NCBI RefSeq assembly: GCF_026625645.1
Contig: NZ_CP113056.1
Span: 1,054,001 to 1,118,000 of the forward strand
Length of the DNA: 64,000 nucleotides
Source of the DNA: Ancylobacter sp. SL191
GTDB lineage: Bacteria > Pseudomonadota > Alphaproteobacteria > Rhizobiales > Xanthobacteraceae
Reading direction: 5' to 3'
In this document: in pieces, positions 1 through 64,000 of the stretch
Position numbering within the stretch: position 1 is the first letter of the stretch
Layout: every line of letters begins with the position of its first letter
The notes under the pieces: model-generated
What the model was told of the DNA's origin: nothing
Seen by the model: the letters and a program-made list of their open reading frames with translations, nothing else
Databases searched by the model: none
Made by a program: the position numbers and the translations under genes

Positions 1-432
1 GCGCGAGCCCTCGACCTCGGGCTCGTAATAGCCGGTGAGGAAGCCCTGCGGCTGCTCCAGCGGGGCGATGCGGAAGGGCACGAATTCCCGGCGGAAGAAG
101 GCGCGGGCCGTGTGCTCGCGCGGATGCGCCGGGAGCCGCAGCGCGCGGGCGCAGGTCGCCCGCAGAGCTAGAAACACCGGCCGGGGCGGCGGCGCGCCCT
201 CCGTCGTCTTGCGGATCATTCCGCAGCTCAGGCGGAAGGCGGTGAAGGCCGGCGCGACGGGATCGGTATCCCAGCCAGGAATCGCGGCGAAGCTGACGGG
301 CTCCAGCACGGCCTGTGGGAAGAGCACCGGCGGCGCGTCAACGCTAGACGCCGCCTGAGCCTTTCCGGGAAAGGGCAGCAGGGCGGCTGTCAGCGCCAGA
401 AGGAGGGTTAAGGCCGGAAGGGTCGCACGCAC
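1..432 (-). CDS. mltA: Membrane-bound lytic murein transglycosylase A, N-terminal part (cut by window edge)
   Basis: MltA cleaves the beta-1,4 bond between MurNAc and GlcNAc in peptidoglycan, leaving 1,6-anhydro ends. The visible 144 codons begin with a signal-peptide-like stretch (hydrophobic LTLLLALTAALLPF, then AQA) and end with GFLTGYYEPEVEGS, the characteristic GYYEP motif of the MltA domain. The start is taken as GTG at 432, because the only nearby ATG (440) is in a frame that stops after ten codons and this GTG frame runs open to the edge. It follows the stop of the upstream TimA gene by 12 bases, so the two are probably one transcript. The catalytic Asp and the 3D domain lie outside the window. 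Confidence 0.9.
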   Translation of the reverse strand, partial: MRATLPALTLLLALTAALLPFPGKAQAASSVDAPPVLFPQAVLEPVSFAAIPGWDTDPVAPAFTAFRLSCGMIRKTTEGAPPPRPVFLALRATCARALRLPAHPREHTARAFFRREFVPFRIAPLEQPQGFLTGYYEPEVEGSR

Positions 433-444
433 GCGACCATCTTC

Positions 445-1167
445 TCACGAAGCGGCTTCGGTGGCGACCAGCTTCCAGTTGGGATCGCGCGCGCCGAGAT
501 CGCGGGCAAAGGTCCACACATCGGTGACATCCGCCACCTGCTCGGCATCGCCGTCGATCACCGTGCCGGCGCGATCGCGCGTCGCCGAGATGAGCTGGGA
601 GAGGAAGCGCACGGTGATCTGGGCGGTACGGCCCTTCACGCTCGCCTCGATGATCTCGGCCCTTTCGATGCCGACGAACTGCGTCTCCATCTTCTCACCG
701 CGCTGCTCGCGCTCCTGGATGGCCGCGGCGAAGCCGTCATAGACCTCGCGCGCCAGCAGTTCCTTGAGCGTGCCGCGATCGCCCTGGGCGAAGGAGACCA
801 CGATCATCTCATAGGCCGCGCGAGCGCCGGTCAGGAAGTGCTGCACATCGAAGCCGCGTTCCTGCGCGGCGATCGCGTCAAGACCATTGGCCACCGCTGA
901 GCCAAGCTCGGCCACCCCAGCCCAGCGGCGCGGAGAGCTCGGCGCTTCCTCGGGCTCGACCGGTTCCGGCACATTGGCGGGCTCGGCGGTGCCGGGAAAA
1001 TTGACAACCTTGTCGGAGGCGCCCGCGGGCGCCTTGGCGGGATCGCGGCGCGAATAGGGGTCGTAGGGCGGCCGTTCGCGCCCGGTCCTCTGTCCCAGCA
1101 CGCTGCGCAGCCGTATGAAAATGAACACGGCGAGGGCCAGGAAGATGATCGTATAGATGTCGAACAC
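445..1167 (-). CDS. Tim44/TimA-family inner-membrane protein
   Basis: 240 residues. One N-terminal transmembrane helix (residues about 4-21, IYTIIFLALAVFIFIRL) is followed by a basic, Pro-rich linker and a C-terminal Tim44-like domain (about 95-240). In mitochondria Tim44 tethers Hsp70 to the TIM23 import channel; the alphaproteobacterial homologue (TimA) is membrane-anchored with no firmly established role. It sits just upstream of mltA and divergent from secB, an arrangement I know from Hyphomicrobiales origin regions. The link to protein export suggested by secB next door is inference only. The start ATG opens directly on the hydrophobic helix. Confidence 0.85.
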   Translation of the reverse strand: MFDIYTIIFLALAVFIFIRLRSVLGQRTGRERPPYDPYSRRDPAKAPAGASDKVVNFPGTAEPANVPEPVEPEEAPSSPRRWAGVAELGSAVANGLDAIAAQERGFDVQHFLTGARAAYEMIVVSFAQGDRGTLKELLAREVYDGFAAAIQEREQRGEKMETQFVGIERAEIIEASVKGRTAQITVRFLSQLISATRDRAGTVIDGDAEQVADVTDVWTFARDLGARDPNWKLVATEAAS

Positions 1168-1540
1168 GTTACACGCCGCCGTTGATTTCGCTGCACCGGC
1201 GGGAGGCCGGCGGGCTCCGGAGTGAAGTTGGCTCAGCGCATCAGCGCCTTGCCCGTTCCCGTCTATGTACGACGTCCAACCGATTTCGCCAGTGTAGCGG
1301 ATGCCGCAAGGTCATCCATTCCACCGCGAACACGGTCTTTTGTCGACATGCGCGCCTAGACTAGTCGAAGCGCGGGCAACGCGCCAACCCTGCCGCTCCC
1401 CGGCCTTCGCTCGCCTTGTGAGCACGCGGCAACCGTGTTAGCGACACGCGCCCTTTACCGAAGACCGATGCGGCGGCACGACCGGCCGCGCGGCACATTG
1501 GCCGGCGATGCGCCTCCCGCCGGCGACACGGAGATTCCTG
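1168..1540. other. Divergent intergenic region timA/secB
   Basis: 373 bases between two divergent genes, so it must hold both promoters. I see a GC-rich hairpin-prone stretch near 1195-1215 (CCGGCGGGAGGCCGGCGGG) and no convincing sigma-70 pair, RNA gene or coding sequence. An open frame upstream of secB starts at 1508 but adds only 11 residues that do not belong to SecB. Confidence 0.4.
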
Positions 1541-2008
1541 ATGGCCGAGACCGAAAACGCCGTATCGATGCCGACCCTGCAGGTGCTGACCCAATATACG
1601 AAGGATCTCTCCTTCGAGAACCCGGGCGCGCCGGAATCGCTGGCGGTGGGCGGCCAGCCGCAGATCGGCATCCAGATCAAGGTGGACGCCAAGCCCGTGC
1701 GCGAGGGTTCGGAGTTCGAGGTCGAACTGAAGATCGAGGCCAAGGCCGAGCTGAAGGGCAAGACGCTGTTCGCGCTCGAACTCGCCTATGCCGGTATCTT
1801 CCGCGCCCAGAACGTGGCGCAGGAGACCATCCACCCCTTCATCATGATCGAATGCCCGCGCATGCTGTTCCCGTTCGCGCGGCAGATCGTCGCCGACACG
1901 GTGCGCAATGGCGGCTTCCCCCCGCTGATGATCGACCCGGTCGACTTCGTCACGCTGTACCGCCAGCGCATGGCCAAGCAGCAGCCGAGTGGCGTGCTCG
2001 CTTCCTGA
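1541..2008 (+). CDS. secB: Protein-export chaperone SecB
   Basis: 155 residues, the usual SecB length. SecB is a cytosolic tetramer that keeps preproteins unfolded and hands them to SecA. Family hallmarks are visible: [20 protein letters not shown] near the N-terminus and the strand [16 protein letters not shown]. The C-terminal part contains [32 protein letters not shown], written here only as the recognisable [10 protein letters not shown] and GGFPPL blocks. The start at 1541 (MAETENAV) is preferred to 1508 because it gives a standard N-terminus and is preceded by GGAGA at about 10 bases. It is the only plus-strand gene left of the putative oriC. Confidence 0.95.
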
Positions 2009-2022
2009 CGCCTGACGCAGCT

Positions 2023-2739
2023 TCACGCGGCCGGGGCGGAATCGCTGCCGGCCGCGTAATCCTTCCAGATCGCCCCATCGCCCAGGCTGGCCACGAAGGC
2101 CGCATGGGCCGCCGCTTCTGCCGGATCGAGACGGGCAGGCAGAGGGCGCGGGCGCTCCCGCGGGGCGCCGATGACGAAGTCCGTGGTCTCCTCGCGGGTC
2201 TCCGCCACGGTAAGGCCGAGCGCCGTTTGCCGGCCACCGCACAGCTCCGCATAAACATCCGCCAGAAGCTCGGAATCGAGCAAAGCGCCATGCTTGGTGC
2301 GGCGTGAGCCGTCGATGCCATAGCGCGACATCAGGTCGTCGAGGCGGTTCGAGGCGCCGGGATGGCGCCGACGCGCGAGGCTCAGCGTGTCGATAACCCG
2401 GTCGAAGGTGATCGGCGGTCGGCCGATCTTCGCCAGCTCCGCATTGATGAAGCCGATATCGAAGGCCGCGTTGTGGATGACCAGCGGCGAATCCTCGATG
2501 AAGGCGAGGAACTCCTCCACCACTTGCGCAAAGAGCGGCTTGTCCGACAGGAATTCGGCCGACAGCCCGTGGACGTTGAATGCCTCGATCGGCATGTCCC
2601 GCTGCGGGTTCAGATAGACATGGTAGACCTGTCCCGTCGGGATGCGGTTATAGATCTCGACGCAGCCGATTTCGACCAGACGGTCGCCCGTCAGCGGGTT
2701 GAGGCCGGTGGTCTCGGTATCGAGAACGATCTCACGCAA
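2023..2739 (-). CDS. dnaQ: DNA polymerase III subunit epsilon (3'-5' proofreading exonuclease)
   Basis: 238 residues. Epsilon is the proofreading subunit of the replicative core polymerase. The DEDDh exonuclease signature is clear: LDTETTG with Asp7 and Glu9 (Exo I), the Exo II block [11 protein letters not shown], and [13 protein letters not shown] (Exo III region with HGA). Its first 8 bases overlap the end of coaE, so the two are translationally linked at the end of the aroE-coaE-dnaQ series. The C-terminal 60 residues are Pro/Arg/Ala-rich, as expected for the flexible tail that binds the alpha subunit. Confidence 0.95.
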
Positions 2740-3343
2740 GGTGGTCTCCTTCGGTCAGGCGCGCGACCAGCGCCGCGACTTCGGCACGGGCATGGTCGAG
2801 GCCCGGGCCGGTGTCGAGCAGATAATCGGCCCGGCGCCGCTTCTCCGCATCCGGCATCTGCCGCTTCAGGATCGACGCAAATTTCTCTTCTGTCATGTCC
2901 GGGCGTGCCATCACGCGGGCGCGCTGCACAGCTTCCGGCGCCGTGACGACGAGAACCGCGTCGGTCCGCTCCCGCGCACCGGTTTCAAACAGCAGGGGAA
3001 TGTCGAGCACAGCGAGACGGGCGCCGGCTTGCGCCGCCTCGCTGAGAAAAGCCGCCTCGCGGGCCCGCACCAGCGGGTGAACGATGGTTTCCAGCCGGTG
3101 CATGGCCGCGTCGTTACCCAGAACGCGCGCGCCAAGCAGGGCCCGGTCGATCCGCCCCTCCACCGTCACGCCCGGAAAGGCCGCCTCGACGGGAGCGACG
3201 CCCTCCGCGCCATAGAGCGCGTGAACCGCCGCATCCGCGTCATGCACGGGAATGCCCAATTCGCGGAAAAACGCGGCCGTCGTCGTCTTGCCCATGCCGA
3301 TGGAGCCGGTGAGACCCAGCCGGAACGGACCCTTGGCACTCAT
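2732..3343 (-). CDS. coaE: Dephospho-CoA kinase
   Basis: 203 residues. CoaE phosphorylates the 3'-hydroxyl of dephospho-CoA with ATP, the last step of coenzyme A synthesis. The P-loop [12 protein letters not shown] lies at residues 11-22, followed by [13 protein letters not shown], the conserved AD dipeptide of the substrate site, and later [10 protein letters not shown], typical of the family. The start is ATG at 3343, which overlaps the stop of aroE as ATGA; a longer frame upstream is only antisense-type sequence within aroE. The gene ends 8 bases inside dnaQ. Confidence 0.95.
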
Positions 3344-4185
3344 CGCAACTGGCCCTTGGCGGCAAGGTCGGCGATGGCGAGTGCGCGCAGCTCGGCCGTG
3401 ACCTCCGGGCGCACACCGAACCAGCGCTCGAAGCCCGGCACGGCCTGGTGCAGCAGCATGCCGAGCCCGTCCACCGTCTTCAGTCCGCGCGCCTTGGCGG
3501 CGGCGAGAAGGGGTGTCTCCAGAGGCACATAGACGATATCGGTGACCACGGCATCGGGCGACAGCGCCGAGAGGTCGATGTCGAGCGGCGGCTGCCCCTT
3601 CATGCCGAGCGAGGTGGTGTTGACGAGCAAGCGGCAGCCATTGAGCCGGCCGGCAAGGTCGCGCCATTCGATTGGGAGCACGCGCGGACCGAACTGGTCG
3701 CGCAGAGCTTCCGCCCGCGCCAGCGTGCGGTTGGCCACCACGACGCGATCAACGCCGCGTTCCAGCAAGCCATAGACGACAGCACGTGACGCGCCGCCGG
3801 CGCCGAGAACCACCGCCTCCCCGAGCGCGCGCGCCCAGTCCGGCTCGGCGGCATCGAGATTGGCGAGAAAGCCCGGCACGTCGGTGTTGGCGCCGTGCAG
3901 GCGGCCATTCTCGAGCCAGAGCGTATTGACCGCGCCGAGCGCGGCGGCCACGGAATCGAGTTCGGCGGCGGCACGGAAGGCGGCTTCCTTGTGCGGCACG
4001 GTGACATTGGCACCGATGAGCCCGCTCGCGGCGAAATCCGCGAAAAACCCGTCGATGGCATCAGGCGCGACGTCACAACGCCCATACTCGCCATCAATCC
4101 CGTGCTGCGCCAGCCAATAGCCATGGATCAGCGGCGAGCGGGAATGGGCGACGGGATGGCCGATAATGGCCGCGCGGCGGGTCAC
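3340..4185 (-). CDS. aroE: Shikimate dehydrogenase (NADP+)
   Basis: 281 residues. AroE reduces 3-dehydroshikimate to shikimate in aromatic amino acid synthesis. The N-terminal substrate domain has [16 protein letters not shown] and [11 protein letters not shown] with the catalytic Lys66. GANTDVPGF carries the catalytic Asp, and [12 protein letters not shown] is the NADP-binding Rossmann loop, followed by [18 protein letters not shown] overlaps with maf upstream (4182-4185) and coaE downstream show a tightly packed operon. Confidence 0.95.
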
Positions 4186-4802
4186 AGCAGGTCTCCACGG
4201 GAACGCAGAAAGGCAAGAAGCGGTAGCAGCGGCAGGCCGAGAATGACCGAATGATCGCCCTCGATACGCTCGAACAGATGGATTCCGAGACCCTCGAGCT
4301 GATAGCCGCCCACGCTCGAGAGTACCGCGTCACCTGCGGCCGCGAGATAGGCATCGAGCGCGACATCGTCCAACACGCGCATGGTGAGATGAGCCGACTG
4401 GACCGTCTCGAACAGCACCTCACCGTCCCGCGCCACGGCGACGGCGGAATGCAGAGAATGGGTATGGCCCGCCAGCCGGGCCAGTTGGCGGCGGGCGGCG
4501 GCCCTGTCGGGCGCCTTGTGAAACGCCTCATCCCCCAACGCCAGCGTCTGATCGGCGCCGATCACCAGCCGTCCGGGCAGGAAAGCACTACCGGCCAACG
4601 CCTTGGCGCCGGCTAGATGGCCGGCAACCTGGGCCGGGCCGGCACCCGCGCGTACCGCCTCATCCTCCAGCGCGCGCTCATCCACCGCGACGGTGAACGC
4701 TTCATGCGGCAGGCCGGCGGCGGCGAGCAGCGCGCGGCGCGCGGCACTCTTCGAGGCCAGCACCAGCGAGTCGCCGCTGCGCCATAAGGCATTGTCCGTC
4801 AT
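4182..4802 (-). CDS. maf: Maf-family nucleoside triphosphate pyrophosphatase
   Basis: 206 residues. Maf proteins hydrolyse non-canonical or modified NTPs to NMP and PPi (house-cleaning) and have been linked to septum inhibition. The signature LVLASKSAARRALL lies at residues 13-26, IGADQTL with the catalytic Asp84 at 82-88, and SSVGGYQLEGLG in the C-terminal half. It starts the minus-strand run maf-aroE-coaE-dnaQ, with four-base overlap to aroE and 18 bases after the dikinase regulator. Which subfamily (YhdE- or YceF-like) it belongs to I cannot decide by eye. Confidence 0.92.
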   Translation of the reverse strand: MTDNALWRSGDSLVLASKSAARRALLAAAGLPHEAFTVAVDERALEDEAVRAGAGPAQVAGHLAGAKALAGSAFLPGRLVIGADQTLALGDEAFHKAPDRAAARRQLARLAGHTHSLHSAVAVARDGEVLFETVQSAHLTMRVLDDVALDAYLAAAGDAVLSSVGGYQLEGLGIHLFERIEGDHSVILGLPLLPLLAFLRSRGDLL

Positions 4803-4820
4803 GGGTTTTTCGTCCTTTGG

Positions 4821-5690
4821 TCAGGCACCCGTGGCCTCGGACGCTTTGCGGCGATGTTCCTGCAGCAGGCCGATAATGGCCGCCGCCGTCTCTTCGATGG
4901 AACGGCGAGTCACGTCGATTACAGGCCAGCCATGGCGCGCGCATAGGCGCCGGGAAAAGGCGATCTCCTCGGCAACCGCATCGCGGTCGACATAGGCATC
5001 CGGCGAGGCGCTGGTGGCATTGAGGCCCAACAGCCGGTTGCGGCGGATCTCCACCACCCGCTCGGCGCTGGCGACGAGACCCACCACCAGCGGGCGCTTG
5101 AGCGCCGACAGGCCCGGCGGGATGGGAAGGTTCGGCACCAGCGGAATATTGGCGGTCTTGATGCCGCGATTGGCGAGATAGATGCTGGTCGGCGTCTTGG
5201 ATGAGCGGGAAATGCCGAGAAGCACGACATCGGCGGCTTCCAGCCCGTCCGTGTGCTGGCCGTCATCATGCATGACGGTGAAATTCATCGCGTCGATGCG
5301 GCGGAAATATTCGCCATCGAGCTGGTGCTGGCCGCCGACGCGCGGCTCGGGCACACCGCCGAGATACGCCTGGAACAGCCGGACCACCGGGGCGAGGACC
5401 GAGAGAACCGGCACGCCATTGTTCTGGCAGTAGATTTTCAGCCGGTTGCGCAGTTCCGGGTCGGTCAGGGTGTAGAGCACGATGCCGGGAAATTCCTCGA
5501 TGGCCTGAATGGCCTTGTCGAGCTGCCGGTGGGTGCGCACGAGCGGGTAGATGTGCTCGATCGGCTTCACGCTGTACTGCGCCGCCGCCGCACGGCCGAC
5601 GCTGATCAGCGTCTCGCCGGTGGAATCCGAGACGAGGTGCAGGTGGTAATAGCTTTCCGCCTGACGGCCCGGATCAGTCACACCATTCAT
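4821..5690 (-). CDS. Pyruvate,phosphate/water dikinase regulatory protein (DUF299, RP001 family)
   Basis: 289 residues. These bifunctional serine/threonine kinase-pyrophosphorylases switch PEP synthase or pyruvate phosphate dikinase on and off. The family pattern is visible: HLHLVSDSTGETLISVGRA at the N-terminus, the P-loop-like GISRSSKTPTSIYLANRG, and NIPLVPN. The start is placed at ATG 5690 because the family begins shortly before the HLHLVSDSTGET block; a longer frame to 5774 would run into DnaA-box-like sequence. The gene next to hemE was named RP001 in Rickettsia, and this pair flanks the origin in Caulobacter and relatives. Confidence 0.9.
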   Translation of the reverse strand: MNGVTDPGRQAESYYHLHLVSDSTGETLISVGRAAAAQYSVKPIEHIYPLVRTHRQLDKAIQAIEEFPGIVLYTLTDPELRNRLKIYCQNNGVPVLSVLAPVVRLFQAYLGGVPEPRVGGQHQLDGEYFRRIDAMNFTVMHDDGQHTDGLEAADVVLLGISRSSKTPTSIYLANRGIKTANIPLVPNLPIPPGLSALKRPLVVGLVASAERVVEIRRNRLLGLNATSASPDAYVDRDAVAEEIAFSRRLCARHGWPVIDVTRRSIEETAAAIIGLLQEHRRKASEATGA

Positions 5691-6012
5691 CCACAGGGCT
5701 GTGCATAGGCTGGGAACAAGCCATGGGTTGCCGACGTTAGCAAGCCCTGGCCTGTTGATGGCCCTGCTTTCCATCCACAGGTGCCCTGCCTGTGAGTCAA
5801 ATCAAGGCAGGCTCCCTGAGTTATGGGGATAATCTGCCGCAGCCACACAAGCTCTTGAATCGAAAAGCGTTTACTCAGGCTTGCGGCGGCCTGTCCGGTG
5901 GGTTGGCTGGGGGCTTGTTGTGGCGAGCCCGGAACGCGTCTAATGCCCACGCCTAAACACCTACGACTCTCATTAAAATGAGATTCCTTAAGTAAGAAGG
6001 GCAGGGGACAGA
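5691..6012. other. Candidate chromosomal origin oriC (RP001-hemE intergenic region)
   Basis: 322 bases between the RP001-family gene and hemE, the position of oriC in Caulobacter and other alphaproteobacteria. DnaA-box-like nonamers differ from TTATCCACA by one base: TCATCCACA at 5687-5695 and TTATCCCCA on the minus strand at 5824-5832, inside TTATGGGGATAA; CCATCCACA at 5771-5779 differs by two. A hairpin CCTGCC/GGCAGG lies at 5785-5811. AT-rich patches occur at 5821-5875 and 5970-5998. Genes point away on both sides. No perfect DnaA box and no canonical CtrA site (TTAA-N7-TTAA) was found; the TTAA pair at 5973 and 5988 is spaced 11. Confidence 0.55.
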
Positions 6013-7041
6013 ATGGCTGAGCGGGTGGTGAAAGCGGTGCTGGACGGCCATGTCGCCAGCCGCACGCCAATCTGGATGATGCGCCAGGCGGGGCGCTATC
6101 TGCCGGAGTATCGCGCGGTGCGGGCGAGCGCCGGTGATTTCCTCACCCTCTGCTACACGCCCGCACACGCGATCGAGGTGACGCTCCAGCCGATCCGCCG
6201 CTTCGGCTTCGATGCGGCGATCCTGTTTTCCGATATTCTCGTCGTCCCGCACGCGCTGGGCTGCGACCTCACCTTCGAGCAGGGCGAGGGGCCGCGGCTG
6301 AGCACCGTGACGAACCTCAATGAACTCAATGCTTTGAGCACCGAGCTCGACGCCTCGAAGATCGACCGGGTCTATGAGGCGGTGGCGGGAATCCGCGCCA
6401 GACTGCCGGATGAGACGACGCTGCTCGGCTTCTGCGGCGCGCCCTGGACGCTCGCTACCTACATGATCGCCGGCCGTGGAACGCCCGATCAGGCCCCGGC
6501 GCGGCTCGCTTCCATGCGCGATCCCGCCTTCTTCACGGCGCTGATCGATAAGCTGGTGGAGGCTTCCGCGAGCTATCTGATCGGCCAGTTCCGGGCCGGT
6601 GTGGACGCGGTCCAGATCTTCGATTCCTGGGCCGGGGTGCTCGATCCGGAGGCGTTCGAGCAGTGGTCAGTCAGGCCGATCAGGCGGATTGTCAGTGCAG
6701 TGAGAGCAGAAGTTCCCGATGCCCGCATCATCGCCTTCCCGAAGGGCGCGACGCAGGCCGGGCTCACCTCGATGGCGCTGGCGAGCGGGGTGAACGGTGT
6801 CGGCCTCGACTGGACGGCGGACCGCCGGGCGGTGCGCTCCGCGCTGGGCGGGCGCTTCGCCCTCCAGGGCAATCTCGATCCGCTCGCGCTGATCGCGGGC
6901 GGTCCCGCGCTCGACCGCGCCATCGACACGCTGATGGCGGATTTTCGCGGCGCGGCGCATATTTTCAATCTGGGGCACGGCATCCGGCCGGAAACGCCGA
7001 TTGCCCATGTCGAGCAGATGATCCGACGTATGCGCGGCTGA
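6013..7041 (+). CDS. hemE: Uroporphyrinogen decarboxylase
   Basis: 342 residues. HemE removes four carboxyl groups from uroporphyrinogen III to give coproporphyrinogen III in haem synthesis. The hallmark [20 protein letters not shown] block is at residues 17-33, followed by [17 protein letters not shown] with the catalytic Asp. [14 protein letters not shown] and the C-terminal LGHGI complete the family signature. The start ATG is preceded by GGGGACAG. It is followed 13 bases later by hemJ, so two haem genes form one unit driven from the oriC-side intergenic region. Confidence 0.97.
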
Positions 7042-7054
7042 GGGGGGTGGCGCC

Positions 7055-7480
7055 ATGGCCTATGACTGGATCAAGGCGCTGCATGTGATGGCGGTCATCT
7101 CCTGGATGGCCGGCCTGTTCTACCTGCCGCGCCTCATGGTCTATCACTGCGAGGCCGCGCCCGGCTCGGTGCAATCCGAGACCTTCAAGATCATGGAACG
7201 GCGCCTGCTGAAAGCGATCATGAACCCGGCCATGATCGTGACCTGGCTGGCCGGGCTTTACCTGGTCTGGGCGGGCGGCTGGTATGTCGCGCCGTGGATG
7301 CACGCGAAATTCGCGCTGGTGCTGGCGATGAGCGCCTTTCACGGGCGTTGCGTGGGCTGGGTCCGCGATTTCGCCGAGGATCGCAACACGAAGGCGGGGC
7401 GCTATTTCCGCATCGCCAATGAAGTGCCGACGCTTCTGATGATCGGCATCGTCATTCTGGTCATCGTTAAGCCTTTTTGA
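7055..7480 (+). CDS. hemJ: Protoporphyrinogen IX oxidase HemJ
   Basis: 141 residues, an integral membrane protein with four hydrophobic helices. HemJ oxidises protoporphyrinogen IX to protoporphyrin IX and replaces HemY or HemG in most alphaproteobacteria. WIKALHVMAVISWMAGLFYLPRL-type sequence opens the protein, with the conserved His10, and is followed by the conserved YHCE. ERRLLKAIMNPAMI and AKFALVLAM are further family blocks. It lies directly after hemE, with GAGGGGGG upstream of its ATG. Confidence 0.92.
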   Translation: MAYDWIKALHVMAVISWMAGLFYLPRLMVYHCEAAPGSVQSETFKIMERRLLKAIMNPAMIVTWLAGLYLVWAGGWYVAPWMHAKFALVLAMSAFHGRCVGWVRDFAEDRNTKAGRYFRIANEVPTLLMIGIVILVIVKPF

Positions 7481-7729
7481 GCGCGCTTCTGCCGTCCTCG
7501 TGCGGGGGTTGCACCGAATCGCCGCTTTGCCTATGGTGCCCCTCGCTTCCGCTAAGCTGGCTGATGCTCCATTACTGACCGGTATCTCCCCGATGCCGGA
7601 CGGGGTATCGGATGAGAGGCCGGCTCATTGCCGGCCGCGTCCACGGACCAGCGCCTTCCTTTCCTGCTTTATCCCGGCCAGTGTCTTCCGCCTTCGCCGG
7701 GGTCAATCCAACTTCCGAGGCCTTTTCCC

Positions 7730-8995
7730 ATGGGGGAAATGAAGCTCCAGGACCTCAAGTCCAAAAATCCGGCCGAACTTCTCGCTTTTGCGGAGGAGCT
7801 CGAGGTCGAGAACGCCAGCACGCTGCGCAAGCAGGAGCTGATGTTCGCCATCCTCAAGCAGCTCGCCGCCCGCGAGACCGACATTATCGGCGAGGGCGTC
7901 GTCGAGATCCTCTCCGACGGCTTCGCCTTCCTGCGCTCGCCGGACGCCAATTATCTTCCCGGTCCCGATGACATCTATGTCTCGCCGAGCCAGATCCGCC
8001 GCTTCGGCCTGCGCACCGGTGACACGGTCGAGGGCCAGATCCGCGGCCCCAAGGATGGCGAGCGCTATTTCGCGCTGCTCAAGGTCAACACGATCAATTT
8101 CGAAGACCCTGAGAATATCCGCCACAAGATCAATTTCGACAATCTGACGCCGCTCTATCCCGACGAGCGCTTCAAGCTCGAAATCGAGGATCCGACGCGC
8201 AAGGATTTCTCCGCCCGCATCATCGATGTCGTGGCGCCGATCGGCAAAGGCCAGCGCGCGCTCATCGTCGCGCCGCCGCGCACGGGTAAGACGGTTCTCC
8301 TGCAGAACATCGCCCAGTCGATCACCACCAACCATCCCGATTGCTACCTCATCGTGCTGCTCATCGACGAGCGGCCGGAGGAAGTGACCGACATGCAGCG
8401 CTCGGTGAAGGGCGAGGTGGTCTCCTCCACCTTCGACGAACCGGCCGCCCGCCACGTCCAGGTCGCGGAAATGGTCATCGAGAAGGCCAAGCGCCTCGTC
8501 GAGCACAAGCGCGACGTCGTGATCCTGCTCGATTCGATCACCCGTCTCGGCCGCGCCTACAACACCGTCGTGCCGTCCTCCGGCAAGGTGCTGACCGGCG
8601 GTGTCGACGCCAACGCCCTGCAGCGCCCCAAGCGCTTCTTCGGCGCGGCGCGCAACATCGAGGAAGGTGGCTCGCTCACCATCATCGCCACGGCGCTGGT
8701 CGATACCGGCTCGCGCATGGACGAGGTGATCTTCGAGGAGTTCAAGGGCACCGGCAATTCCGAGGTCATTCTCGACCGCAAGGTGTCGGACAAGCGCGTC
8801 TTCCCGGCGATCGACATCACCCGTTCGGGCACCCGCAAGGAAGAACTGCTTGTGCCAGCGGACGTTCTGAAGAAAATGTACGTCCTGCGGCGTATCCTGA
8901 ACCCGATGGGCACGGTCGATGCCATCGAGTTCCTCCTGGACAAGCTGCGCCAGACCAAGACCAATGGCGACTTCTTCGATTCCATGAACACCTGA
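7730..8995 (+). CDS. rho: Transcription termination factor Rho
   Basis: 421 residues, standard for Rho. Rho is a hexameric RNA helicase that ends untranslated transcripts. [20 protein letters not shown] begins the N-terminal domain, the RNA-binding cold-shock-like fold contains [17 protein letters not shown], and the P-loop reads [12 protein letters not shown] with [10 protein letters not shown] following. ATG 7730 (MGEMKLQ) is chosen because rhizobial Rho proteins begin a few residues before MKLQ; ATG 7739 is possible. The 249-base leader from hemJ is unusually long for this dense region, in line with the autogenous Rho-dependent attenuation known for rho genes. Confidence 0.97.
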
Positions 8996-9037
8996 CGGGG
9001 CGCGGGCCCCGTCTTCCGGCCCGGCAGCGGCCGGAAG
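8995..9037 (+). terminator. Two tandem GC hairpins after rho
   Basis: Directly after the rho stop, ACGGGG (8995-9000) can pair with CCCCGT (9007-9012), and CTTCCGGCC (9013-9021) pairs perfectly with GGCCGGAAG (9029-9037) around a seven-base loop. There is no T-run, so this would be a Rho-dependent end, an mRNA 3' stabiliser or a weak terminator before the next gene at 9054. Confidence 0.45.
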
Positions 9038-9053
9038 GATGGAGGGGACACAT

Positions 9054-9518
9054 ATGAGCGGGCTTCGCGGCATGCGGCTTCGGCAGCACCGGCTGCCCTC
9101 TCGGCTTTGTCCCACCCTGTCTACGGTTTCTGTCGCGGCGAGCCTCGCTCTGGCCGCGACGTTCTGGCTCGCGGCACCATCCATCGCGCTTGCCGGCATG
9201 GCCGAGCGCGAGCCTCCGGTGCCCGTGCTGTGGCTCTTAGTGATCGGCGCTGCCGCGCTGAGCTGGGTGATGGCGTGCCGGCGCTGGTGGCTGCCGCTGG
9301 CGATCTGGGTGCCCTCGGCGCTGTTCATCTCCAGCCTCATCGCTGACTTCGCCGATCCGGTGATCGGCCAGGCGGTGCGCGAGGAGCTGGGCGTCCTCTA
9401 TATTCTCGAAGCCGACCTTGCCGGCGCGCTGCTGCTGGTGGTGCCGCTGATGTTCGCCAATATCCGCTTCACGCGGAAGGAAGAGCGCCCGCGCCGTCCC
9501 GGTTCGCGCTTTGGTTGA
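9054..9518 (+). CDS. Hypothetical membrane protein with three or four transmembrane helices
   Basis: 154 residues; I do not recognise a family. Hydrophobic stretches fall around residues 23-46 (VAASLALAATFWLAAPSIAL), 57-74, 80-97 and 113-134, with a basic N-terminus and a basic tail (FTRKEERPRRPGSRFG). The start at 9054 is supported by ATGGAGGGGACACAT just upstream, a strong ribosome site GGAGG; an ATG at 9039 lies inside that site. It follows rho after two hairpins and precedes the DnaA-box-rich gap. Confidence 0.6.
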   Translation: MSGLRGMRLRQHRLPSRLCPTLSTVSVAASLALAATFWLAAPSIALAGMAEREPPVPVLWLLVIGAAALSWVMACRRWWLPLAIWVPSALFISSLIADFADPVIGQAVREELGVLYILEADLAGALLLVVPLMFANIRFTRKEERPRRPGSRFG

Positions 9519-9848
9519 AAAAGGTGACCCGTTACGCCTCCAGATAGGCGTTTCGGAACCGAAATGATGGCCTTCAGAATTGACTCAGGACGCCCATTCG
9601 CGGGTTCGTCCGATACATCCTTCGCAAAAGGCGAGATGCCCGCCAGCGGTCAATTCTGAGCCGTTGAGCAGGGTGGGGTCGATTTCTCCCCAACTTATCC
9701 ACAGGCCTACCCACAGGATGCTCACAAGGTCGCCCACAGGCTCCGCGCGCACGCCCTGATCGCGTCGGTGCGCCGCGTCCAGTCCTTCAGCGGAAGAATT
9801 GGCGGCGCACGACCAACACGCACGCCGCCCGTGTTCGATGTTCGGCCC
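9519..9848. other. Convergent intergenic region with a perfect DnaA box, box-like repeats and an inverted repeat
   Basis: 330 bases between two convergent genes. A perfect 11-base inverted repeat, TCAGAATTGAC (9574-9584) and GTCAATTCTGA (9649-9659), is followed by a perfect DnaA box TTATCCACA at 9695-9703. Three related sequences come after it: CTACCCACA 9707-9715, GATGCTCACA 9717-9726 and TCGCCCACA 9730-9738. The four share a CCACAGG/CACAAGG core at spacings of about 12, 12 and 11 bases. This looks like a DnaA-binding array and could be part of, or an alternative to, the oriC at 5.7-6.0 kb. No promoter is needed here, since both neighbours end in this gap. Confidence 0.55.
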
Positions 9849-11867
9849 TCAGGCCGAGGCTGTGTCGCGGACGGTGATGACCTCGGCCAATTGATTCGGC
9901 TCCGTCACCGGCAGCGAGCAGACCGTGCCGACGCAGATGAAGGCGGCCGGCTCGCTCACCGCCGCCGCCTTGGCCTGAGCCGGATGAGTGGCGGGGAGGG
10001 CGCCGGCGTCGGTGATGCGCTGGATCACCATGTCGGTGCGCGGCAGGCAGCGGGCGGCCTCGAACAGCGCCTCGGCCTGCGGCCCGTCGCCGACGATGAC
10101 GATCTGCGGCCCGCGCAGGCGGGTGTCGAGCGCGTTGAGCAGGCCGGCATGGCCATAGAGCTGCGGCGCCGCACGCGGCAGCAGGCCGGCGAAGAGCTGG
10201 TCGGCCCGGGCGAGATAACCCGCGTCGCCGGTGAGCGTCGCGAGCTGCACGAGATTGCGGGCGATCAGCGCCTGCGGGTTGGTGACGGCATCGTCCGCCG
10301 TCGCCTGCGGGCGCACCAGCAGCCCCTCGGCATCATCGGCCGTGAGATAATAGCCGCCATCCTCCGCCGCGTGGTGGGCCTCCAGCGCCCCCTGCCAGGC
10401 GACCGCCTGGTTGAGATAGGCGGCCTCGCCGGTCGCCTGATGCAGCGCCAGTGCCGCCCCGATCATCGCCGCATAGTCGGAGGAGAGGCCGGGAAAGACC
10501 AGCTTGCCGGTGCGCCAGCTATGGCCGAGGCGTCCATCACGCACCATCGATTCGGCAATGAAACGGAAGGCACGGGCGGCCAGCTCCACCCATTCCGGCC
10601 GACCAAAGCGCGGCGCGGTGTTGGCGAGCGCGGCGATCATCAACCCGTTCCAGTCGGCCAGCACCTTGTCGTCGCGCCCCGGCGGGATCCGGGTCTCGCG
10701 CACCGTGAGCAGCTTGTCGCGCAGCATGGCGAGGCGGATCTCGTCGGCCGCGGAGCGCTCGACTTCCTTCAGACGATTCGGGATCGAAACGCCTTCCCAA
10801 TTGCCGAAGGGGACGATGTCGTAATGCTTGGCGAAGAACTCGGCATCCGCCGCGCCGAGCGCGTCGAGCACCTGCTTGAGGGTCCAGACGTAATATTTGC
10901 CCTCATGCCCCTCCGAATCCGCGTCGAGGCTGGCGGCGAAGGCGCCGCCCTCGGTGAGCATCTCACGCTCCAGCCACCCCACTGTCTCCTCGGCGCGGGC
11001 GCGGAACAGGTCGGCCAGCGTCTCCGAATAGGCAAGACCGAGCAGGTCGAGGATCTGCGCGTTGTCGTAGAGCATCTTTTCGAAATGCGGCACCAGCCAG
11101 TGGTCATCGACCGAGTAGCGCGAATAGCCGCCGCCAATATGGTCGTAGATGCCGCCTTCGCTCATGCCGTCCAGCGCGTGCAGCGCCGCGTCGCGCAGCT
11201 TCTGCCGGCCGGTGCGCTCATAGCCGCGCCAGAGCAGCTCGAGGAAGGGCGTGTTGGGGAATTTCGGCGAGCCTTGGAGGCCGCCATGCACGGGGTCCAT
11301 GATGCCGAGGATGCGGCCGGCGACGTCGTCCAGCTCATTAAGACCGATGGTCACCGCGCCGGCGGGCCGCGCCTTCTCGCGCAGCCGGTGCAGCAGCGCC
11401 TCGCGGTTCTGCGCGATGCGCGGATCGCCGGACTTATAAGCGTTGGCCATGGTCTTCAGCACGTCGGTGAAGGCCGGCTGGCCGTATTTCGCCTCGTTGG
11501 GGAAATAGGTGCCGCCCCAGAAGGGCGCTCCCTCGGGGTCGAGAAACATCGTCATCGGCCAGCCGCCCTGGACGCCGAGCTGCTGCAGCGCCGACATATA
11601 GATCTGGTCGACCTCGGGGCGTTCCTCGCGGTCGACCTTGATGTTCACGAAAAGCTCGTTCATCACGGCCGCCGTCGCCGCATCCTCAAAACTCTCATGC
11701 GCCATGACATGGCACCAGTGGCAGGCGGCATAGCCGATGGAGAGCAGGATCGGCCGGTTGGTCACCCGCGCCTCTTCGAAGGCGGCCGGCTCCCATTGCC
11801 ACCAGTCGACCGGGTTGTCCTTGTGCTGGATGAGATAGGGGCTGGCGGCGTCCTTGAGGCGGTTCAC
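9849..11867 (-). CDS. Thioredoxin-domain protein of the YyaL/spermatogenesis-associated protein 20 family
   Basis: 672 residues. The N-terminal DUF255 thioredoxin-like domain has PYLIQHKDNPVDWW and the redox-like CHWC at residues 49-52, followed by FVNIKVDREERPEVDQIY. The rest is a six-hairpin glycosidase-like toroid region (for example IGGGYSRYSVDDHWLVPHFE), as in the family. Its function is not established. The start is GTG at 11867, with GGAGA about 7 bases upstream; the open frame continues to 13106 but only as antisense of mnmE. It converges with rho and diverges from mnmE. Confidence 0.88.
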   Translation of the reverse strand: MNRLKDAASPYLIQHKDNPVDWWQWEPAAFEEARVTNRPILLSIGYAACHWCHVMAHESFEDAATAAVMNELFVNIKVDREERPEVDQIYMSALQQLGVQGGWPMTMFLDPEGAPFWGGTYFPNEAKYGQPAFTDVLKTMANAYKSGDPRIAQNREALLHRLREKARPAGAVTIGLNELDDVAGRILGIMDPVHGGLQGSPKFPNTPFLELLWRGYERTGRQKLRDAALHALDGMSEGGIYDHIGGGYSRYSVDDHWLVPHFEKMLYDNAQILDLLGLAYSETLADLFRARAEETVGWLEREMLTEGGAFAASLDADSEGHEGKYYVWTLKQVLDALGAADAEFFAKHYDIVPFGNWEGVSIPNRLKEVERSAADEIRLAMLRDKLLTVRETRIPPGRDDKVLADWNGLMIAALANTAPRFGRPEWVELAARAFRFIAESMVRDGRLGHSWRTGKLVFPGLSSDYAAMIGAALALHQATGEAAYLNQAVAWQGALEAHHAAEDGGYYLTADDAEGLLVRPQATADDAVTNPQALIARNLVQLATLTGDAGYLARADQLFAGLLPRAAPQLYGHAGLLNALDTRLRGPQIVIVGDGPQAEALFEAARCLPRTDMVIQRITDAGALPATHPAQAKAAAVSEPAAFICVGTVCSLPVTEPNQLAEVITVRDTASA

Positions 11868-11940
11868 GGGCGGTCTCCGGCGGCAGCTTGTCGGTTCGCG
11901 TTTGTGAGAGAGAGATAGGGCGTAGCGTGGGAGCGAGAAG

Positions 11941-13311
11941 GTGAAAAGCGGAATCGGTGGCGACAGTGTCGCGCGCGACACCATTGCCGCGGTGTCCTCC
12001 GGGACCGGCGGCGCGGTGGCGGTGATCCGCCTCTCAGGCCCGGCGGCGGGGGAGGCGGTACGCGCGCTCTGCGGTCGCCTGCCGGAGCCGCGCCGGGCGA
12101 GCCTCGCCATCCTGCGCGGTCCCGTCAGCGGCGAGCGGCTGGATGAGGGGCTGGCGCTGTGGTTCCCCGGCCCGCGCAGCGCCACCGGCGAGGATATGGC
12201 CGAGCTGCAGATCCATGGCGGGCGCGCGGTGATCGCCGCCGTGCTGGGCGCGCTCTTCGCCTTGCCCGGTGTGCGGCCGGCGGAGGCGGGCGAGTTCACC
12301 CGGCGCGCCTTCCTCAATGGGCGGATGGACCTCGCCAGCGCCGAGGGCCTCGCCGACCTGATCGCGGCCGAGACCGAAAGCCAGCGGCGGCTCGCGCTGG
12401 CCCACGCCTTCGGCCATCTCGGCGCGCGGGTCGACGCCTGGCGGCGCCAGCTCATCCAGGCCATGGCGCTGGTCGAGGCCGGCATCGACTTCTCCGACGA
12501 GGCCGATGTTCCCGCCGAGACCCGCGCCATGGCCCACCCGCCCATCGTCGCGCTGGCCGGGGAATTGCGCGCGGCCTTGGCCGACCGACGCGGGGCGCTG
12601 CTGCGCGAGGGGGCGGTGATCGCCCTCGCCGGGCGGCCCAATGCCGGCAAGTCCTCGCTGATGAACGCGCTCGCGGCGCGCGATGTCGCCATCGTCTCCG
12701 ACGAGCCCGGCACGACGCGTGACGTGCTGGAGGTCGCGCTCGATCTCGCCGGGCACAAGGTTACCCTGCTCGACACGGCGGGTCTGCGCGAGGCGACCGG
12801 CAAGGTGGAAGCGGAAGGCATCCGCCGCGCCCGCGCCCGCATCGGTGAGGCGGATCTTGTGCTCTGGGTGCATGATGCGACGGACGGCCCGGCGCCTGAG
12901 GCGATCCCCGACGTCCCGGCTGGCGACGGCGCGGCGCGCTGGCTGCTCGCCAACAAGGCGGACCTCGCGCCAGCCCCGTTCGCCGCGACCGGCTGGGCGG
13001 CGCACGCCTTCACTGTGGCGGCGACGACGGGGGAGGGGCTACCCGATCTCATCGCTGCGCTGGGCGCCTTCGTTGCCGCGCGGGCGGAGGGAGCCGAGCA
13101 TCCCATGCTGGTGCGCGAGCGCCACCGCGCCGGCGCGCAGGAGGCGCTCGGTCATCTCGATCTGGCGCTCGCGGGCTGGGATCAGCTCAGCGAGGAATTG
13201 CTGGCGGAGGAACTGCGCCTTGCCGCCCGTGCGCTCGGCCGCATCACCGGCGCCATCGGCACGGAAGATTTGCTCGACGTGGTGTTCCGCGAGTTCTGCA
13301 TCGGCAAATGA
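11941..13311 (+). CDS. mnmE: tRNA uridine-5-carboxymethylaminomethyl(34) synthesis GTPase MnmE
   Basis: 456 residues. With MnmG it installs the cmnm5 group on wobble U34 of certain tRNAs. The N-terminal formyl-THF domain includes TIAAVSSGTGGAVAVIRLSG. The inserted G domain has G1 GRPNAGKS (231-238), EPGTTRD (255-261) and DTAG (278-281). The protein ends in FREFCIGK with the essential C-terminal Cys of the CIGK motif. The start is GTG 11941, which is the first plausible start ahead of DTIAAVSS. mnmG follows, separated by two parS sites. Confidence 0.95.
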   Translation: MKSGIGGDSVARDTIAAVSSGTGGAVAVIRLSGPAAGEAVRALCGRLPEPRRASLAILRGPVSGERLDEGLALWFPGPRSATGEDMAELQIHGGRAVIAAVLGALFALPGVRPAEAGEFTRRAFLNGRMDLASAEGLADLIAAETESQRRLALAHAFGHLGARVDAWRRQLIQAMALVEAGIDFSDEADVPAETRAMAHPPIVALAGELRAALADRRGALLREGAVIALAGRPNAGKSSLMNALAARDVAIVSDEPGTTRDVLEVALDLAGHKVTLLDTAGLREATGKVEAEGIRRARARIGEADLVLWVHDATDGPAPEAIPDVPAGDGAARWLLANKADLAPAPFAATGWAAHAFTVAATTGEGLPDLIAALGAFVAARAEGAEHPMLVRERHRAGAQEALGHLDLALAGWDQLSEELLAEELRLAARALGRITGAIGTEDLLDVVFREFCIGK

Positions 13312-13340
13312 GGGGCTCGTCGGAGGCGGATTGTCGACCC

Positions 13341-13356
13341 CGTTTCACGTGAAACA
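13341..13356. other. parS: parS centromere site 1 (15/16 match)
   Basis: CGTTTCACGTGAAACA matches the bacterial parS consensus TGTTTCACGTGAAACA except at the first base. It lies 30 bases after mnmE, 2.7 kb from parA. ParB binds such sites as a CTP-dependent clamp and spreads to form the segregation complex. Confidence 0.92.
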
Positions 13357-13388
13357 GGCGCTCCCGCCCAGACGATTCGTTAGCGAAA

Positions 13389-13404
13389 TGTTTCACGTGA
13401 ATCA
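13389..13404. other. parS: parS centromere site 2 (15/16 match)
   Basis: TGTTTCACGTGAATCA differs from consensus at one base in the right arm (A to T). It lies 48 bases (start to start) from site 1 in the 202-base mnmE-mnmG gap, which therefore looks like a centromere region as well as an mnmG leader. Confidence 0.88.
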
Positions 13405-13513
13405 GCCTCCCCAGCTTTTGCGGGGCCGCCCCGCGCGGGCGCTCGCTTGACGGGGGCGCCGAAGCAGGGCTTCTAGCGGCCATCCCATTCTCCTGCCGCG
13501 TGAGCCATGCCCG

Positions 13514-15370
<1,857 letters not shown>

Positions 15371-15417
15371 GGCACGGGTCCAAGCGTATCTTGGCGGCAT
15401 CTGCTAGGGTTGGGGCC

Positions 15418-16071
15418 ATGAACTCGACCGATTCGGACCGCGCCCGCGCGCTGCGCCTGACCCCTGTTTCACGTGAAACAGAGGACCGCCTCGTCGCCAT
15501 CGTCGCGCTGCTGGAGAAGTGGCAGCGCACCATCAACCTCATCGCCCCGGCGACGCTGCCGACGATCTGGACTCGGCATGTGGCCGACTCGCTCCAGCTC
15601 GTGCCGCTGGCGGGCGAGGGGGTGCGGCGCTGGGTCGATCTCGGCTCGGGTGGCGGCTTTCCCGGCCTCGTCGTTGCCGCCGTTCTGGCCGAGCGCGACG
15701 GGGTGGATGTGACGCTGGTGGAGAGCGACACGCGCAAAGCGGCCTTCCTGCGCGAGGCGGCACGCATCGCCGAGCTGCCGGCGACCGTGCTGCCGGCGCG
15801 CATCGAGCAGATCGCGCCGCAGATCGCCGCCGGTGTGGAGGTCGTCTCGGCCCGCGCGCTTGCGCCATTGCCGCGTTTGCTGGAGCTGGCGCACCCTTTC
15901 CTTGCACAGGGCGCGCGCGGCCTGTTCCTGAAGGGACAAGATGTTGATAACGAATTGACCGAGTCAGCTAAATCTTGGAGAATCGACGCCAGGATCACAA
16001 AAAGCCTGACGGACAAAAGCGGGCGCATCGTGATCGTCGAGGCGGCCGAGCCGCTGAAGCCGACGCATTGA
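15418..16071 (+). CDS. rsmG: 16S rRNA (guanine(527)-N7)-methyltransferase RsmG
   Basis: 217 residues. RsmG (GidB) methylates G527 in the 530 loop of 16S rRNA using SAM; its loss gives low-level streptomycin resistance. WQRTINLIAP, RHVADSLQL and VDLGSGGGFPGLV (SAM-binding) are diagnostic. ATG 15418 is chosen over 15391 because it gives the shorter standard N-terminus. Residues 16-21 (PVSRET) are encoded by a perfect parS site, so this stretch is under a double constraint. parA follows after 31 bases. Confidence 0.95.
   Translation: MNSTDSDRARALRLTPVSRETEDRLVAIVALLEKWQRTINLIAPATLPTIWTRHVADSLQLVPLAGEGVRRWVDLGSGGGFPGLVVAAVLAERDGVDVTLVESDTRKAAFLREAARIAELPATVLPARIEQIAPQIAAGVEVVSARALAPLPRLLELAHPFLAQGARGLFLKGQDVDNELTESAKSWRIDARITKSLTDKSGRIVIVEAAEPLKPTH
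15465..15480. other. parS: parS centromere site 3, perfect, inside rsmG
   Basis: TGTTTCACGTGAAACA is a full 16/16 match to consensus. It lies within the coding sequence of rsmG, where it encodes part of PVSRET, about 0.6 kb upstream of parA. Confidence 0.97.
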
Positions 16072-16102
16072 CCTTTCAAGCCGCGTCACCGGGATCGCAG
16101 AC

Positions 16103-16948
16103 ATGACCGACGAGATTCCGCTTGTTCCCGCCGTCCCGCGCGTGCTCGCGCTCGCGAACCAGAAGGGCGGGGTGGGCAAGACCACGACCGCCATCAATCT
16201 CGGCACGGCGCTGGCCGCCATTGGCGAGAGCGTGCTGGTGGTCGATCTCGACCCGCAGGGCAACGCCTCGACCGGTCTCGGCATCGACCGGCGCAGCCGC
16301 CGCGTTTCGACCTATGACGTGCTGACCGGCGACGCTTCCCTGCGCGAGGCGGTGCTACCGACCGCGGTGCCGCGCCTACATATCGCGCCCTCGACCATGG
16401 ATCTCTCCGGCCTCGAGTTGGAACTGGCGGACCGGCGTGACCGCGCCTTCCGGCTGCGTGATGCCATTCGCACACTCAACGACGACGACTCGATTCGTGA
16501 GCGGAACGAACCCACCTACAGCTATGTGCTGATCGACTGCCCGCCCTCGCTGAACCTCATCACCGTCAACGCCATGGCGGCGGCGAACGCGATCCTGGTC
16601 CCGCTGCAATGCGAGTTCTTCGCGCTAGAGGGCCTGTCGCAGCTGCTGAAGACGGTGGAGCAGGTGCGGACCACGCTGAATCCGGGGCTTTCCATCCACG
16701 GCATCGTGCTGACCATGTTCGATGCGCGCAACAACCTCTCCAACCAGGTGGTGGAGGATGTGCGCCAGTTCATGGGCGACAAGGTCTATGAGACGATCAT
16801 CCCGCGCAATGTGCGGGTCTCCGAGGCGCCGTCCTATGGCAAGCCGGTGCTGCTCTATGATCTCAAATGTGTCGGGTCGCAGGCCTATCTTCGTCTCGCA
16901 TCCGAAATAATTCAGCGCGAGCGCGCTCTGCGCGCGACGGCGGCGTAA
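16103..16948 (+). CDS. parA: Chromosome partitioning ATPase ParA
   Basis: 281 residues. The deviant Walker A motif ANQKGGVGKTTTAINLG starts near residue 18, Walker A' reads VVDLDPQGNAS and Walker B reads YVLIDCPPSLN. ParA coats the nucleoid as ATP dimers and pulls ParB-parS complexes. The gene is 12 bases upstream of parB and three parS sites lie within 2.8 kb, so this is the chromosomal (not plasmid) system, in line with its mnmE-mnmG-rsmG context. Confidence 0.97.
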   Translation: MTDEIPLVPAVPRVLALANQKGGVGKTTTAINLGTALAAIGESVLVVDLDPQGNASTGLGIDRRSRRVSTYDVLTGDASLREAVLPTAVPRLHIAPSTMDLSGLELELADRRDRAFRLRDAIRTLNDDDSIRERNEPTYSYVLIDCPPSLNLITVNAMAAANAILVPLQCEFFALEGLSQLLKTVEQVRTTLNPGLSIHGIVLTMFDARNNLSNQVVEDVRQFMGDKVYETIIPRNVRVSEAPSYGKPVLLYDLKCVGSQAYLRLASEIIQRERALRATAA

Positions 16949-16960
16949 GGGGAGGCGGCG

Positions 16961-17878
16961 ATGGCGATGGCCGAGGATGGCGGGCGCAACCGGCTCGGGC
17001 GGGGTCTCGCGGCCCTGATCGGCGACATGGCCGATATGAGCGATCTCGGCGGCGAGCGGGCCCGTTCCGCGCCGGCGGGGGGCGCTCGGCGCGTGCCGGT
17101 CGCCTTCATCAAGCCGAACCCGCACAACCCGCGCCGCACCTTCGCCGAGGAGGATCTGGAGGATCTCGCCGCCTCGATCCGCGAGCGCGGCATCATTCAG
17201 CCCATCGTGGTGCGGGCCGATCCGGCGAACCGCGAGCATTACGAGATCGTCGCCGGCGAGCGGCGCTGGCGCGCCTCGCAGCGCGCCGGGCTGCACGAGG
17301 TGCCGATCGTCGTCATCGAGGTGGATGACCGGCAGGCGCTGGAAATCGCCATCATCGAGAACGTCCAGCGCGCCGATCTCAACCCGCTGGAAGAGGCGGC
17401 GGGCTATCAGTCGCTCGCCGACCAGTTCGGCTATTCGCAGAACGATCTCGCCAAGGTGATCGGCAAGAGCCGCTCGCATGTGGCCAACACGATGCGCCTC
17501 CTGCGCCTGCCGGAGAGCGTGAAGGCCTATCTCGCCGATGGCCGCCTCTCCGCCGGCCACGCCCGCGCGCTGCTGACGCAGGACGACCCGGAGACGCTGG
17601 CGCGCGAGATCGTCGAGCGCGGCATGAATGTGCGGGCCATCGAGGCGCTGGCGCAGGAGCTCAACGAGGCCAAGGCGGAAGCCGCCGGCAAGCCGGCGCG
17701 CAAGCCGCGCACGCCTCCGGCGCTCGATGCCGACACGGCGGCGCTGCAGCGCCGGCTCTCCGACGAGCTCGGCCTCCAGGTCACGCTGCGCCATGATGGC
17801 GAGGCGGGCGAGATCCGCATCCGCTACGCCTCGCTCGACCAGCTCGACGAAGTCTGCCGCCGTCTCGCGAATGGCTGA
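16961..17878 (+). CDS. parB: Chromosome partitioning protein ParB (parS-binding CTPase)
   Basis: 305 residues. An N-terminal stretch RLGRGLAALIGD is the ParA-stimulating peptide type. The CTP-binding ParB/Spo0J domain contains NPHNPRRTF, IIQPIVVR, EIVAGERRWRAS and ENVQRADLNPLEEA. The helix-turn-helix lies around YSQNDLAKVIGKSRSHVANTMRLL, quoted by its core QNDLAKVIGKSRSHVAN. The C-terminal dimerisation part follows. It converges with holA after 23 bases. Confidence 0.97.
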   Translation: MAMAEDGGRNRLGRGLAALIGDMADMSDLGGERARSAPAGGARRVPVAFIKPNPHNPRRTFAEEDLEDLAASIRERGIIQPIVVRADPANREHYEIVAGERRWRASQRAGLHEVPIVVIEVDDRQALEIAIIENVQRADLNPLEEAAGYQSLADQFGYSQNDLAKVIGKSRSHVANTMRLLRLPESVKAYLADGRLSAGHARALLTQDDPETLAREIVERGMNVRAIEALAQELNEAKAEAAGKPARKPRTPPALDADTAALQRRLSDELGLQVTLRHDGEAGEIRIRYASLDQLDEVCRRLANG

Positions 17879-17901
17879 TCGACTAGGGCTGGGGGCCGGG
17901 C

Positions 17902-18927
17902 CTAGCCCCGCCGCGCCTGCGTCGCGAGCTGCAGCAGCGCGCGTTCGGCGATGGACGGGCCGAGCCCGGCATGGCGGCGGGCGGCCAGCAGCGCATCATC
18001 CAGCGTGAGCAGCGCGGTCAGCAGCCGCGGCACGGTCCAGCTGCGCAGCGCCTTCTCGACCAGCGGCTTGCGGCGGAAATGGATGGCGGGACGGGCGGAT
18101 TCGACCGCGCGCTCAGGGCTTCCACCCTGCTCGATGGACAGCCGCATCTGGTGCAGCGACTGGCCGGCACGGCAGACCGAGCCAAGAATGATGTCGGCCC
18201 GCATCCCCTCATGCGTCGCCTTGGCGAAAGCCGTGCTCATCTCCGCCGGCTGGCCGGCAAAGGCGCTGTCGGCGATTTCGTCCAGCGCGAGGCTTGAGGC
18301 GTCGCCGACAATGGCGCGCACATGCTCGGTGGTGATGCGCGGCTCGCCGGCGGCGTAGAGCAGCAGCTTGGAAATCTCGCCGCGCGAGGCCATCCGGTCG
18401 CCGCCGAGCAGGCCCATCAGCTCGGCGCGGGCGTCGCGGTCGATGGGAATGTTCGCCTCGGCCGTCATGGTGTCGATGAGGCGCGAGAGGTCGCGGTCGC
18501 TGTCGGCGTAGCAGACGATGGCATTGGCGCGCGGTGAACCCTCGCACAGCGCCCGCAGGCCCGCCCCGCGCTTGAGATCGCCGGCCTCGATCACCACCAC
18601 CGCGTCGGAAATCGGCGCCGCGAGCAGCGCCTCGACCGCCGGGACGATGTTGCGGCTGCCGGCGCGCAGCGAGATGACCCGCCGCCCGCCGAACAGCGCC
18701 ACGGTGCCGGCCTCATCCACCAGCCGGCCGGGATCACCGGAAATTTCGTCGCCATCGAGCCGGATCAGGCCGAACGGATCGGTGGAGCCGTCCATCGCCT
18801 TGGCGAGATAGGCGCGGGCGCGCTCGCGCACCAGACCGCTATCGGGCCCGAACAGCAGCAGGACGGGGCGCACCGTGTCGATGCGCGAGAGCGTCGCCTC
18901 GACGTCGGCCGGGCGGACGGCAACCAT
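17902..18927 (-). CDS. holA: DNA polymerase III subunit delta (clamp loader)
   Basis: 341 residues. Delta is the clamp-loader subunit that opens the beta sliding clamp. The sequence opens with VAVRPADVEATLSRIDTVRPVLLLFGPD and RERARAYLAKAM, typical of HolA, and has the C-terminal collar domain (AFRKATHEG-like, here AFAKATHEGMRAD). It starts 4 bases after lptE, and leuS-lptE-holA is a conserved alphaproteobacterial operon. The three genes are all on the minus strand, converging on parB. Confidence 0.9.
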   Translation of the reverse strand: MVAVRPADVEATLSRIDTVRPVLLLFGPDSGLVRERARAYLAKAMDGSTDPFGLIRLDGDEISGDPGRLVDEAGTVALFGGRRVISLRAGSRNIVPAVEALLAAPISDAVVVIEAGDLKRGAGLRALCEGSPRANAIVCYADSDRDLSRLIDTMTAEANIPIDRDARAELMGLLGGDRMASRGEISKLLLYAAGEPRITTEHVRAIVGDASSLALDEIADSAFAGQPAEMSTAFAKATHEGMRADIILGSVCRAGQSLHQMRLSIEQGGSPERAVESARPAIHFRRKPLVEKALRSWTVPRLLTALLTLDDALLAARRHAGLGPSIAERALLQLATQARRG

Positions 18928-18931
18928 CCGG

Positions 18932-19507
18932 TCAGCTCTTCGGCGGCGGAGCGATGAAGTAGGAAGCGAGCTGGCCGCGGATCATTTCGGCGGCGACGCG
19001 GGAGGCGCGGTTCTGCGCGTCGCGCAGGGCCCGCTCGCGGGCGAAGCGCTGGTAGCCGGAATCGATCGAGGCCTTGCCGAAGGCGGTGCCCGTGGTGACC
19101 GGCGTGGGCTTGGCGCCCGCCTTCACCGGCTTGGTGGTGTCGATGAGCTGCCAGTTGACGTCGACCGAGATCAGCTCGACTTCCGGCAGGCCGGTATAGG
19201 GATCGACCACCGCCGCCACCGAGCTGTCATTGACCTGGAGGATGAGCTGATAGGGTGCCCCGGCCGGGTTGCCGGCGCCGCCGGTCAGGTCGAAGATCAG
19301 GTCGTTGCGCACCTCATTGCCCACGCGGCCCGGCGCGAACACGATCTCGATCTGCCCGAACTTGTCGGCCAATTTGCTGCCGTCGCCGGTGTCCTCGGCA
19401 TACATCGGCCGGAAGCACCCGGCCGTGGAGAGCGCGAGCAGACCGGCACAGGCAAGGCCCAGCAGGCGGCGGCGGGAGGGCAGGCGGGTCCGGTCAAGCG
19501 ACGACAT
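18932..19507 (-). CDS. lptE: LPS assembly lipoprotein LptE
   Basis: 191 residues. LptE plugs the LptD barrel in the outer membrane and delivers LPS to the surface. It has a basic start ([20 protein letters not shown]) with a lipobox-like TAGC placing the lipidated Cys at residue 31; the body has an [20 protein letters not shown] block typical of alphaproteobacterial LptE. Its start overlaps the end of leuS by 14 bases and holA follows after 4 bases, the usual context, which supports an otherwise weakly conserved family. Confidence 0.85.
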
Positions 19508-22106
19508 TCACGATCCTCTGCGGAACCACGATGATACGCTTCGGCGGGCGCCCGTCGAGAGCTTGAGCGATGAGGTCGAGCGCCAGAACGGCCTTCTCGA
19601 CATCGGCCGGCGCGGCGTCCTTGGGCACGGTGATCTCGCCCCGGCGCTTGCCGTTGATTTGAATCGGTAGCGTAACGGTATCGTCGACCAGCAAGGCCGG
19701 CTCCACCGCCGGCCAGCCGGCGCTCGCCGCGAGGCCGTCGCGGCCGAGCACCGTCCAGCATTCCTCGGCCAGGTGCGGCACCATCGGGGCGACCACCGCC
19801 ACGAGGAATTCCGCGGCTTCGCGCAGGGCGAAAGCGAGATCCGGGGTGACGCCGCCCTTGCGGGCGCTGACGATCCCATCGCCGAACACATTGGCGAAGC
19901 TGTGCACGCGGGCCACGGCGACGTTGAAGCGCAGGCGCTCCACATCCTCCGCGACCAGCGCCGCCAGACGGTGCGACGCGCGGCGCAGGGCCACCGATTC
20001 GGTGCCGAAACTTTCCGGCGTGGCCTCGCGGACGCCCTCAGCGAGCTCGACCGCGTCGCCGACGAGCCGCCAGATGCGCTGCACGAAGCGCCAGGCGCCC
20101 TCGATGCCGGCGCTGGTCCATTCGCTGTCGCGCTCGGGCGGGGTGTCGGAGAGCATGAACCAGCGGGCGCAGTCGACGCCATAGGTGTCGGCGACGATCT
20201 CCGGCGGCACCACGTTTTTCTTCGACTTCGACATCTTCTCGGGCGCGCCGACCGTGACCGGCTCGTCGGTCCCGACCTTCACCGCCGTGCCGTCCGCCCG
20301 CTTCTCGACTTCCTCGGGGAACAGCCACTTGCCGGCGCTGTCCTTGTAAGTCTCGTGGACGATCATGCCCTGCGTGAACAGGCCGGCGAAGGGCTCTTCG
20401 ATGGAGACCCGGCCGATCTTCTTCAGCGTGCGCACGAAGAAGCGCGAATAGAGCAGGTGCAGGATCGCGTGCTCGATGCCGCCAATATACTGGTCGACCG
20501 GCAGCCAGTGGTCGGCCGCGCCCTTCTGAAGGGGCGCCGTGCCGGGCTCGGCCGCGAAGCGGGCGAAGTACCAGGACGAATCCACGAAGGTGTCCATCGT
20601 GTCCGTCTCGCGCCGCGCCGGCTCACCACAATGCGGGCAGGCGACGTGCTTCCAGGTCGGGTGCCGGTCGAGCGGGTTGCCCGGCTGGTCGAAGGTCACA
20701 TCCTCCGGCAGGCGCACGGGCAGTTGGTCGGCAGGCATCGGCACCGGGCCGCAGCTGTCGCAATGGATGATCGGGATCGGGCAGCCCCAGTAGCGCTGGC
20801 GCGAAATGCCCCAGTCGCGCAGGCGGTAATTCACCGCGCGCTCGCCCACCGGCGCATTGCCAAGAATCCGGTTCTCCAGCTTCAGCGCCACCTTCTCCTT
20901 CGCCTCGGGCACGGAGAGGCCGTCGAGGAAGCCGGAATTGAACAGCGTGCCGTCGCCGTCATAGGGCGCGTCCGCCACCGAGAACAGCGCCGGGTCGGTG
21001 CCCGGCGGCAGCACGACGGGGGTGATCGGCAGGCCATATTTGGAGGCGAAGTCATGGTCGCGCTGGTCATGCGCCGGGCAGCCGAAAATGGCGCCGGTGC
21101 CGTATTCCATCAGCACGAAATTGGCGACATAGACCGGCACCGGCGCCCCGCCCAGCGGGTGAGCGACGGTGAGGCCGGTGTCGAAGCCCATCTTCTCCTG
21201 CGTCTCGATCTCGGCGGTCGAGGTGCCGCCGCGCCGGCATTCCTCGACGAAGGAAGCGAGCGCCGGATTGCCGGCGGCGAGCTGCTCGGTCAGCGGATGG
21301 CCGGGCGAGAGGGCGAGGAAGGAGGCGCCGAACAGCGTGTCCGGGCGGGTCGTGTAGACCTTGATCTCCTTCGAGAGAGCCTCCGGCGCGTTTTCGATGA
21401 CGAAGCGGACATGGAGGCCTTCCGAGCGGCCGATCCAGTTGCGCTGCATGAGGCGCACCTTGTCGGGCCAGCGCTCCAGCGTGTCGAGCCCGGCGAGCAG
21501 TTCCTCGGCGGCATCGGAGATGCGGAAGAACCACTGGGCGAGCTTGCGCCGTTCGACCAGCGCGCCCGAGCGCCAGCCGCGCCCGTCGATCACCTGCTCA
21601 TTGGCCAGCACGGTGTTGTCGACCGGATCCCAGTTCACCTCGCTTTCGCGGCGGTAGACATGGCCGCCCGCGAGGAACTCCAGGAAGATGCGCTGCTGCT
21701 CGCCATAATAGTCGGGATCGCAGGTGGCGATCTCGCGCGACCAGTCGAGCGACAGGCCGAGCAGCTTCAGCTGCTCGCGCATGGTGGCGATGTTCTCGTA
21801 GGTCCATTTGCCCGGATGAGTGTTGCGCTCGATCGCGGCGTTCTCCGCCGGCAGGCCGAAAGCGTCCCACCCCATGGGATGCAGGACGTTGAAGCCCTTC
21901 ATCCGCTTGAAGCGGGCCACCACGTCGCCCATCACATAGTTGCGGCCATGGCCGATATGGATGCGCCCCGACGGGTAGGGGAACATCTCGAGCACGTAAT
22001 ATTTGGGGCGCGGGTCGTCATTGCGGGTGCGGTAGATGCCGCGTTCGTCCCAGATCTTCTGCCAGCGGGGCTCGGCCTCGCGGGCATTGTAACGCTCGGT
22101 GCTCAT
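19494..22106 (-). CDS. leuS: Leucyl-tRNA synthetase
   Basis: 870 residues, full length. Class I synthetase charging tRNA-Leu. The HIGH signature sits at residues 50-53 in [15 protein letters not shown], the CP1 editing domain follows ([12 protein letters not shown]), and the KMSKS loop EKMSKSKKN is near residue 625. The anticodon-binding domain and a C-terminal [13 protein letters not shown] block close the protein. First gene of leuS-lptE-holA; the window also carries a tRNA-Leu(CAA) at 31.4 kb. Confidence 0.97.
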
Positions 22107-22224
22107 GATCGGCTTCTATGGGGCAGGCTTTAGGGGCGCAGGCTCGGGAAAGGGGCGGATCGGCGCGAAACCGATGGCCGGGGACTAGGCACGAACTGGG
22201 CCGCCGGGTCAACCGCCCGGCGCG

Positions 22225-24012
22225 TCAGCTACCCGGCCGAAGTCCGCCGCCGCGCCGCGCGCTGCCCGGCGCGCGCGCCGCCAGGCCGGGCTCGACCTTC
22301 TCCGCCAGCCGCACCCGGTTGCGGCCGCCATGTTTGGCCTCGTAGAGCGCCATGTCCGCCGCGACGAACAGGTCGGCGCGGGCGAGGTCGGCCCCCGGTG
22401 TGCAGGCCGCCGCGCCGACGCTGACCGTCACCCAGCCGCCGGGCAGGCCGGCATGGGGGATGGCGAGGCTCTCCACCGCGCCGCGCAGCCGCTCGGCGAG
22501 ATCGCTGGCCGCCGCCAGCCCGCTGCCGGGCATCAGCACCGCGAATTCCTCGCCGCCAATGCGGGCGGCGACATCGGTGGCGCGCACCCCGCCCGCCAGC
22601 AATTGCGCGACGGCGCGGATGCAGCCATCGCCCTCGCGGTGGCCGTAACGGTCGTTGAAGGATTTGAAGCTGTCGATATCGATGAGCAGGATCGCCAGCG
22701 GCTGCTGGGCGTTCCATTGCAGCGCGAACACCGTGTCGAAGCTGCGCCGGTTGGCGATGCCGGTCAGCGGATCGAGGCTCGCCAGCGAGTTGAGCCGGCG
22801 GTTGGCGTTGCGCAGCGCGCCCTCGCGGCGGGTGAGTTCGCCGCTCATCGCCTCGAAAGCGGTGACCAGCGGCTGGAGCTCGACGATGCGGGTGTCGCTG
22901 CGTGTCTCGTCCTGCTCGCCCCGGCCGAAGCGGATCAGCCGCTCGGCCAGCACCTGCACCGGGCGGACGATGAGATGCGAGCCGGCGAGCCACAGGCTGA
23001 TGAGCATGAGCATGCTGACGGCCAGCATGGCGAGGCCGGCGCGCCAGGTCGCCTGCTCGACCGGGCCCATGATGGTCGCCTGATCCATGCCGACGATGAG
23101 ATGCATGTTGGTCTCGGCGAGCCGCGCATAGGCATAGACGCGGCGCACGCCGTCCGGCCCGTCGGCGACCAGCGTGCCGCGCGTGGAGGACAAAGCACGC
23201 GCCACCGCCGGCATGCCGATCAGGTTCGCGCCGATCTGCGCCGCGTCCTCGGGATAGGTGAGCATCGCCCGGCCCGACGGGTTCACCACGATCGCCTGCG
23301 AGCCGACGCCGAGATCGGTGAGCACGCTGTGCGGAAAAAGCTCGCTCATGCCGACGCGGCCGAGAAACATGCCGGCCATCGTACCGTCCGCTGCCTGGAC
23401 AGGCTGGGCGGCGAGCACGCTCGGGGCGCCGATCACATAGTTGCGCTCCACCGCCTCGACCGAATAGAGCCCGTGGCTCGCGAGCTGGTAATAGCTGCGG
23501 CTGGACAGGTCGAGCCCGACGCCGCCTTGGGTGCTGCTGCAACGGACGATGCCGCTCGCATTGATGATGGCCACCGCCTCCAGCATTGGCGCCACCTGGA
23601 CGACGCGTTCCAGCAACGCGCAGTCCTTCTGGCCACCAAAGCTCGAACCCTCGGGCGGCTCGTCGTCATCGGTCGAGCGCCGCAGGTCGATCGGCAGCAG
23701 CCAGGGATCGGCGGAGAGGGTGGCGAGCACCGCCCGCGCCGAGGTGAGCGTCTGGTCGTACCGGGCCATGCCGCGGTCCAGCATGTCGAGCACGCGCCCC
23801 TCGGCGGCGGCGAGATTGTCGGCGTGGAGCTGGACGATGCTGACCGTGCGCTCGGCAATCACCAGCAGCATGGCGCCCAGCGCGATGGCGGCGAGGCGCA
23901 GCCGCAGGCTTACCGAGCGCGTGCGGCGGCGCGCCGGTGCAGCCGTCGTGGCAGGTGGGGAGAGAGGGGCCGGCTCCGCCGGAGAGGCGGCGCGGTCCTG
24001 TGGCTGGTCCAC
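22225..24012 (-). CDS. Membrane-bound diguanylate cyclase with periplasmic Cache-type sensor
   Basis: 595 residues. A cytoplasmic Pro/Ala/Arg-rich start is followed by TM1 (about 35-58), a periplasmic sensor of about 280 residues resembling double-Cache domains (SRSYYQLASHG, VIGAPSVLAAQPV), TM2 (about 305-330, LAMLAVSMLMLISLWLAGSHL), a HAMP-like linker and a GGDEF domain with an intact active site GGEEF at 486-490. It should make c-di-GMP in response to an extracellular small molecule. I cannot see an obvious RxxD product-inhibition site. It is a single gene between leuS and yggS. Confidence 0.88.
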   Translation of the reverse strand: MDQPQDRAASPAEPAPLSPPATTAAPARRRTRSVSLRLRLAAIALGAMLLVIAERTVSIVQLHADNLAAAEGRVLDMLDRGMARYDQTLTSARAVLATLSADPWLLPIDLRRSTDDDEPPEGSSFGGQKDCALLERVVQVAPMLEAVAIINASGIVRCSSTQGGVGLDLSSRSYYQLASHGLYSVEAVERNYVIGAPSVLAAQPVQAADGTMAGMFLGRVGMSELFPHSVLTDLGVGSQAIVVNPSGRAMLTYPEDAAQIGANLIGMPAVARALSSTRGTLVADGPDGVRRVYAYARLAETNMHLIVGMDQATIMGPVEQATWRAGLAMLAVSMLMLISLWLAGSHLIVRPVQVLAERLIRFGRGEQDETRSDTRIVELQPLVTAFEAMSGELTRREGALRNANRRLNSLASLDPLTGIANRRSFDTVFALQWNAQQPLAILLIDIDSFKSFNDRYGHREGDGCIRAVAQLLAGGVRATDVAARIGGEEFAVLMPGSGLAAASDLAERLRGAVESLAIPHAGLPGGWVTVSVGAAACTPGADLARADLFVAADMALYEAKHGGRNRVRLAEKVEPGLAARAPGSARRGGGLRPGS

Positions 24013-24167
24013 GATGAGGTCACGTCCGGCAGTCGGTCCCGAGGATAACGGAATCTAGGGCGACTGCCGCGCCGGGACAAGGAAGCCGTGCGGGAGTTGT
24101 CGGGCGGGTATGTATTGACACGGGCGACGCGGCTGCCCATTCCGGGCGGACAGCCGTGGAGGACAGC

Positions 24168-24848
24168 ATGGATAGCGGGCAGGCATCGGGTGTGACGGCG
24201 CGGCTCGCCGAGGTCCGGGCGCGGATCGCGCAGGCCTGCGTCGATGCCGGGCGTGCGCCGCAGAGCGTGAAGCTGATCGCCGTCTCCAAGACCTTCGGCG
24301 CCGAGCACATGGCTCCCGCGCTGGAAGCTGGCCAGCGCCTGTTCGGCGAGAACCGCGTGCAGGAGGCGAAGGGGAAGTGGCCGGCGCTGCGCGCGGCGAC
24401 GCCCGATATCGAGCTGCATCTGATCGGCCCACTGCAGACCAACAAGGTGCGCGAGGCGCTCGGCCTGTTCGACGTGATCCATACGCTGGACCGGCCCTCG
24501 CTGGCGCAGGCATTGGCCAAGGAACTGCCGCGTCTGGAGCGTCCCGCCCCGCGCCTGCTGGTGCAGGTGAACACTGGCGAGGAGCCGCAAAAGGCCGGCA
24601 TCCCCCCGCAGGAGGCGGATGCCTTCATCGGCGCCTGCCGGGAGGAGCATGGGCTCACGGTCAGCGGGCTGATGTGCATCCCGCCCGCCGACGAGCCGGC
24701 TGCGCCGCATTTCGCCCTGCTCGCCAAGATCGCAGCGCGCAACGGGCTCGATATGCTCTCCATGGGGATGAGCGGGGATTTCGAGACCGCCATCATGCTG
24801 GGCGCGACTCATGTGCGGGTGGGCAGCGCGATTTTCGGCGGGCGCTGA
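24168..24848 (+). CDS. yggS: Pyridoxal phosphate homeostasis protein (YggS/PLPBP family)
   Basis: 226 residues. YggS proteins bind PLP without enzymatic activity and buffer vitamin B6 pools. KLIAVSKTFGAEHM carries the PLP lysine (Lys41), then FGENRVQEAKGKW, HLIGPLQTNKV and SMGMSGDFETAIMLGATHVRVG, all diagnostic. Start ATG 24168 has GGAGGACAGC upstream. It converges with the L,D-transpeptidase gene with 3 bases between stops. Confidence 0.95.
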   Translation: MDSGQASGVTARLAEVRARIAQACVDAGRAPQSVKLIAVSKTFGAEHMAPALEAGQRLFGENRVQEAKGKWPALRAATPDIELHLIGPLQTNKVREALGLFDVIHTLDRPSLAQALAKELPRLERPAPRLLVQVNTGEEPQKAGIPPQEADAFIGACREEHGLTVSGLMCIPPADEPAAPHFALLAKIAARNGLDMLSMGMSGDFETAIMLGATHVRVGSAIFGGR

Positions 24849-24851
24849 GCC

Positions 24852-25418
24852 TCAGCCGACCTTGATCGCGGTGCGCGGGGTGATCCGCGCCAGCAGCCAG
24901 CGCAGATCCCTCCGTCGGAAGGCGACGCAGCCGGCGGTGGGCTCGAATCCCGGCCGGGCGAGATGCAGGAACACCGCCGAACCGCCGCGCGTCTTGCGTG
25001 GGCGCTCATTGTGGTCGAGCACCACTACGAGGTCATAGAGCCCGTCGGTGCGCCACATCTCCTCATGCGAGGCGGCGAAGGGAAGGCGCACGGGGCGATT
25101 ATAGCGCCCGTCGGCCGGGTCGTCGCACCAGCCGTCCTCCGGCCGGGTCCGCCGCACCGGCAGGGCGGTCGAGGGGCGCATCCCGTGATCGGCGCGGTAG
25201 CGCACCTCGCGCGCGTGCCAAATGCCGGCGGGCGTCACGCCGTCGCCCTCGCGCTTCAACGCGTGGATTCCGCTACGTCCGAGGGCGACCGGTATCCGGA
25301 TGGCGCCGACGAGCAGCCAGCCGCGCGTCGGGGCTCCCGGACGCGGCACCACGCGTATCGCCCGCGTCTTCGAGGTGGATTTCGACAGGTTTTCGCGGCG
25401 AAGGGCCTTCTTATTCAC
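24852..25418 (-). CDS. L,D-transpeptidase-like (YkuD fold) protein
   Basis: About 188 residues from GTG 25418; other in-frame starts are GTG 25433, GTG 25439 and ATG 25640, so the N-terminus is uncertain. The C-terminal half shows the YkuD-type active site: DLVVVLDHN, then GGSAVFLHL with the conserved His and PTAGCVAF with the catalytic Cys. Such enzymes form 3-3 peptidoglycan crosslinks or attach outer-membrane proteins. There is no clear signal peptide, so a cytoplasmic or non-classical form of the family is possible. The gene is divergent from the response regulator at 25600. Confidence 0.8.
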   Translation of the reverse strand: MNKKALRRENLSKSTSKTRAIRVVPRPGAPTRGWLLVGAIRIPVALGRSGIHALKREGDGVTPAGIWHAREVRYRADHGMRPSTALPVRRTRPEDGWCDDPADGRYNRPVRLPFAASHEEMWRTDGLYDLVVVLDHNERPRKTRGGSAVFLHLARPGFEPTAGCVAFRRRDLRWLLARITPRTAIKVG

Positions 25419-25599
25419 GCCATTTCCGTTCACGATCACGTCACGTGCCCGCTGCCCTCTGGGGCAGGGGTCCACCGACTCTTGCCGAATGCCTCCGGCC
25501 TGCCTACTCGGGGACTGAACGGCAATCCATCCGACGCCGCCCGTATGGTCCAGCTTGGCCGGCCGGCGCGGCGCGAACAAGAGGTTCGGGGAAGCGGAC

Positions 25600-26286
25600 A
25601 TGGCGAATGCGCATCGAGTCCTGGTGGTCGAGGACGACAAGGATCTGCGGGACGCGCTGGTAGAACAGCTCTCGCTCTACGACGAATTCGAGATCGTTGC
25701 CGAGGAAACCGCGCAGGGCGCGATCAATGCCGTCGAGGCCAACCGCATCGATCTGGTGCTGATGGATGTCGGCCTGCCGGACATGGACGGGCGCGAAGCG
25801 GTGCGCAAGATGCGCCAGGGCGGCTTCAAGGCCCCGGTCATCATGCTCACCGGCCACGATACCGACAGCGACACCATCATGGGGCTGGAAGCCGGGGCGA
25901 ACGACTACGTCACCAAGCCCTTCCGCTTCGCCGTGCTGCTCGCCCGCATCCGCGCTCAGATGCGCTCGCATGAGGCGAGCGAGGACGCGGTCTTCACCAT
26001 CGGGCCGTACACCTTCCGCCCGGGCGCGAAGATGCTGGTGACGGAGCGCAACTCCAAGATCCGCCTCACGGAAAAGGAGACGGCGATCCTGCGCTATCTC
26101 TACCGCGCGGGGAAGAAGCCGGTGGCGCGCGAGATCCTGCTGCAGGAAGTGTGGGGCTACAATTCCGGCGTGACCACGCACACGCTGGAAACCCACATCT
26201 ACCGCCTGCGGCAGAAGATCGAGAAGGATCCGTCCCACCCCAACCTGCTCGCCACGGAGGCGGGCGGCTACAAATTGCTGCCGTGA
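25600..26286 (+). CDS. cenR: OmpR-family response regulator, CenR/OtpR-like
   Basis: 228 residues. Receiver domain with acidic Glu11/Asp12, phospho-acceptor Asp56 (LMDVGLPDMDG), Thr84 and Lys107, followed by a winged-helix DNA-binding domain (VWGYNSGVTTHTLETHIYRL). No histidine kinase is nearby, as expected for the orphan CenR. The identification as CenR (OtpR in Brucella) rests on the next gene, a cyclic-nucleotide-binding protein as next to Brucella otpR, and on resemblance of the C-terminal domain. CenR-type regulators control envelope integrity. Start ATG 25600 is preceded by GGGGAAG. Confidence 0.8.
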   Translation: MANAHRVLVVEDDKDLRDALVEQLSLYDEFEIVAEETAQGAINAVEANRIDLVLMDVGLPDMDGREAVRKMRQGGFKAPVIMLTGHDTDSDTIMGLEAGANDYVTKPFRFAVLLARIRAQMRSHEASEDAVFTIGPYTFRPGAKMLVTERNSKIRLTEKETAILRYLYRAGKKPVAREILLQEVWGYNSGVTTHTLETHIYRLRQKIEKDPSHPNLLATEAGGYKLLP

Positions 26287-26355
26287 GCCGGGGCGGCGGA
26301 GCGATTCGCCGCGCCGGACCGAGTTCATCGTCTGGCCGGAGTCGAACGCGCCCGC

Positions 26356-26847
26356 ATGTCCATCGAGGACGACATCGCCCTGCTTGAGACCGTCCCGATG
26401 CTGAACATGCTCGGTCGCGATGCCTTGCGGGCGATTGCCATCAGCGCCGATAATCGGCCGCTGAACCGGGGCGAAATCCTGTTTCGCGAGGGCCAGTTCG
26501 CCGAAGCCGCCTTCGTGGTGGCGAGCGGCACGTTGAGTGTGGCGCGGGAAGACGCCAGTCTCGCGCGGCGGCCCGGCCAGACCATCCAGGTCGGGCGCGG
26601 CGCGCTGCTCGGCGAAATGGCGCTGCTGACCGAGACCAAGCGCCCGGCGACGGCAATCGCGGTGGAGCCCTCGACCGTGCTGCGCATTCCCCGCGTCATC
26701 TTCATGCGCACCATCGAGGGCTATCCCGATGTCGCGGTGCGGCTCACCCAGGCGCTGACCGACCGGGTGCAGGGCACGCTGGCCGAGCTCGACGCCGTGC
26801 GCCGGCGGCTCGACGCGCTGGAGCCGGCGCCCCGCCGGCCGCGCTGA
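26356..26847 (+). CDS. Cyclic nucleotide-binding domain protein
   Basis: 163 residues. A single cNMP-binding domain of the Crp/PKA-R type: ETVPMLNMLGRDALRAIA, LNRGEILFREGQFAEAAFVVASGTLSV (core GEILFREGQFAEAAFVV) and a phosphate-binding-cassette-like RGALLGEMALLTETKRPATA with the conserved Gly-Glu. There is no DNA-binding domain; the C-terminus is a short charged helix. It lies 69 bases after the response regulator, so co-expression is likely. The ligand (cAMP, cGMP or none) cannot be read from the sequence. Confidence 0.85.
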   Translation: MSIEDDIALLETVPMLNMLGRDALRAIAISADNRPLNRGEILFREGQFAEAAFVVASGTLSVAREDASLARRPGQTIQVGRGALLGEMALLTETKRPATAIAVEPSTVLRIPRVIFMRTIEGYPDVAVRLTQALTDRVQGTLAELDAVRRRLDALEPAPRRPR

Positions 26848-26867
26848 GCGATGAGCGCTGCCCGTCG

Positions 26868-27299
26868 ATGATCCTCGTCACGCCCCGCATTTCGCTCGAC
26901 GAGTCCGAGCTGGAGGAGAGCTTCATCCGCGCCTCCGGGCCGGGTGGGCAGAACGTCAACAAGGTGTCGACCGCCGTCCAGCTCCGCTTCGACATGCGTA
27001 GTTCCGGCTCGCTGCCGGAGGCGGTGAAGGAGCGGCTCGCCCGCATCGCCGGGCGGCGGCTCACCAATGACGGGGTGATCGTGATCGTGGCGCAGCGCTT
27101 CCGCACGCAGGAGCGCAACCGCGAGGACGCCGTCGCCCGCCTGGTGGAGATGATCCGCGAGGCGGCGGTGGTGCCGATCACCCGCCGGCCGACCCGCCCC
27201 ACGCTCGGCTCGAAGCTGCGCCGGCTGGAAGGCAAGGCCAAGCGCTCCGGCATCAAGGCCGGGCGGCGCGACAAGCCCAGCATGGGCGGGGACGACTGA
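26868..27299 (+). CDS. arfB: Alternative ribosome-rescue factor ArfB (peptidyl-tRNA hydrolase)
   Basis: 143 residues. ArfB (YaeJ) enters stalled ribosomes lacking a stop codon and hydrolyses peptidyl-tRNA. It has the catalytic GGQ at residues 26-28 within SGPGGQNVNKVSTAV, and a basic C-terminal tail (RRPTRPTLGSKLRRLEGKAKRSGIKAGRR, with the K/R residues that insert into the mRNA tunnel). It follows the cyclic-nucleotide protein by 20 bases. No tmRNA was seen in this window. Confidence 0.95.
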   Translation: MILVTPRISLDESELEESFIRASGPGGQNVNKVSTAVQLRFDMRSSGSLPEAVKERLARIAGRRLTNDGVIVIVAQRFRTQERNREDAVARLVEMIREAAVVPITRRPTRPTLGSKLRRLEGKAKRSGIKAGRRDKPSMGGDD

Positions 27300-27318
27300 A
27301 CCCCGGTTTGAGGCCGCC

Positions 27319-27543
27319 TCAGAAATCCGAAGCGATGCCCTTGTTCTCCCAATCGCCATAGCGCACCGGCTCGGGGCCCTCGCGCCCGTCGATCTCGCGC
27401 GGCAGTTCCAGCGGCGCCTGCGCGGCGCGGCGGGCGGCGGCCTCCGCCAGCGCGCGCTCGGCGGCCGGCGAGAGCGCGCGGCGCGGCGCGGCTTCAGTGG
27501 GCGACAGGGTCGGCGACGGGGATGGGGTTGTGTCCTCGGGCAT
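27319..27543 (-). CDS. DUF1674 / SDHAF4-like small protein
   Basis: About 74 residues from ATG 27543 (MPEDTTPS); an ATG at 27639 would add 32 low-complexity residues. The C-terminus EIDGREGPEPVRYGDWENKGIASDF (signature GPEPVRYGDWENKG and the final SDF) is the DUF1674 motif. The eukaryotic member SDHAF4 helps mature flavinated succinate dehydrogenase; bacterial members are thought to act similarly, though direct evidence in this genus is unknown to me. The N-terminal half is Pro/Ala-rich and probably disordered. Confidence 0.85.
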   Translation of the reverse strand: MPEDTTPSPSPTLSPTEAAPRRALSPAAERALAEAAARRAAQAPLELPREIDGREGPEPVRYGDWENKGIASDF

Positions 27544-27711
27544 GGCCCATTGGAACCATCGCGAGGCGGGAGGCGTCAAGCGCCGGCGCTCGCCTGTCGC
27601 TGCGGCATCCGCGCCCTCACGCGATCTTGCGCCCGCCATGATCGCTACCCATCCTCATAGGGAAAGTCGCGCGGGGTGGACCCGCTTGCGCGCGGCGCAT
27701 GAGAGGAACCG

Positions 27712-28710
27712 ATGAACTATTTCCGCACCGCCATCCTGCTGGCCGGCATGACCGCGCTCTTCATGGCCGTCGGCTTCATGATCGGCGGGCGTGGCGGCAT
27801 GATGATCGCGCTGGTGGTCGCCGCCGGCATGAACATTTTCAGCTACTGGAACTCCGACCGCATGGTGCTCTCCATGTATGGCGCGCGCGAGGTCGACCGG
27901 ACCAGCGCGCCGGAGTTCTACGGCATGGTGGAGGAGCTGGCGGCGCGCGCGCAGCTGCCCATGCCGCGCGTCTACATCATCGACAACCCGCAGCCCAATG
28001 CCTTCGCCACCGGCCGCAACCCGCAAAACGCCGCGGTGGCGGCGACGACCGGCCTGCTGGACGCGCTATCGAGGGAGGAAGTGGCGGGCGTGATGGCGCA
28101 TGAGCTGGCGCACATCAAGCATTACGACACGCTGACCATGACCATCACCGCGACGCTGGCCGGCGCCGTCTCCATGCTCGCCAACTTCGCCATGTTCTTC
28201 GGGGGTAACCGCGAGAACAACAACAGCCCGTTCGGCGTGATCGGCACCATCGCCATGATGATCCTCGCCCCGCTCGCTGCGATGGTGGTGCAGATGGCGG
28301 TGTCGCGCTCGCGCGAATATGAGGCGGACCGGATCGGCGCAGAGATCTGCGGCCAGCCGCTCTGGCTCGCTTCGGCGCTCGCCAAGATCGCCAACGCCGC
28401 CCACCGCGTGCCGAACATGCCGGCCGAGCACAACCCGGCGACGGCGCACATGTTCATCATCAACCCGCTGTCGGGCGAGCGGATGGACAATCTGTTCTCC
28501 ACCCATCCGGCGACCGAGAACCGGATCGCCGCCTTGCAGGCGCTGGCGCAGCAGATGGGCGGCGGTGGTTTCGCGCCGGCCGCTGCCGCCGGGGCGTCCT
28601 CCCCTGCGGCGCCCGGCGGCCCGTGGGGCGGGGCGCAGCCCAGCACCCCCGCGCGCGGACCGTGGGGGCGCCGTTCGTCGGGCTCCGCGCCACGCCGGCC
28701 CTGGGGTTGA
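27712..28710 (+). CDS. htpX: Zinc metalloprotease HtpX
   Basis: 332 residues. HtpX is an inner-membrane M48 protease degrading misfolded membrane proteins. Two N-terminal transmembrane helices (about 6-24 and 29-46) precede the zinc motif HELAH at 130-134, and [15 protein letters not shown] carries the third zinc ligand. Two further hydrophobic helices lie around 145-200. The C-terminal 55 residues are a Gly/Ala/Pro-rich extension ([18 protein letters not shown]) beyond the E. coli protein, as often in alphaproteobacteria. Confidence 0.96.
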
Positions 28711-28808
28711 GGCTTCCCGCGATGCTTCCGGCGGCGGGGTTTTCCCCATAACGGCGCCGCTGCGGGCGACAAGGCTGGAGCGAAGCTGGCCGCTCGTCGC
28801 CACGGCGC

Positions 28809-28837
28809 TTGAAAAAGCGGGGCTTCGCGGCTATCAG
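28809..28837 (+). promoter_or_regulatory. Sigma-70-type promoter of tRNA-Thr
   Basis: TTGAAA (28809-28814), a 17-base spacer and TATCAG (28832-28837), placed so that transcription would start a few bases before the tRNA at 28847. Confidence 0.6.
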
Positions 28838-28846
28838 AAGCCGCGC

Positions 28847-28922
28847 GCCGCTTTAGCTCAGTTGGTAGAGCATCGCATTCGTAATGCGGAGGTCGTCAGT
28901 TCGAGTCTGACAAGCGGCACCA
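28847..28922 (+). tRNA. tRNA-Thr, anticodon CGU
   Basis: A 76-base cloverleaf: acceptor GCCGCTT pairs with AAGCGGC, D-loop AGCTCAGTTGGTAGAGC, anticodon loop TTCGTAA (CGU, reading ACG), T-arm GTCAG-TTCGAGT-CTGAC, discriminator A and an encoded CCA at 28920-28922. Confidence 0.97.
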
Positions 28923-28975
28923 CCTCCCCCTGACAATCCGACGGCCACGCCTGCGAGATGCTGCGTCCGCGCGCG

Positions 28976-29005
28976 AAAAAGGCGCGGACCGAAGCGATCC
29001 GCGCC
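28976..29005 (-). terminator. Rho-independent terminator of the small secreted protein gene
   Basis: GGCGCGGA (28981-28988) pairs with TCCGCGCC (28998-29005). Read on the minus strand the hairpin is followed by five T (AAAAA at 28976-28980 on the plus strand), so it ends the gene at 29032-29376. On the plus strand the tail is weak, but it may also stop read-through from the tRNA. Confidence 0.8.
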
Positions 29006-29031
29006 TTCTGAACAGGCCGTCAGCCTAGCGA

Positions 29032-29376
29032 TCAGCGCCGGACATACCAGCAGTCGCGGTAGCGGCGACCCCAGCGGTCACGACGCCAGCCGCAGACCCG
29101 GCGCCGCCGCCGCGGGCGCCGGTAGACCGGCGGGGGGCCCGGCGGACGACGGCCCGGCGGCGGACCGGGCGGACCCCATTGGGCCTGATCGATCGGGGTG
29201 CCGTCAGGCGCCTCGGCGACGACATCCAGAATGTCCGCGTCGGGCAGCGGGGCCCGCGCCTCGAGATCCTTGAGCTGGCTCAGTGGCGTCGCCCGCGCGG
29301 GCGCCAAGGCGAAGCCAAGGGTCGCGCCGGTGCCGACAAGGCCCGCCAGACCCATCATGAAACCACGTCTGTTCAC
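29032..29376 (-). CDS. Small secreted Pro/Arg-rich protein with a Tat-like signal
   Basis: 114 residues from GTG 29376 (GGGAG upstream); family not recognised. It opens NRRGFMMGLAGLVGTGATLGFALAPARA, a twin-arginine-like signal followed by a hydrophobic stretch and an Ala-x-Ala cleavage site (core NRRGFMMGLAG). The mature part has an acidic segment (PLPDADILDVVAEAPDG) then Pro-rich (PPGPPPGRRPPGPPP) and strongly basic, Trp/Tyr-containing ends (YRRPRRRRR, CGWRRDRWGRR). It could bind the cell wall or nucleic acid; no function is claimed. It ends at a clear terminator. Confidence 0.65.
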   Translation of the reverse strand: MNRRGFMMGLAGLVGTGATLGFALAPARATPLSQLKDLEARAPLPDADILDVVAEAPDGTPIDQAQWGPPGPPPGRRPPGPPPVYRRPRRRRRVCGWRRDRWGRRYRDCWYVRR

Positions 29377-29488
29377 ATCATGCTCCCAACATACCGTCCC
29401 CAAGAGACGGTTCTGCCGACCGGATACTCAACGTCGAAGGTGGGCGAGCGGTTCCCTCTCACCGCAATGACGGGACCGCACCGGTATA

Positions 29489-30409
29489 TCAGACGAGCTG
29501 CGGTGCGTACCATTCATGGCCGGAGCGGCCGGCGCGCTTGAGCCTGTACAGTGCCTCGTCGGCGTGGCGGAGCAGGTCGGACAGGTTGTCGGCGTCCGCC
29601 CGGTAGCGGCTGATGCCAATGGCGGCGCCAAGCCGGGTGGTATCCTCACCCACGGTGAACGGGCCTGCAAAGGCGGTCGCGATCGCCGCGCAGATCCGCT
29701 CGGTGTCGCCCGCCGCGTCCTCGTGCTCGACGAGAATGGCGAATTCGTCGCCGCCCAGCCGACACACGAAAGCCGGCGCGGCTGCGCCTTCCAGCCGCCG
29801 CGCGACCAGCGAGAGCACCATGTCGCCGGTCTCATGGCCGAACCGGTCGTTCACCGGCTTGAAGTGATCGAGATCGAGTATCATCAGCGTGAGGTCCGTG
29901 GGCTGCCGCGCCGTTGCCTCGGTCCAGCGCGCCTGAAGCGCGCGCCGGTTTGGCAAGCCGGTGAGAGGATCCTCAAAGGCGATGCGCCGCAACGCATCCT
30001 CCGCCAGCTTGCGGGCCGAGATGTCCTCGAAGGTGGCGATGGCGACGCCCGCTTCGTGCAGCAGGATGCCGCGATGCTGCACGGTGAGTGTCTTGCCGTT
30101 GGCGCAACGGACCTCGATCTCCTCTGGCGGAACCTCGGTGGTGCCGTGCTGGGCCGGATTCCAGATCTCGCGCCAGCGCATCCGTGCCCGGTCGCGTTTA
30201 TCTTCCTGCGGGTAGGCGGCCTCGATCCAGTCATCCACGGTGGCGAAGGCGTCCTCGTGATAGCCGAAGGTCTTCGTGAAGGCGCGGTTGACGAAGCGGA
30301 TCCGTCCATCCGGCATCGTCGCCCAGGAAAGCGGGGTCGGCACCGCGTCGAGGATGAGGTGGAGGTCCTCATGCACCCCGATCGTCGGCCGGTTTACCCT
30401 GTCGATCAT
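29489..30409 (-). CDS. PAS-domain diguanylate cyclase (cytosolic)
   Basis: 306 residues, no membrane segments. A PAS domain (about 12-135; GRIRFVNRAFTKTFGYHEDAF, core NRAFTKTFGY, and the PAC-like TVQHRGILLHEAGVAIATFEDI) is followed by a GGDEF domain beginning at FEDPLTGLPNRRAL, with an intact GGDEF at 219-223. It should make c-di-GMP under control of a small ligand or partner bound by PAS. It stands alone, reading away from the secreted-protein pair at 30.5 kb. Confidence 0.9.
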   Translation of the reverse strand: MIDRVNRPTIGVHEDLHLILDAVPTPLSWATMPDGRIRFVNRAFTKTFGYHEDAFATVDDWIEAAYPQEDKRDRARMRWREIWNPAQHGTTEVPPEEIEVRCANGKTLTVQHRGILLHEAGVAIATFEDISARKLAEDALRRIAFEDPLTGLPNRRALQARWTEATARQPTDLTLMILDLDHFKPVNDRFGHETGDMVLSLVARRLEGAAAPAFVCRLGGDEFAILVEHEDAAGDTERICAAIATAFAGPFTVGEDTTRLGAAIGISRYRADADNLSDLLRHADEALYRLKRAGRSGHEWYAPQLV

Positions 30410-30554
30410 TGCCGTCCTGCCCTACTGCTATTGCGTTCCGCCCCACGCGATCATAGGCCAGCGAGGCTTGACCGGCCATGGCGGGTTACCGTTGCGAACG
30501 CTTGTGCCGAATCAGGCGGTGCGCGATAGTCCGCCAACTCTGTGAGAGGTCGGC

Positions 30555-30857
30555 ATGGTCAGGATTGTTTCGCTCGTGAAAGTCACTTTGGCGCTGGCTG
30601 TTCTGGCCCCTGCGCTGGTGGTCGCGTCACCGCCGGCCCGCGCCAACAATACCGGCGCCTTCATCGGTGGGCTGGTCGGTGGCGCCATACTTGGCTCCGC
30701 CGTGACAGCCGCGACCCAGCCGCGCTATTACGCGCCGCCGCCCCCGCCGCCGGCCTATTATCCGCCGCCGCCGCCGGTTTATCGGCCCGCCCCGGTCTAT
30801 GGTCCCGGCTATTGCGGCGCGCCGCCTTATCCGCCCTGCCGCACGCCGGTCTATTGA
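30555..30857 (+). CDS. Small secreted Gly-zipper, Pro/Tyr-rich protein
   Basis: 100 residues, family not certain. A signal peptide (LVKVTLALAVLAPALVVASPPARA) precedes a short Gly-rich hydrophobic segment GAFIGGLVGGAILGSAV, resembling a glycine zipper, and then a repetitive Pro/Tyr tail (YYAPPPPPPAYYPPPPPVY, then CGAPPYPPC with two Cys). Such proteins are common in Hyphomicrobiales envelopes. It is 41 bases upstream of another secreted protein, possibly co-transcribed. Confidence 0.7.
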   Translation: MVRIVSLVKVTLALAVLAPALVVASPPARANNTGAFIGGLVGGAILGSAVTAATQPRYYAPPPPPPAYYPPPPPVYRPAPVYGPGYCGAPPYPPCRTPVY

Positions 30858-30898
30858 GCGCCACCTGTTCTTTTCCTGCTGATGCGACGGGCCCCATC

Positions 30899-31366
30899 AT
30901 GAGACATCCCACTCTCGCTGCACTCGCCGCCCTGGCGCTGCTCGCGCCCGGTGCCGCGTTCGCGCAGGCACCGGCCGCCCCGGCTACCTCCGCCGCGCCG
31001 GCGGAGACAACCGAACCGGTCGTGCCGGACCTGCCGCCGCCGGCGGACTGCACCTTCACCAAGGTCTACGTCTGCGATCAGGCCGGCTGCGGGCCGGACA
31101 AGGAACTCGGCACCGTCGACCTGCCGGCGCGGCTTCTGGTGCACTACCCCAAGCGCATCATCGCCAGCGTCTCCGACAGCGGCTTGCCCCATATCAGCGA
31201 GATCATCACCGCCTCCAGCGCGGGCGACAACATCACGCTTCAGGGCACGGACGGGCTTGTCGGCTGGGTGATGCAGCTGTCGCGGTCGGAGGCGGGGGCT
31301 TCGCTGACCATTGTGTCCAACGACAAGGTCATGACGTCCTTCGGCACCTGCAAGCCGGCGCCCTGA
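30899..31366 (+). CDS. Secreted hypothetical protein with conserved cysteines
   Basis: 155 residues. A cleavable signal (ALAALALLAPGAAFAQA) is followed by a short Ala/Pro linker and a compact domain beginning PPPADCTFTKVYVCDQAGC with three Cys and ending SFGTCKPAP with a fourth, so two disulphides are likely. The remainder (LLVHYPKRIIASVSDSG, ITLQGTDGLVGWVMQL) suggests a small beta-sandwich of unknown role. I do not recognise the family. It ends just before the tRNA-Leu promoter. Confidence 0.7.
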   Translation: MRHPTLAALAALALLAPGAAFAQAPAAPATSAAPAETTEPVVPDLPPPADCTFTKVYVCDQAGCGPDKELGTVDLPARLLVHYPKRIIASVSDSGLPHISEIITASSAGDNITLQGTDGLVGWVMQLSRSEAGASLTIVSNDKVMTSFGTCKPAP

Positions 31367-31395
31367 CGGTTCTAAAATACCGTCGCGCAAGGTGC

Positions 31396-31423
31396 TTGCT
31401 CCGGCGGCGCGGGTGACTATAGT
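31396..31423 (+). promoter_or_regulatory. Sigma-70-type promoter of tRNA-Leu
   Basis: TTGCTC (31396-31401), 16-base spacer, TATAGT (31418-31423); the tRNA starts 15 bases after the -10 element. Confidence 0.6.
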
Positions 31424-31437
31424 CCGCGCCGGTTTTG

Positions 31438-31524
31438 GCGGGTGTGGCGGAACCGGTAGACGCGGCGGACTCAAAATCCGTTTCTGGTGACAGAGTGTCG
31501 GTTCGAGTCCGACCACCCGCACCA
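31438..31524 (+). tRNA. tRNA-Leu, anticodon CAA
   Basis: An 87-base class II tRNA with a long variable arm (TTTCTGGTGACAGAGTG region). Acceptor GCGGGTG pairs with CACCCGC, the anticodon stem-loop GCGGA-CTCAAAA-TCCGT gives CAA (codon UUG), T-arm GTCGG-TTCGAGT-CCGAC, and CCA is encoded. Confidence 0.96.
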
Positions 31525-31576
31525 TCCCTTCGACATCAGGGATGGCCGCCCCCTCAGGCTGCGGCCTGTTCTCTCC

Positions 31577-32650
31577 TCAATCGACGAACAGGCGCGCATC
31601 CGTGGCGTCCCAGGCGAGGCGCACCCTCGCGCCGATTTCCGGCGTCTGCGGCAGTGCGGCGCTGGCGGCCGGCAGGCGCAGATTGACGCTCGCGCCCCAG
31701 CCGGTTGCCACCGTGAAATGGAAGGTCTCGCCGATGAAGGTGGCGTCCGCCAGCACGCCGTCAATGCCCGGCGCGCCGGCCTCGGCGAAGCGCAGCCGGT
31801 CCGGCCGGATCATCAGCGCCGCGTCATGGCCGGGCGCCGGGGTGCCGTGCAGGGGCTGGCCGGCGACGCGGCTGCCATCGGGGAAGACGATCTCCGCTCG
31901 GCCGCCGTCTCGGGCGGCGAGCTTGCCCTCCAGAAAATTGGAATGGCCGACAAATCCAGCCACGAAGCGGCTTTCCGGCTGCTCATAGAGCTCGCGGCCC
32001 TTGCCGATCTGCTCGATGCGGCCGTGGTTGAACAGGGCGATGCGGTCGGAGAGGCTCAGCGCCTCCTCTTGGTCGTGCGTCACATAGAGGATGGTGACGC
32101 CGGTCTCGCGGTGGATGCGGCGGATCTCGCCCTGGATCTCCTCGCGCAGCTTCTTGTCCAGCGCCGAGAGCGGCTCGTCCATCAGCAGCAGCGGCGGATC
32201 ATAGGCGAGCGCGCGGGCGAGCGCGACACGCTGCTGCTGGCCGCCGGACATCTGCGCGGGCAGGCGCCCGGCGAAGTTTTCCAGCCGCACCAGAGCCAGC
32301 ATCTCCTCGACCTTGCGGGCGATCTCCGCCGCCGGCCGGCGCCGCACGCGTAAGGGAAAGGCGACATTCTCGGCCACGGTGAGGTGCGGGAACAGGGTGT
32401 AGCGCTGGAACACCATGCCGATGTTCCGCTTGTTCGAGGGTTCAGCGAGGATGCTGCGCCCCTCCAGCCGCACATCGCCGCGCGTCGGCTCGAAGAAGCC
32501 GGCGATCATGTAGAGCGTCGTGCTCTTGCCCGAGCCGGACGGGCCGAGAAAGGTGACGAACTCGCCGCGCGCGATCTCCAATGAGACGTCATTGACGGCG
32601 GTGACGTTACCGAACGTCTTGGAAATATTATTGATTTCCAGAAAGGTCAT
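31577..32650 (-). CDS. ABC transporter ATP-binding protein, polyamine-type (PotA-like)
   Basis: 357 residues. Nucleotide-binding domain with Walker A GPSGSGKST (36-44), Q-loop VFQRYTLFPH (80-89), signature MSGGQQQR (134-141), Walker B LLLMDEPLSALD (154-165) and H-loop His192. A C-terminal TOBE region (about 235-357) is typical of PotA/FbpC-like importers. It overlaps the upstream permease by 4 bases and ends the importer operon near tRNA-Leu. The substrate class (spermidine/putrescine-type by family) does not fix the real ligand. Confidence 0.92.
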   Translation of the reverse strand: MTFLEINNISKTFGNVTAVNDVSLEIARGEFVTFLGPSGSGKSTTLYMIAGFFEPTRGDVRLEGRSILAEPSNKRNIGMVFQRYTLFPHLTVAENVAFPLRVRRRPAAEIARKVEEMLALVRLENFAGRLPAQMSGGQQQRVALARALAYDPPLLLMDEPLSALDKKLREEIQGEIRRIHRETGVTILYVTHDQEEALSLSDRIALFNHGRIEQIGKGRELYEQPESRFVAGFVGHSNFLEGKLAARDGGRAEIVFPDGSRVAGQPLHGTPAPGHDAALMIRPDRLRFAEAGAPGIDGVLADATFIGETFHFTVATGWGASVNLRLPAASAALPQTPEIGARVRLAWDATDARLFVD

Positions 32651-33447
32651 GAGCGGGCGTCCTTGCGGAAAAAGGCGGCAAGCGCCATGAGGCCAGCGGT
32701 GAGCGCGATCAGCAGCGTCGAGACGGCGGCGATCACCGGGGACAAGTCCTGGCGCAGCGTGCCGAAAATGCGCACCGGCAGGGTCTGCAGGTCCGGGCTC
32801 GCCATGAAGATGGCGATCACCACCTCGTCCCAGGAAGCGAGGAAGGAGAAGATCGCCGCGCTGATCAGTCCGAGGCGGATGCCCGGCAGGGTGACGCGGA
32901 TCTTCGCCTCCAATGGGCTCGCGCCGCAGACGATGGCGGCGGTCTCGATATCGCGGTCAAACCGTTCCAGCGCATTGGAAATCGCGATGATGGAGAAGGG
33001 TAGGGCGATCACCAGATGGGCGAGGACGAAACCCAGAAACGTGCCGTTGAGGTGCAGGCGCAGGAAGAAGGCGTATAATGCTACCGCCAGCACTACCACC
33101 GGCAGGATCATCGGCGTGAGGAACAGCGCGCGCAGCGCCGCGCGGCCGCGGAAGGTGCCGCGGGTGAGGCCGAAGGAGGCCATCAGCCCGATCAGCACCG
33201 AGAGCACTGTCACCACGGCGGCGATCTGGAAGCTGGTGAGGAAGGAGGCGAGCCAATCGGGATCGTCGAACAGCGCCTCATACCAGCGCAGCGTCCAGCC
33301 CGGCGGGGGGAATTGCAGCCATTGCGAGGAGCCGAAGGACAGGGCGACGATGAGCAGGATCGGTAGCAGCAGATAGGCGCCGACCAGCCCCGCAATCAGG
33401 ATGAGGGCGACGCGCCAGGCGCCGAGACGGGCGAAATCGAGCAGCAT
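32647..33447 (-). CDS. ABC transporter permease, PotC-like
   Basis: 266 residues with about six transmembrane helices, beginning at IAGLVGAYLLLPILLIVALS. The cytoplasmic coupling loop EAA motif is visible as AAIVCGASPLEAKIRVTLPGI, with the conserved Gly. PPGWTLRWYEALF near residue 47 is a typical PotC/PotI-family block. It pairs with the permease upstream (4-base gap) to form the membrane channel of the importer. Confidence 0.92.
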   Translation of the reverse strand: MLLDFARLGAWRVALILIAGLVGAYLLLPILLIVALSFGSSQWLQFPPPGWTLRWYEALFDDPDWLASFLTSFQIAAVVTVLSVLIGLMASFGLTRGTFRGRAALRALFLTPMILPVVVLAVALYAFFLRLHLNGTFLGFVLAHLVIALPFSIIAISNALERFDRDIETAAIVCGASPLEAKIRVTLPGIRLGLISAAIFSFLASWDEVVIAIFMASPDLQTLPVRIFGTLRQDLSPVIAAVSTLLIALTAGLMALAAFFRKDARS

Positions 33448-33451
33448 GGGC

Positions 33452-34330
33452 CTAGCTCCTCGTCTCGCCGAAGCCGAAAAAGCGTAGCTGGATCATATAG
33501 ATGGCCAGCGTGATGACGAGCAGCACCAGCGCCGCCGCCCCCGCCAGCCCCCAATCGAGCAGCGACTGCACGAGCTGGGCGATCAACTCCGCCAGCATCA
33601 TATTGGCGGTGCCGCCGAGCAGCGCGGGGGTAATAAAATACCCAAGCGACATGACGAACACCATCAGCGCCCCGGCGGCGATGCCGGAGGCGGTGAGCGG
33701 CAGCATCACGCGGGTGAAGGCCTGCCACCGGCTCGCCCCGCACAAGGCGGCGGCCTGGAAGATGGCGGGGTCCATGGCGCGGATCGTGGCGTGCAGCGGC
33801 AGGATCATGAACGGTAACATGATATAGGTCATGCCGATGGTGACACCGACGAGGTTGTTGATCAGCGGCAGCGGCTCGGAGATGAGGCCGAGATTCATCA
33901 GCGTGCGGTTGATGATGCCGGTGCGCTGAAGCAGCACCATCCAGGCATAGGTGCGGGCCAGAAGGTTGGTCCACATCGACAGGATGACGATGGCGAAGAG
34001 CAGCCGCGACCAGACGCTCGGCGCGATGGCCAGGAACCAAGCCACGGGAAAACCAAGCAGAACCGTCACGACCGTGACCGTGCCGGCGACCAGAAACGTG
34101 TTGCCGAGCACCTTCAGATAGGTCGTGGAGGCGAAGAAGGCGGCGTAGTTCTGCAGCCCCGGCGTCGGCTCCAGCACGCTGCGCAGCAGCAGCGCCAGCA
34201 CGGGAATGACGAAGACGACGGCCACCAGAACCAGCGCCGGCAGCACGGGCACGAGCCCCCGGCCGCGCCGTCGAGGCGTCGTGGAGGTAATATGAGGCCG
34301 CTCAGTCGCCGTCAGGTCGGTCACGGTCAT
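33452..34330 (-). CDS. ABC transporter permease, PotB-like
   Basis: 292 residues. A cytoplasmic start rich in Thr/Arg is followed by a first helix (VPVLPALVLVAVVFVIPVLALLL) and five further ones. The EAA loop reads AAALCGASRWQAFTRVMLPLT. NLLARTYAWMVLLQRTGIINR is characteristic of PotB-like permeases (core TYAWMVLLQRTGIIN). It follows the binding-protein gene after an unusually long 229-base gap with stem-loops. Confidence 0.92.
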   Translation of the reverse strand: MTVTDLTATERPHITSTTPRRRGRGLVPVLPALVLVAVVFVIPVLALLLRSVLEPTPGLQNYAAFFASTTYLKVLGNTFLVAGTVTVVTVLLGFPVAWFLAIAPSVWSRLLFAIVILSMWTNLLARTYAWMVLLQRTGIINRTLMNLGLISEPLPLINNLVGVTIGMTYIMLPFMILPLHATIRAMDPAIFQAAALCGASRWQAFTRVMLPLTASGIAAGALMVFVMSLGYFITPALLGGTANMMLAELIAQLVQSLLDWGLAGAAALVLLVITLAIYMIQLRFFGFGETRS

Positions 34331-34452
34331 CAGGGCTCGATCAGGCTCGCTCAGGGGCGGTTCGATGAGTGCAGTCAGGTGGACGATCAGGCCAGTGTGG
34401 CCAGCGCGGTGGCGTGTGAGACCAGTCGCGACAGGACCGTTCCGGGCATGAG

Positions 34453-34481
34453 GACCGGCTCCGCCTTGGGCGGGGCCGGTC
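34453..34481 (-). promoter_or_regulatory. Strong stem-loop between binding-protein and permease genes
   Basis: GACCGGCTCCGCC (34453-34465) faces GGCGGGGCCGGTC (34469-34481) with one imperfect pair and a three-base loop. A second perfect hairpin, GGCGCC-GCTTCC-GGCGCC, follows at 34501-34518. Neither has a T-run on the minus strand. By analogy to malE-malF such structures protect the binding-protein mRNA and lower permease expression. Confidence 0.55.
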
Positions 34482-34523
34482 GCCGATCACGTCTCTCGGG
34501 GGCGCCGCTTCCGGCGCCTGGCA

Positions 34524-34574
34524 GATCACTGCGTGTGGCGGGTCACTGCGCCTGCCAGATCACTGCGCCTGCCA
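34524..34574. repeat. 17-base tandem repeat spanning the binding-protein stop codon
   Basis: Three adjacent units: GATCACTGCGTGTGGCG (34524-34540, degenerate), GGTCACTGCGCCTGCCA (34541-34557) and GATCACTGCGCCTGCCA (34558-34574). The last encodes the end of the binding protein (WQAQ and stop), so the terminus of the gene has been duplicated downstream of itself. Confidence 0.85.
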
Positions 34575-35615
34575 CGCGTACCAGCGCTTGCCGATCTCGT
34601 CGCGATGGGCGGCCCAGTAGCCCATGTCGAGATTGATCTGCGACGCCGTGTGCTTGTCCGGCAGGGTAGCGGCGATCTCCTTCGGCATCAGCGCGGCAGC
34701 ACCGGTGTTGATCGGGGCGAAGCCGGTATCGGCGTCGAAGTTGGCCTGCGCCTTGGCGCTGCTCGCCTCGGCGATGAACTTCATCGCGGCCTCCTTGTTC
34801 TTCGAGCCCTTCGGCACCACCAGCATGTCGGCGGCGGTCAGGTTCTGTTCCCAGGAGACGCCGACCTTGGTGCCGCCCTTTTCGAGGGCGAACAGGCGCC
34901 CGTTCCAGAACATGCCGAGCGGCGCCTCACCGGAGGCGAGGAGCTGCTGCGACTGGGCACCCGAACCCCACCACACGATGTCCTTCTTGATGCTGTCGAG
35001 CTTCTTGAAGGCGCGGTCGAGATCGAGCGGGTAGAGCTTGTCGGCCGGCACGCCGTCGGCCAGCAGGGCGATTTCGAGCACACCCGGCGCCGACCATTTG
35101 TAGAAGGTGCGCTTGCCCGGGAAGGTCTTGGTGTCGAACAGGTCTGCCCAGCTCTTCGGGGTCTTGCCGCCGAAGGCATCGGGCGCGAAGCCGAGCACGA
35201 AGGAATAGTAGAAGCTGCCCACCGCATGGTCGGTGACGAAACGGGGATCCAGCTCGGCGCGCTTGACGATGGAGAAGTCGATCGGCTCCAGCAGGCCCTC
35301 CTTCGCCGCCACGGCGGCAAAATCGGCTTCGACGTCGACCACGTCCCAGGAGACATTGCCGCTGTCGACCATGGCCTTCAGCTTGCCGTAGTCGGTGGGC
35401 CCGTCCATCTTCACGGCGATGCCGCTGGCCTTGGTGAAGGGTTCCGCCCAGAACTTCTTCTGGGCGTCCTGCGTGGTGCCGCCCCAACTCGTGAAGACGA
35501 TGGAGCCGGAGGCGGCCATGGCCACGCCAAGTCCCAGGCCGACCGCGATCGCGGTGGCGGCGAGGCCGAGCAGGCGGCGGGACGCGTGGTTGTGCGGTTT
35601 ACGCGATGACGTCAT
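34560..35615 (-). CDS. ABC transporter substrate-binding protein, PotD/PotF-like
   Basis: 351 residues from ATG 35615 (AGGGGAAC upstream). The signal NHASRRLLGLAATAIAVGLG has a twin-arginine-like RRLLG, followed by an Ala-rich cleavage region. The mature part starts IVFTSWGGTTQDAQKKFW, the typical beginning of polyamine-family binding proteins, and continues with WDVVDVEADF and APLGMFWNGR. It should capture the ligand in the periplasm and deliver it to the permeases downstream. The carboxylates that bind diamines in PotD are not all evident to me, so the ligand may differ. Confidence 0.9.
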   Translation of the reverse strand: MTSSRKPHNHASRRLLGLAATAIAVGLGLGVAMAASGSIVFTSWGGTTQDAQKKFWAEPFTKASGIAVKMDGPTDYGKLKAMVDSGNVSWDVVDVEADFAAVAAKEGLLEPIDFSIVKRAELDPRFVTDHAVGSFYYSFVLGFAPDAFGGKTPKSWADLFDTKTFPGKRTFYKWSAPGVLEIALLADGVPADKLYPLDLDRAFKKLDSIKKDIVWWGSGAQSQQLLASGEAPLGMFWNGRLFALEKGGTKVGVSWEQNLTAADMLVVPKGSKNKEAAMKFIAEASSAKAQANFDADTGFAPINTGAAALMPKEIAATLPDKHTASQINLDMGYWAAHRDEIGKRWYAWQAQ

Positions 35616-35967
35616 GGTGTTCCCCTGTGGTTGCAGGCCGATGCCGGCAACACGCAGCGCTTTCGTGAGCGTCCGCCTGTCCTCGGTCACCGATGATTTT
35701 TCTGGTCGGAAGGCGTCGAAAGACTTTGCCGTCCGGAGGTGTGCCCCGGGCGGAGGAAGGCGGCTGTAAAGCCGCAGCAATGTCGACATCGAAATTTGAT
35801 ATCACTCGAATATATTTATCAATATCAAAATTATAACTGACGGAAGGTGAGCTTGCGCTTTCCGCACGGCATCCCGACTGCCTTCTATTCATCGCCGGAT
35901 CTTTCCCTGACGTCATCGTCGAGCTCCAATCGCGGATCTGGGCCCGGCGCCGTGGGGGCCGCGCGGC
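35616..35967. promoter_or_regulatory. ABC-operon promoter region with AT-rich inverted-repeat operator
   Basis: 352 bases between the binding protein and NIPSNAP genes. The notable part is a markedly AT-rich block at 35790-35835 holding TTTGATAT (35795-35802) and ATATCAAA (35822-35829), a perfect 8-base inverted repeat separated by 19 bases with TATATTTATC inside. Such geometry suits a dimeric regulator or overlapping -10 elements. A frame reading across it (to 35916, minus strand) has no family features and I do not call it a gene. Confidence 0.5.
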
Positions 35968-36282
35968 TCAGTCGAGCGGCGAGAAAGGTGTCGGCAGGAG
36001 AATCTTGTTCTCCATGGTTTCGATCAGCGCCTGGATCTTCGGCAGGAAGACCTGCCAAGCGGGATCGGCATTCAGCCGCGCGCGGCGCGCCGCGCGGTCA
36101 TCCAGGCTCGCATAGGCCCAGATATGGACGATCTCGTTGAGCGGGCCGATCTCGCTGGTGAAATAGCCGACGAGGTTGCCGAGATAGCTTTTCTGCAGGG
36201 CGATGCCTTCGTCCGCGACCAGCTTCACATAGGCCGGCACTGCGCCCGTCTTCAGCCGGTAGGTGCGCATCTCATAGAGCAT
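35968..36282 (-). CDS. NIPSNAP-family protein
   Basis: 104 residues from ATG 36282 (MLYEMRTYRLKTG), the standard NIPSNAP start; a longer frame to 36420 runs inside the upstream gene. The pattern EMRTYRL, LVGYFTSEIGPLNEIVHIWAY (core GPLNEIVHIW) and DPAWQVF defines the family: small dimeric alpha/beta-barrel proteins with mostly unknown, often catabolic, roles. It is last in the operon, 7 bases after the aldehyde dehydrogenase. Confidence 0.9.
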   Translation of the reverse strand: MLYEMRTYRLKTGAVPAYVKLVADEGIALQKSYLGNLVGYFTSEIGPLNEIVHIWAYASLDDRAARRARLNADPAWQVFLPKIQALIETMENKILLPTPFSPLD

Positions 36283-36289
36283 GGAAGCC

Positions 36290-37774
36290 TCAACGCATGA
36301 CGAAGGGATCGTCGATCGGCGCGTCGGAGGTGCGCAGCCAGACCGACTTGGTGCGGGTGTAATCGCGGATCGATTCCGCCCCGCCCTCGCGCCCGAGGCC
36401 CGACTGGCCATAGCCGCCAAAGGGCACGATGGGGGAGACGGCGCGGTAGGTGTTCACCCAGACGATGCCGGCCCGCAGCTTGCGGATCAGCCGGTGGGCG
36501 CGGGTAAGATCGCGGGTGAAGACACCGGAGGCGAGGCCGAACGGGCTGTCATTGGCTTTCGCGATGGCGTCCGCCTCATCGGTGAAGCCGATGACGCTGA
36601 GCACCGGGCCGAACAGCTCCTGCGCCGCGCAGGGCACTTCATTGCCGGCGCAGGCGAGGATGGTGGGCGCGTAATAATTGCCGGCTAAGAACCCGTCCGC
36701 GCGGGTGCCGCCGGTGACGAGGGTCGCCCCCGCCGCAAGGCTCGCGGCGACGACTTCCTCGATATGCGCGAGCTGGCGCGCGGTGGCCAGCGGGCCCATT
36801 TCGGTCGCGGGATCCTGCGGGTCGCCGATGCGGATGCGGCGGGCTTTCTCGGTAAGGATGGCGATGAGCTTGTCGCGCACGCTCTCCTCGACGAACAGCC
36901 GCGAGCCGGCGACGCAGCTCTGGCCGGAGGCGGCGAAGATGCCGGCCACCACGGCATTGGCCGCGCTCTCCAGATCGGCATCGGCGAACACCAGCACCGG
37001 CGACTTGCCGCCGAGTTCCAGCGTCGTAAAAGCGAGGTTCTCCGCCGTGTTGCGCACCACATGGCGGGCGGTGGAGGGCCCGCCGGTGAAGGCGACGCGC
37101 GAGACGAGCTTATGGGCGGTGAGCGTTCGCCCGCATTCCTCGCCGAAGCCGGTGATTATGTTGACGACGCCGGGCGGGAAGCCCGCCTCATGCACCAGCC
37201 GGGCGAAGGCGAGCAGCGGCGCGGGGCCTTCCTCGGACGCCTTCAGCACGACGGTGCAACCCGCCGCCAGCGCCGGGCCGAGCTTCACGGCGGAGAGGAA
37301 AAGCTGCGAGTTCCACGGCACCACGGCGGCGACGACGCCGATCGGCTCGCGGCGCAGCCAGGCTTCCATGTCCGGCTTGTCGACGGGCAGATGCGCGCCT
37401 TCCACCTTGTCGGCGAGGCCGCCGAAATAGCGGTAGTACTCCGCGACATAGCCGATCTGCGCCCGCGTCTCGCGGATGATCTTGCCGGTGTCGCGGGTCT
37501 CAAGCTCGGCTAGTTCCTGCGCATGGGCGGCCACGAGGTCGCCGAGCTTGATGAGCAGCTTGCCGCGCTGTGTGGCGGTGAGGTTCGCCCATGCCGGCGC
37601 CTCGAACGCCCGGTGGGCGGCCTCGACGGCACGGTTCACGTCGGCGCTCGTCGCGGCCGGCATCACCGCCCAGGGCTGGCCGGTCGCCGGGTCAAGGCTC
37701 TCGAAACTCGCCCCGCCCGGCACGAAGGCGCCGTCAATATAGAGCCGGAAATCGTCGCGCAGGGCGGGGGTCAT
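36290..37774 (-). CDS. NAD(P)-dependent aldehyde dehydrogenase
   Basis: 494 residues. The catalytic Cys287 (GQSCVAGSR) and general-base Glu253 (LELGGKSP) are present, along with VVPWNSQL, the cofactor loop FTGGPSTARHV and the C-terminal PFGGYGQSGLGREGG. The overall length and motifs resemble betaine/aminobutyraldehyde or hydroxymuconic-semialdehyde-type enzymes; I cannot assign the substrate. It probably oxidises the aldehyde released by the monooxygenase encoded 10 bases upstream. Confidence 0.92.
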   Translation of the reverse strand: MTPALRDDFRLYIDGAFVPGGASFESLDPATGQPWAVMPAATSADVNRAVEAAHRAFEAPAWANLTATQRGKLLIKLGDLVAAHAQELAELETRDTGKIIRETRAQIGYVAEYYRYFGGLADKVEGAHLPVDKPDMEAWLRREPIGVVAAVVPWNSQLFLSAVKLGPALAAGCTVVLKASEEGPAPLLAFARLVHEAGFPPGVVNIITGFGEECGRTLTAHKLVSRVAFTGGPSTARHVVRNTAENLAFTTLELGGKSPVLVFADADLESAANAVVAGIFAASGQSCVAGSRLFVEESVRDKLIAILTEKARRIRIGDPQDPATEMGPLATARQLAHIEEVVAASLAAGATLVTGGTRADGFLAGNYYAPTILACAGNEVPCAAQELFGPVLSVIGFTDEADAIAKANDSPFGLASGVFTRDLTRAHRLIRKLRAGIVWVNTYRAVSPIVPFGGYGQSGLGREGGAESIRDYTRTKSVWLRTSDAPIDDPFVMR

Positions 37775-37784
37775 CGGGGCTTCC

Positions 37785-38843
37785 TCACGCCGCCACGGAG
37801 GCGGCTTGCGCGAAGGCGGGCATCACCTCGCGGATGAACAGTTCGAGCGACTTCTTCTTGCGGGCATGGCTGATACCGGCGTCGATCCAGATGGAGAACT
37901 GGTCGAAGCCCAGCGCCTCGTAACCCTTGAGCCGGCTGATCACCTCGTCGGGCGGGCCGATGACGAGGTTCTTGCGCACCACATCGGGGGCGTATTGCGG
38001 GTAGGCGGCGCGCTCCTCGGGAGTGAGCGGGGCCATGATCGCCTGATGGATCGGGCGCTTATTGGCGAACCAGGCGGCGAACAGGCCGTACCAGGCGGAG
38101 AGGTCGTCGGCGAGCTGCTCGGCCTCGGCCTCGCTGTCGGCCACAAAAGCGTGCTGCAGCAGCATGATCTTCGGGCGCGGCACCTCGGGGTGGTTGGCGA
38201 CGGCCGTGGAAAAACGCTCCATCAGGCTCGCCACCTCGCCATCGCCGGAGGCGAGCGGCGTCACCTGCACATTGCAGCCATTGGCCACCGCGAAATCATG
38301 GCTGTTGGGGTCGCGCGCGGCGATCCAGATCGGCGGGCCTCCAGCCTGCACCGGCTTGGGCGAGGCGGTGGAGGTCGGGAAGCTCCAGAACTGGCCCTCA
38401 TGGGCGTAGTCGCCTTCCCAGAGCTTCTGCACCGCCGGCACCAACTCGCGCATGCGCAGGCCCGCGCCCATGGCGTCGAGGCCGGGCAGCAGGCGCTCAT
38501 ACTCGAACATATAGGCGCCGCGGGCGACGCCGAGATCGAGCCGGCCCTCGCAGGCGACATCCATCATCGCTGCCTCGCCAGCCAGCCGCACCGGGTGCCA
38601 GAACGGCGCGATCACATTGCCGGTGCCGAGGCGGATGGTGGAGGTCTTCGCCGCGAGATGGGCGAGCTGGATGAACGGGTTCGGCGCGATGGTGAATTCC
38701 ATCGCGTGGTGCTCGCCGATCCACACCGTCTCGAAGCCGGCGGCCTCGGCGATCAGCGCCAGCTCCTCCAGCTCGTCAAAGAGCTGGCGGTGCGGGATGG
38801 CGGGATCGAGGCGCTCCATATGGACGAAGAGGGAGAACTTCAT
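37785..38843 (-). CDS. LLM-class flavin-dependent monooxygenase (bacterial luciferase-like)
   Basis: 352 residues. MKFSLFVHMERLDP opens the barrel, then AEAAGFETVWIGEHHAMEFT (core GFETVWIGEHH), IRLGTGNVIAPFWHPVRLAGEAAMMD (core FWHPVRLAGEAA) and GRLDLGVARGAYMFEY (core LDLGVARGAY), all family marks. Such enzymes use reduced FMN supplied by a partner reductase and O2 to oxidise alkanesulphonates, nitrilotriacetate, pyrimidines and many others. The partner is probably the fused reductase next door (21-base gap). The substrate is unknown. Confidence 0.92.
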   Translation of the reverse strand: MKFSLFVHMERLDPAIPHRQLFDELEELALIAEAAGFETVWIGEHHAMEFTIAPNPFIQLAHLAAKTSTIRLGTGNVIAPFWHPVRLAGEAAMMDVACEGRLDLGVARGAYMFEYERLLPGLDAMGAGLRMRELVPAVQKLWEGDYAHEGQFWSFPTSTASPKPVQAGGPPIWIAARDPNSHDFAVANGCNVQVTPLASGDGEVASLMERFSTAVANHPEVPRPKIMLLQHAFVADSEAEAEQLADDLSAWYGLFAAWFANKRPIHQAIMAPLTPEERAAYPQYAPDVVRKNLVIGPPDEVISRLKGYEALGFDQFSIWIDAGISHARKKKSLELFIREVMPAFAQAASVAA

Positions 38844-38864
38844 GGCGGGGATCCCGGTGCTGGT

Positions 38865-40679
38865 TCAGGCGTGGTCGAGAGAGGGCGTAGGGAGAGGGCG
38901 CGCGAGCGGATGAATCTGGCCACGCTCGGCATCGCCGACATAGATGCCGAACGCGTCCTCGCGCCGCTCGCGCACATAGCGCGCCACCATGGCACGGGTC
39001 GCCTCGTCCGGCAGGCGCGCGAAATCGATAGCGGTGAGCGGCACCAGAAGGGCGCCGGCCTCGGTGGCGGGCGTGCCGGCAAGGGCGCCCCGGTAATAGA
39101 TCGACACGGTGGGCGGGGCGTCGGCGGTGGCCGCCGGGGTCTCGAACACCGCGAAGAGGAAGGACAGATGCCCCTCGACGCCGAGCGTGGCCAGCGCGCC
39201 GCGCAGGCTCTTCGGGTTCGAGGTGGGCTCGAGGCAGGTGCCGGTGGGCAGCGTAAGGCGCCCCTGCGCATCCTCCACCAGCAGCAGCGCGCCATCGGTC
39301 TCCAGTATGGCGCCGACGCGGGCCGGTTCGCCGCGCTTGGCGAGCGCCTGCGGACCGAGCGCGAAATCGACATAGGCGCCGCGGCAATAGCCGAGCGGGG
39401 CGGCATCATCGCTGCCGAAGCCCTCGACGCGGCCGATCAGGATCACATGGTCGCCCGCTTCCACCACCTCATGGCGGCTGCAGTCGAACCACGCCGCCGC
39501 GCCGGAGATCACCGGGCTGCCGGCCGGGCCGAGATGCCAGTCGGCGCCGGCGAACTTGTCGGGCGACTTCGAGGCGAACAGCGCCGACACATCCTTCTGC
39601 GCCGCCGCGAGGATCGAGACGGCGAAGTTGTCGGCGGCGGAAAACACCGGGTAGCTCGACGCGGTCCTGGCGATGCAGACGAGGATCAGCGGCGGGTCGA
39701 GCGAGACGGAGGAGAAGGAATTGGCGGTGAAGCCGCGCATCTCCCCGGCGGCGTTGCGCGTCGTCACCACGGTGACGCCGGTGAGGAAGCTGCCGAGCGC
39801 CTGCCGGAACGCCTTCACGTCGAAGGCGGGCGGAGCCGCGGTCCCGGCGCGGGCGCGTTCCACCTCGTCGATGAAGGCGAGGAGCCGGGCATTCACCGTG
39901 TCGGGATGGGTGAGGTTCATCATGTGCCGGGCGCCGGGCAGCACCTCGGCGCGGCCCTGCGGGGCGAGGCGGGCCATGGCGCGCGACATGTCCGGCGTCG
40001 AGTTCGGATCGCCCTCGGCGGTCATGAACAGAGCGGGCAGAGCGAGCCCGGCGAGGCGCTCGCGATGGGCGGCATCGGAGGCGGCGAACAGCCCATAGGT
40101 GCGGGCATAGCCAACCGGATCGCAGCCGGCGAGCAGGGCGGAGACCAGATGCGCCGAGGCTTCCAGCTCCACCGGCACCGGCGTGCCGAACCAGCGGGCG
40201 ACCGCCGCCTCATGCGAGGCGCTGGTGTCGCCGTCGCTGAGGCTTTGCGCGCGGGCGAGCACGGCGGCGCTCTGCTCCGCGCTGCGGCAGAACACGGCGT
40301 TGAGCGCGGCGACGCCGAGCACGCGGGAGGGGTGGGCCAGCGCCGTCTCCAGCGCCACCAGCGCGCCCATGGAATGGCCGATCACCACGGCGGCGGGAAG
40401 GCCTAGCGCGTCCAGCACGGCGACGACATGGGCCGCGTAGTCGGAGAGCCGCGCATCTTCCGGCGGCAGCGAGGAGCCGCCATGGCCGGGCATGTCGAGG
40501 GCGATCACGTCATGGCGGGCAGCGAGCGCCTTGATCTGCGGGCCCCAGGCATCGAGCGAGAGGCCGACGCCATGGATCAGCACGACCGGCAGGGCGCCGG
40601 CCACGCCCTCGCGGCGGACATGCACCTGCGACGGGCGCCCGTCCCGGCCGGCATAGGCGAGGGTGCGCACCTCAGCCAT
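38865..40679 (-). CDS. Three-domain fusion: alpha/beta hydrolase, flavin reductase, degenerate Nudix-like domain
   Basis: 604 residues in one frame from ATG 40679. Residues 1-270 form an alpha/beta hydrolase: LIHGVGLSLDAWG, LDMPGHGGSS, nucleophile Ser103 in GHSMGAL, Asp224 in TAEGD and His252 in GARHMMNL. Residues about 284-442 are a HpaC/RutF-type flavin reductase: FRQALGSFLTGVTVVTT, FTANSFSSVSLDPPLILVC (core GFTANSFSSVSLDPP) and YCRGAYVDF. Residues about 452-560 resemble a Nudix fold (VGAILETDGALLLVEDAQGRL, LPTGT), but the catalytic REx2EE residues are missing. It overlaps the DUF1185 gene by 8 bases. The reductase part presumably serves the LLM monooxygenase. Confidence 0.88.
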   Translation of the reverse strand: MAEVRTLAYAGRDGRPSQVHVRREGVAGALPVVLIHGVGLSLDAWGPQIKALAARHDVIALDMPGHGGSSLPPEDARLSDYAAHVVAVLDALGLPAAVVIGHSMGALVALETALAHPSRVLGVAALNAVFCRSAEQSAAVLARAQSLSDGDTSASHEAAVARWFGTPVPVELEASAHLVSALLAGCDPVGYARTYGLFAASDAAHRERLAGLALPALFMTAEGDPNSTPDMSRAMARLAPQGRAEVLPGARHMMNLTHPDTVNARLLAFIDEVERARAGTAAPPAFDVKAFRQALGSFLTGVTVVTTRNAAGEMRGFTANSFSSVSLDPPLILVCIARTASSYPVFSAADNFAVSILAAAQKDVSALFASKSPDKFAGADWHLGPAGSPVISGAAAWFDCSRHEVVEAGDHVILIGRVEGFGSDDAAPLGYCRGAYVDFALGPQALAKRGEPARVGAILETDGALLLVEDAQGRLTLPTGTCLEPTSNPKSLRGALATLGVEGHLSFLFAVFETPAATADAPPTVSIYYRGALAGTPATEAGALLVPLTAIDFARLPDEATRAMVARYVRERREDAFGIYVGDAERGQIHPLARPLPTPSLDHA

Positions 40680-41277
40680 TTCGCACTTCCACACCCTGGG
40701 TGGAGCCGAGCTCTTCCAGATCGAGATAACGGTTGCCGATGCGGTGATGCGGGCGCCCGCCAATCGAGGCGCCGAGCGCGACGACGATCTCGTCCGGCGC
40801 CGGGGCGTCGAGAATGGAGAACTGGATGGTGAGGTAATGCGAGCGGCGGCCCTCATCCAGCTTGTCCATCAGCGGGATGACGACGGGGGTGTTCGGCCCG
40901 CCGCGCGTATTGGTGAAGGCGAGGTAGCTCTTGGCGCCGACCGCCTTGCGGTAATGATTTCCGAAGCGCAGCGTGTGGATGAGCGCCGAGGCGTGCTCGA
41001 CCTCGCCCGACGTGCCGACGATCGCCGCCTTGCCATAGCCCTCGACCACCTCGCCGCCGCCGGTGAGCTTCAGCACTTCCTCGGTCAGCAGCGCGCCGAG
41101 CTGGGGGGCGACATCGTGAATCTCCGGGCGGAGATCCTCGACGAAGCCGCGCCCGGCCCACGGGTTGGTCAGCACGGCCGCCGCCGCGAACAGGCGCAGC
41201 GGCACCGGCGCGGCGCGGCCGCCCTCGATCAACGTGGTCTCAGTGTAGGTGACGACCTTGCGGAGCTGCAGCGGCAT
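40672..41277 (-). CDS. DUF1185 (amino-acid synthesis-like, AA_synth) protein
   Basis: 201 residues. The family (Pfam AA_synth, PF06684) is recognised from NPWAGRGFVEDLRPEIHDVAP (core NPWAGRGFVEDL), GKAAIVGTSGEVEHASALIHT (core GKAAIVGTSGEVEH) and a C-terminal EIVVALGASIGGRPHHRIG (core GASIGGRPHHR). Its activity is not established and the name amino-acid synthesis is misleading. It is the first gene of the five-gene operon facing the GntR regulator, directly behind the palindromic operator. Confidence 0.88.
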   Translation of the reverse strand: MPLQLRKVVTYTETTLIEGGRAAPVPLRLFAAAAVLTNPWAGRGFVEDLRPEIHDVAPQLGALLTEEVLKLTGGGEVVEGYGKAAIVGTSGEVEHASALIHTLRFGNHYRKAVGAKSYLAFTNTRGGPNTPVVIPLMDKLDEGRRSHYLTIQFSILDAPAPDEIVVALGASIGGRPHHRIGNRYLDLEELGSTQGVEVRNG

Positions 41278-41345
41278 CGGTGTTCCCAGTCAGAAGCGGG
41301 GTCGGCCGGCGCCTCGGAGCGGGCTGGCGCCTTGCGTTTCATATG

Positions 41346-41357
41346 ATGGTATACCAT
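41346..41357. promoter_or_regulatory. Palindromic operator for the divergent GntR regulator
   Basis: ATGGTATACCAT is a perfect 12-base palindrome in the AT-rich stretch at 41340-41372 of the 147-base gap between the DUF1185 operon and the GntR gene. GGTATACC-like palindromes are typical targets of FCD/FadR-subfamily GntR regulators. Confidence 0.75.
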
Positions 41358-41424
41358 AAGATTATCGAGTCAATTGTCATCCCGCGCCACTCGGGCGACA
41401 AGAGGTGTGGGAACGGAGACATCC

Positions 41425-42120
41425 ATGGCGGGCATCGTGGACGCGAACGGCGCGGGCGAGGAAATGAAGGTCGAGCGCAGCGTCACCACGCTGCGCAGCC
41501 TGACGCTGGAGAAGATGCGCGACGCCATTCTCGACTTCCGCTTCAAGCCCGGCGAGCGGCTGGTCGAGCGCACGCTGTGCGAGCGGCTGGGGGTGAGCCG
41601 CAGCGTGGTGCGCGAGGTGCTGCGGCATCTCGAGGCCGAGGGGCTGGTCGAGACCATTCCCCATCAGGGCCCGGCGGTGACGCGGCCCGACCCGAAGCAG
41701 GCGGCGCAGATCTACGAGATACGCGGCCTGCTGGAGAGCGAGGCGGCGCGGGCCTGCGCCCTCACCGCGAGCGAGGCCGACATCGCCGCGCTCGGCGCGG
41801 TGATCGACGAGATCGACACCGCCTTCCAGACCGGCAGCCCGCGCGAGGTGCTGCGCCGCACGACCGAGTTCTACGAGAAGCTGTTCGTCGCCGCCGGCAA
41901 GGAAGTGGCGTGGGATGTGGTGCGCTCGCTCAATGCGCGCATCAACCATCTGCGCTCCATGACTATCGCGGCGGAAGGCCGCCATGCCGACGCCATCGCC
42001 GAGATGCGGGCGCTGCACGCGGCGCTTCTTCGCCGCGACGGCGAGGCCGCCTATGCGGCGAGCCGCGCCCATGTGGCGACGGTGGCCCGCCTCGCCAACG
42101 CCATTCTCGGCACGCTCTGA
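41425..42120 (+). CDS. GntR-family transcriptional regulator, FCD (FadR) subfamily
   Basis: 231 residues from ATG 41425 (GGAGA upstream); an ATG at 41374 would run through the intergenic region. The N-terminal winged helix contains LTLEKMRDAILDFRFKPGERL, LCERLGVSRSVVREVLRHLEAEGLVE (core GVSRSVVREVLRHLEAEG). The helical FCD ligand domain (about 90-231) has the metal-binding type residues EIRGLLES and DEID. Divergent from the DUF1185 operon with a perfect palindrome between, so it very likely controls that operon and itself. Confidence 0.92.
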   Translation: MAGIVDANGAGEEMKVERSVTTLRSLTLEKMRDAILDFRFKPGERLVERTLCERLGVSRSVVREVLRHLEAEGLVETIPHQGPAVTRPDPKQAAQIYEIRGLLESEAARACALTASEADIAALGAVIDEIDTAFQTGSPREVLRRTTEFYEKLFVAAGKEVAWDVVRSLNARINHLRSMTIAAEGRHADAIAEMRALHAALLRRDGEAAYAASRAHVATVARLANAILGTL

Positions 42121-42272
42121 AGCGGCAGCCTTCCCGGCCGCCGGCTTTTCCGGCCCGTCGCGCTCTTGTGAGGTGTCCGCCGCTCCCTCGCCGCCCCATT
42201 TGGCCCGTAGCCTAGCGCGATGCGGTGCCGACAGGCGCCGCGCCGGGCGAATCACGGGAGGGCCGAGGCGGC

Positions 42273-43313
42273 ATGGCGAGCGTTCTGGTTACCGGCGGCT
42301 CCGGCTTCATCGCCGGTCATGTCATCCTGCGGCTGCTGGCCGAGGGGCATCAGGTGCGCGCGAGCCTGCGCGACCGGCGCCGCGCCGCCGAGGTGCTGGC
42401 CATGATCCGCCAGGGCGGCGGCGGTCCCGGCGATGCGCTCACCTTTGCCGTCGCCGATCTCACCGAGGATGCCGGCTGGGCCTCCGCCATGGCGGGCATC
42501 GACCATGTGCTGCACGTCGCCTCGCCCTTTCCCGCCGGCGTGCCCGATGACCCGGACGAGCTGATCCGCCCGGCCCGCGAGGGCACGCGGCGGGTGCTGC
42601 GCGCGGCGCGCGAGGCGGGGGTGAAGCGGGTGGTCGTCACCTCCTCCTTCGCCGCCATCGGCTATGGCCATGAGGGGCGCGGCCCCGACAGGTCGCTCTA
42701 TGACGAGAGCGACTGGACCGTGCCGGACGCGCCGGACGTGCAGCCCTATATGGCGTCAAAAACGCTGGCCGAGCGCGCGGCGTGGGAGTTCATGGCGCGC
42801 GAGGGCGGGACCATGGAACTGGCGGTGGTCAATCCCGTCGGCGTGTTCGGCCCGGCGCTGGGGCCGGACCTTTCCACCTCGCTCGCGCTGATCCAGGCGC
42901 TGCTGGCGGGGCGCATTCCCGCCATGCCGCGCATTCATTTCGGCGTGGTGGATGTGCGCGATGTCGCCGACCTGCATCTCAAGGCGATGCTGGACCCTGC
43001 GGCGGCGGGAGAGCGCTTTCTCGCCACGGCGGGCGGCAGCCTCTCCATCGCCGCCATCGCCCGGCTGCTGCGGCGCGAGTTCGGCGGGGCGGCGGCGCGC
43101 GTGCCGCGTGTGGAACTGCCGGACGTGCTGGTGCGCCTCGCCGCGCTCGCGCTCCCCATGGCGCGCGCCGCCGTGCCGCAGCTCGGGCGCAAGCGCGAGG
43201 GCAGCTATGCCAAGGCGCACCGCGTGCTCGGCTGGACCCCGCGCCCGGCGGAGGAAGCCATCCTCGCCACCGCGCAGAGCCTGATCGAACTCGGGCTGGT
43301 GACGCCCCGTTAG
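42273..43313 (+). CDS. NAD-dependent epimerase / dihydroflavonol-reductase-type extended SDR
   Basis: 346 residues from ATG 42273. Rossmann motif VTGGSGFIAGHV (6-17), the SDR dihydroflavonol-reductase pattern VLHVASPFPAG and VVVTSSFAAIGYGH, and the catalytic Tyr/Lys in YMASKTLAE. NPVGVFGPALG and a GRIPAMPR block follow. These enzymes reduce carbonyls of flavonoids, aldehydes or steroids; the substrate is unknown. It lies between the GntR gene (same strand, 152-base gap) and agmatine deiminase (convergent). Confidence 0.9.
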   Translation: MASVLVTGGSGFIAGHVILRLLAEGHQVRASLRDRRRAAEVLAMIRQGGGGPGDALTFAVADLTEDAGWASAMAGIDHVLHVASPFPAGVPDDPDELIRPAREGTRRVLRAAREAGVKRVVVTSSFAAIGYGHEGRGPDRSLYDESDWTVPDAPDVQPYMASKTLAERAAWEFMAREGGTMELAVVNPVGVFGPALGPDLSTSLALIQALLAGRIPAMPRIHFGVVDVRDVADLHLKAMLDPAAAGERFLATAGGSLSIAAIARLLRREFGGAAARVPRVELPDVLVRLAALALPMARAAVPQLGRKREGSYAKAHRVLGWTPRPAEEAILATAQSLIELGLVTPR

Positions 43314-43328
43314 GACGTCCGCCCGCGA

Positions 43329-44420
43329 CTAGCCCGCTTTGCCCGCCGGCTGCTGCTGGGTGATGCAGTGGATGTTGCCGCCGCCGAGCACGATCTCGCG
43401 CGTCGGCAGGCCGATCACCTCGCGGTCTGGGAACAGGCCGGCGAGGATGGCGCGGGCCGTCTCATCGGTGCGCGGGTCGAGCAGCGGCATCAGCACGAAG
43501 CCATTGCCGAGGTAGAAATTGGCGTAGGAGGCGCCGAGCCGCTCCTGCGCGTGGCGCTGATAGGCATTGTCGGCCGGGGCGTCCTCGATCGCCTCGTCCG
43601 GCGCGCGGTAGAGCGGGCCGGGCAGCGGCAGCTTGACGATCTCGATGCCGCGCCCGCGCGCATCCGTCCGGCCCGACAGGCGCTCAAAGGCATCGACCGA
43701 GATGGCGTGCTGCGGGTCCGCCGGGTCGTCGCACCAGGTCAGCGCGACGACGCCCGGCCGCACGAAGCAGGCGAGGTTGTCGATATGGCCGGAGGTCTCG
43801 TCATCGACGAGGCCGGCGCCGAGCCAGATCACCTTGGAGGCGCCGAGATAGTCGCACAGATGCCGCTCGATCTCCTCGCGGGTCAGCGACGGGTTGCGGT
43901 TGGGGTTAAGCAGGCATTCCTCGGTGGTAAGCACCGTGCCCTCGCCATCGACATGGATCGAGCCGCCTTCCAGCACCAGCGGCGCGTCATAGCGCGGGGT
44001 GCCCCCGATTTCCGCCATCTTGGCGGCGATCAGCGCGTCCTGGTCGCAGGGCGCGTAGAGCCCGCCCCAGGCGTTGAACCGCCAGTTCACCGCGCGCACG
44101 GCGCCAGCGGCGTCGGTGACGAAAGTGGCGCCGGAATCGCGGCACCAGGAATCGTCCGAGGACGCCTCGACCACCCGTACATTGGCGGGGAGCGCGGCGC
44201 GGGCGCGGGCCCATTGACCGGCGGAGGTCAGCATGGTCACCGGCTCGAAGCGGGCAATGGTGCTGGCGACCGCGACGAAGGCCGCCTGCGCCGGGGCGGC
44301 GCCCTGGCGCCAATTGTCCGGCCGCTCGGGCCAGATCATCCAGGTGCCGGCATGGGGTTCCCATTCGGCCGGCATGCGGAAGCCGTCGGCGGCGGGCAGG
44401 CTGGTGAGGATCTCGGCCAT
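43329..44420 (-). CDS. aguA: Agmatine deiminase
   Basis: 363 residues. It converts agmatine to N-carbamoylputrescine and ammonia. The sequence matches the porphyromonas-type peptidylarginine deiminase family: MPAEWEPHAGTWMIWPERPDNWR (core EWEPHAGTWMIWP), DSWCRDSGATF, WGGLYAPCDQD, GGSIHVDGEGT and the catalytic Cys352 in GGGNIHCITQQQP. It follows aguB by only 3 bases, so the two consecutive steps of agmatine breakdown are co-expressed. Confidence 0.95.
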   Translation of the reverse strand: MAEILTSLPAADGFRMPAEWEPHAGTWMIWPERPDNWRQGAAPAQAAFVAVASTIARFEPVTMLTSAGQWARARAALPANVRVVEASSDDSWCRDSGATFVTDAAGAVRAVNWRFNAWGGLYAPCDQDALIAAKMAEIGGTPRYDAPLVLEGGSIHVDGEGTVLTTEECLLNPNRNPSLTREEIERHLCDYLGASKVIWLGAGLVDDETSGHIDNLACFVRPGVVALTWCDDPADPQHAISVDAFERLSGRTDARGRGIEIVKLPLPGPLYRAPDEAIEDAPADNAYQRHAQERLGASYANFYLGNGFVLMPLLDPRTDETARAILAGLFPDREVIGLPTREIVLGGGNIHCITQQQPAGKAG

Positions 44421-44423
44421 GGC

Positions 44424-45314
44424 TCAGGCCACCCCGCGCGCGGTGGTGCGCCCGTCCAGGGTCAGCACCGGTGCATAGAGCTCCGGCCGGCGGTCGCGGA
44501 ACACGCCCCAGCTGCGGCGCTGCTGGGCAATGGCGTCGAGGTCGAAGGTGGCGGTGATGACGCCCTCTTCCGCGCGGCCGGCTTCGGCCACCTTGGCCCC
44601 GGTCGGGTCGGCGATGAAGGAGGAGCCGTAGAAGGTGATCTCGGTTCCGTTCCGGCCGGGCTCGGTGCCGACGCGGTTGGAGGCGATGAGCGGCATGAGG
44701 TTCGCCCCGGCATGGCCCTGCATCACCCGCTGCCAGTGCGCGGCCGAATCAAGGCTCGGATCCTGCGGCTCGGAGCCGATGGCGGTGGGATAGAGCAGCA
44801 CCTCGGCGCCCATCAGCGCCATGGAGCGGGCGCATTCGGGGAACCACTGGTCCCAGCAAATGCCGACGCCGATGCGCCCGGCCGCCGTGTCCCACACCTT
44901 GAAGCCGGTATCGCCGGGCGAGAAATAGAACTTCTCGGTGTAGCCCGGCCCGTCCGGGATGTGGCTCTTGCGGTAGACGCCGCGCACCGTGCCATCCGCG
45001 TCGACGATGGCGATGGAATTGAACAGCGCCTGACCGGCGCGCTCGAAGAAGCTCACCGGCAGCACGACGCCGAGTTCCTTCGCCAGCGCCTGGAAATGGC
45101 CGATCAGCCGGTTGCCCTCCAGCGGCTGGGCGAGGGCGAGGAATTCGTGCAGCTGGTCCTGGCAGAAATAGGGGGTCTCGAACAGCTCCTGGAGCAAGAT
45201 CAGCGTCGCCCCGCGTCCGGCGGCCTCGCGCACCAGCGCCTCGGCGCGGGCGATATTGGCCTCGATCTCCCAGCTGCAACGCATCTGGGTGGCGGCGACG
45301 GTCAGGCTGCGCAT
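44424..45314 (-). CDS. aguB: N-carbamoylputrescine amidase
   Basis: 296 residues from ATG 45314 (GGAGAAC upstream). A carbon-nitrogen hydrolase with the Glu-Lys-Cys triad at Glu43 (LQELFETPYF), Lys116 (YRKSHIPDGPGY) and Cys153 (GVGICWDQWFPE). It hydrolyses N-carbamoylputrescine to putrescine, CO2 and ammonia, directly following AguA in the arginine-to-putrescine route. Longer frames upstream are antisense or unrelated sequence. Confidence 0.95.
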   Translation of the reverse strand: MRSLTVAATQMRCSWEIEANIARAEALVREAAGRGATLILLQELFETPYFCQDQLHEFLALAQPLEGNRLIGHFQALAKELGVVLPVSFFERAGQALFNSIAIVDADGTVRGVYRKSHIPDGPGYTEKFYFSPGDTGFKVWDTAAGRIGVGICWDQWFPECARSMALMGAEVLLYPTAIGSEPQDPSLDSAAHWQRVMQGHAGANLMPLIASNRVGTEPGRNGTEITFYGSSFIADPTGAKVAEAGRAEEGVITATFDLDAIAQQRRSWGVFRDRRPELYAPVLTLDGRTTARGVA

Positions 45315-45351
45315 TCTGTTCTCCGGGGGAGCGACGCGGGGCGGGCGTGGT

Positions 45352-45690
45352 TCAGTTGACCACGCGCAGGGGTTTTTCCAACACCTGCAGCACGCGCGCA
45401 AGCTCGTGCCCGCGCTTGAGGATGAGGCCGGTCTGCGACACCACCGTGTAGGCGCCCTGCTTGCGGGCGAGGCGCGGGTCTTTCTCGATGCGGTAGATCG
45501 GCACCTCGGCGGCGCGGCGGAAGATGGAGAACACCGCCCGGTCGCGGCCGAAGTCGATGGCGTAGTCGCGCCACTCGCCAATGGCGACCATGCGGCCATA
45601 GAGGTCGAGAATGCGGTCGAGCTCGCGCCGGTCGAAGGTCACGCGCACATCACGCCCGACCGGCAGGCTTATGGGATCGGTGTCCGCCAC
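45352..45690 (-). CDS. DUF2794 family protein
   Basis: 112 residues. The family is recognised from VTFDRRELDRILDLYGRMVAIGEWRDYAIDF (core LYGRMVAIGEWRDYAID), AVFSIFRRAAEVPIYRIEK and ARKQGAYTVVSQTGLILKRG (core QGAYTVVSQTGLILKRG). It is found mostly in alphaproteobacteria and has no known function; the small size, lack of signal peptide and strong conservation suggest a cytosolic housekeeping role. It lies 37 bases upstream of aguB on the same strand. Confidence 0.85.
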   Translation of the reverse strand: MADTDPISLPVGRDVRVTFDRRELDRILDLYGRMVAIGEWRDYAIDFGRDRAVFSIFRRAAEVPIYRIEKDPRLARKQGAYTVVSQTGLILKRGHELARVLQVLEKPLRVVN

Positions 45691-45840
45691 GGGCGTCCTC
45701 CCGGTTCGCGCGCGAAGCGGCCCCCGCGCGTCATGCAGCCGTCATGATCGCCCCGCCAGCGGCGCGGTTCAAGCCGGCCATGGGGATTTTGCGGCGGGGG
45801 GAGCGTTCGGACCTTCCCGCGTCATCCCCGCCCTTATGCC

Positions 45841-45988
45841 GTCATCCCGGACGGCCGAAGGCCCGAGCCGGGTTCGCGGCTTCCAGCTCTTACGACGTCA
45901 TCCCCGGACTTGATCCGGGGATCCACGACGTCGACCAGGTGTGCCCGTGGCAAGTCGTGGATGGCCGGGTCAAGCCCGGCCATGACGG
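45841..45988. repeat. Composite repeat B-A, copy 1
   Basis: A half B element (45841-45893, GTCATCCCGGACGGCCGAAG...) is joined to a full A element (45897-45988). A begins GTCATCCCCGGACTTGATCC and ends CAAGCCCGGCCATGAC. Its two 33-base halves are near reverse complements, each containing its own palindrome (CCGGACTTGATCCGG and GGCCGGGTCAAGCCCGGCC), so the unit could fold as a double cruciform. Confidence 0.9.
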
Positions 45989-46006
45989 TCCGTGGGGCGG
46001 GAGGTT

Positions 46007-46097
46007 GTCATCCCCGGACTTGATCCGGGGATCCACGACTTGGCCGGGCGCGTCGGTGGGAAGTCCTGGATGGCCGGGCCAAGCCCGGCCATGACGG
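46007..46097. repeat. Repeat A, copy 2
   Basis: 91 bases with the same left half (GTCATCCCCGGACTTGATCC) and right half (GGATGGCCGGGCCAAGCCCG) as copy 1; the central 27 bases diverge (TTGGCCGGGCGCGTCGGTGG), so selection or exchange acts mainly on the arms. Confidence 0.9.
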
Positions 46098-46132
46098 TCC
46101 GTGTCATCCGGACGACGCATGGGGGGTAGGTC

Positions 46133-46279
46133 GTCATCCCGGACGGCCATAGGCCGAGCCGGGATCGCGGCTTCCAGCTCTTACGACGTCATCCCCGGAC
46201 TTGATCCGGGGATCCACGACGTCGACCGGGTGTGCCCGTGGCAAGTCGTGGATGGCCGGGTCAAGCCCGGCCATGACGG
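46133..46279. repeat. Composite repeat B-A, copy 2
   Basis: A near-identical second copy of the 45841-45988 composite, including the shared joint sequence GCGGCTTCCAGCTCTTACGA between B and A. This shows that B-A was duplicated as one block 292 bases away. Confidence 0.9.
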
Positions 46280-46352
46280 TGCGTGGGGTGGGAGGCGGCC
46301 GGGATGACGGCGGAAAGGTTGGGCGCCGTCAGGGCGCCTTAGCCCCCGCCCC

Positions 46353-47441
46353 TCAACCAATCTCGGCCCAGCCGCGCAGTTCGCGCTTCACCACGGCTTC
46401 CAGCGTGTTCATGCCGCCGTCCGAGTCATTCAGGCAGGGGATGAAGTGGAACTGCTCGCCGCCGGCATGGTGGAAGATCTCGGCATTCTCGCCGGCGATC
46501 TCTTCCAGCGTCTCGAGACAATCGGCGACGAAGCCGGGGGTGATGACGGCGATCTTCTTCACGCCGGATTTCGCCAGCGCCTCGATGGTCTTGTCGGTGT
46601 AGGGCTGCAGCCATTCCGCCTTGCCGAAGCGCGACTGGAAGGTGACCTTCAGCTTGCCCTCGGGCCAGCCGAGCTTCTCGCGCACCAGCCGCGCGGTCTT
46701 GTAGCAGTAGCAGTGATAGGGGTCGCCCTTGTCGAAATACTCCTTCGGAATGCCGTGGAACGAGGCGATGACCAGCTCCGGCTCCCAGTCCAGCCCGGCG
46801 AGTTCGGTGGTGATCGAATTGGCGAGCGCCTCGATATAGGCGGGCTCGTCCGGCCAGGGCGCGGCGACGCGCAGCACCGGCTGCCAGCGCATCTTCTTCA
46901 ACGCGTCGAAGGCGGCATCGGCCACGGTGGCGGAGGTGGCGGCGGCATATTGCGGGTAGAGCGGCACCAGCAGCAGCCGGTCGCAGCCCTGCTGCTGCAG
47001 CGCCTCGATGCGCGAGGCGACGGAGGGATTGCCGTAGCGCATCGCCCAGTCGACCACGAGCCGCCCGTCCAGCGGGCCGATGCGGGCCGCGAGCTGCTCG
47101 GCCTGCGAGCGGGTGATGGTGCGCAGCGGGCCCTCATTGCGCTCATTGTTCCAGATCGTCGCGTAGTCCTTGCCCTTGGCCTGCGGGCGGATGGACAGGA
47201 TGATGACGTTGAGGATGAACCACCACAGCACGCGGTTGACCTCGATCACCCGCCGGTCGGAGAGGAACTCCTTGAGGTAGCGGCGCATCGACCAGTAGTC
47301 GGTGCCGTCGGGCGTGCCGAGATTGACGATGAGCACGCCGATCTTGCCGACCTTCACCGGCGGATGGCCCGGCGGCAGATGCGTGCCCGCGCCAGTCCCG
47401 GAGGCGACGGTGCCAGCCGGCACCGGAACGATCTTGTTCAT
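46353..47441 (-). CDS. hemH: Ferrochelatase
   Basis: 362 residues from ATG 47441; the ribosome site GAGGAAGG is 8 bases upstream, better spaced than for ATG 47447. HemH inserts Fe2+ into protoporphyrin IX, the last haem step. VGKIGVLIVNLGTPDGTDYWSMRRYLKEFLSD begins the fold (core VLIVNLGTPDGTDYWSMRRY), ASFHGIPKEYFDKGDPY has the catalytic His, and FQSRFGKAEWLQPYT and ITPGFVADCLETLEEI close the active site. About 25 extra N-terminal residues precede the fold. hemE and hemJ lie elsewhere in the window. Confidence 0.96.
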   Translation of the reverse strand: MNKIVPVPAGTVASGTGAGTHLPPGHPPVKVGKIGVLIVNLGTPDGTDYWSMRRYLKEFLSDRRVIEVNRVLWWFILNVIILSIRPQAKGKDYATIWNNERNEGPLRTITRSQAEQLAARIGPLDGRLVVDWAMRYGNPSVASRIEALQQQGCDRLLLVPLYPQYAAATSATVADAAFDALKKMRWQPVLRVAAPWPDEPAYIEALANSITTELAGLDWEPELVIASFHGIPKEYFDKGDPYHCYCYKTARLVREKLGWPEGKLKVTFQSRFGKAEWLQPYTDKTIEALAKSGVKKIAVITPGFVADCLETLEEIAGENAEIFHHAGGEQFHFIPCLNDSDGGMNTLEAVVKRELRGWAEIG

Positions 47442-47562
47442 CGGCATACCCTTCCTCGCGGCGGCCGGCGCGCGCCGGCCGCGTGTCCCGAGCTTATAGG
47501 CGAAAACGCCCGGCTGGCCATCACGGCCCGGCGAGCGCACGCCATCCCCGTGCTTCTACGGA

Positions 47563-48267
47563 TCAGGGGCGCGGGGGGATTTCCAGCCCGCGCTGTACGG
47601 CGGGGCGGGCGAGGCCGCGCTCCAGCCAGGCCGGCACGTTCTTCAGCTCCTGATAGGCGACGAGATCGGCCGCGCCGTAGAAGCCGATGAGATTGCGCAC
47701 CCAGCCGAGGCACGCCATGTCGGCGATGGTGTAGTCCGCGCCCATGATCCAGTCGCGGCCCGCGAGCCGGTCCTCCAGCACGCGGATGAGGCGCGCGCTT
47801 TCCTTGGCGTAGCGCTCGCGCGGGCGCTTGTCCTCGTAAGCCGCGCCGGCGAATTTGTGGAAGAAGCCGAGCTGGCCGAACATCGGCCCGAGCCCGGCCA
47901 TCTGCCACATGACCCACTGGAGGGTCTCGTAGCGCGCGGCCGGGTCGGTCGGCAGGAACTGGCCGGTCTTCTCGGCGAGATAGATGAGGATCGCCCCGCT
48001 CTCGAACAGAGCGAGCGGCTTTCCGCCCGGTCCGTTCGGATCGAGGATCGCCGGAATCTTGCCATTAGGGTTCAGCGCGAGGAATTCCGGCGTCCAGGTC
48101 TCGTCCTTGCCGATATTGATGGTGTGCGCCTCATAGGGCAGGCCGGTTTCCTCCAGCAGGATGGAGATCTTCACCCCGTTCGGTGTGGGGAAGGAATAGA
48201 GCTGGAGCCGGTCCGGGTGCTGCGCAGGCCAGCGGGCGGCGACGGGGAAGGCGGAAAGATCGGTCAC
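47563..48267 (-). CDS. Glutathione S-transferase family protein (Nu/YghU-YfcG-like)
   Basis: 234 residues. The thioredoxin-like N-domain has LQLYSFPTPNGVKISILLEE with the Asn/Thr active-site type of Nu-class enzymes (TPNG), NPNGKIPAI with the cis-Pro and LFESGAILIYLAEK binding the glutathione gamma-Glu. The C-terminal helical domain includes DYTIADMACLGWV. Members act as disulphide-bond reductases or peroxidases rather than classical transferases. It lies between hemH and a repeat cluster; no operon is obvious. Confidence 0.9.
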   Translation of the reverse strand: MTDLSAFPVAARWPAQHPDRLQLYSFPTPNGVKISILLEETGLPYEAHTINIGKDETWTPEFLALNPNGKIPAILDPNGPGGKPLALFESGAILIYLAEKTGQFLPTDPAARYETLQWVMWQMAGLGPMFGQLGFFHKFAGAAYEDKRPRERYAKESARLIRVLEDRLAGRDWIMGADYTIADMACLGWVRNLIGFYGAADLVAYQELKNVPAWLERGLARPAVQRGLEIPPRP

Positions 48268-48381
48268 GCGGAGACTCCGGTGCGAGGAAGGATCGGGCCT
48301 TATCTAGGCACCCCCGCGCCGGGCGCCAGAGCGGGCGCGCCATCCCCGCCCCGTCATCCCGGCTCAATGTCCTTCCCGTCC

Positions 48382-48512
48382 CGTCATCCCGGCCAAGCGA
48401 AGCGCGCGCCGGGATCGGCTGCCGGATTTGTGCGCGATCCCGGCTCTCGCTGCGCTCGGCCGGGTGCGTCGGAGGGAAGTCGTGGATGGCCGGGCCAAGC
48501 CCGGCTATGACG
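48382..48512. repeat. Chimeric repeat: B left part joined to the A right half
   Basis: The sequence starts like B (GTCATCCCGGCCAAGCGAAG), passes through GCGATCCCGGCTCTCGCTGC, and then continues as the right half of A (GTGGATGGCCGGGCCAAGCC, ending GGCTATGACGG). It looks like a recombinant between the two families. Confidence 0.8.
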
Positions 48513-48529
48513 GCGCGTGAGCGGAGGCC

Positions 48530-48624
48530 GTCATCCCGGACGGCCGAAGGCCGAGCCGGGATCGGGTGCCCGTCTTATGCCGGACAGCGATCCCGGCTCT
48601 CGCTGCGCTCGGCCGGGATGACGG
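48530..48624. repeat. Repeat B, full copy
   Basis: 95 bases from GTCATCCCGGACGGCCGAAG to GCTCGGCCGGGATGAC. The left arm (GGCCGAGCCGGGATCG) and right arm (CGATCCCGGCTCTCG) are largely reverse complements, so B is also an inverted-repeat element with GTCAT/ATGAC ends like A. Confidence 0.88.
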
Positions 48625-48671
48625 CTGAAATGTTGGCCGCCGTTCGGGATGGGGCTTCCAGCCCTCACGCC

Positions 48672-48759
48672 GTCATCCCCGGACTTGATCCGGGGATCCA
48701 CGTTTTCCGCGCCCGCCCTTTCCAAGCCGTGGATGGCAGGGCCAAGCCCGGTCATGACG
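48672..48759. repeat. Repeat A, copy 4
   Basis: 88 bases with an intact left half (GTCATCCCCGGACTTGATCC) and a slightly mutated right half (GTGGATGGCAGGGCCAAGCC ... GGTCATGACG). It ends 45 bases before the ProC-like gene. The whole gap 48268-48803 has no gene and consists mostly of these repeats. Confidence 0.88.
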
Positions 48760-48803
48760 TTGTATGGATTGAGACGCGGCGCGGCCATTGGGAGGGCAGG
48801 ACG

Positions 48804-49613
48804 ATGACGGACGACACGGGGCCGGGGCGGCTCGGGCTGATTGGCTGCGGCCAGCTTGGCGGGGCGATCGCCGGGGCGCTGCTGCGGGCGGGAACGGTGC
48901 CGCCGGAGCGGCTGATCGTCTGCAACCGTTCCGGCCCCACCGGCGCGCTGGCGGGGATCGCCGGCGTTGAATGGACCACCGATCCGCAGGAGGCGGCCGG
49001 GCGCTGCGGCACGCTGCTGCTTGCCTTGCCGCCGCAGGCCGGCCGCGCGCTGCGCCTGCGGGCGGAGCGCTGTCTCGTCGTCTCCGTCATGGCCGGCATC
49101 CCCCGTGAGCAGCTGCGCGCCCTCACCGGCACGGAAAGGCTGGCGCGGGCCATGTCCAACCCGGCGGCCGAGATCGGCATGGCCTATTCGCCGTTTTATG
49201 CGCCGGGTCTCAGTGCGGCGGACATCGCGACGGTGCGCGCGCTGTTCGGCGCTTGCGGGCTCACCGACGAGCTGCCGGAGGAGAGCCAGATCGACGTGTT
49301 CACGGCCATCACCGGCCCGGTGCCGGGCTTCGTCGCCTATTTCGCCGCCTGCGTGCAGGATTATGCGCAGGCGCAGGGCATCGCGCCCGAGGTCGCCCGT
49401 CGCGCCGTCGCCCAGCTGTTTCGCGCGGGCGGGGCGATGCTGGCGGACAGCGCCGCGCCGCCGGCGACCTTCGTGCGGGAGATGCTGGACTATGCCGGCA
49501 CCACCGCCGCAGGGCTCAGCGCGATGGAGGCCTCGCCCCTGCGCGCCGCCATCGCCGAGGGGCTGGAGGCCGCCCGCCGCCGCTGCCTCACCATCGGCAC
49601 GCCGGAGGGGTGA
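48804..49613 (+). CDS. Pyrroline-5-carboxylate reductase-like (ProC family) NAD(P)-binding protein
   Basis: 269 residues from ATG 48804 (GGGAGGGCAGG upstream). The N-terminal Rossmann motif reads LGLIGCGQLGGAIAGAL, then VVSVMAGIPREQL and ARAMSNPAAEIGMAY, and the C-terminal helical dimer domain has ITGPVPGFVAYFAACVQDYA and MLDYAGTTAAGLSAME in the place of ProC's SPGGTT. Because the SPGGTT-like part is replaced, it may be a ProC-family paralogue acting on another imine rather than the proline enzyme. Repeats flank it on both sides. Confidence 0.8.
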   Translation: MTDDTGPGRLGLIGCGQLGGAIAGALLRAGTVPPERLIVCNRSGPTGALAGIAGVEWTTDPQEAAGRCGTLLLALPPQAGRALRLRAERCLVVSVMAGIPREQLRALTGTERLARAMSNPAAEIGMAYSPFYAPGLSAADIATVRALFGACGLTDELPEESQIDVFTAITGPVPGFVAYFAACVQDYAQAQGIAPEVARRAVAQLFRAGGAMLADSAAPPATFVREMLDYAGTTAAGLSAMEASPLRAAIAEGLEAARRRCLTIGTPEG

Positions 49614-49662
49614 GGGCGGCGCGGCGCTGTTCTGGCCGATCACGCCAGCCCGCCGTCACGCC

Positions 49663-49794
49663 GTCATCCCGGACGGCCGAAGGCCGAGCCGGGATCGCGT
49701 TCCGGCTCATGAGCGGCCGACGATCCCGGCTCTCGCAGCGCGGAGCCTGCCCTTGGGCTTGCCGAAGGCAAGACCCGAGGGGGCCGGGATGACG
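49663..49794. repeat. Repeat B, copy with insertion in the right arm
   Basis: Left arm GTCATCCCGGACGGCCGAAG, then CGATCCCGGCTCTCGCAGCG, and an end GGGGGCCGGGATGACGGG. An extra segment (CCTGCCCTTGGGCTTGCCGA...) separates the two parts of the right arm, so the element is longer (132 bases) than the full copy at 48530. Confidence 0.8.
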
Positions 49795-49899
49795 GGTGAA
49801 ACGTCGCGCGTCGCGGCCGTCACCCCGCAGCAATACGCGGCAATGAACGATCACGGGGTCGTTAACCGAAAACACAGCGCTGCCCGAATTCGGCCGTGG

Positions 49900-50070
49900 C
49901 GGTGCCAAGCGGCCTCTCCATATTCACATCATAGCGTCGGGCCGGTTCGCAGAGCGCATCGGTTTCCCAGCCCCCCAGCCCCCCGCGGCGTGATGCGGAC
50001 CGGCCCGACGTTATGTTCTAGGTTCAATCCCCGAATTGCTCTCAGGGCTGGCTCGCGCCGGCCCTTTTTT
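49900..50070 (+). ncRNA. Putative structured small RNA of unknown family
   Basis: CATAGCGTCGGGCCGGT (49929-49945) can pair with ACCGGCCCGACGTTATG (49999-50015) over 17 positions with one G-U pair; inside, CGCATC (49955-49960) pairs with GATGCG (49992-49997). Single-stranded-looking flanks (CTCTCCATATTCACAT and TTCTAGGTTCAATCCCCG) precede and follow, and the RNA ends at a clear terminator. The architecture (long stem, open flanks) recalls 6S RNA but I see no diagnostic sequence. The 5' end is a guess. Confidence 0.5.
50044..50070 (+). terminator. Rho-independent terminator
   Basis: AGGGCTGGC (50044-50052) and GCCGGCCCT (50057-50065) pair with one G-U around TCGC, followed by six T (50065-50070). 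The T-run is on the plus strand, so it ends a plus-strand RNA; the ProC-like gene ends 430 bases upstream, which favours an independent transcript. Confidence 0.8.
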
Positions 50071-50115
50071 CTGTCGTGGGTGGGGATGGAGGCGTGGTGC
50101 CGGGCCTCAGACGCG

Positions 50116-51054
50116 CTATTTCAGTGGGGCCAGCGCCGCGCCGAGGATGGCGCCGGGCTCGTTGAAGCTGCCGGCCTGCACGATCACCGCCACCTGGTCG
50201 GCCTTGAATTCGGGCGGGATCTTCAGCGGCGCCTCATAGCTCATCCGCGTGCCGTCCCAGTCGCCGAGCTTCACCCAGCCGCGCACCACATTGTGGTAGG
50301 TGACGTGGCTGCCCTCATTCTCGCCGCGGCCGATCTCGACATCCATGCGGCTCGCCACGGGGCAGAGCCACACTTCGGCCGGGCCCATGCCTTCCGGCGT
50401 CAGGCCGCCCGGCGCCTTGTCGACGGTGACATGCAGCGTGCCGCCACGATTTTCCACGGTGAGCGGCACGGTCGGGCCGGGCGCCTTGGCCAGCGCGCGC
50501 TCGATGCCGGCATGGTCGGAGCCGATCGCCATGGCGGTGCCGTTCACCACCACCTGCGGGGTGAACATCTTGCCGTCGCCGCGCTGCTTGGCATAGGCCT
50601 TCTGGCGCAGCGAATGGCCGTGTTTGGCCAGCGTGTCCTTCCAGCCGAGATAATCCCAGTAATCGACCGCCAGCGAGAGCACCAGCACGTCCGGCTGCTT
50701 ATCGGCGAGCTCGCCCAGCAGCTTGTCAGCGGGCGGGCAGGAGGAGCAGCCCTGGCTGGTGAACAGCTCGATCACCGCGCGGGGCGCGGGGATGGCGCGG
50801 GTGGTCGCAGGATGAGCCTCCGTCCCGGTGGCGGGGCCGGCCGACGGCGTCGCGTCCTGCGCCCCCGCGGGGGCGACCAGCAGGGCGGAGACGAGAAGCG
50901 TGGGGGCGAGAAACGTGGCGGCGATCCCGGCCAGCGCCCGGCCGAGAGGGGCCTTGAGGCGCGCCGCGCCCGCTTGCCGGCATTCCGGCCCGTAGCCGTC
51001 GGCGCGCGAGGGCGCGGCGGCAAAAAGGCGAGGCGGGGCAGCGAAAACAGGCAT
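50116..51054 (-). CDS. DUF1223 secreted thioredoxin-like protein
   Basis: 312 residues. The family block AVIELFTSQGCSSCPPADKLLGELA (core ELFTSQGCSSCPPADK) carries a CxxC at Cys103/Cys106; LSLAVDYWDYLGWKD and FTPQVVVNG with a cis-Pro-like site follow, giving a thioredoxin fold, and the C-terminal half is a beta domain. An N-terminal hydrophobic segment around 40-64 (LAGIAATFLAPTLLVSALLVAPAGAQ) should export it; the first 35 residues look non-native, so the start may lie further in. It may act in periplasmic thiol chemistry. Confidence 0.85.
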   Translation of the reverse strand: MPVFAAPPRLFAAAPSRADGYGPECRQAGAARLKAPLGRALAGIAATFLAPTLLVSALLVAPAGAQDATPSAGPATGTEAHPATTRAIPAPRAVIELFTSQGCSSCPPADKLLGELADKQPDVLVLSLAVDYWDYLGWKDTLAKHGHSLRQKAYAKQRGDGKMFTPQVVVNGTAMAIGSDHAGIERALAKAPGPTVPLTVENRGGTLHVTVDKAPGGLTPEGMGPAEVWLCPVASRMDVEIGRGENEGSHVTYHNVVRGWVKLGDWDGTRMSYEAPLKIPPEFKADQVAVIVQAGSFNEPGAILGAALAPLK

Positions 51055-51247
51055 GTCGCGGGGGCTGTCCTTCTGCGCTCCTCCGGCAGGAGCGGTTCAA
51101 GGCAATAGGACGGCGGGCGCGCCGGCACCAGTCACATTCGTTTGTCGCCGCCGCACGCAATGGTGAAGGCGCCCGAGCCGATAGCATGCCTGCGAAGCGG
51201 CGCCCCTGCCATGGACAGGGGGCCTCAGCCGGATGGGCCGCCGCAAC

Positions 51248-51285
51248 AAAAAGGCCGGCGCCGGATTGCTCCGGGCCGGCCTTTT
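51248..51285 (-). terminator. Rho-independent terminator of acnA
   Basis: AAGGCCGGCGCCGG and CCGGGCCGGCCTTTT form a long stem around ATTGCT (51251-51285). Read on the minus strand it follows acnA by 24 bases and is followed by five T (AAAAA at 51248-51252 on the plus strand). The symmetric A/T flanks make it usable in both directions. Confidence 0.85.
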
Positions 51286-51308
51286 CAGCTCGTTATCAGG
51301 CGATCCGC

Positions 51309-53993
51309 TCAGGCCGCGAGATTGCGCAGCACGTAAGGCAGGATGCCGCCATTGCGGAAGTAGTCCAGCTCGTCCAGCGTATCGATGCGGCAGGTGAGCG
51401 GGACGTTCTTGATCGTGCCGTCGGCGAAAATCACCTCGGCGATCAGCGTCTGGCGCGGCTTGAGGTCGCCCTCGATGCCCTTCAGCGTGACGATCTCGTC
51501 GCCCTTGATGCCGAGCGACTGCCAGCTCTCGTCATTCTGGAACACCAGCGGCACGATGCCCATGCCGACGAGGTTCGAGCGGTGGATGCGCTCGAAGCTC
51601 TGGGCGACGACGGCGCGGATGCCGAGCAGCTTGGTGCCCTTGGCCGCCCAGTCGCGCGAGGAGCCGGTGCCGTATTCCTTGCCGGCGAAGACGACGGTGG
51701 GCACGCCTTCGCTCTTGTAGAGCATGGCGGCGTCGTAGATCGGCATGACCGTGCCGTCCGGCCAGTGCTTGGTGAAGCCGCCTTCCTTGCCGTCCAGCAT
51801 CTGGTTCTTGATGCGGATATTGGCGAAGGTGCCGCGCATCATCACCTGGTGATTGCCGCGCCGCGTGCCGTACTGGTTGAAGTCGGCCGGGCGGACCTGA
51901 TGGTCGCGCAGATAGGCGCCGGCGGGGCTGGCTTCCTTGATCGAGCCGGCCGGGGAGATGTGGTCGGTGGTGATCGAGTCGAGGAACAGACCCATCACCC
52001 GCGCCGACAGGATGTCGGTGACCGGCTCCGGCTCCATCTTCATGCCCTCGAAATAGGGCGGGTTCTGCACATAGGTGGAGCGGTCGTCCCAGGCATAGGT
52101 CTCGCCGGTGGGAATGGCGATCTTCTGCCAGTTCTCGTCACCCTTGAACACGTCCGCGTACTTCTCCTGGAACATCTTCTTGGTGACGTTCTCGCGGATG
52201 AACTTGGCGATTTCCTGGTTCGAGGGCCAGATGTCCTTGAGATAGACCGGCTGGCCGTCGGAGCCCGTGCCGAGCGGCTCGGTGGTGAGATCCACCTGCA
52301 GCGAGCCCGCAATGGCGTAGGCGACCACGAGCGGCGGGGAGGCGAGGTAGTTCGCCTTCACGTCCGGGTTCACGCGGCCCTCGAAATTGCGGTTGCCGGA
52401 GATCACGGCGCCGGCGACGAGGTCGTTCTTGTTGATCGCTTCCGAGATCGGCTCCGGCAGCGGGCCGGAATTGCCGATGCAGGTGGTGCAGCCGAAGCCG
52501 ACCAGGTTGAAGCCGAGCGCGTCGAGATCCTTCTGGAGACCCGCGGCGTTCAGATAGCCTTCGACGACCTGCGAACCGGGCGCCAGCGAGGTCTTCACCC
52601 AGGGCTTGGAGGTGAGGCCCCGCGCCGCCGCGTTGCGGGCAAGCAGGCCGGCGGCGATCAGCACCGAGGGGTTCGAGGTGTTGGTGCAGGAGGTGATGGC
52701 GGCGATCGTCACGTCGCCATGGCCGAGCGTGTAGTCGGTGCCTTCCACCGGCACGCGCTTGCCGGTCTCGCCGGCCTTCTTGAACTCGCCTTCGAGCGCG
52801 GCGAGGAAGCCCTGCTTGGTGCCGGAGAGCAGCACGCGGTCCTGCGGGCGCTTCGGGCCGGCAAGCGACGGCAGCACGGTGGTGAGGTCGAGTTCCAGCA
52901 CATCGGTGAACACCGGGTCGGCGGTGCCGGCCTCGCGCCACATGCCCTGCGCCTTGGAATAGGCCTCGACGAGCGCGATGCGGTCATCGGTGCGGCCGGT
53001 CTCGTCGAGATAGGCGATGGTCTCGGAATCGACCGGGAAGAAGCCGCAGGTCGCGCCATATTCCGGCGCCATGTTGCCGATGGTGGCGCGGTCGGCGAGC
53101 GAGAGGTGCTCGAGGCCGGGGCCGAAGAACTCGACGAACTTGCCGACGACGCCCTTCTTGCGCAGCATCTGCGTGACGGTGAGCACGAGGTCGGTGGCGG
53201 TGATGCCCTCGGTCAGCTCGCCGGTGAGCTTGAAGCCGATCACTTCGGGAATGAGCATGGAGACCGGCTGGCCGAGCATGGCCGCCTCCGCCTCGATGCC
53301 GCCCACGCCCCAGCCGAGCACGCCGAGGCCGTTGACCATGGTGGTGTGCGAATCGGTGCCGACGCAGGTGTCGGGATAGGCGACGGTCGCGCCGTCCTCA
53401 TCCTTGGTCCACACGGTCTGGGCGAGATATTCGAGGTTCACCTGGTGGCAGATGCCGGTGCCGGGCGGGACCACGCGGAAATTGTCGAAGGCCGACTGGC
53501 CCCATTTCAGGAAGCGGTAGCGCTCCTGGTTCTGCTTGTACTCTTCCTCGACATTCTTGCCGAAGGCGGCGGCGTTGCCGAAGAAGTTGACGATCACCGA
53601 ATGGTCGATGACGAGGTCGACCGGCACCAGCGGGTTGATGCGCTTGGGGTCGCCCCCGAGATTGACCATCGCGTCACGCATGGCGGCGAGGTCGACCACG
53701 GCGGGAACGCCGGTGAAGTCCTGCATCAGCACGCGCGAGGGACGATAGGCGATTTCGCGCTCGTCCTTACCGCGGTTGATGAGCCAGTCCTTGATGGAGA
53801 TGATGTCGTTCTTCGTGACGGAGCGGCCGTCCTCGAAGCGCAGCAGATTCTCCAGCAGGACCTTCATCGAGAAGGGGAGGGCGGAAACGCCATCCAGTCC
53901 GTTCTTTTCGGCGTCCGGAAGGCTGTAATAGACGTAAGTCCGGTTTCCGACGGTGAGAGTTTTCCGGCTTTTGAAGCTGTCGAGCGACGTCAC
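51309..53993 (-). CDS. acnA: Aconitate hydratase A
   Basis: 894 residues. AcnA interconverts citrate and isocitrate in the TCA cycle; the bacterial AcnA/IRP1-type enzyme can also bind RNA when its cluster is lost. The [4Fe-4S] ligands are Cys436 ([10 protein letters not shown]), Cys502 and Cys505 ([13 protein letters not shown]). [21 protein letters not shown] (core [16 protein letters not shown]) and [15 protein letters not shown] are signature blocks. It is divergent from ccmA with a 216-base gap containing a TATA-like core CTATATAG at 54111-54118. Confidence 0.97.
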
Positions 53994-54209
53994 GGCAGAC
54001 TGATCCCCGCTGATTGTGGCACGGATGCGAGAGGGCCTTGGAGGGATGAGGCCTGGCGGGCTATAGCTCGCGCGGCCCAGGCCAAGGGCGACGGCGCATC
54101 GTTCAGTTTTCTATATAGAGCCATTTCAAACACCGATCCTAGAGGCACGACGCGATGCATCGAAAAATTGTGCGTTGCGTCAGCTTCCCCAGCGGCGGGA
54201 GGGGGGCCG

Positions 54210-54857
54210 ATGCGACTGGTCGTTGAAGGGCTCGGCTGCCGGCGTGGCGCCCGCCAGCTGTTCCAGCGCCTCGATTTTACCGTCGAGGCCGGCGGCGCGC
54301 TGGTGGTCACCGGACCGAACGGCACCGGCAAATCCTCGCTGCTTAGACTTTTGGCGGGCCTCGCCCGTCCCGAGGCCGGGCGCATCCGGCTGGAGGGCGC
54401 GCGCGAACCCGAGCATTTCACCGAGGAGGCGCATTATCTCGGCCATCTCGATGCTCACAAGGCCTCGCTCAGCGCGCGGGAGAACCTTGATTTCTGGCGC
54501 GCCATGCTCGGCCGGCCCGGCCTTTCGGTGAGCGCGGCGCTGGAGGAGGTGGGGCTCGGCGGCTTGGGGAGCCTGCCGGTCGCGGTGCTCTCGGCCGGGC
54601 AGAAGCGGCGCCTCGCGCTCGCCCGGCTTCTGGTGGCGCATCGCCCGCTCTGGCTGCTCGACGAGCCGACGACCGCGCTCGATGTGGAGGCGCAGGCGCG
54701 CTTCGGCGAGATCGCCCGCGCCCATGTCGCCGGCGGCGGGCTGCTGATCGCCGCCACCCATGCGCCGCTGGATTTTCCCGCCGCGCGGCTCGACCTTGGC
54801 GCCTACCGCCCGACGCGGGCCATGGTGGCGGCCGAGATCGGTTCGGAGCCGGAATGA
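54210..54857 (+). CDS. ccmA: Haem exporter ATP-binding protein CcmA
   Basis: 215 residues from ATG 54210 (GGGAGGGGGGCCG upstream). Walker A TGPNGTGKSS (34-43), signature LSAGQKRRLALARL, Walker B LWLLDEPTTALD and ATHAP in the H-loop position. CcmA with CcmB and CcmC provides and releases holo-CcmE for cytochrome c maturation. Divergent acnA-ccmA is a conserved Hyphomicrobiales pair. The stop overlaps the ccmB start. Confidence 0.93.
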   Translation: MRLVVEGLGCRRGARQLFQRLDFTVEAGGALVVTGPNGTGKSSLLRLLAGLARPEAGRIRLEGAREPEHFTEEAHYLGHLDAHKASLSARENLDFWRAMLGRPGLSVSAALEEVGLGGLGSLPVAVLSAGQKRRLALARLLVAHRPLWLLDEPTTALDVEAQARFGEIARAHVAGGGLLIAATHAPLDFPAARLDLGAYRPTRAMVAAEIGSEPE

Positions 54858-55528
54858 TGGCGCGCGCCTTTCTCGCCCTTCTGCGGCGCGACCTCCAGCT
54901 CGCCCTGCGCGCCGGCGGCGGCGCCGGTCTCGGCGTCGTGTTCTTCCTCGCCGTGGTGGTGGTGACGCCCTTCGCCATCGGCCCGGACCTTGCGCTGCTG
55001 GCGCGAATCGGTCCCGCCATTTTGTGGATCGGCGCGCTGCTGGCCTCGCTGATCGGCCTCGACCGGCTGTTCGCCGCCGATGCCGAGGACGGCTCGCTCG
55101 ACGTGATGGCGATGCTGGAACTGCCGCTCGAACTCATCGCCGCCGCCAAGGGGCTGGCGCACTGGATTGCCACCGGCCTGCCGCTGGTGATCGCCGCGCC
55201 GATCCTCTCGCTTCTGCTGAACCTCTCCCCGGCCTCGATCGGCGCGCTGACGCTGACGCTGCTGGTCGGCACGCCGGCCATCACCTTTCTCGGGCTGATC
55301 GGCGCCGCCTTCGCCGCCGCCTTCCGGCGCGGCGGCCTGCTGGTCGCGGTGCTGGTGATGCCGCTGACCATTCCGGTGCTGATCTTCGCGGTGGCGGCGA
55401 CCGGCACGGCGATCGGCGGCACGGTGCCGTTCGGCACGCCGTTCCGCATTCTCGCTGGGCTGTCGCTCGCCTGCCTGGTGCTCGGGCCCATCGCGGCGGC
55501 CGCCGCGCTGCGGGTGACGCGCGGCTGA
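54854..55528 (+). CDS. ccmB: Haem exporter membrane protein CcmB
   Basis: 224 residues, six hydrophobic helices, starting MMARAFLALLRRDLQLALRAGG (core RAFLALLRRDLQLALR), the conserved CcmB opening, then FFLAVVVVTPFAIGPD and LIGLDRLFAADAEDGSLD (core LFAADAEDGSLD). It forms the membrane part of CcmABCD. Its ATG overlaps the ccmA stop. The expected next gene ccmC is absent; an ATP-synthase operon follows 387 bases later. Confidence 0.93.
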   Translation: MMARAFLALLRRDLQLALRAGGGAGLGVVFFLAVVVVTPFAIGPDLALLARIGPAILWIGALLASLIGLDRLFAADAEDGSLDVMAMLELPLELIAAAKGLAHWIATGLPLVIAAPILSLLLNLSPASIGALTLTLLVGTPAITFLGLIGAAFAAAFRRGGLLVAVLVMPLTIPVLIFAVAATGTAIGGTVPFGTPFRILAGLSLACLVLGPIAAAAALRVTRG

Positions 55529-55915
55529 GAAACAGTCGCGCGCCACGTTTTTCGCGACTCGTCAGGTATTTTGAATGCCAGAGCGGGCGCGACATCCGCC
55601 CGCAGGCGGGGTGCAGCCGCCTGTCAGGGGGCAAAAGGCGCGGTGCAGCAAAGCGCCGCACTCCTCACAAAGCCTTGAGATGCCGGGATCGGCGCCGCTT
55701 TGCGCCGTTTCGGGGCCGCTACGTCATTTGCCCCCCGCAATCCCTCACGTCCTCGTGTTGCAGCACGCAAAGAGGCGTGTTAGGGAACCGCCGACTTCAT
55801 GGGCGGGTGGGGGAAATTCCATATCCGGCCTTGAGTTGGAACCCTTCCAGTCCGGAGGCCGGGGCCGCGCCATGGCGGCAGGTGCTCCCTTCCGGAAAGT
55901 CCCGAGAGAGGCACT
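55529..55915. other. Intergenic region between ccmB and the atp operon
   Basis: 387 bases. A hairpin AGTCGCG (55535-55541)/CGCGACT (55554-55560) lies just after ccmB. The rest, GC-rich with GTGCAGC/GCACTCC-type motifs, must carry the atp promoter, which I cannot place with confidence. No trace of a ccmC coding sequence was recognised. The pieces read like junction sequence of a rearrangement. Confidence 0.45.
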
Positions 55916-58002
<2,087 letters not shown>

Positions 58003-58028
58003 GCCGGTAGAGCGGAGCAACAGGGCAC

Positions 58029-60376
<2,348 letters not shown>

Positions 60377-60447
60377 GGCTGACCGCCCGGCGCCCCCTCG
60401 GGGGCGCGGGGCCCCGCCTTTGAGCTGACGCACCCGCTGGAGGACAC

Positions 60448-60864
60448 ATGGCCAACTTTCCCTTCGAGCTCGTCTCCCCCGAGCGCCTCGTCTATTCCGG
60501 CTCGGTCAGCGAAGTGATCGTGCCGGGCACCGAGGGCGAGTTCGGCATCCTCGCCGGCCATTCGCCCTTCGTCTCGACGCTGAAGCCGGGCATCCTGACC
60601 ATCAAGGGCGACGCCGGGACGAAGAAGCTCTTCGTCCGTGGCGGCTTCGCCGAGGCCAACCCGCAGGGGCTGACCGTGCTGGCCGAGACCGCGATCCCGC
60701 TCGAGGAGATCAAGGCCGACCGCCTGGCGCAGATGATCAAGGACGCGCAGGAAGACGTCGAGGACGCCCGCGACGAGGCGACCCGCCAGCGCCGCCTCGC
60801 CTTCCTGGAAGCGCTGAAGTCCGCCGCCACCGCCATCGAGTCCGATGCGCGCACCGCGCATTGA
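60448..60864 (+). CDS. atpC: ATP synthase F1 subunit epsilon
   Basis: 138 residues. The rotor subunit that inhibits ATP hydrolysis. FELVSPERLVYSGSVSEVIVPGTEGEFGILAGHSPFVSTLKPGIL (cores LVSPERLVYSG and GTEGEFGILAGHSP) is the beta domain, followed by the inhibitory helical hairpin (about 85-138). It ends the atp operon at a clear terminator. Confidence 0.96.
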   Translation: MANFPFELVSPERLVYSGSVSEVIVPGTEGEFGILAGHSPFVSTLKPGILTIKGDAGTKKLFVRGGFAEANPQGLTVLAETAIPLEEIKADRLAQMIKDAQEDVEDARDEATRQRRLAFLEALKSAATAIESDARTAH

Positions 60865-60895
60865 GGCCTCGCCAGCGATAAGATGACGATGAACC

Positions 60896-60920
60896 GGGCC
60901 GCCTCGACAGCGGCCCTTTT
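60896..60920 (+). terminator. Rho-independent terminator of the atp operon
   Basis: GGGCCGC (60896-60902) and GCGGCCC (60910-60916) with loop CTCGACA, then TTTTCATTT. It ends the atp operon 26 bases before the TenA-like gene. Confidence 0.85.
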
Positions 60921-60946
60921 CATTTGGCCCTCACCCGGAGGCTCCC

Positions 60947-61627
60947 ATGAGTGATTTCAGCGGTTCGACCTTCAGCGCCCATGCCTGGGGCCGCAACCAG
61001 CCGATCTATGACGCCATCCGCACCATGCCGTTCAACAACGCGCTGGCCGACGGCACGCTCTCGCTGGAGCGCTTCCGCCACTACATGGTGCAGGACGCGC
61101 ATTACCTCATCGCCTTCGGCCGGGGCCTCGCCATCGCCGCCGCCAAGGCCGACGACCCGGACGGGCTGGTGCAGTTCGCGGAAGGCGCCAAGGTCGCCGT
61201 GGTGGTCGAGCGCTCGCTGCATGCCGACTTCTTCCAGAGCTTCGGCATCAGCCCGGACGAGTTCGCCAGGACCGAAATGTCGCCGGTGTGCCACCACTAC
61301 ACCAGCTTCCTGATCGGCACCGCCCATGCCGAGCCCTATCCGGTGGTGCTGGCGGCGCTGCTGCCCTGCTTCTGGATCTATGCCGAGATCGGCCGCGACA
61401 TTCTCGGCCGCGCCGTGCGCCCGAACCCCTATGATGCCTGGATCGACACCTATGCCGGCGAGGAGTTCCACGAGGCGGTGCGCGCGGTGATCGCCACGAC
61501 CGACCGTGCCGCCGCCAAGGCTTCGCCCGACGTGCTCGCCCGGATGCACGAGGCGTATAAGCGCGCCTGCCAGCTGGAATGGATGTTCTGGGATTCGGCC
61601 TGGCGCGAGGCCGACTGGCCGGTCTGA
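60947..61627 (+). CDS. TenA/PqqC-family protein (thiaminase II-like)
   Basis: 226 residues. TenA enzymes salvage thiamine by hydrolysing amino-HMP from degraded thiamine. Visible marks are FRHYMVQDAHYLIAFGR with the conserved Asp50, Cys141 in AALLPCFWIYAEIG and the C-terminal QLEWMFWDSAW helix. The active-site Cys favours TenA_C-type activity. The neighbour downstream is a GntR regulator on the same strand, but no other thiamine genes lie here. Confidence 0.9.
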   Translation: MSDFSGSTFSAHAWGRNQPIYDAIRTMPFNNALADGTLSLERFRHYMVQDAHYLIAFGRGLAIAAAKADDPDGLVQFAEGAKVAVVVERSLHADFFQSFGISPDEFARTEMSPVCHHYTSFLIGTAHAEPYPVVLAALLPCFWIYAEIGRDILGRAVRPNPYDAWIDTYAGEEFHEAVRAVIATTDRAAAKASPDVLARMHEAYKRACQLEWMFWDSAWREADWPV

Positions 61628-61728
61628 ACGGGCGCGCCCCGCTCCGGCGCGCGGTCTGTCCTGCGCGCCGCGAATGGCGCCGGGCGCCGCGACGTGGTTA
61701 AACTCGCGCAGCAGCCCTCGGGAGCCCG

Positions 61729-62454
61729 ATGAACCACGTCACGCCCGATCTCCCCGCCCGCAGCCGGGGTTCCTCCGAAGCGCCGATCCGGGCCCGGATC
61801 CTCCAGGCGATCTTCGAGCGCCGTCTGCCGCCCGGCGAGAAGCTGACCGAGGACCGCCTCGCGACGTTGTTCGGGGTGAGCCGCACCGTGGTCCGGCAGG
61901 CGTTGGCGCGGCTCGCGCAGGACGGCATCATCGAGCAGCGGCCCAATCGTGGCGCCTATGTCACCGCGCCCACCCGCGACGAGGCGCGCCATGTGCTGGC
62001 GGCGCGTGCCGTGGTCGAGCCGGAAGTGGCGCGCAGCGTTGCCTGTGGCTGCTCGGCGGCGGGGCTTGCCCGTCTGCGCCATCATCTGGCGACCGAGGAC
62101 GCGGCGCGCGCGGCCGGTGACGCCGGGACGCTGGTGCGGCTCACCGGGCAGTTTCATGTGGCGATGGCGGAGGAGGCGGGAAACCCGGTCTTCGTGCGGC
62201 TGCTGACGGAGTTGCAGGCGCTGAGCTCGCTGTCGATCCTGCTCTATGCGCGCGGCGACCATTCCGCCTGCCCGCCGAGCGAACATGCCGACATCGTCGC
62301 GGCGATCGCGGCGGGGGATGCGGAGCTGGCGGCGCGGCGCATGCGCGAGCACATCGCCCATGTCGCCGAGGATCTCGATCTGCGCGAGCCGGCGAGCCGG
62401 CCGGCGGGACTCGCGCACGCGCTCGGCCTCGCCCCGGCGGGCGAGGAGCGCTGA
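61729..62454 (+). CDS. GntR-family transcriptional regulator, FCD subfamily
   Basis: 241 residues from ATG 61729. Winged-helix domain with RILQAIFERRLPPGEKLTEDRLATLFGVSRTVVRQALARLAQDG (core FGVSRTVVRQALARLAQDG), then the FCD ligand domain (about 90-225) with LTGQFHVAMAEEAGN and the His-rich EHADIVAAI/REHIAHV metal-site pattern. It lies 101 bases after the TenA-like gene on the same strand. The operator is not obvious, and a GGTATACC palindrome like that of the other GntR was not seen near it. Confidence 0.9.
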   Translation: MNHVTPDLPARSRGSSEAPIRARILQAIFERRLPPGEKLTEDRLATLFGVSRTVVRQALARLAQDGIIEQRPNRGAYVTAPTRDEARHVLAARAVVEPEVARSVACGCSAAGLARLRHHLATEDAARAAGDAGTLVRLTGQFHVAMAEEAGNPVFVRLLTELQALSSLSILLYARGDHSACPPSEHADIVAAIAAGDAELAARRMREHIAHVAEDLDLREPASRPAGLAHALGLAPAGEER

Positions 62455-62552
62455 CGTTCGAGAACCCGATCAGGGGAAACAGAGACGGCGTCCCGCGTGA
62501 GGCGGCGGCGCCCGGCGGTGTCACGCGCTCTGTGGCGTGACCCGCAAACCGC

Positions 62553-62834
62553 TCAGCGACGACGGCCCGGCGGGGGGCGGCGCTGGCCGGAACCGATCGG
62601 CGGGGTCGGGCCACCGGTCTTGTGGCGGAAGTTGATGCGTCCGCGCTCGAGATCGTAAGGCGACATTTCCACCACGACCCGGTCACCGACGATGGTGCGG
62701 ATGCGGTTCTTCTTCATCTTGCCCGCCGCATAGGCGAGAATTTCGTGGTCATTATCGAGTTTGACGCGGAAATTTCCGTCGGGCAGCACCTCGGTGACGG
62801 TGCCGTCGAACTCGAGCAGTTCCTCTTTCGCCAT
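62553..62834 (-). CDS. infA: Translation initiation factor IF-1 with a C-terminal extension
   Basis: 93 residues from ATG 62834 (GAGGAGAG upstream), versus about 72 in typical IF-1. The OB-fold is complete: [22 protein letters not shown] (core [18 protein letters not shown]), [19 protein letters not shown], and [18 protein letters not shown]. The last 20 residues ([20 protein letters not shown]) are an added basic, Pro-rich tail. IF-1 blocks the ribosomal A site during initiation. It lies 138 bases after a DEAD-box helicase on the same strand, suggesting a cold-response pairing and perhaps a second, non-canonical IF-1. Confidence 0.92.
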
Positions 62835-62972
62835 TCCTGGCTCTCCTCGTACAGGCTTACGCACAGCGTGCCGTCAGGCACATAACCCGACGGCATCGCT
62901 TTGTCTCGCTTTGAGCGCGATCCGGGCCGATTCAATGCATCGGACCGGCGGATCAGGCTCCCGGGATGGGCG

Positions 62973-64000
<1,028 letters not shown>

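Follow-up and report, generated by a model that had tools for sequence, protein, structure and literature searches.

A pathway that degrades trigonelline (N-methylnicotinate) in Acinetobacter baylyi ADP1, the tgn pathway with the proteins TgnA-F, was reportedly described by Perchat and colleagues in 2018, and the chemistry via the intermediates MFMB and MFMS that we use below is said to originate from that work. A Sinorhizobium meliloti strain devoid of pSymA fails to grow on trigonelline, as stated in the methods of PMC4207669; the literature consulted on pSymA contained no gene-by-gene map of its trigonelline genes. Among the literature matches listed for DUF1185/PF06684, trigonelline/tgn, homarine catabolism and the SMa07xx genes none dealt with the operon considered here, and no match paired Ancylobacter with trigonelline.

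Here we compare with these systems a gene block of Ancylobacter sp. SL191, located in a stretch of 64,000 nucleotides (the window, to whose first letter all coordinates refer). We consider it likely, with a probability of roughly 0.83, that the block is an operon of the tgn kind for uptake and degradation of trigonelline. The first-pass annotation had proposed an undescribed system without evident substrate, to be given up if these genes turned out to belong to an already published pathway whose substrate is defined. By homology tgn is such a pathway and trigonelline such a substrate, so the label of an undescribed system falls, and the gene block is mostly explained by a known pathway rather than being a new system.

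Relation to Described Clusters

With the tgn genes of A. baylyi ADP1 the Ancylobacter operon shares a two-component flavin oxygenase, a TgnC-type aldehyde dehydrogenase (ALDH), an alpha/beta hydrolase and a PF06684 protein, but it differs by a fused hydrolase-reductase, a NIPSNAP gene and the lack of a succinate semialdehyde dehydrogenase (SSADH) gene. The importers also differ, a Pot-like ABC system in Ancylobacter, whereas in A. venetianus and Chimaeribacter the operon is followed by a cytosine-permease-like gene. The cluster on S. meliloti pSymA (SMa0793 and, by position, potABCD2), which lies in the symbiotic region between noeB and nifT, has the identical gene order including NIPSNAP and the importer, with protein identities of 42-72%, and carries the palindrome discussed below at the corresponding place with one mismatch. 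Unlike in Ancylobacter, however, hydrolase and reductase are encoded there by separate genes, and a regulator-like match is found upstream on the same strand instead of divergently. The Mesorhizobium plasmids pMESCI01 and pM0123d resemble Ancylobacter in the fused hydrolase-reductase (599 aa in pMESCI01), the divergent GntR gene, the exact palindrome and the importer, but lack a NIPSNAP match. More distant is a sister cluster in Agrobacterium fabrum (pAt) and Azospirillum oryzae, which contains the same families including NIPSNAP and PF06684 but in the order flavin reductase, ALDH, luciferase-like monooxygenase (LLM), alpha/beta hydrolase, with a ProX-type glycine-betaine importer, without the palindrome and with identities to the window proteins of 44-46% (LLM) and 46-48% (ALDH).

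Organization and Conservation of the Gene Block

Five genes on the minus strand read away from a GntR/FCD regulator gene. They encode a DUF1185/AA_synth (PF06684) protein of 201 aa (40672..41277; Pfam 1e-67), a hydrolase-flavin reductase fusion of 604 aa in a single open reading frame (38865..40679; Abhydrolase_1 1e-29, Flavin_Reduct 1.8e-41), the LLM flavin-dependent monooxygenase of 352 aa (37785..38843; Bac_luciferase 3.6e-57), the ALDH of 494 aa (36290..37774; Aldedh 1.6e-163) and a NIPSNAP-family protein of 104 aa (35968..36282; Pfam 1.2e-35). According to the ORF coordinates the DUF1185 and fusion genes overlap by 8 bases, followed by gaps of 21, 10 and 7 bases. All these ORFs were as annotated in the first pass, and the Pfam families bear out its reading as a GntR-linked catabolic operon for flavin reduction, flavin-dependent oxidation, aldehyde oxidation and hydrolysis. 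The extent 35968..42120 given there correctly covers the five genes and the regulator but ends too early, as a four-gene importer (31577-35615) comes next.

Is the block more than a chance neighborhood? In 98 of 112 related loci, genes for DUF1185, hydrolase, reductase and ALDH lie no more than 4.5 kb from the LLM gene and share its strand, and a chance neighborhood is therefore rejected. These loci were picked by LLM similarity (at least 56% identity) and are partly related to one another; they are not independent, because 14 belong to Ancylobacter itself and a few species occur twice (L050/L055, L047/L176, L086/L157). Since only the best match per query within 9 kb was retained, a gene may seem absent from loci that carry a second, divergent copy, and inspection of second copies in 21 loci revealed the missing block genes in six more (L093, L094, L104, L111, L117, L123). 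A GntR/FCD homolog is found within 9 kb in 103 of the 112 loci and a NIPSNAP gene near the LLM gene in 22, in S. meliloti and R. johnstonii at the equivalent position. The PF06684 profile matched none of 14 control genomes, and Acinetobacter was absent from the best 80 loci of a contig search with a Chimaeribacter LLM as query. Trees and conserved neighbors together support orthology of the block genes.

Monooxygenase and Aldehyde Dehydrogenase

The tgn pathway requires an MFMB dehydrogenase of the TgnC clade. The ALDH shares 67% identity with Acinetobacter P0340, which carries the homology-based name (Z)-2-((N-methylformamido)methylene)-5-hydroxybutyrolactone dehydrogenase (TgnC), but only 34-42% with four paralogs compared out of 17 other ALDH matches in its own genome. 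In a tree of ALDHs from 26 chosen loci (L151 had no match of sufficient length) and seven of eight proteins named TgnC, it groups in one clade with these seven, whose names are likewise homology-based. The ALDH thus appears to be a TgnC-like MFMB dehydrogenase.

Of 120 LLM homologs listed, six bear the homology-based JGI label 'flavin-dependent trigonelline monooxygenase, oxygenase component', and the window LLM shares 79% identity with one of the six; an Acinetobacter protein named TgnB was not among these 120 matches, nor among the 120 listed for a second LLM search. The LLMs of the window, of Sinorhizobium and of the Acinetobacter and Chimaeribacter plasmids form one clade apart from LLMs with 38-47% identity, in a tree (matches containing any stop were dropped) that holds no authenticated A. 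baylyi TgnB. This placement suggests a TgnB-like ring-opening oxygenase.

Within this clade the window LLM belongs to a subclade of Ancylobacter, Azospirillum and Mesorhizobium (support 0.89), separate from that of Acinetobacter and Sinorhizobium (0.95), and the ALDH tree splits in the same way. Residues were compared between 21 window-type, 88 Acinetobacter/Sinorhizobium-type and 16 distant LLMs, whereby L150, L151, L156, L160, L161 and LLMs with 48-55% identity were omitted, matches with a stop after residue 325 were cut there and others with stops were dropped. L128_1, L179 and L180 were grouped with the window type, although basal in the LLM tree (support 0.34); in the ALDH tree L179 joins the window (0.72). 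The same residue is at least 95% conserved in both sets at 116 of 352 positions, and at 25 of these it seldom occurs in the more distant LLMs; 13 differences are nearly fixed between the sets, about eight of them conservative as judged by eye.

Fusion Protein and DUF1185 Protein

The fusion consists of an alpha/beta hydrolase (residues ~1-275), a flavin reductase (~287-440) and a C-terminal domain shared with PDB 3rh7 (SMa0793 of S. meliloti), which aligns to residues 284-594. An AlphaFold2 model reached a mean pLDDT of 78 and a pTM of 0.50, and fold comparison, mainly of residues 1-275, revealed the alpha/beta hydrolase fold. The hydrolase half is at the expected place and is 42-43% identical to two cluster copies; S103, D224 and H252, presumably the catalytic residues, are invariant across 18 fused sequences including that of the window. 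The reductase part aligns with the pSymA copy (itself nearly identical to 3rh7) at 42% identity over 314 residues, and its Flavin_Reduct domain provides the partner flavin reductase that tgn requires. Judged from sequence, the hydrolase half may be TgnD-like and the reductase half TgnA-like. Both are the least conserved parts across the compared clusters, and the fused form occurs in both LLM subclades.

The DUF1185 gene is the only PF06684 match in the Ancylobacter genome; its product has the PDB relatives 2qtp and 3byq and shares 72% identity with the S. meliloti copy on pSymA. Since PMC7913881 describes TgnF as homologous to a PF06684 protein, the DUF1185 protein may well be the TgnF-like helper that tgn requires. 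Counting against the trigonelline reading, an effect like that of TgnF was sought with another PF06684 protein, HcdD, and none was seen (PMC7913881), and an amino-acid role of the family had been inferred from neighbor genes (PMC2954203, section 3.3).

Importer

The next four genes, also on the minus strand, encode an ABC importer that is part of the operon's unit: a solute-binding protein (34560..35615; Pfam SBP_bac_8; start ATG 35615, upstream ATG 35789 possible), a PotB-like permease (33452..34330), a PotC-like permease (32647..33447; BPD_transp_1 7.9e-13) and a PotA-like ATPase (31577..32650; ABC_tran 3.5e-37 and TOBE_2). Identity to the S. meliloti copies is 68% for the solute-binding protein, 67% for the PotB-like permease, 54% (L047) and 70% (L176) for the PotC-like permease in two pSymA records, and 61% for the ATPase. 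In S. meliloti, Rhizobium, Mesorhizobium and Azospirillum the importer likewise lies 3' of the enzyme genes. Between the NIPSNAP and importer genes (35500-36100) neither a terminator-like nor a minus-strand promoter-like site was found, and one or two transcripts are both compatible with this. The solute-binding protein is a probable trigonelline binder, and tgn homology together with the importer following the block in relatives upholds the earlier suggestion of a nitrogenous substrate tied to the importer.

Regulator and Probable Operator

The regulator (231 aa, plus strand, 41425..42120; FCD 1.1e-23, GntR 2e-15; start ATG 41425, GTG 41407 possible) is probably a local repressor. Between its gene and the operon sits the palindrome TGGTATACCA (41346..41357, ATGGTATACCAT), a probable operator that overlaps the second hexamer of promoter-like sites directed towards DUF1185. 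It is a single site in the 4.65-Mb genome, and its core occurs once in the window versus 0.10 expected. With at most one mismatch TGGTATACCA is found upstream of DUF1185 in 107 of 110 loci and in none of 110 controls (L150, L156 and L160, without DUF1185 match, are excluded).

Alternative Readings

Could the block serve another substrate? The separate subclade of the window LLM, mirrored by the ALDH, would be consistent with a functionally distinct sister of tgn that shares the GntR regulator and operator and applies tgn-like reactions to some other N-methylated or N-substituted pyridine, e.g. another pyridinium betaine or N-methylnicotinamide. Such a sister would account for the greatest divergence being found in hydrolase and reductase and for Caballeronia arvi (L128) having two LLM-ALDH sets back to back, which would be redundant if both had the same function and thus count against a single trigonelline role. 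However, palindrome and regulator family are common to both subclades, one kind of importer, as judged by identity without an importer tree, accompanies the enzymes of either, and the 116 positions conserved across both LLM sets and the mostly conservative fixed differences point to a common function, making a distinct substrate unlikely.

The importer invites a different reading, uptake and breakdown of polyamines or agmatine, since it resembles PotABCD, the S. meliloti potABCD2 genes (SMa0799-803), counted in PMC7268258 with the transport genes that symbiosis requires, are described there as taking up putrescine, and aguA/aguB are nearby (43329-45599). The PotD, PotB, PotC and PotA models, however, all score under their cut-offs (71.2/582, 163.5/348, 144.6/326 and 336.6/482 bits), and in S. 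meliloti, Rhizobium and Mesorhizobium the importer tracks the tgn-like genes. The agmatine genes, which the first-pass annotation took as a hint to the substrate, are canonical and not listed beside the block in four importer-bearing plasmid stretches with incomplete gene tables; they are probably not part of the operon unit. We reject this highly improbable reading, as well as the most improbable one of pyrimidine (Rut-like) or other non-pyridine N-heterocycle catabolism. The comparison with Rut, also drawn in the first pass, holds for the shared families of LLM, flavin reductase and alpha/beta hydrolase but not beyond these enzyme classes: the RutF and RutD equivalog models stay far under cut-off (102.6 vs 254.75 and 75.9 vs 238.5 bits), no RutA model was among 25 matches listed of 30 for the LLM, and ALDH and DUF1185 match tgn.

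Against the trigonelline reading itself stands the lack of a TgnE (SSADH) gene in the operon. One SSADH gene elsewhere in the genome scores above the TIGR01780 cut-off (671.4 vs 646.35). Also above cut-off are a type III glutamine synthetase, adjoining three N-methylglutamate-synthase-like genes, and a formate dehydrogenase; together with the SSADH these are candidate sinks for the pathway products.

Proposed Mechanism and Implications

How would trigonelline be degraded by this operon? We infer substrate, single reactions, importer specificity and repression to be as follows. The Pot-like importer would take up trigonelline, and the flavin-reductase half of the fusion would supply the LLM enzyme with reduced flavin, which with O2 would open the pyridinium ring to the N-methylformamido-methylene hydroxybutyrolactone (MFMB). 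MFMB would be oxidized by the ALDH to the methylene-succinate (MFMS), which the hydrolase half of the fusion would split into CO2, formate, methylamine and succinate semialdehyde. The semialdehyde would be converted to succinate by a dehydrogenase encoded outside the operon, perhaps aided by the DUF1185 protein, and the NIPSNAP protein may be accessory. The GntR/FCD protein would bind TGGTATACCA over the promoter and thereby repress, until trigonelline or an intermediate releases it.

An 'unknown' operon thereby becomes a testable assignment, which predicts that two pathway enzymes act as one fused protein and that TGGTATACCA serves alpha-, beta- and gammaproteobacteria alike as the operator of a trigonelline regulon. 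If the Pot-like importers of these operons carry trigonelline, S. meliloti potABCD2 may be a trigonelline importer.

Extent and content of the operon

The five minus-strand genes at 41277-35968, which encode a DUF1185 (PF06684) protein, a hydrolase-flavin reductase fusion, a flavin-dependent monooxygenase (LLM), an aldehyde dehydrogenase (ALDH) and a NIPSNAP protein, were found on the sequence as the first-pass annotation had described them, with gaps of -8, 21, 10 and 7 bases and a divergent GntR/FCD gene. The bounds drawn there were too short, as a four-gene ABC importer (35615-31577, minus strand) comes after the NIPSNAP gene. No Pfam family matches the last 162 residues of the fusion (38868-39353), and 3rh7 is the only PDB entry among those listed that covers them; judged by eye, a portion of this part looks Nudix-like. 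The genome consists of a single contig of 4.65 Mb, and the nearest named LLM proteins among the matches listed are those of Ancylobacter sp. WKF20 (98%) and A. radicis (93%). At 43329-45599 stand canonical genes for agmatine deiminase and N-carbamoylputrescine amidase, both above NCBIfam cut-offs and probably unrelated to the operon.

Pathway assignment

Which compound might be degraded? Judged from sequence similarity, this is probably a trigonelline (N-methylnicotinate) operon in which hydrolase and reductase are fused and the importer is Pot-like; activity and substrate are both predicted. In a search with the ALDH of an Acinetobacter venetianus plasmid, 8 Acinetobacter proteins among the 120 matches listed bear the NCBI/UniRef name (Z)-2-((N-methylformamido)methylene)-5-hydroxybutyrolactone dehydrogenase. 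With one of them the window ALDH shares 67% identity, and in the tree it clusters with all seven that were included; its paralogs in the same genome reach 34-42% (four compared, of 17 other matches). The trigonelline ring is described as being opened by TgnA/TgnB (PMC8269262), and TgnB is classed with luciferase-like enzymes (PMC11354265). TgnF of Acinetobacter baylyi, described as homologous to a PF06684 protein, stimulates TgnE-dependent succinate-semialdehyde oxidation; the PF06684 protein studied in that work itself showed no such effect (PMC7913881). Gene neighbours had earlier led to a proposed amino-acid role for PF06684 (PMC2954203).

The genome also encodes a succinate-semialdehyde dehydrogenase, a formate dehydrogenase and a type III glutamine synthetase, all above their model cut-offs, the last adjoining GATase, GXGXG and glutamate-synthase-like genes. 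These three, set beside GmaS, correspond to the make-up of N-methylglutamate synthase. Such genes match the products succinate semialdehyde, formate and methylamine, and being common they prove little. A stretch of the same genome (L193, 3942-8374) with probable N-methylglutamate synthase genes and a GmaS-like glutamine synthetase, adjoining a D-amino-acid dehydrogenase, is likely a methylamine-use locus.

Conservation and choice of substrate

The tblastn searches with the window proteins covered 136 stretches, each 11 kb or longer and one of them the window itself. Among the 112 loci besides the window with an LLM at least 56% identical, which were selected on LLM similarity and are partly interrelated, DUF1185 was found in 108, the hydrolase in 105, the reductase in 99 and the ALDH in 109, and a GntR homolog lies within 9 kb in 103. 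The first-pass annotation had suggested looking for the whole block elsewhere: DUF1185, hydrolase, reductase and ALDH accompany the LLM on one strand within 4.5 kb in 98/112 loci. An importer, counted as the binding protein plus two permeases, lies within 9 kb in 44/112, and NIPSNAP was found in 22/112. At E 1e-60 or better, a threshold that takes in distant LLMs of about 40% identity, LLM matches occur in 15 of 30 Ancylobacter genomes, none of the seven genomes that represent the rest of the family, 3 of 24 taken from elsewhere in the order and 21 of 289 of the class, own genome counted; at 1e-40, 326 of 72,556 plasmid records match. One Ancylobacter copy (L148, 9154-11669) has a lone hydrolase 94 bases ahead of the LLM gene and no reductase match.

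In the LLM tree the window falls in a group of 19 sequences (support 0.89) along with Ancylobacter, Mesorhizobium and Azospirillum. Next to it is a larger group of 88 sequences (support 0.95), among them those of Sinorhizobium, Acinetobacter and Chimaeribacter. Remoter LLMs form a separate clade. The LLMs of Paraburkholderia caribensis and Caballeronia sp. SBC1, like one of the C. arvi copies, have an unsupported basal position; the P. caribensis ALDH joins the window in the ALDH tree (support 0.72). The window-type set might thus act on a substrate other than trigonelline, for which double sets leave room, such as the two tgn-like sets back to back in Caballeronia arvi (L128, 4045-12517), the second showing no hydrolase or reductase match in its DUF1185-LLM interval. 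We consider this unlikely, since window-like and Acinetobacter-type parts are mixed at six Burkholderia and Paraburkholderia loci (L105, L121, L115, L123, L104 and L117), which argues for one substrate: the reductase or its C-terminal part, the regulator and the importer are nearer to the window's, and these genes are divergent from an Acinetobacter-type operon, with no LLM or ALDH of their own among the matches listed.

A distant sister cluster was seen in Agrobacterium fabrum pAt (L051, 7466-13255), Azospirillum oryzae (L181, 7472-16835) and Mesorhizobium sp. (L182, 4747-11907). Its families are those of the window, but the order differs (FR-ALDH-LLM-ABH), a large helix-turn-helix gene lies nearby in place of GntR, for which there is no match, and the importers are of ProX or amino-acid type. 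In A. oryzae it adjoins Asp/Glu racemase and N-carbamoylsarcosine amidohydrolase genes, neighbours that make a different pyridine-type compound plausible as its substrate.

A putative operator

The palindrome TGGTATACCA (41347-41356) lies 69 bases ahead of the DUF1185 start, and ATGGTATACCAT is probably the target site of the GntR/FCD protein. The 4.65-Mb genome has one copy of the 12-base form, and the 10-base form has one site in the window even at one mismatch (0.10 expected). A first scan found a wider pattern upstream of DUF1185 in 96/118 loci, window included. Among 110 loci with an LLM at least 56% identical and a DUF1185 match, again with the window, the upstream palindrome is exact in 95, has one mismatch in 12 and two to four in 3, while a 330-base control stretch within the LLM gene gave 0/110 at up to one mismatch. 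Where a GntR homolog is absent nearby (10 loci, LLM at least 50%), five have a good palindrome and five do not; it is absent from all three sister-cluster loci. As the palindrome overlaps promoter-like hexamers directed into the operon, its position suggests that the GntR/FCD protein would act by repression.

The counterpart on pSymA

Sinorhizobium meliloti pSymA carries, in this order, genes for PF06684, hydrolase, reductase, LLM, ALDH and NIPSNAP, followed by four importer genes; hydrolase and reductase are separate genes, in contrast to the window's fusion. The cluster is flanked by noeB and nifT, with IS21 genes upstream, and its reductase is nearly identical to 3rh7, titled SMa0793. Growth on trigonelline, shown by the wild type and not by a pSymA-less strain, has served to tell the two apart (PMC4207669). 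From its place after SMa0793 we infer that the importer of this operon (L047, 14880-18739) is potABCD2 (SMa0799-803), described as a putrescine system and one of the transport genes essential for symbiosis (PMC7268258). The substrate of potABCD2, described as putrescine, may deserve re-examination.
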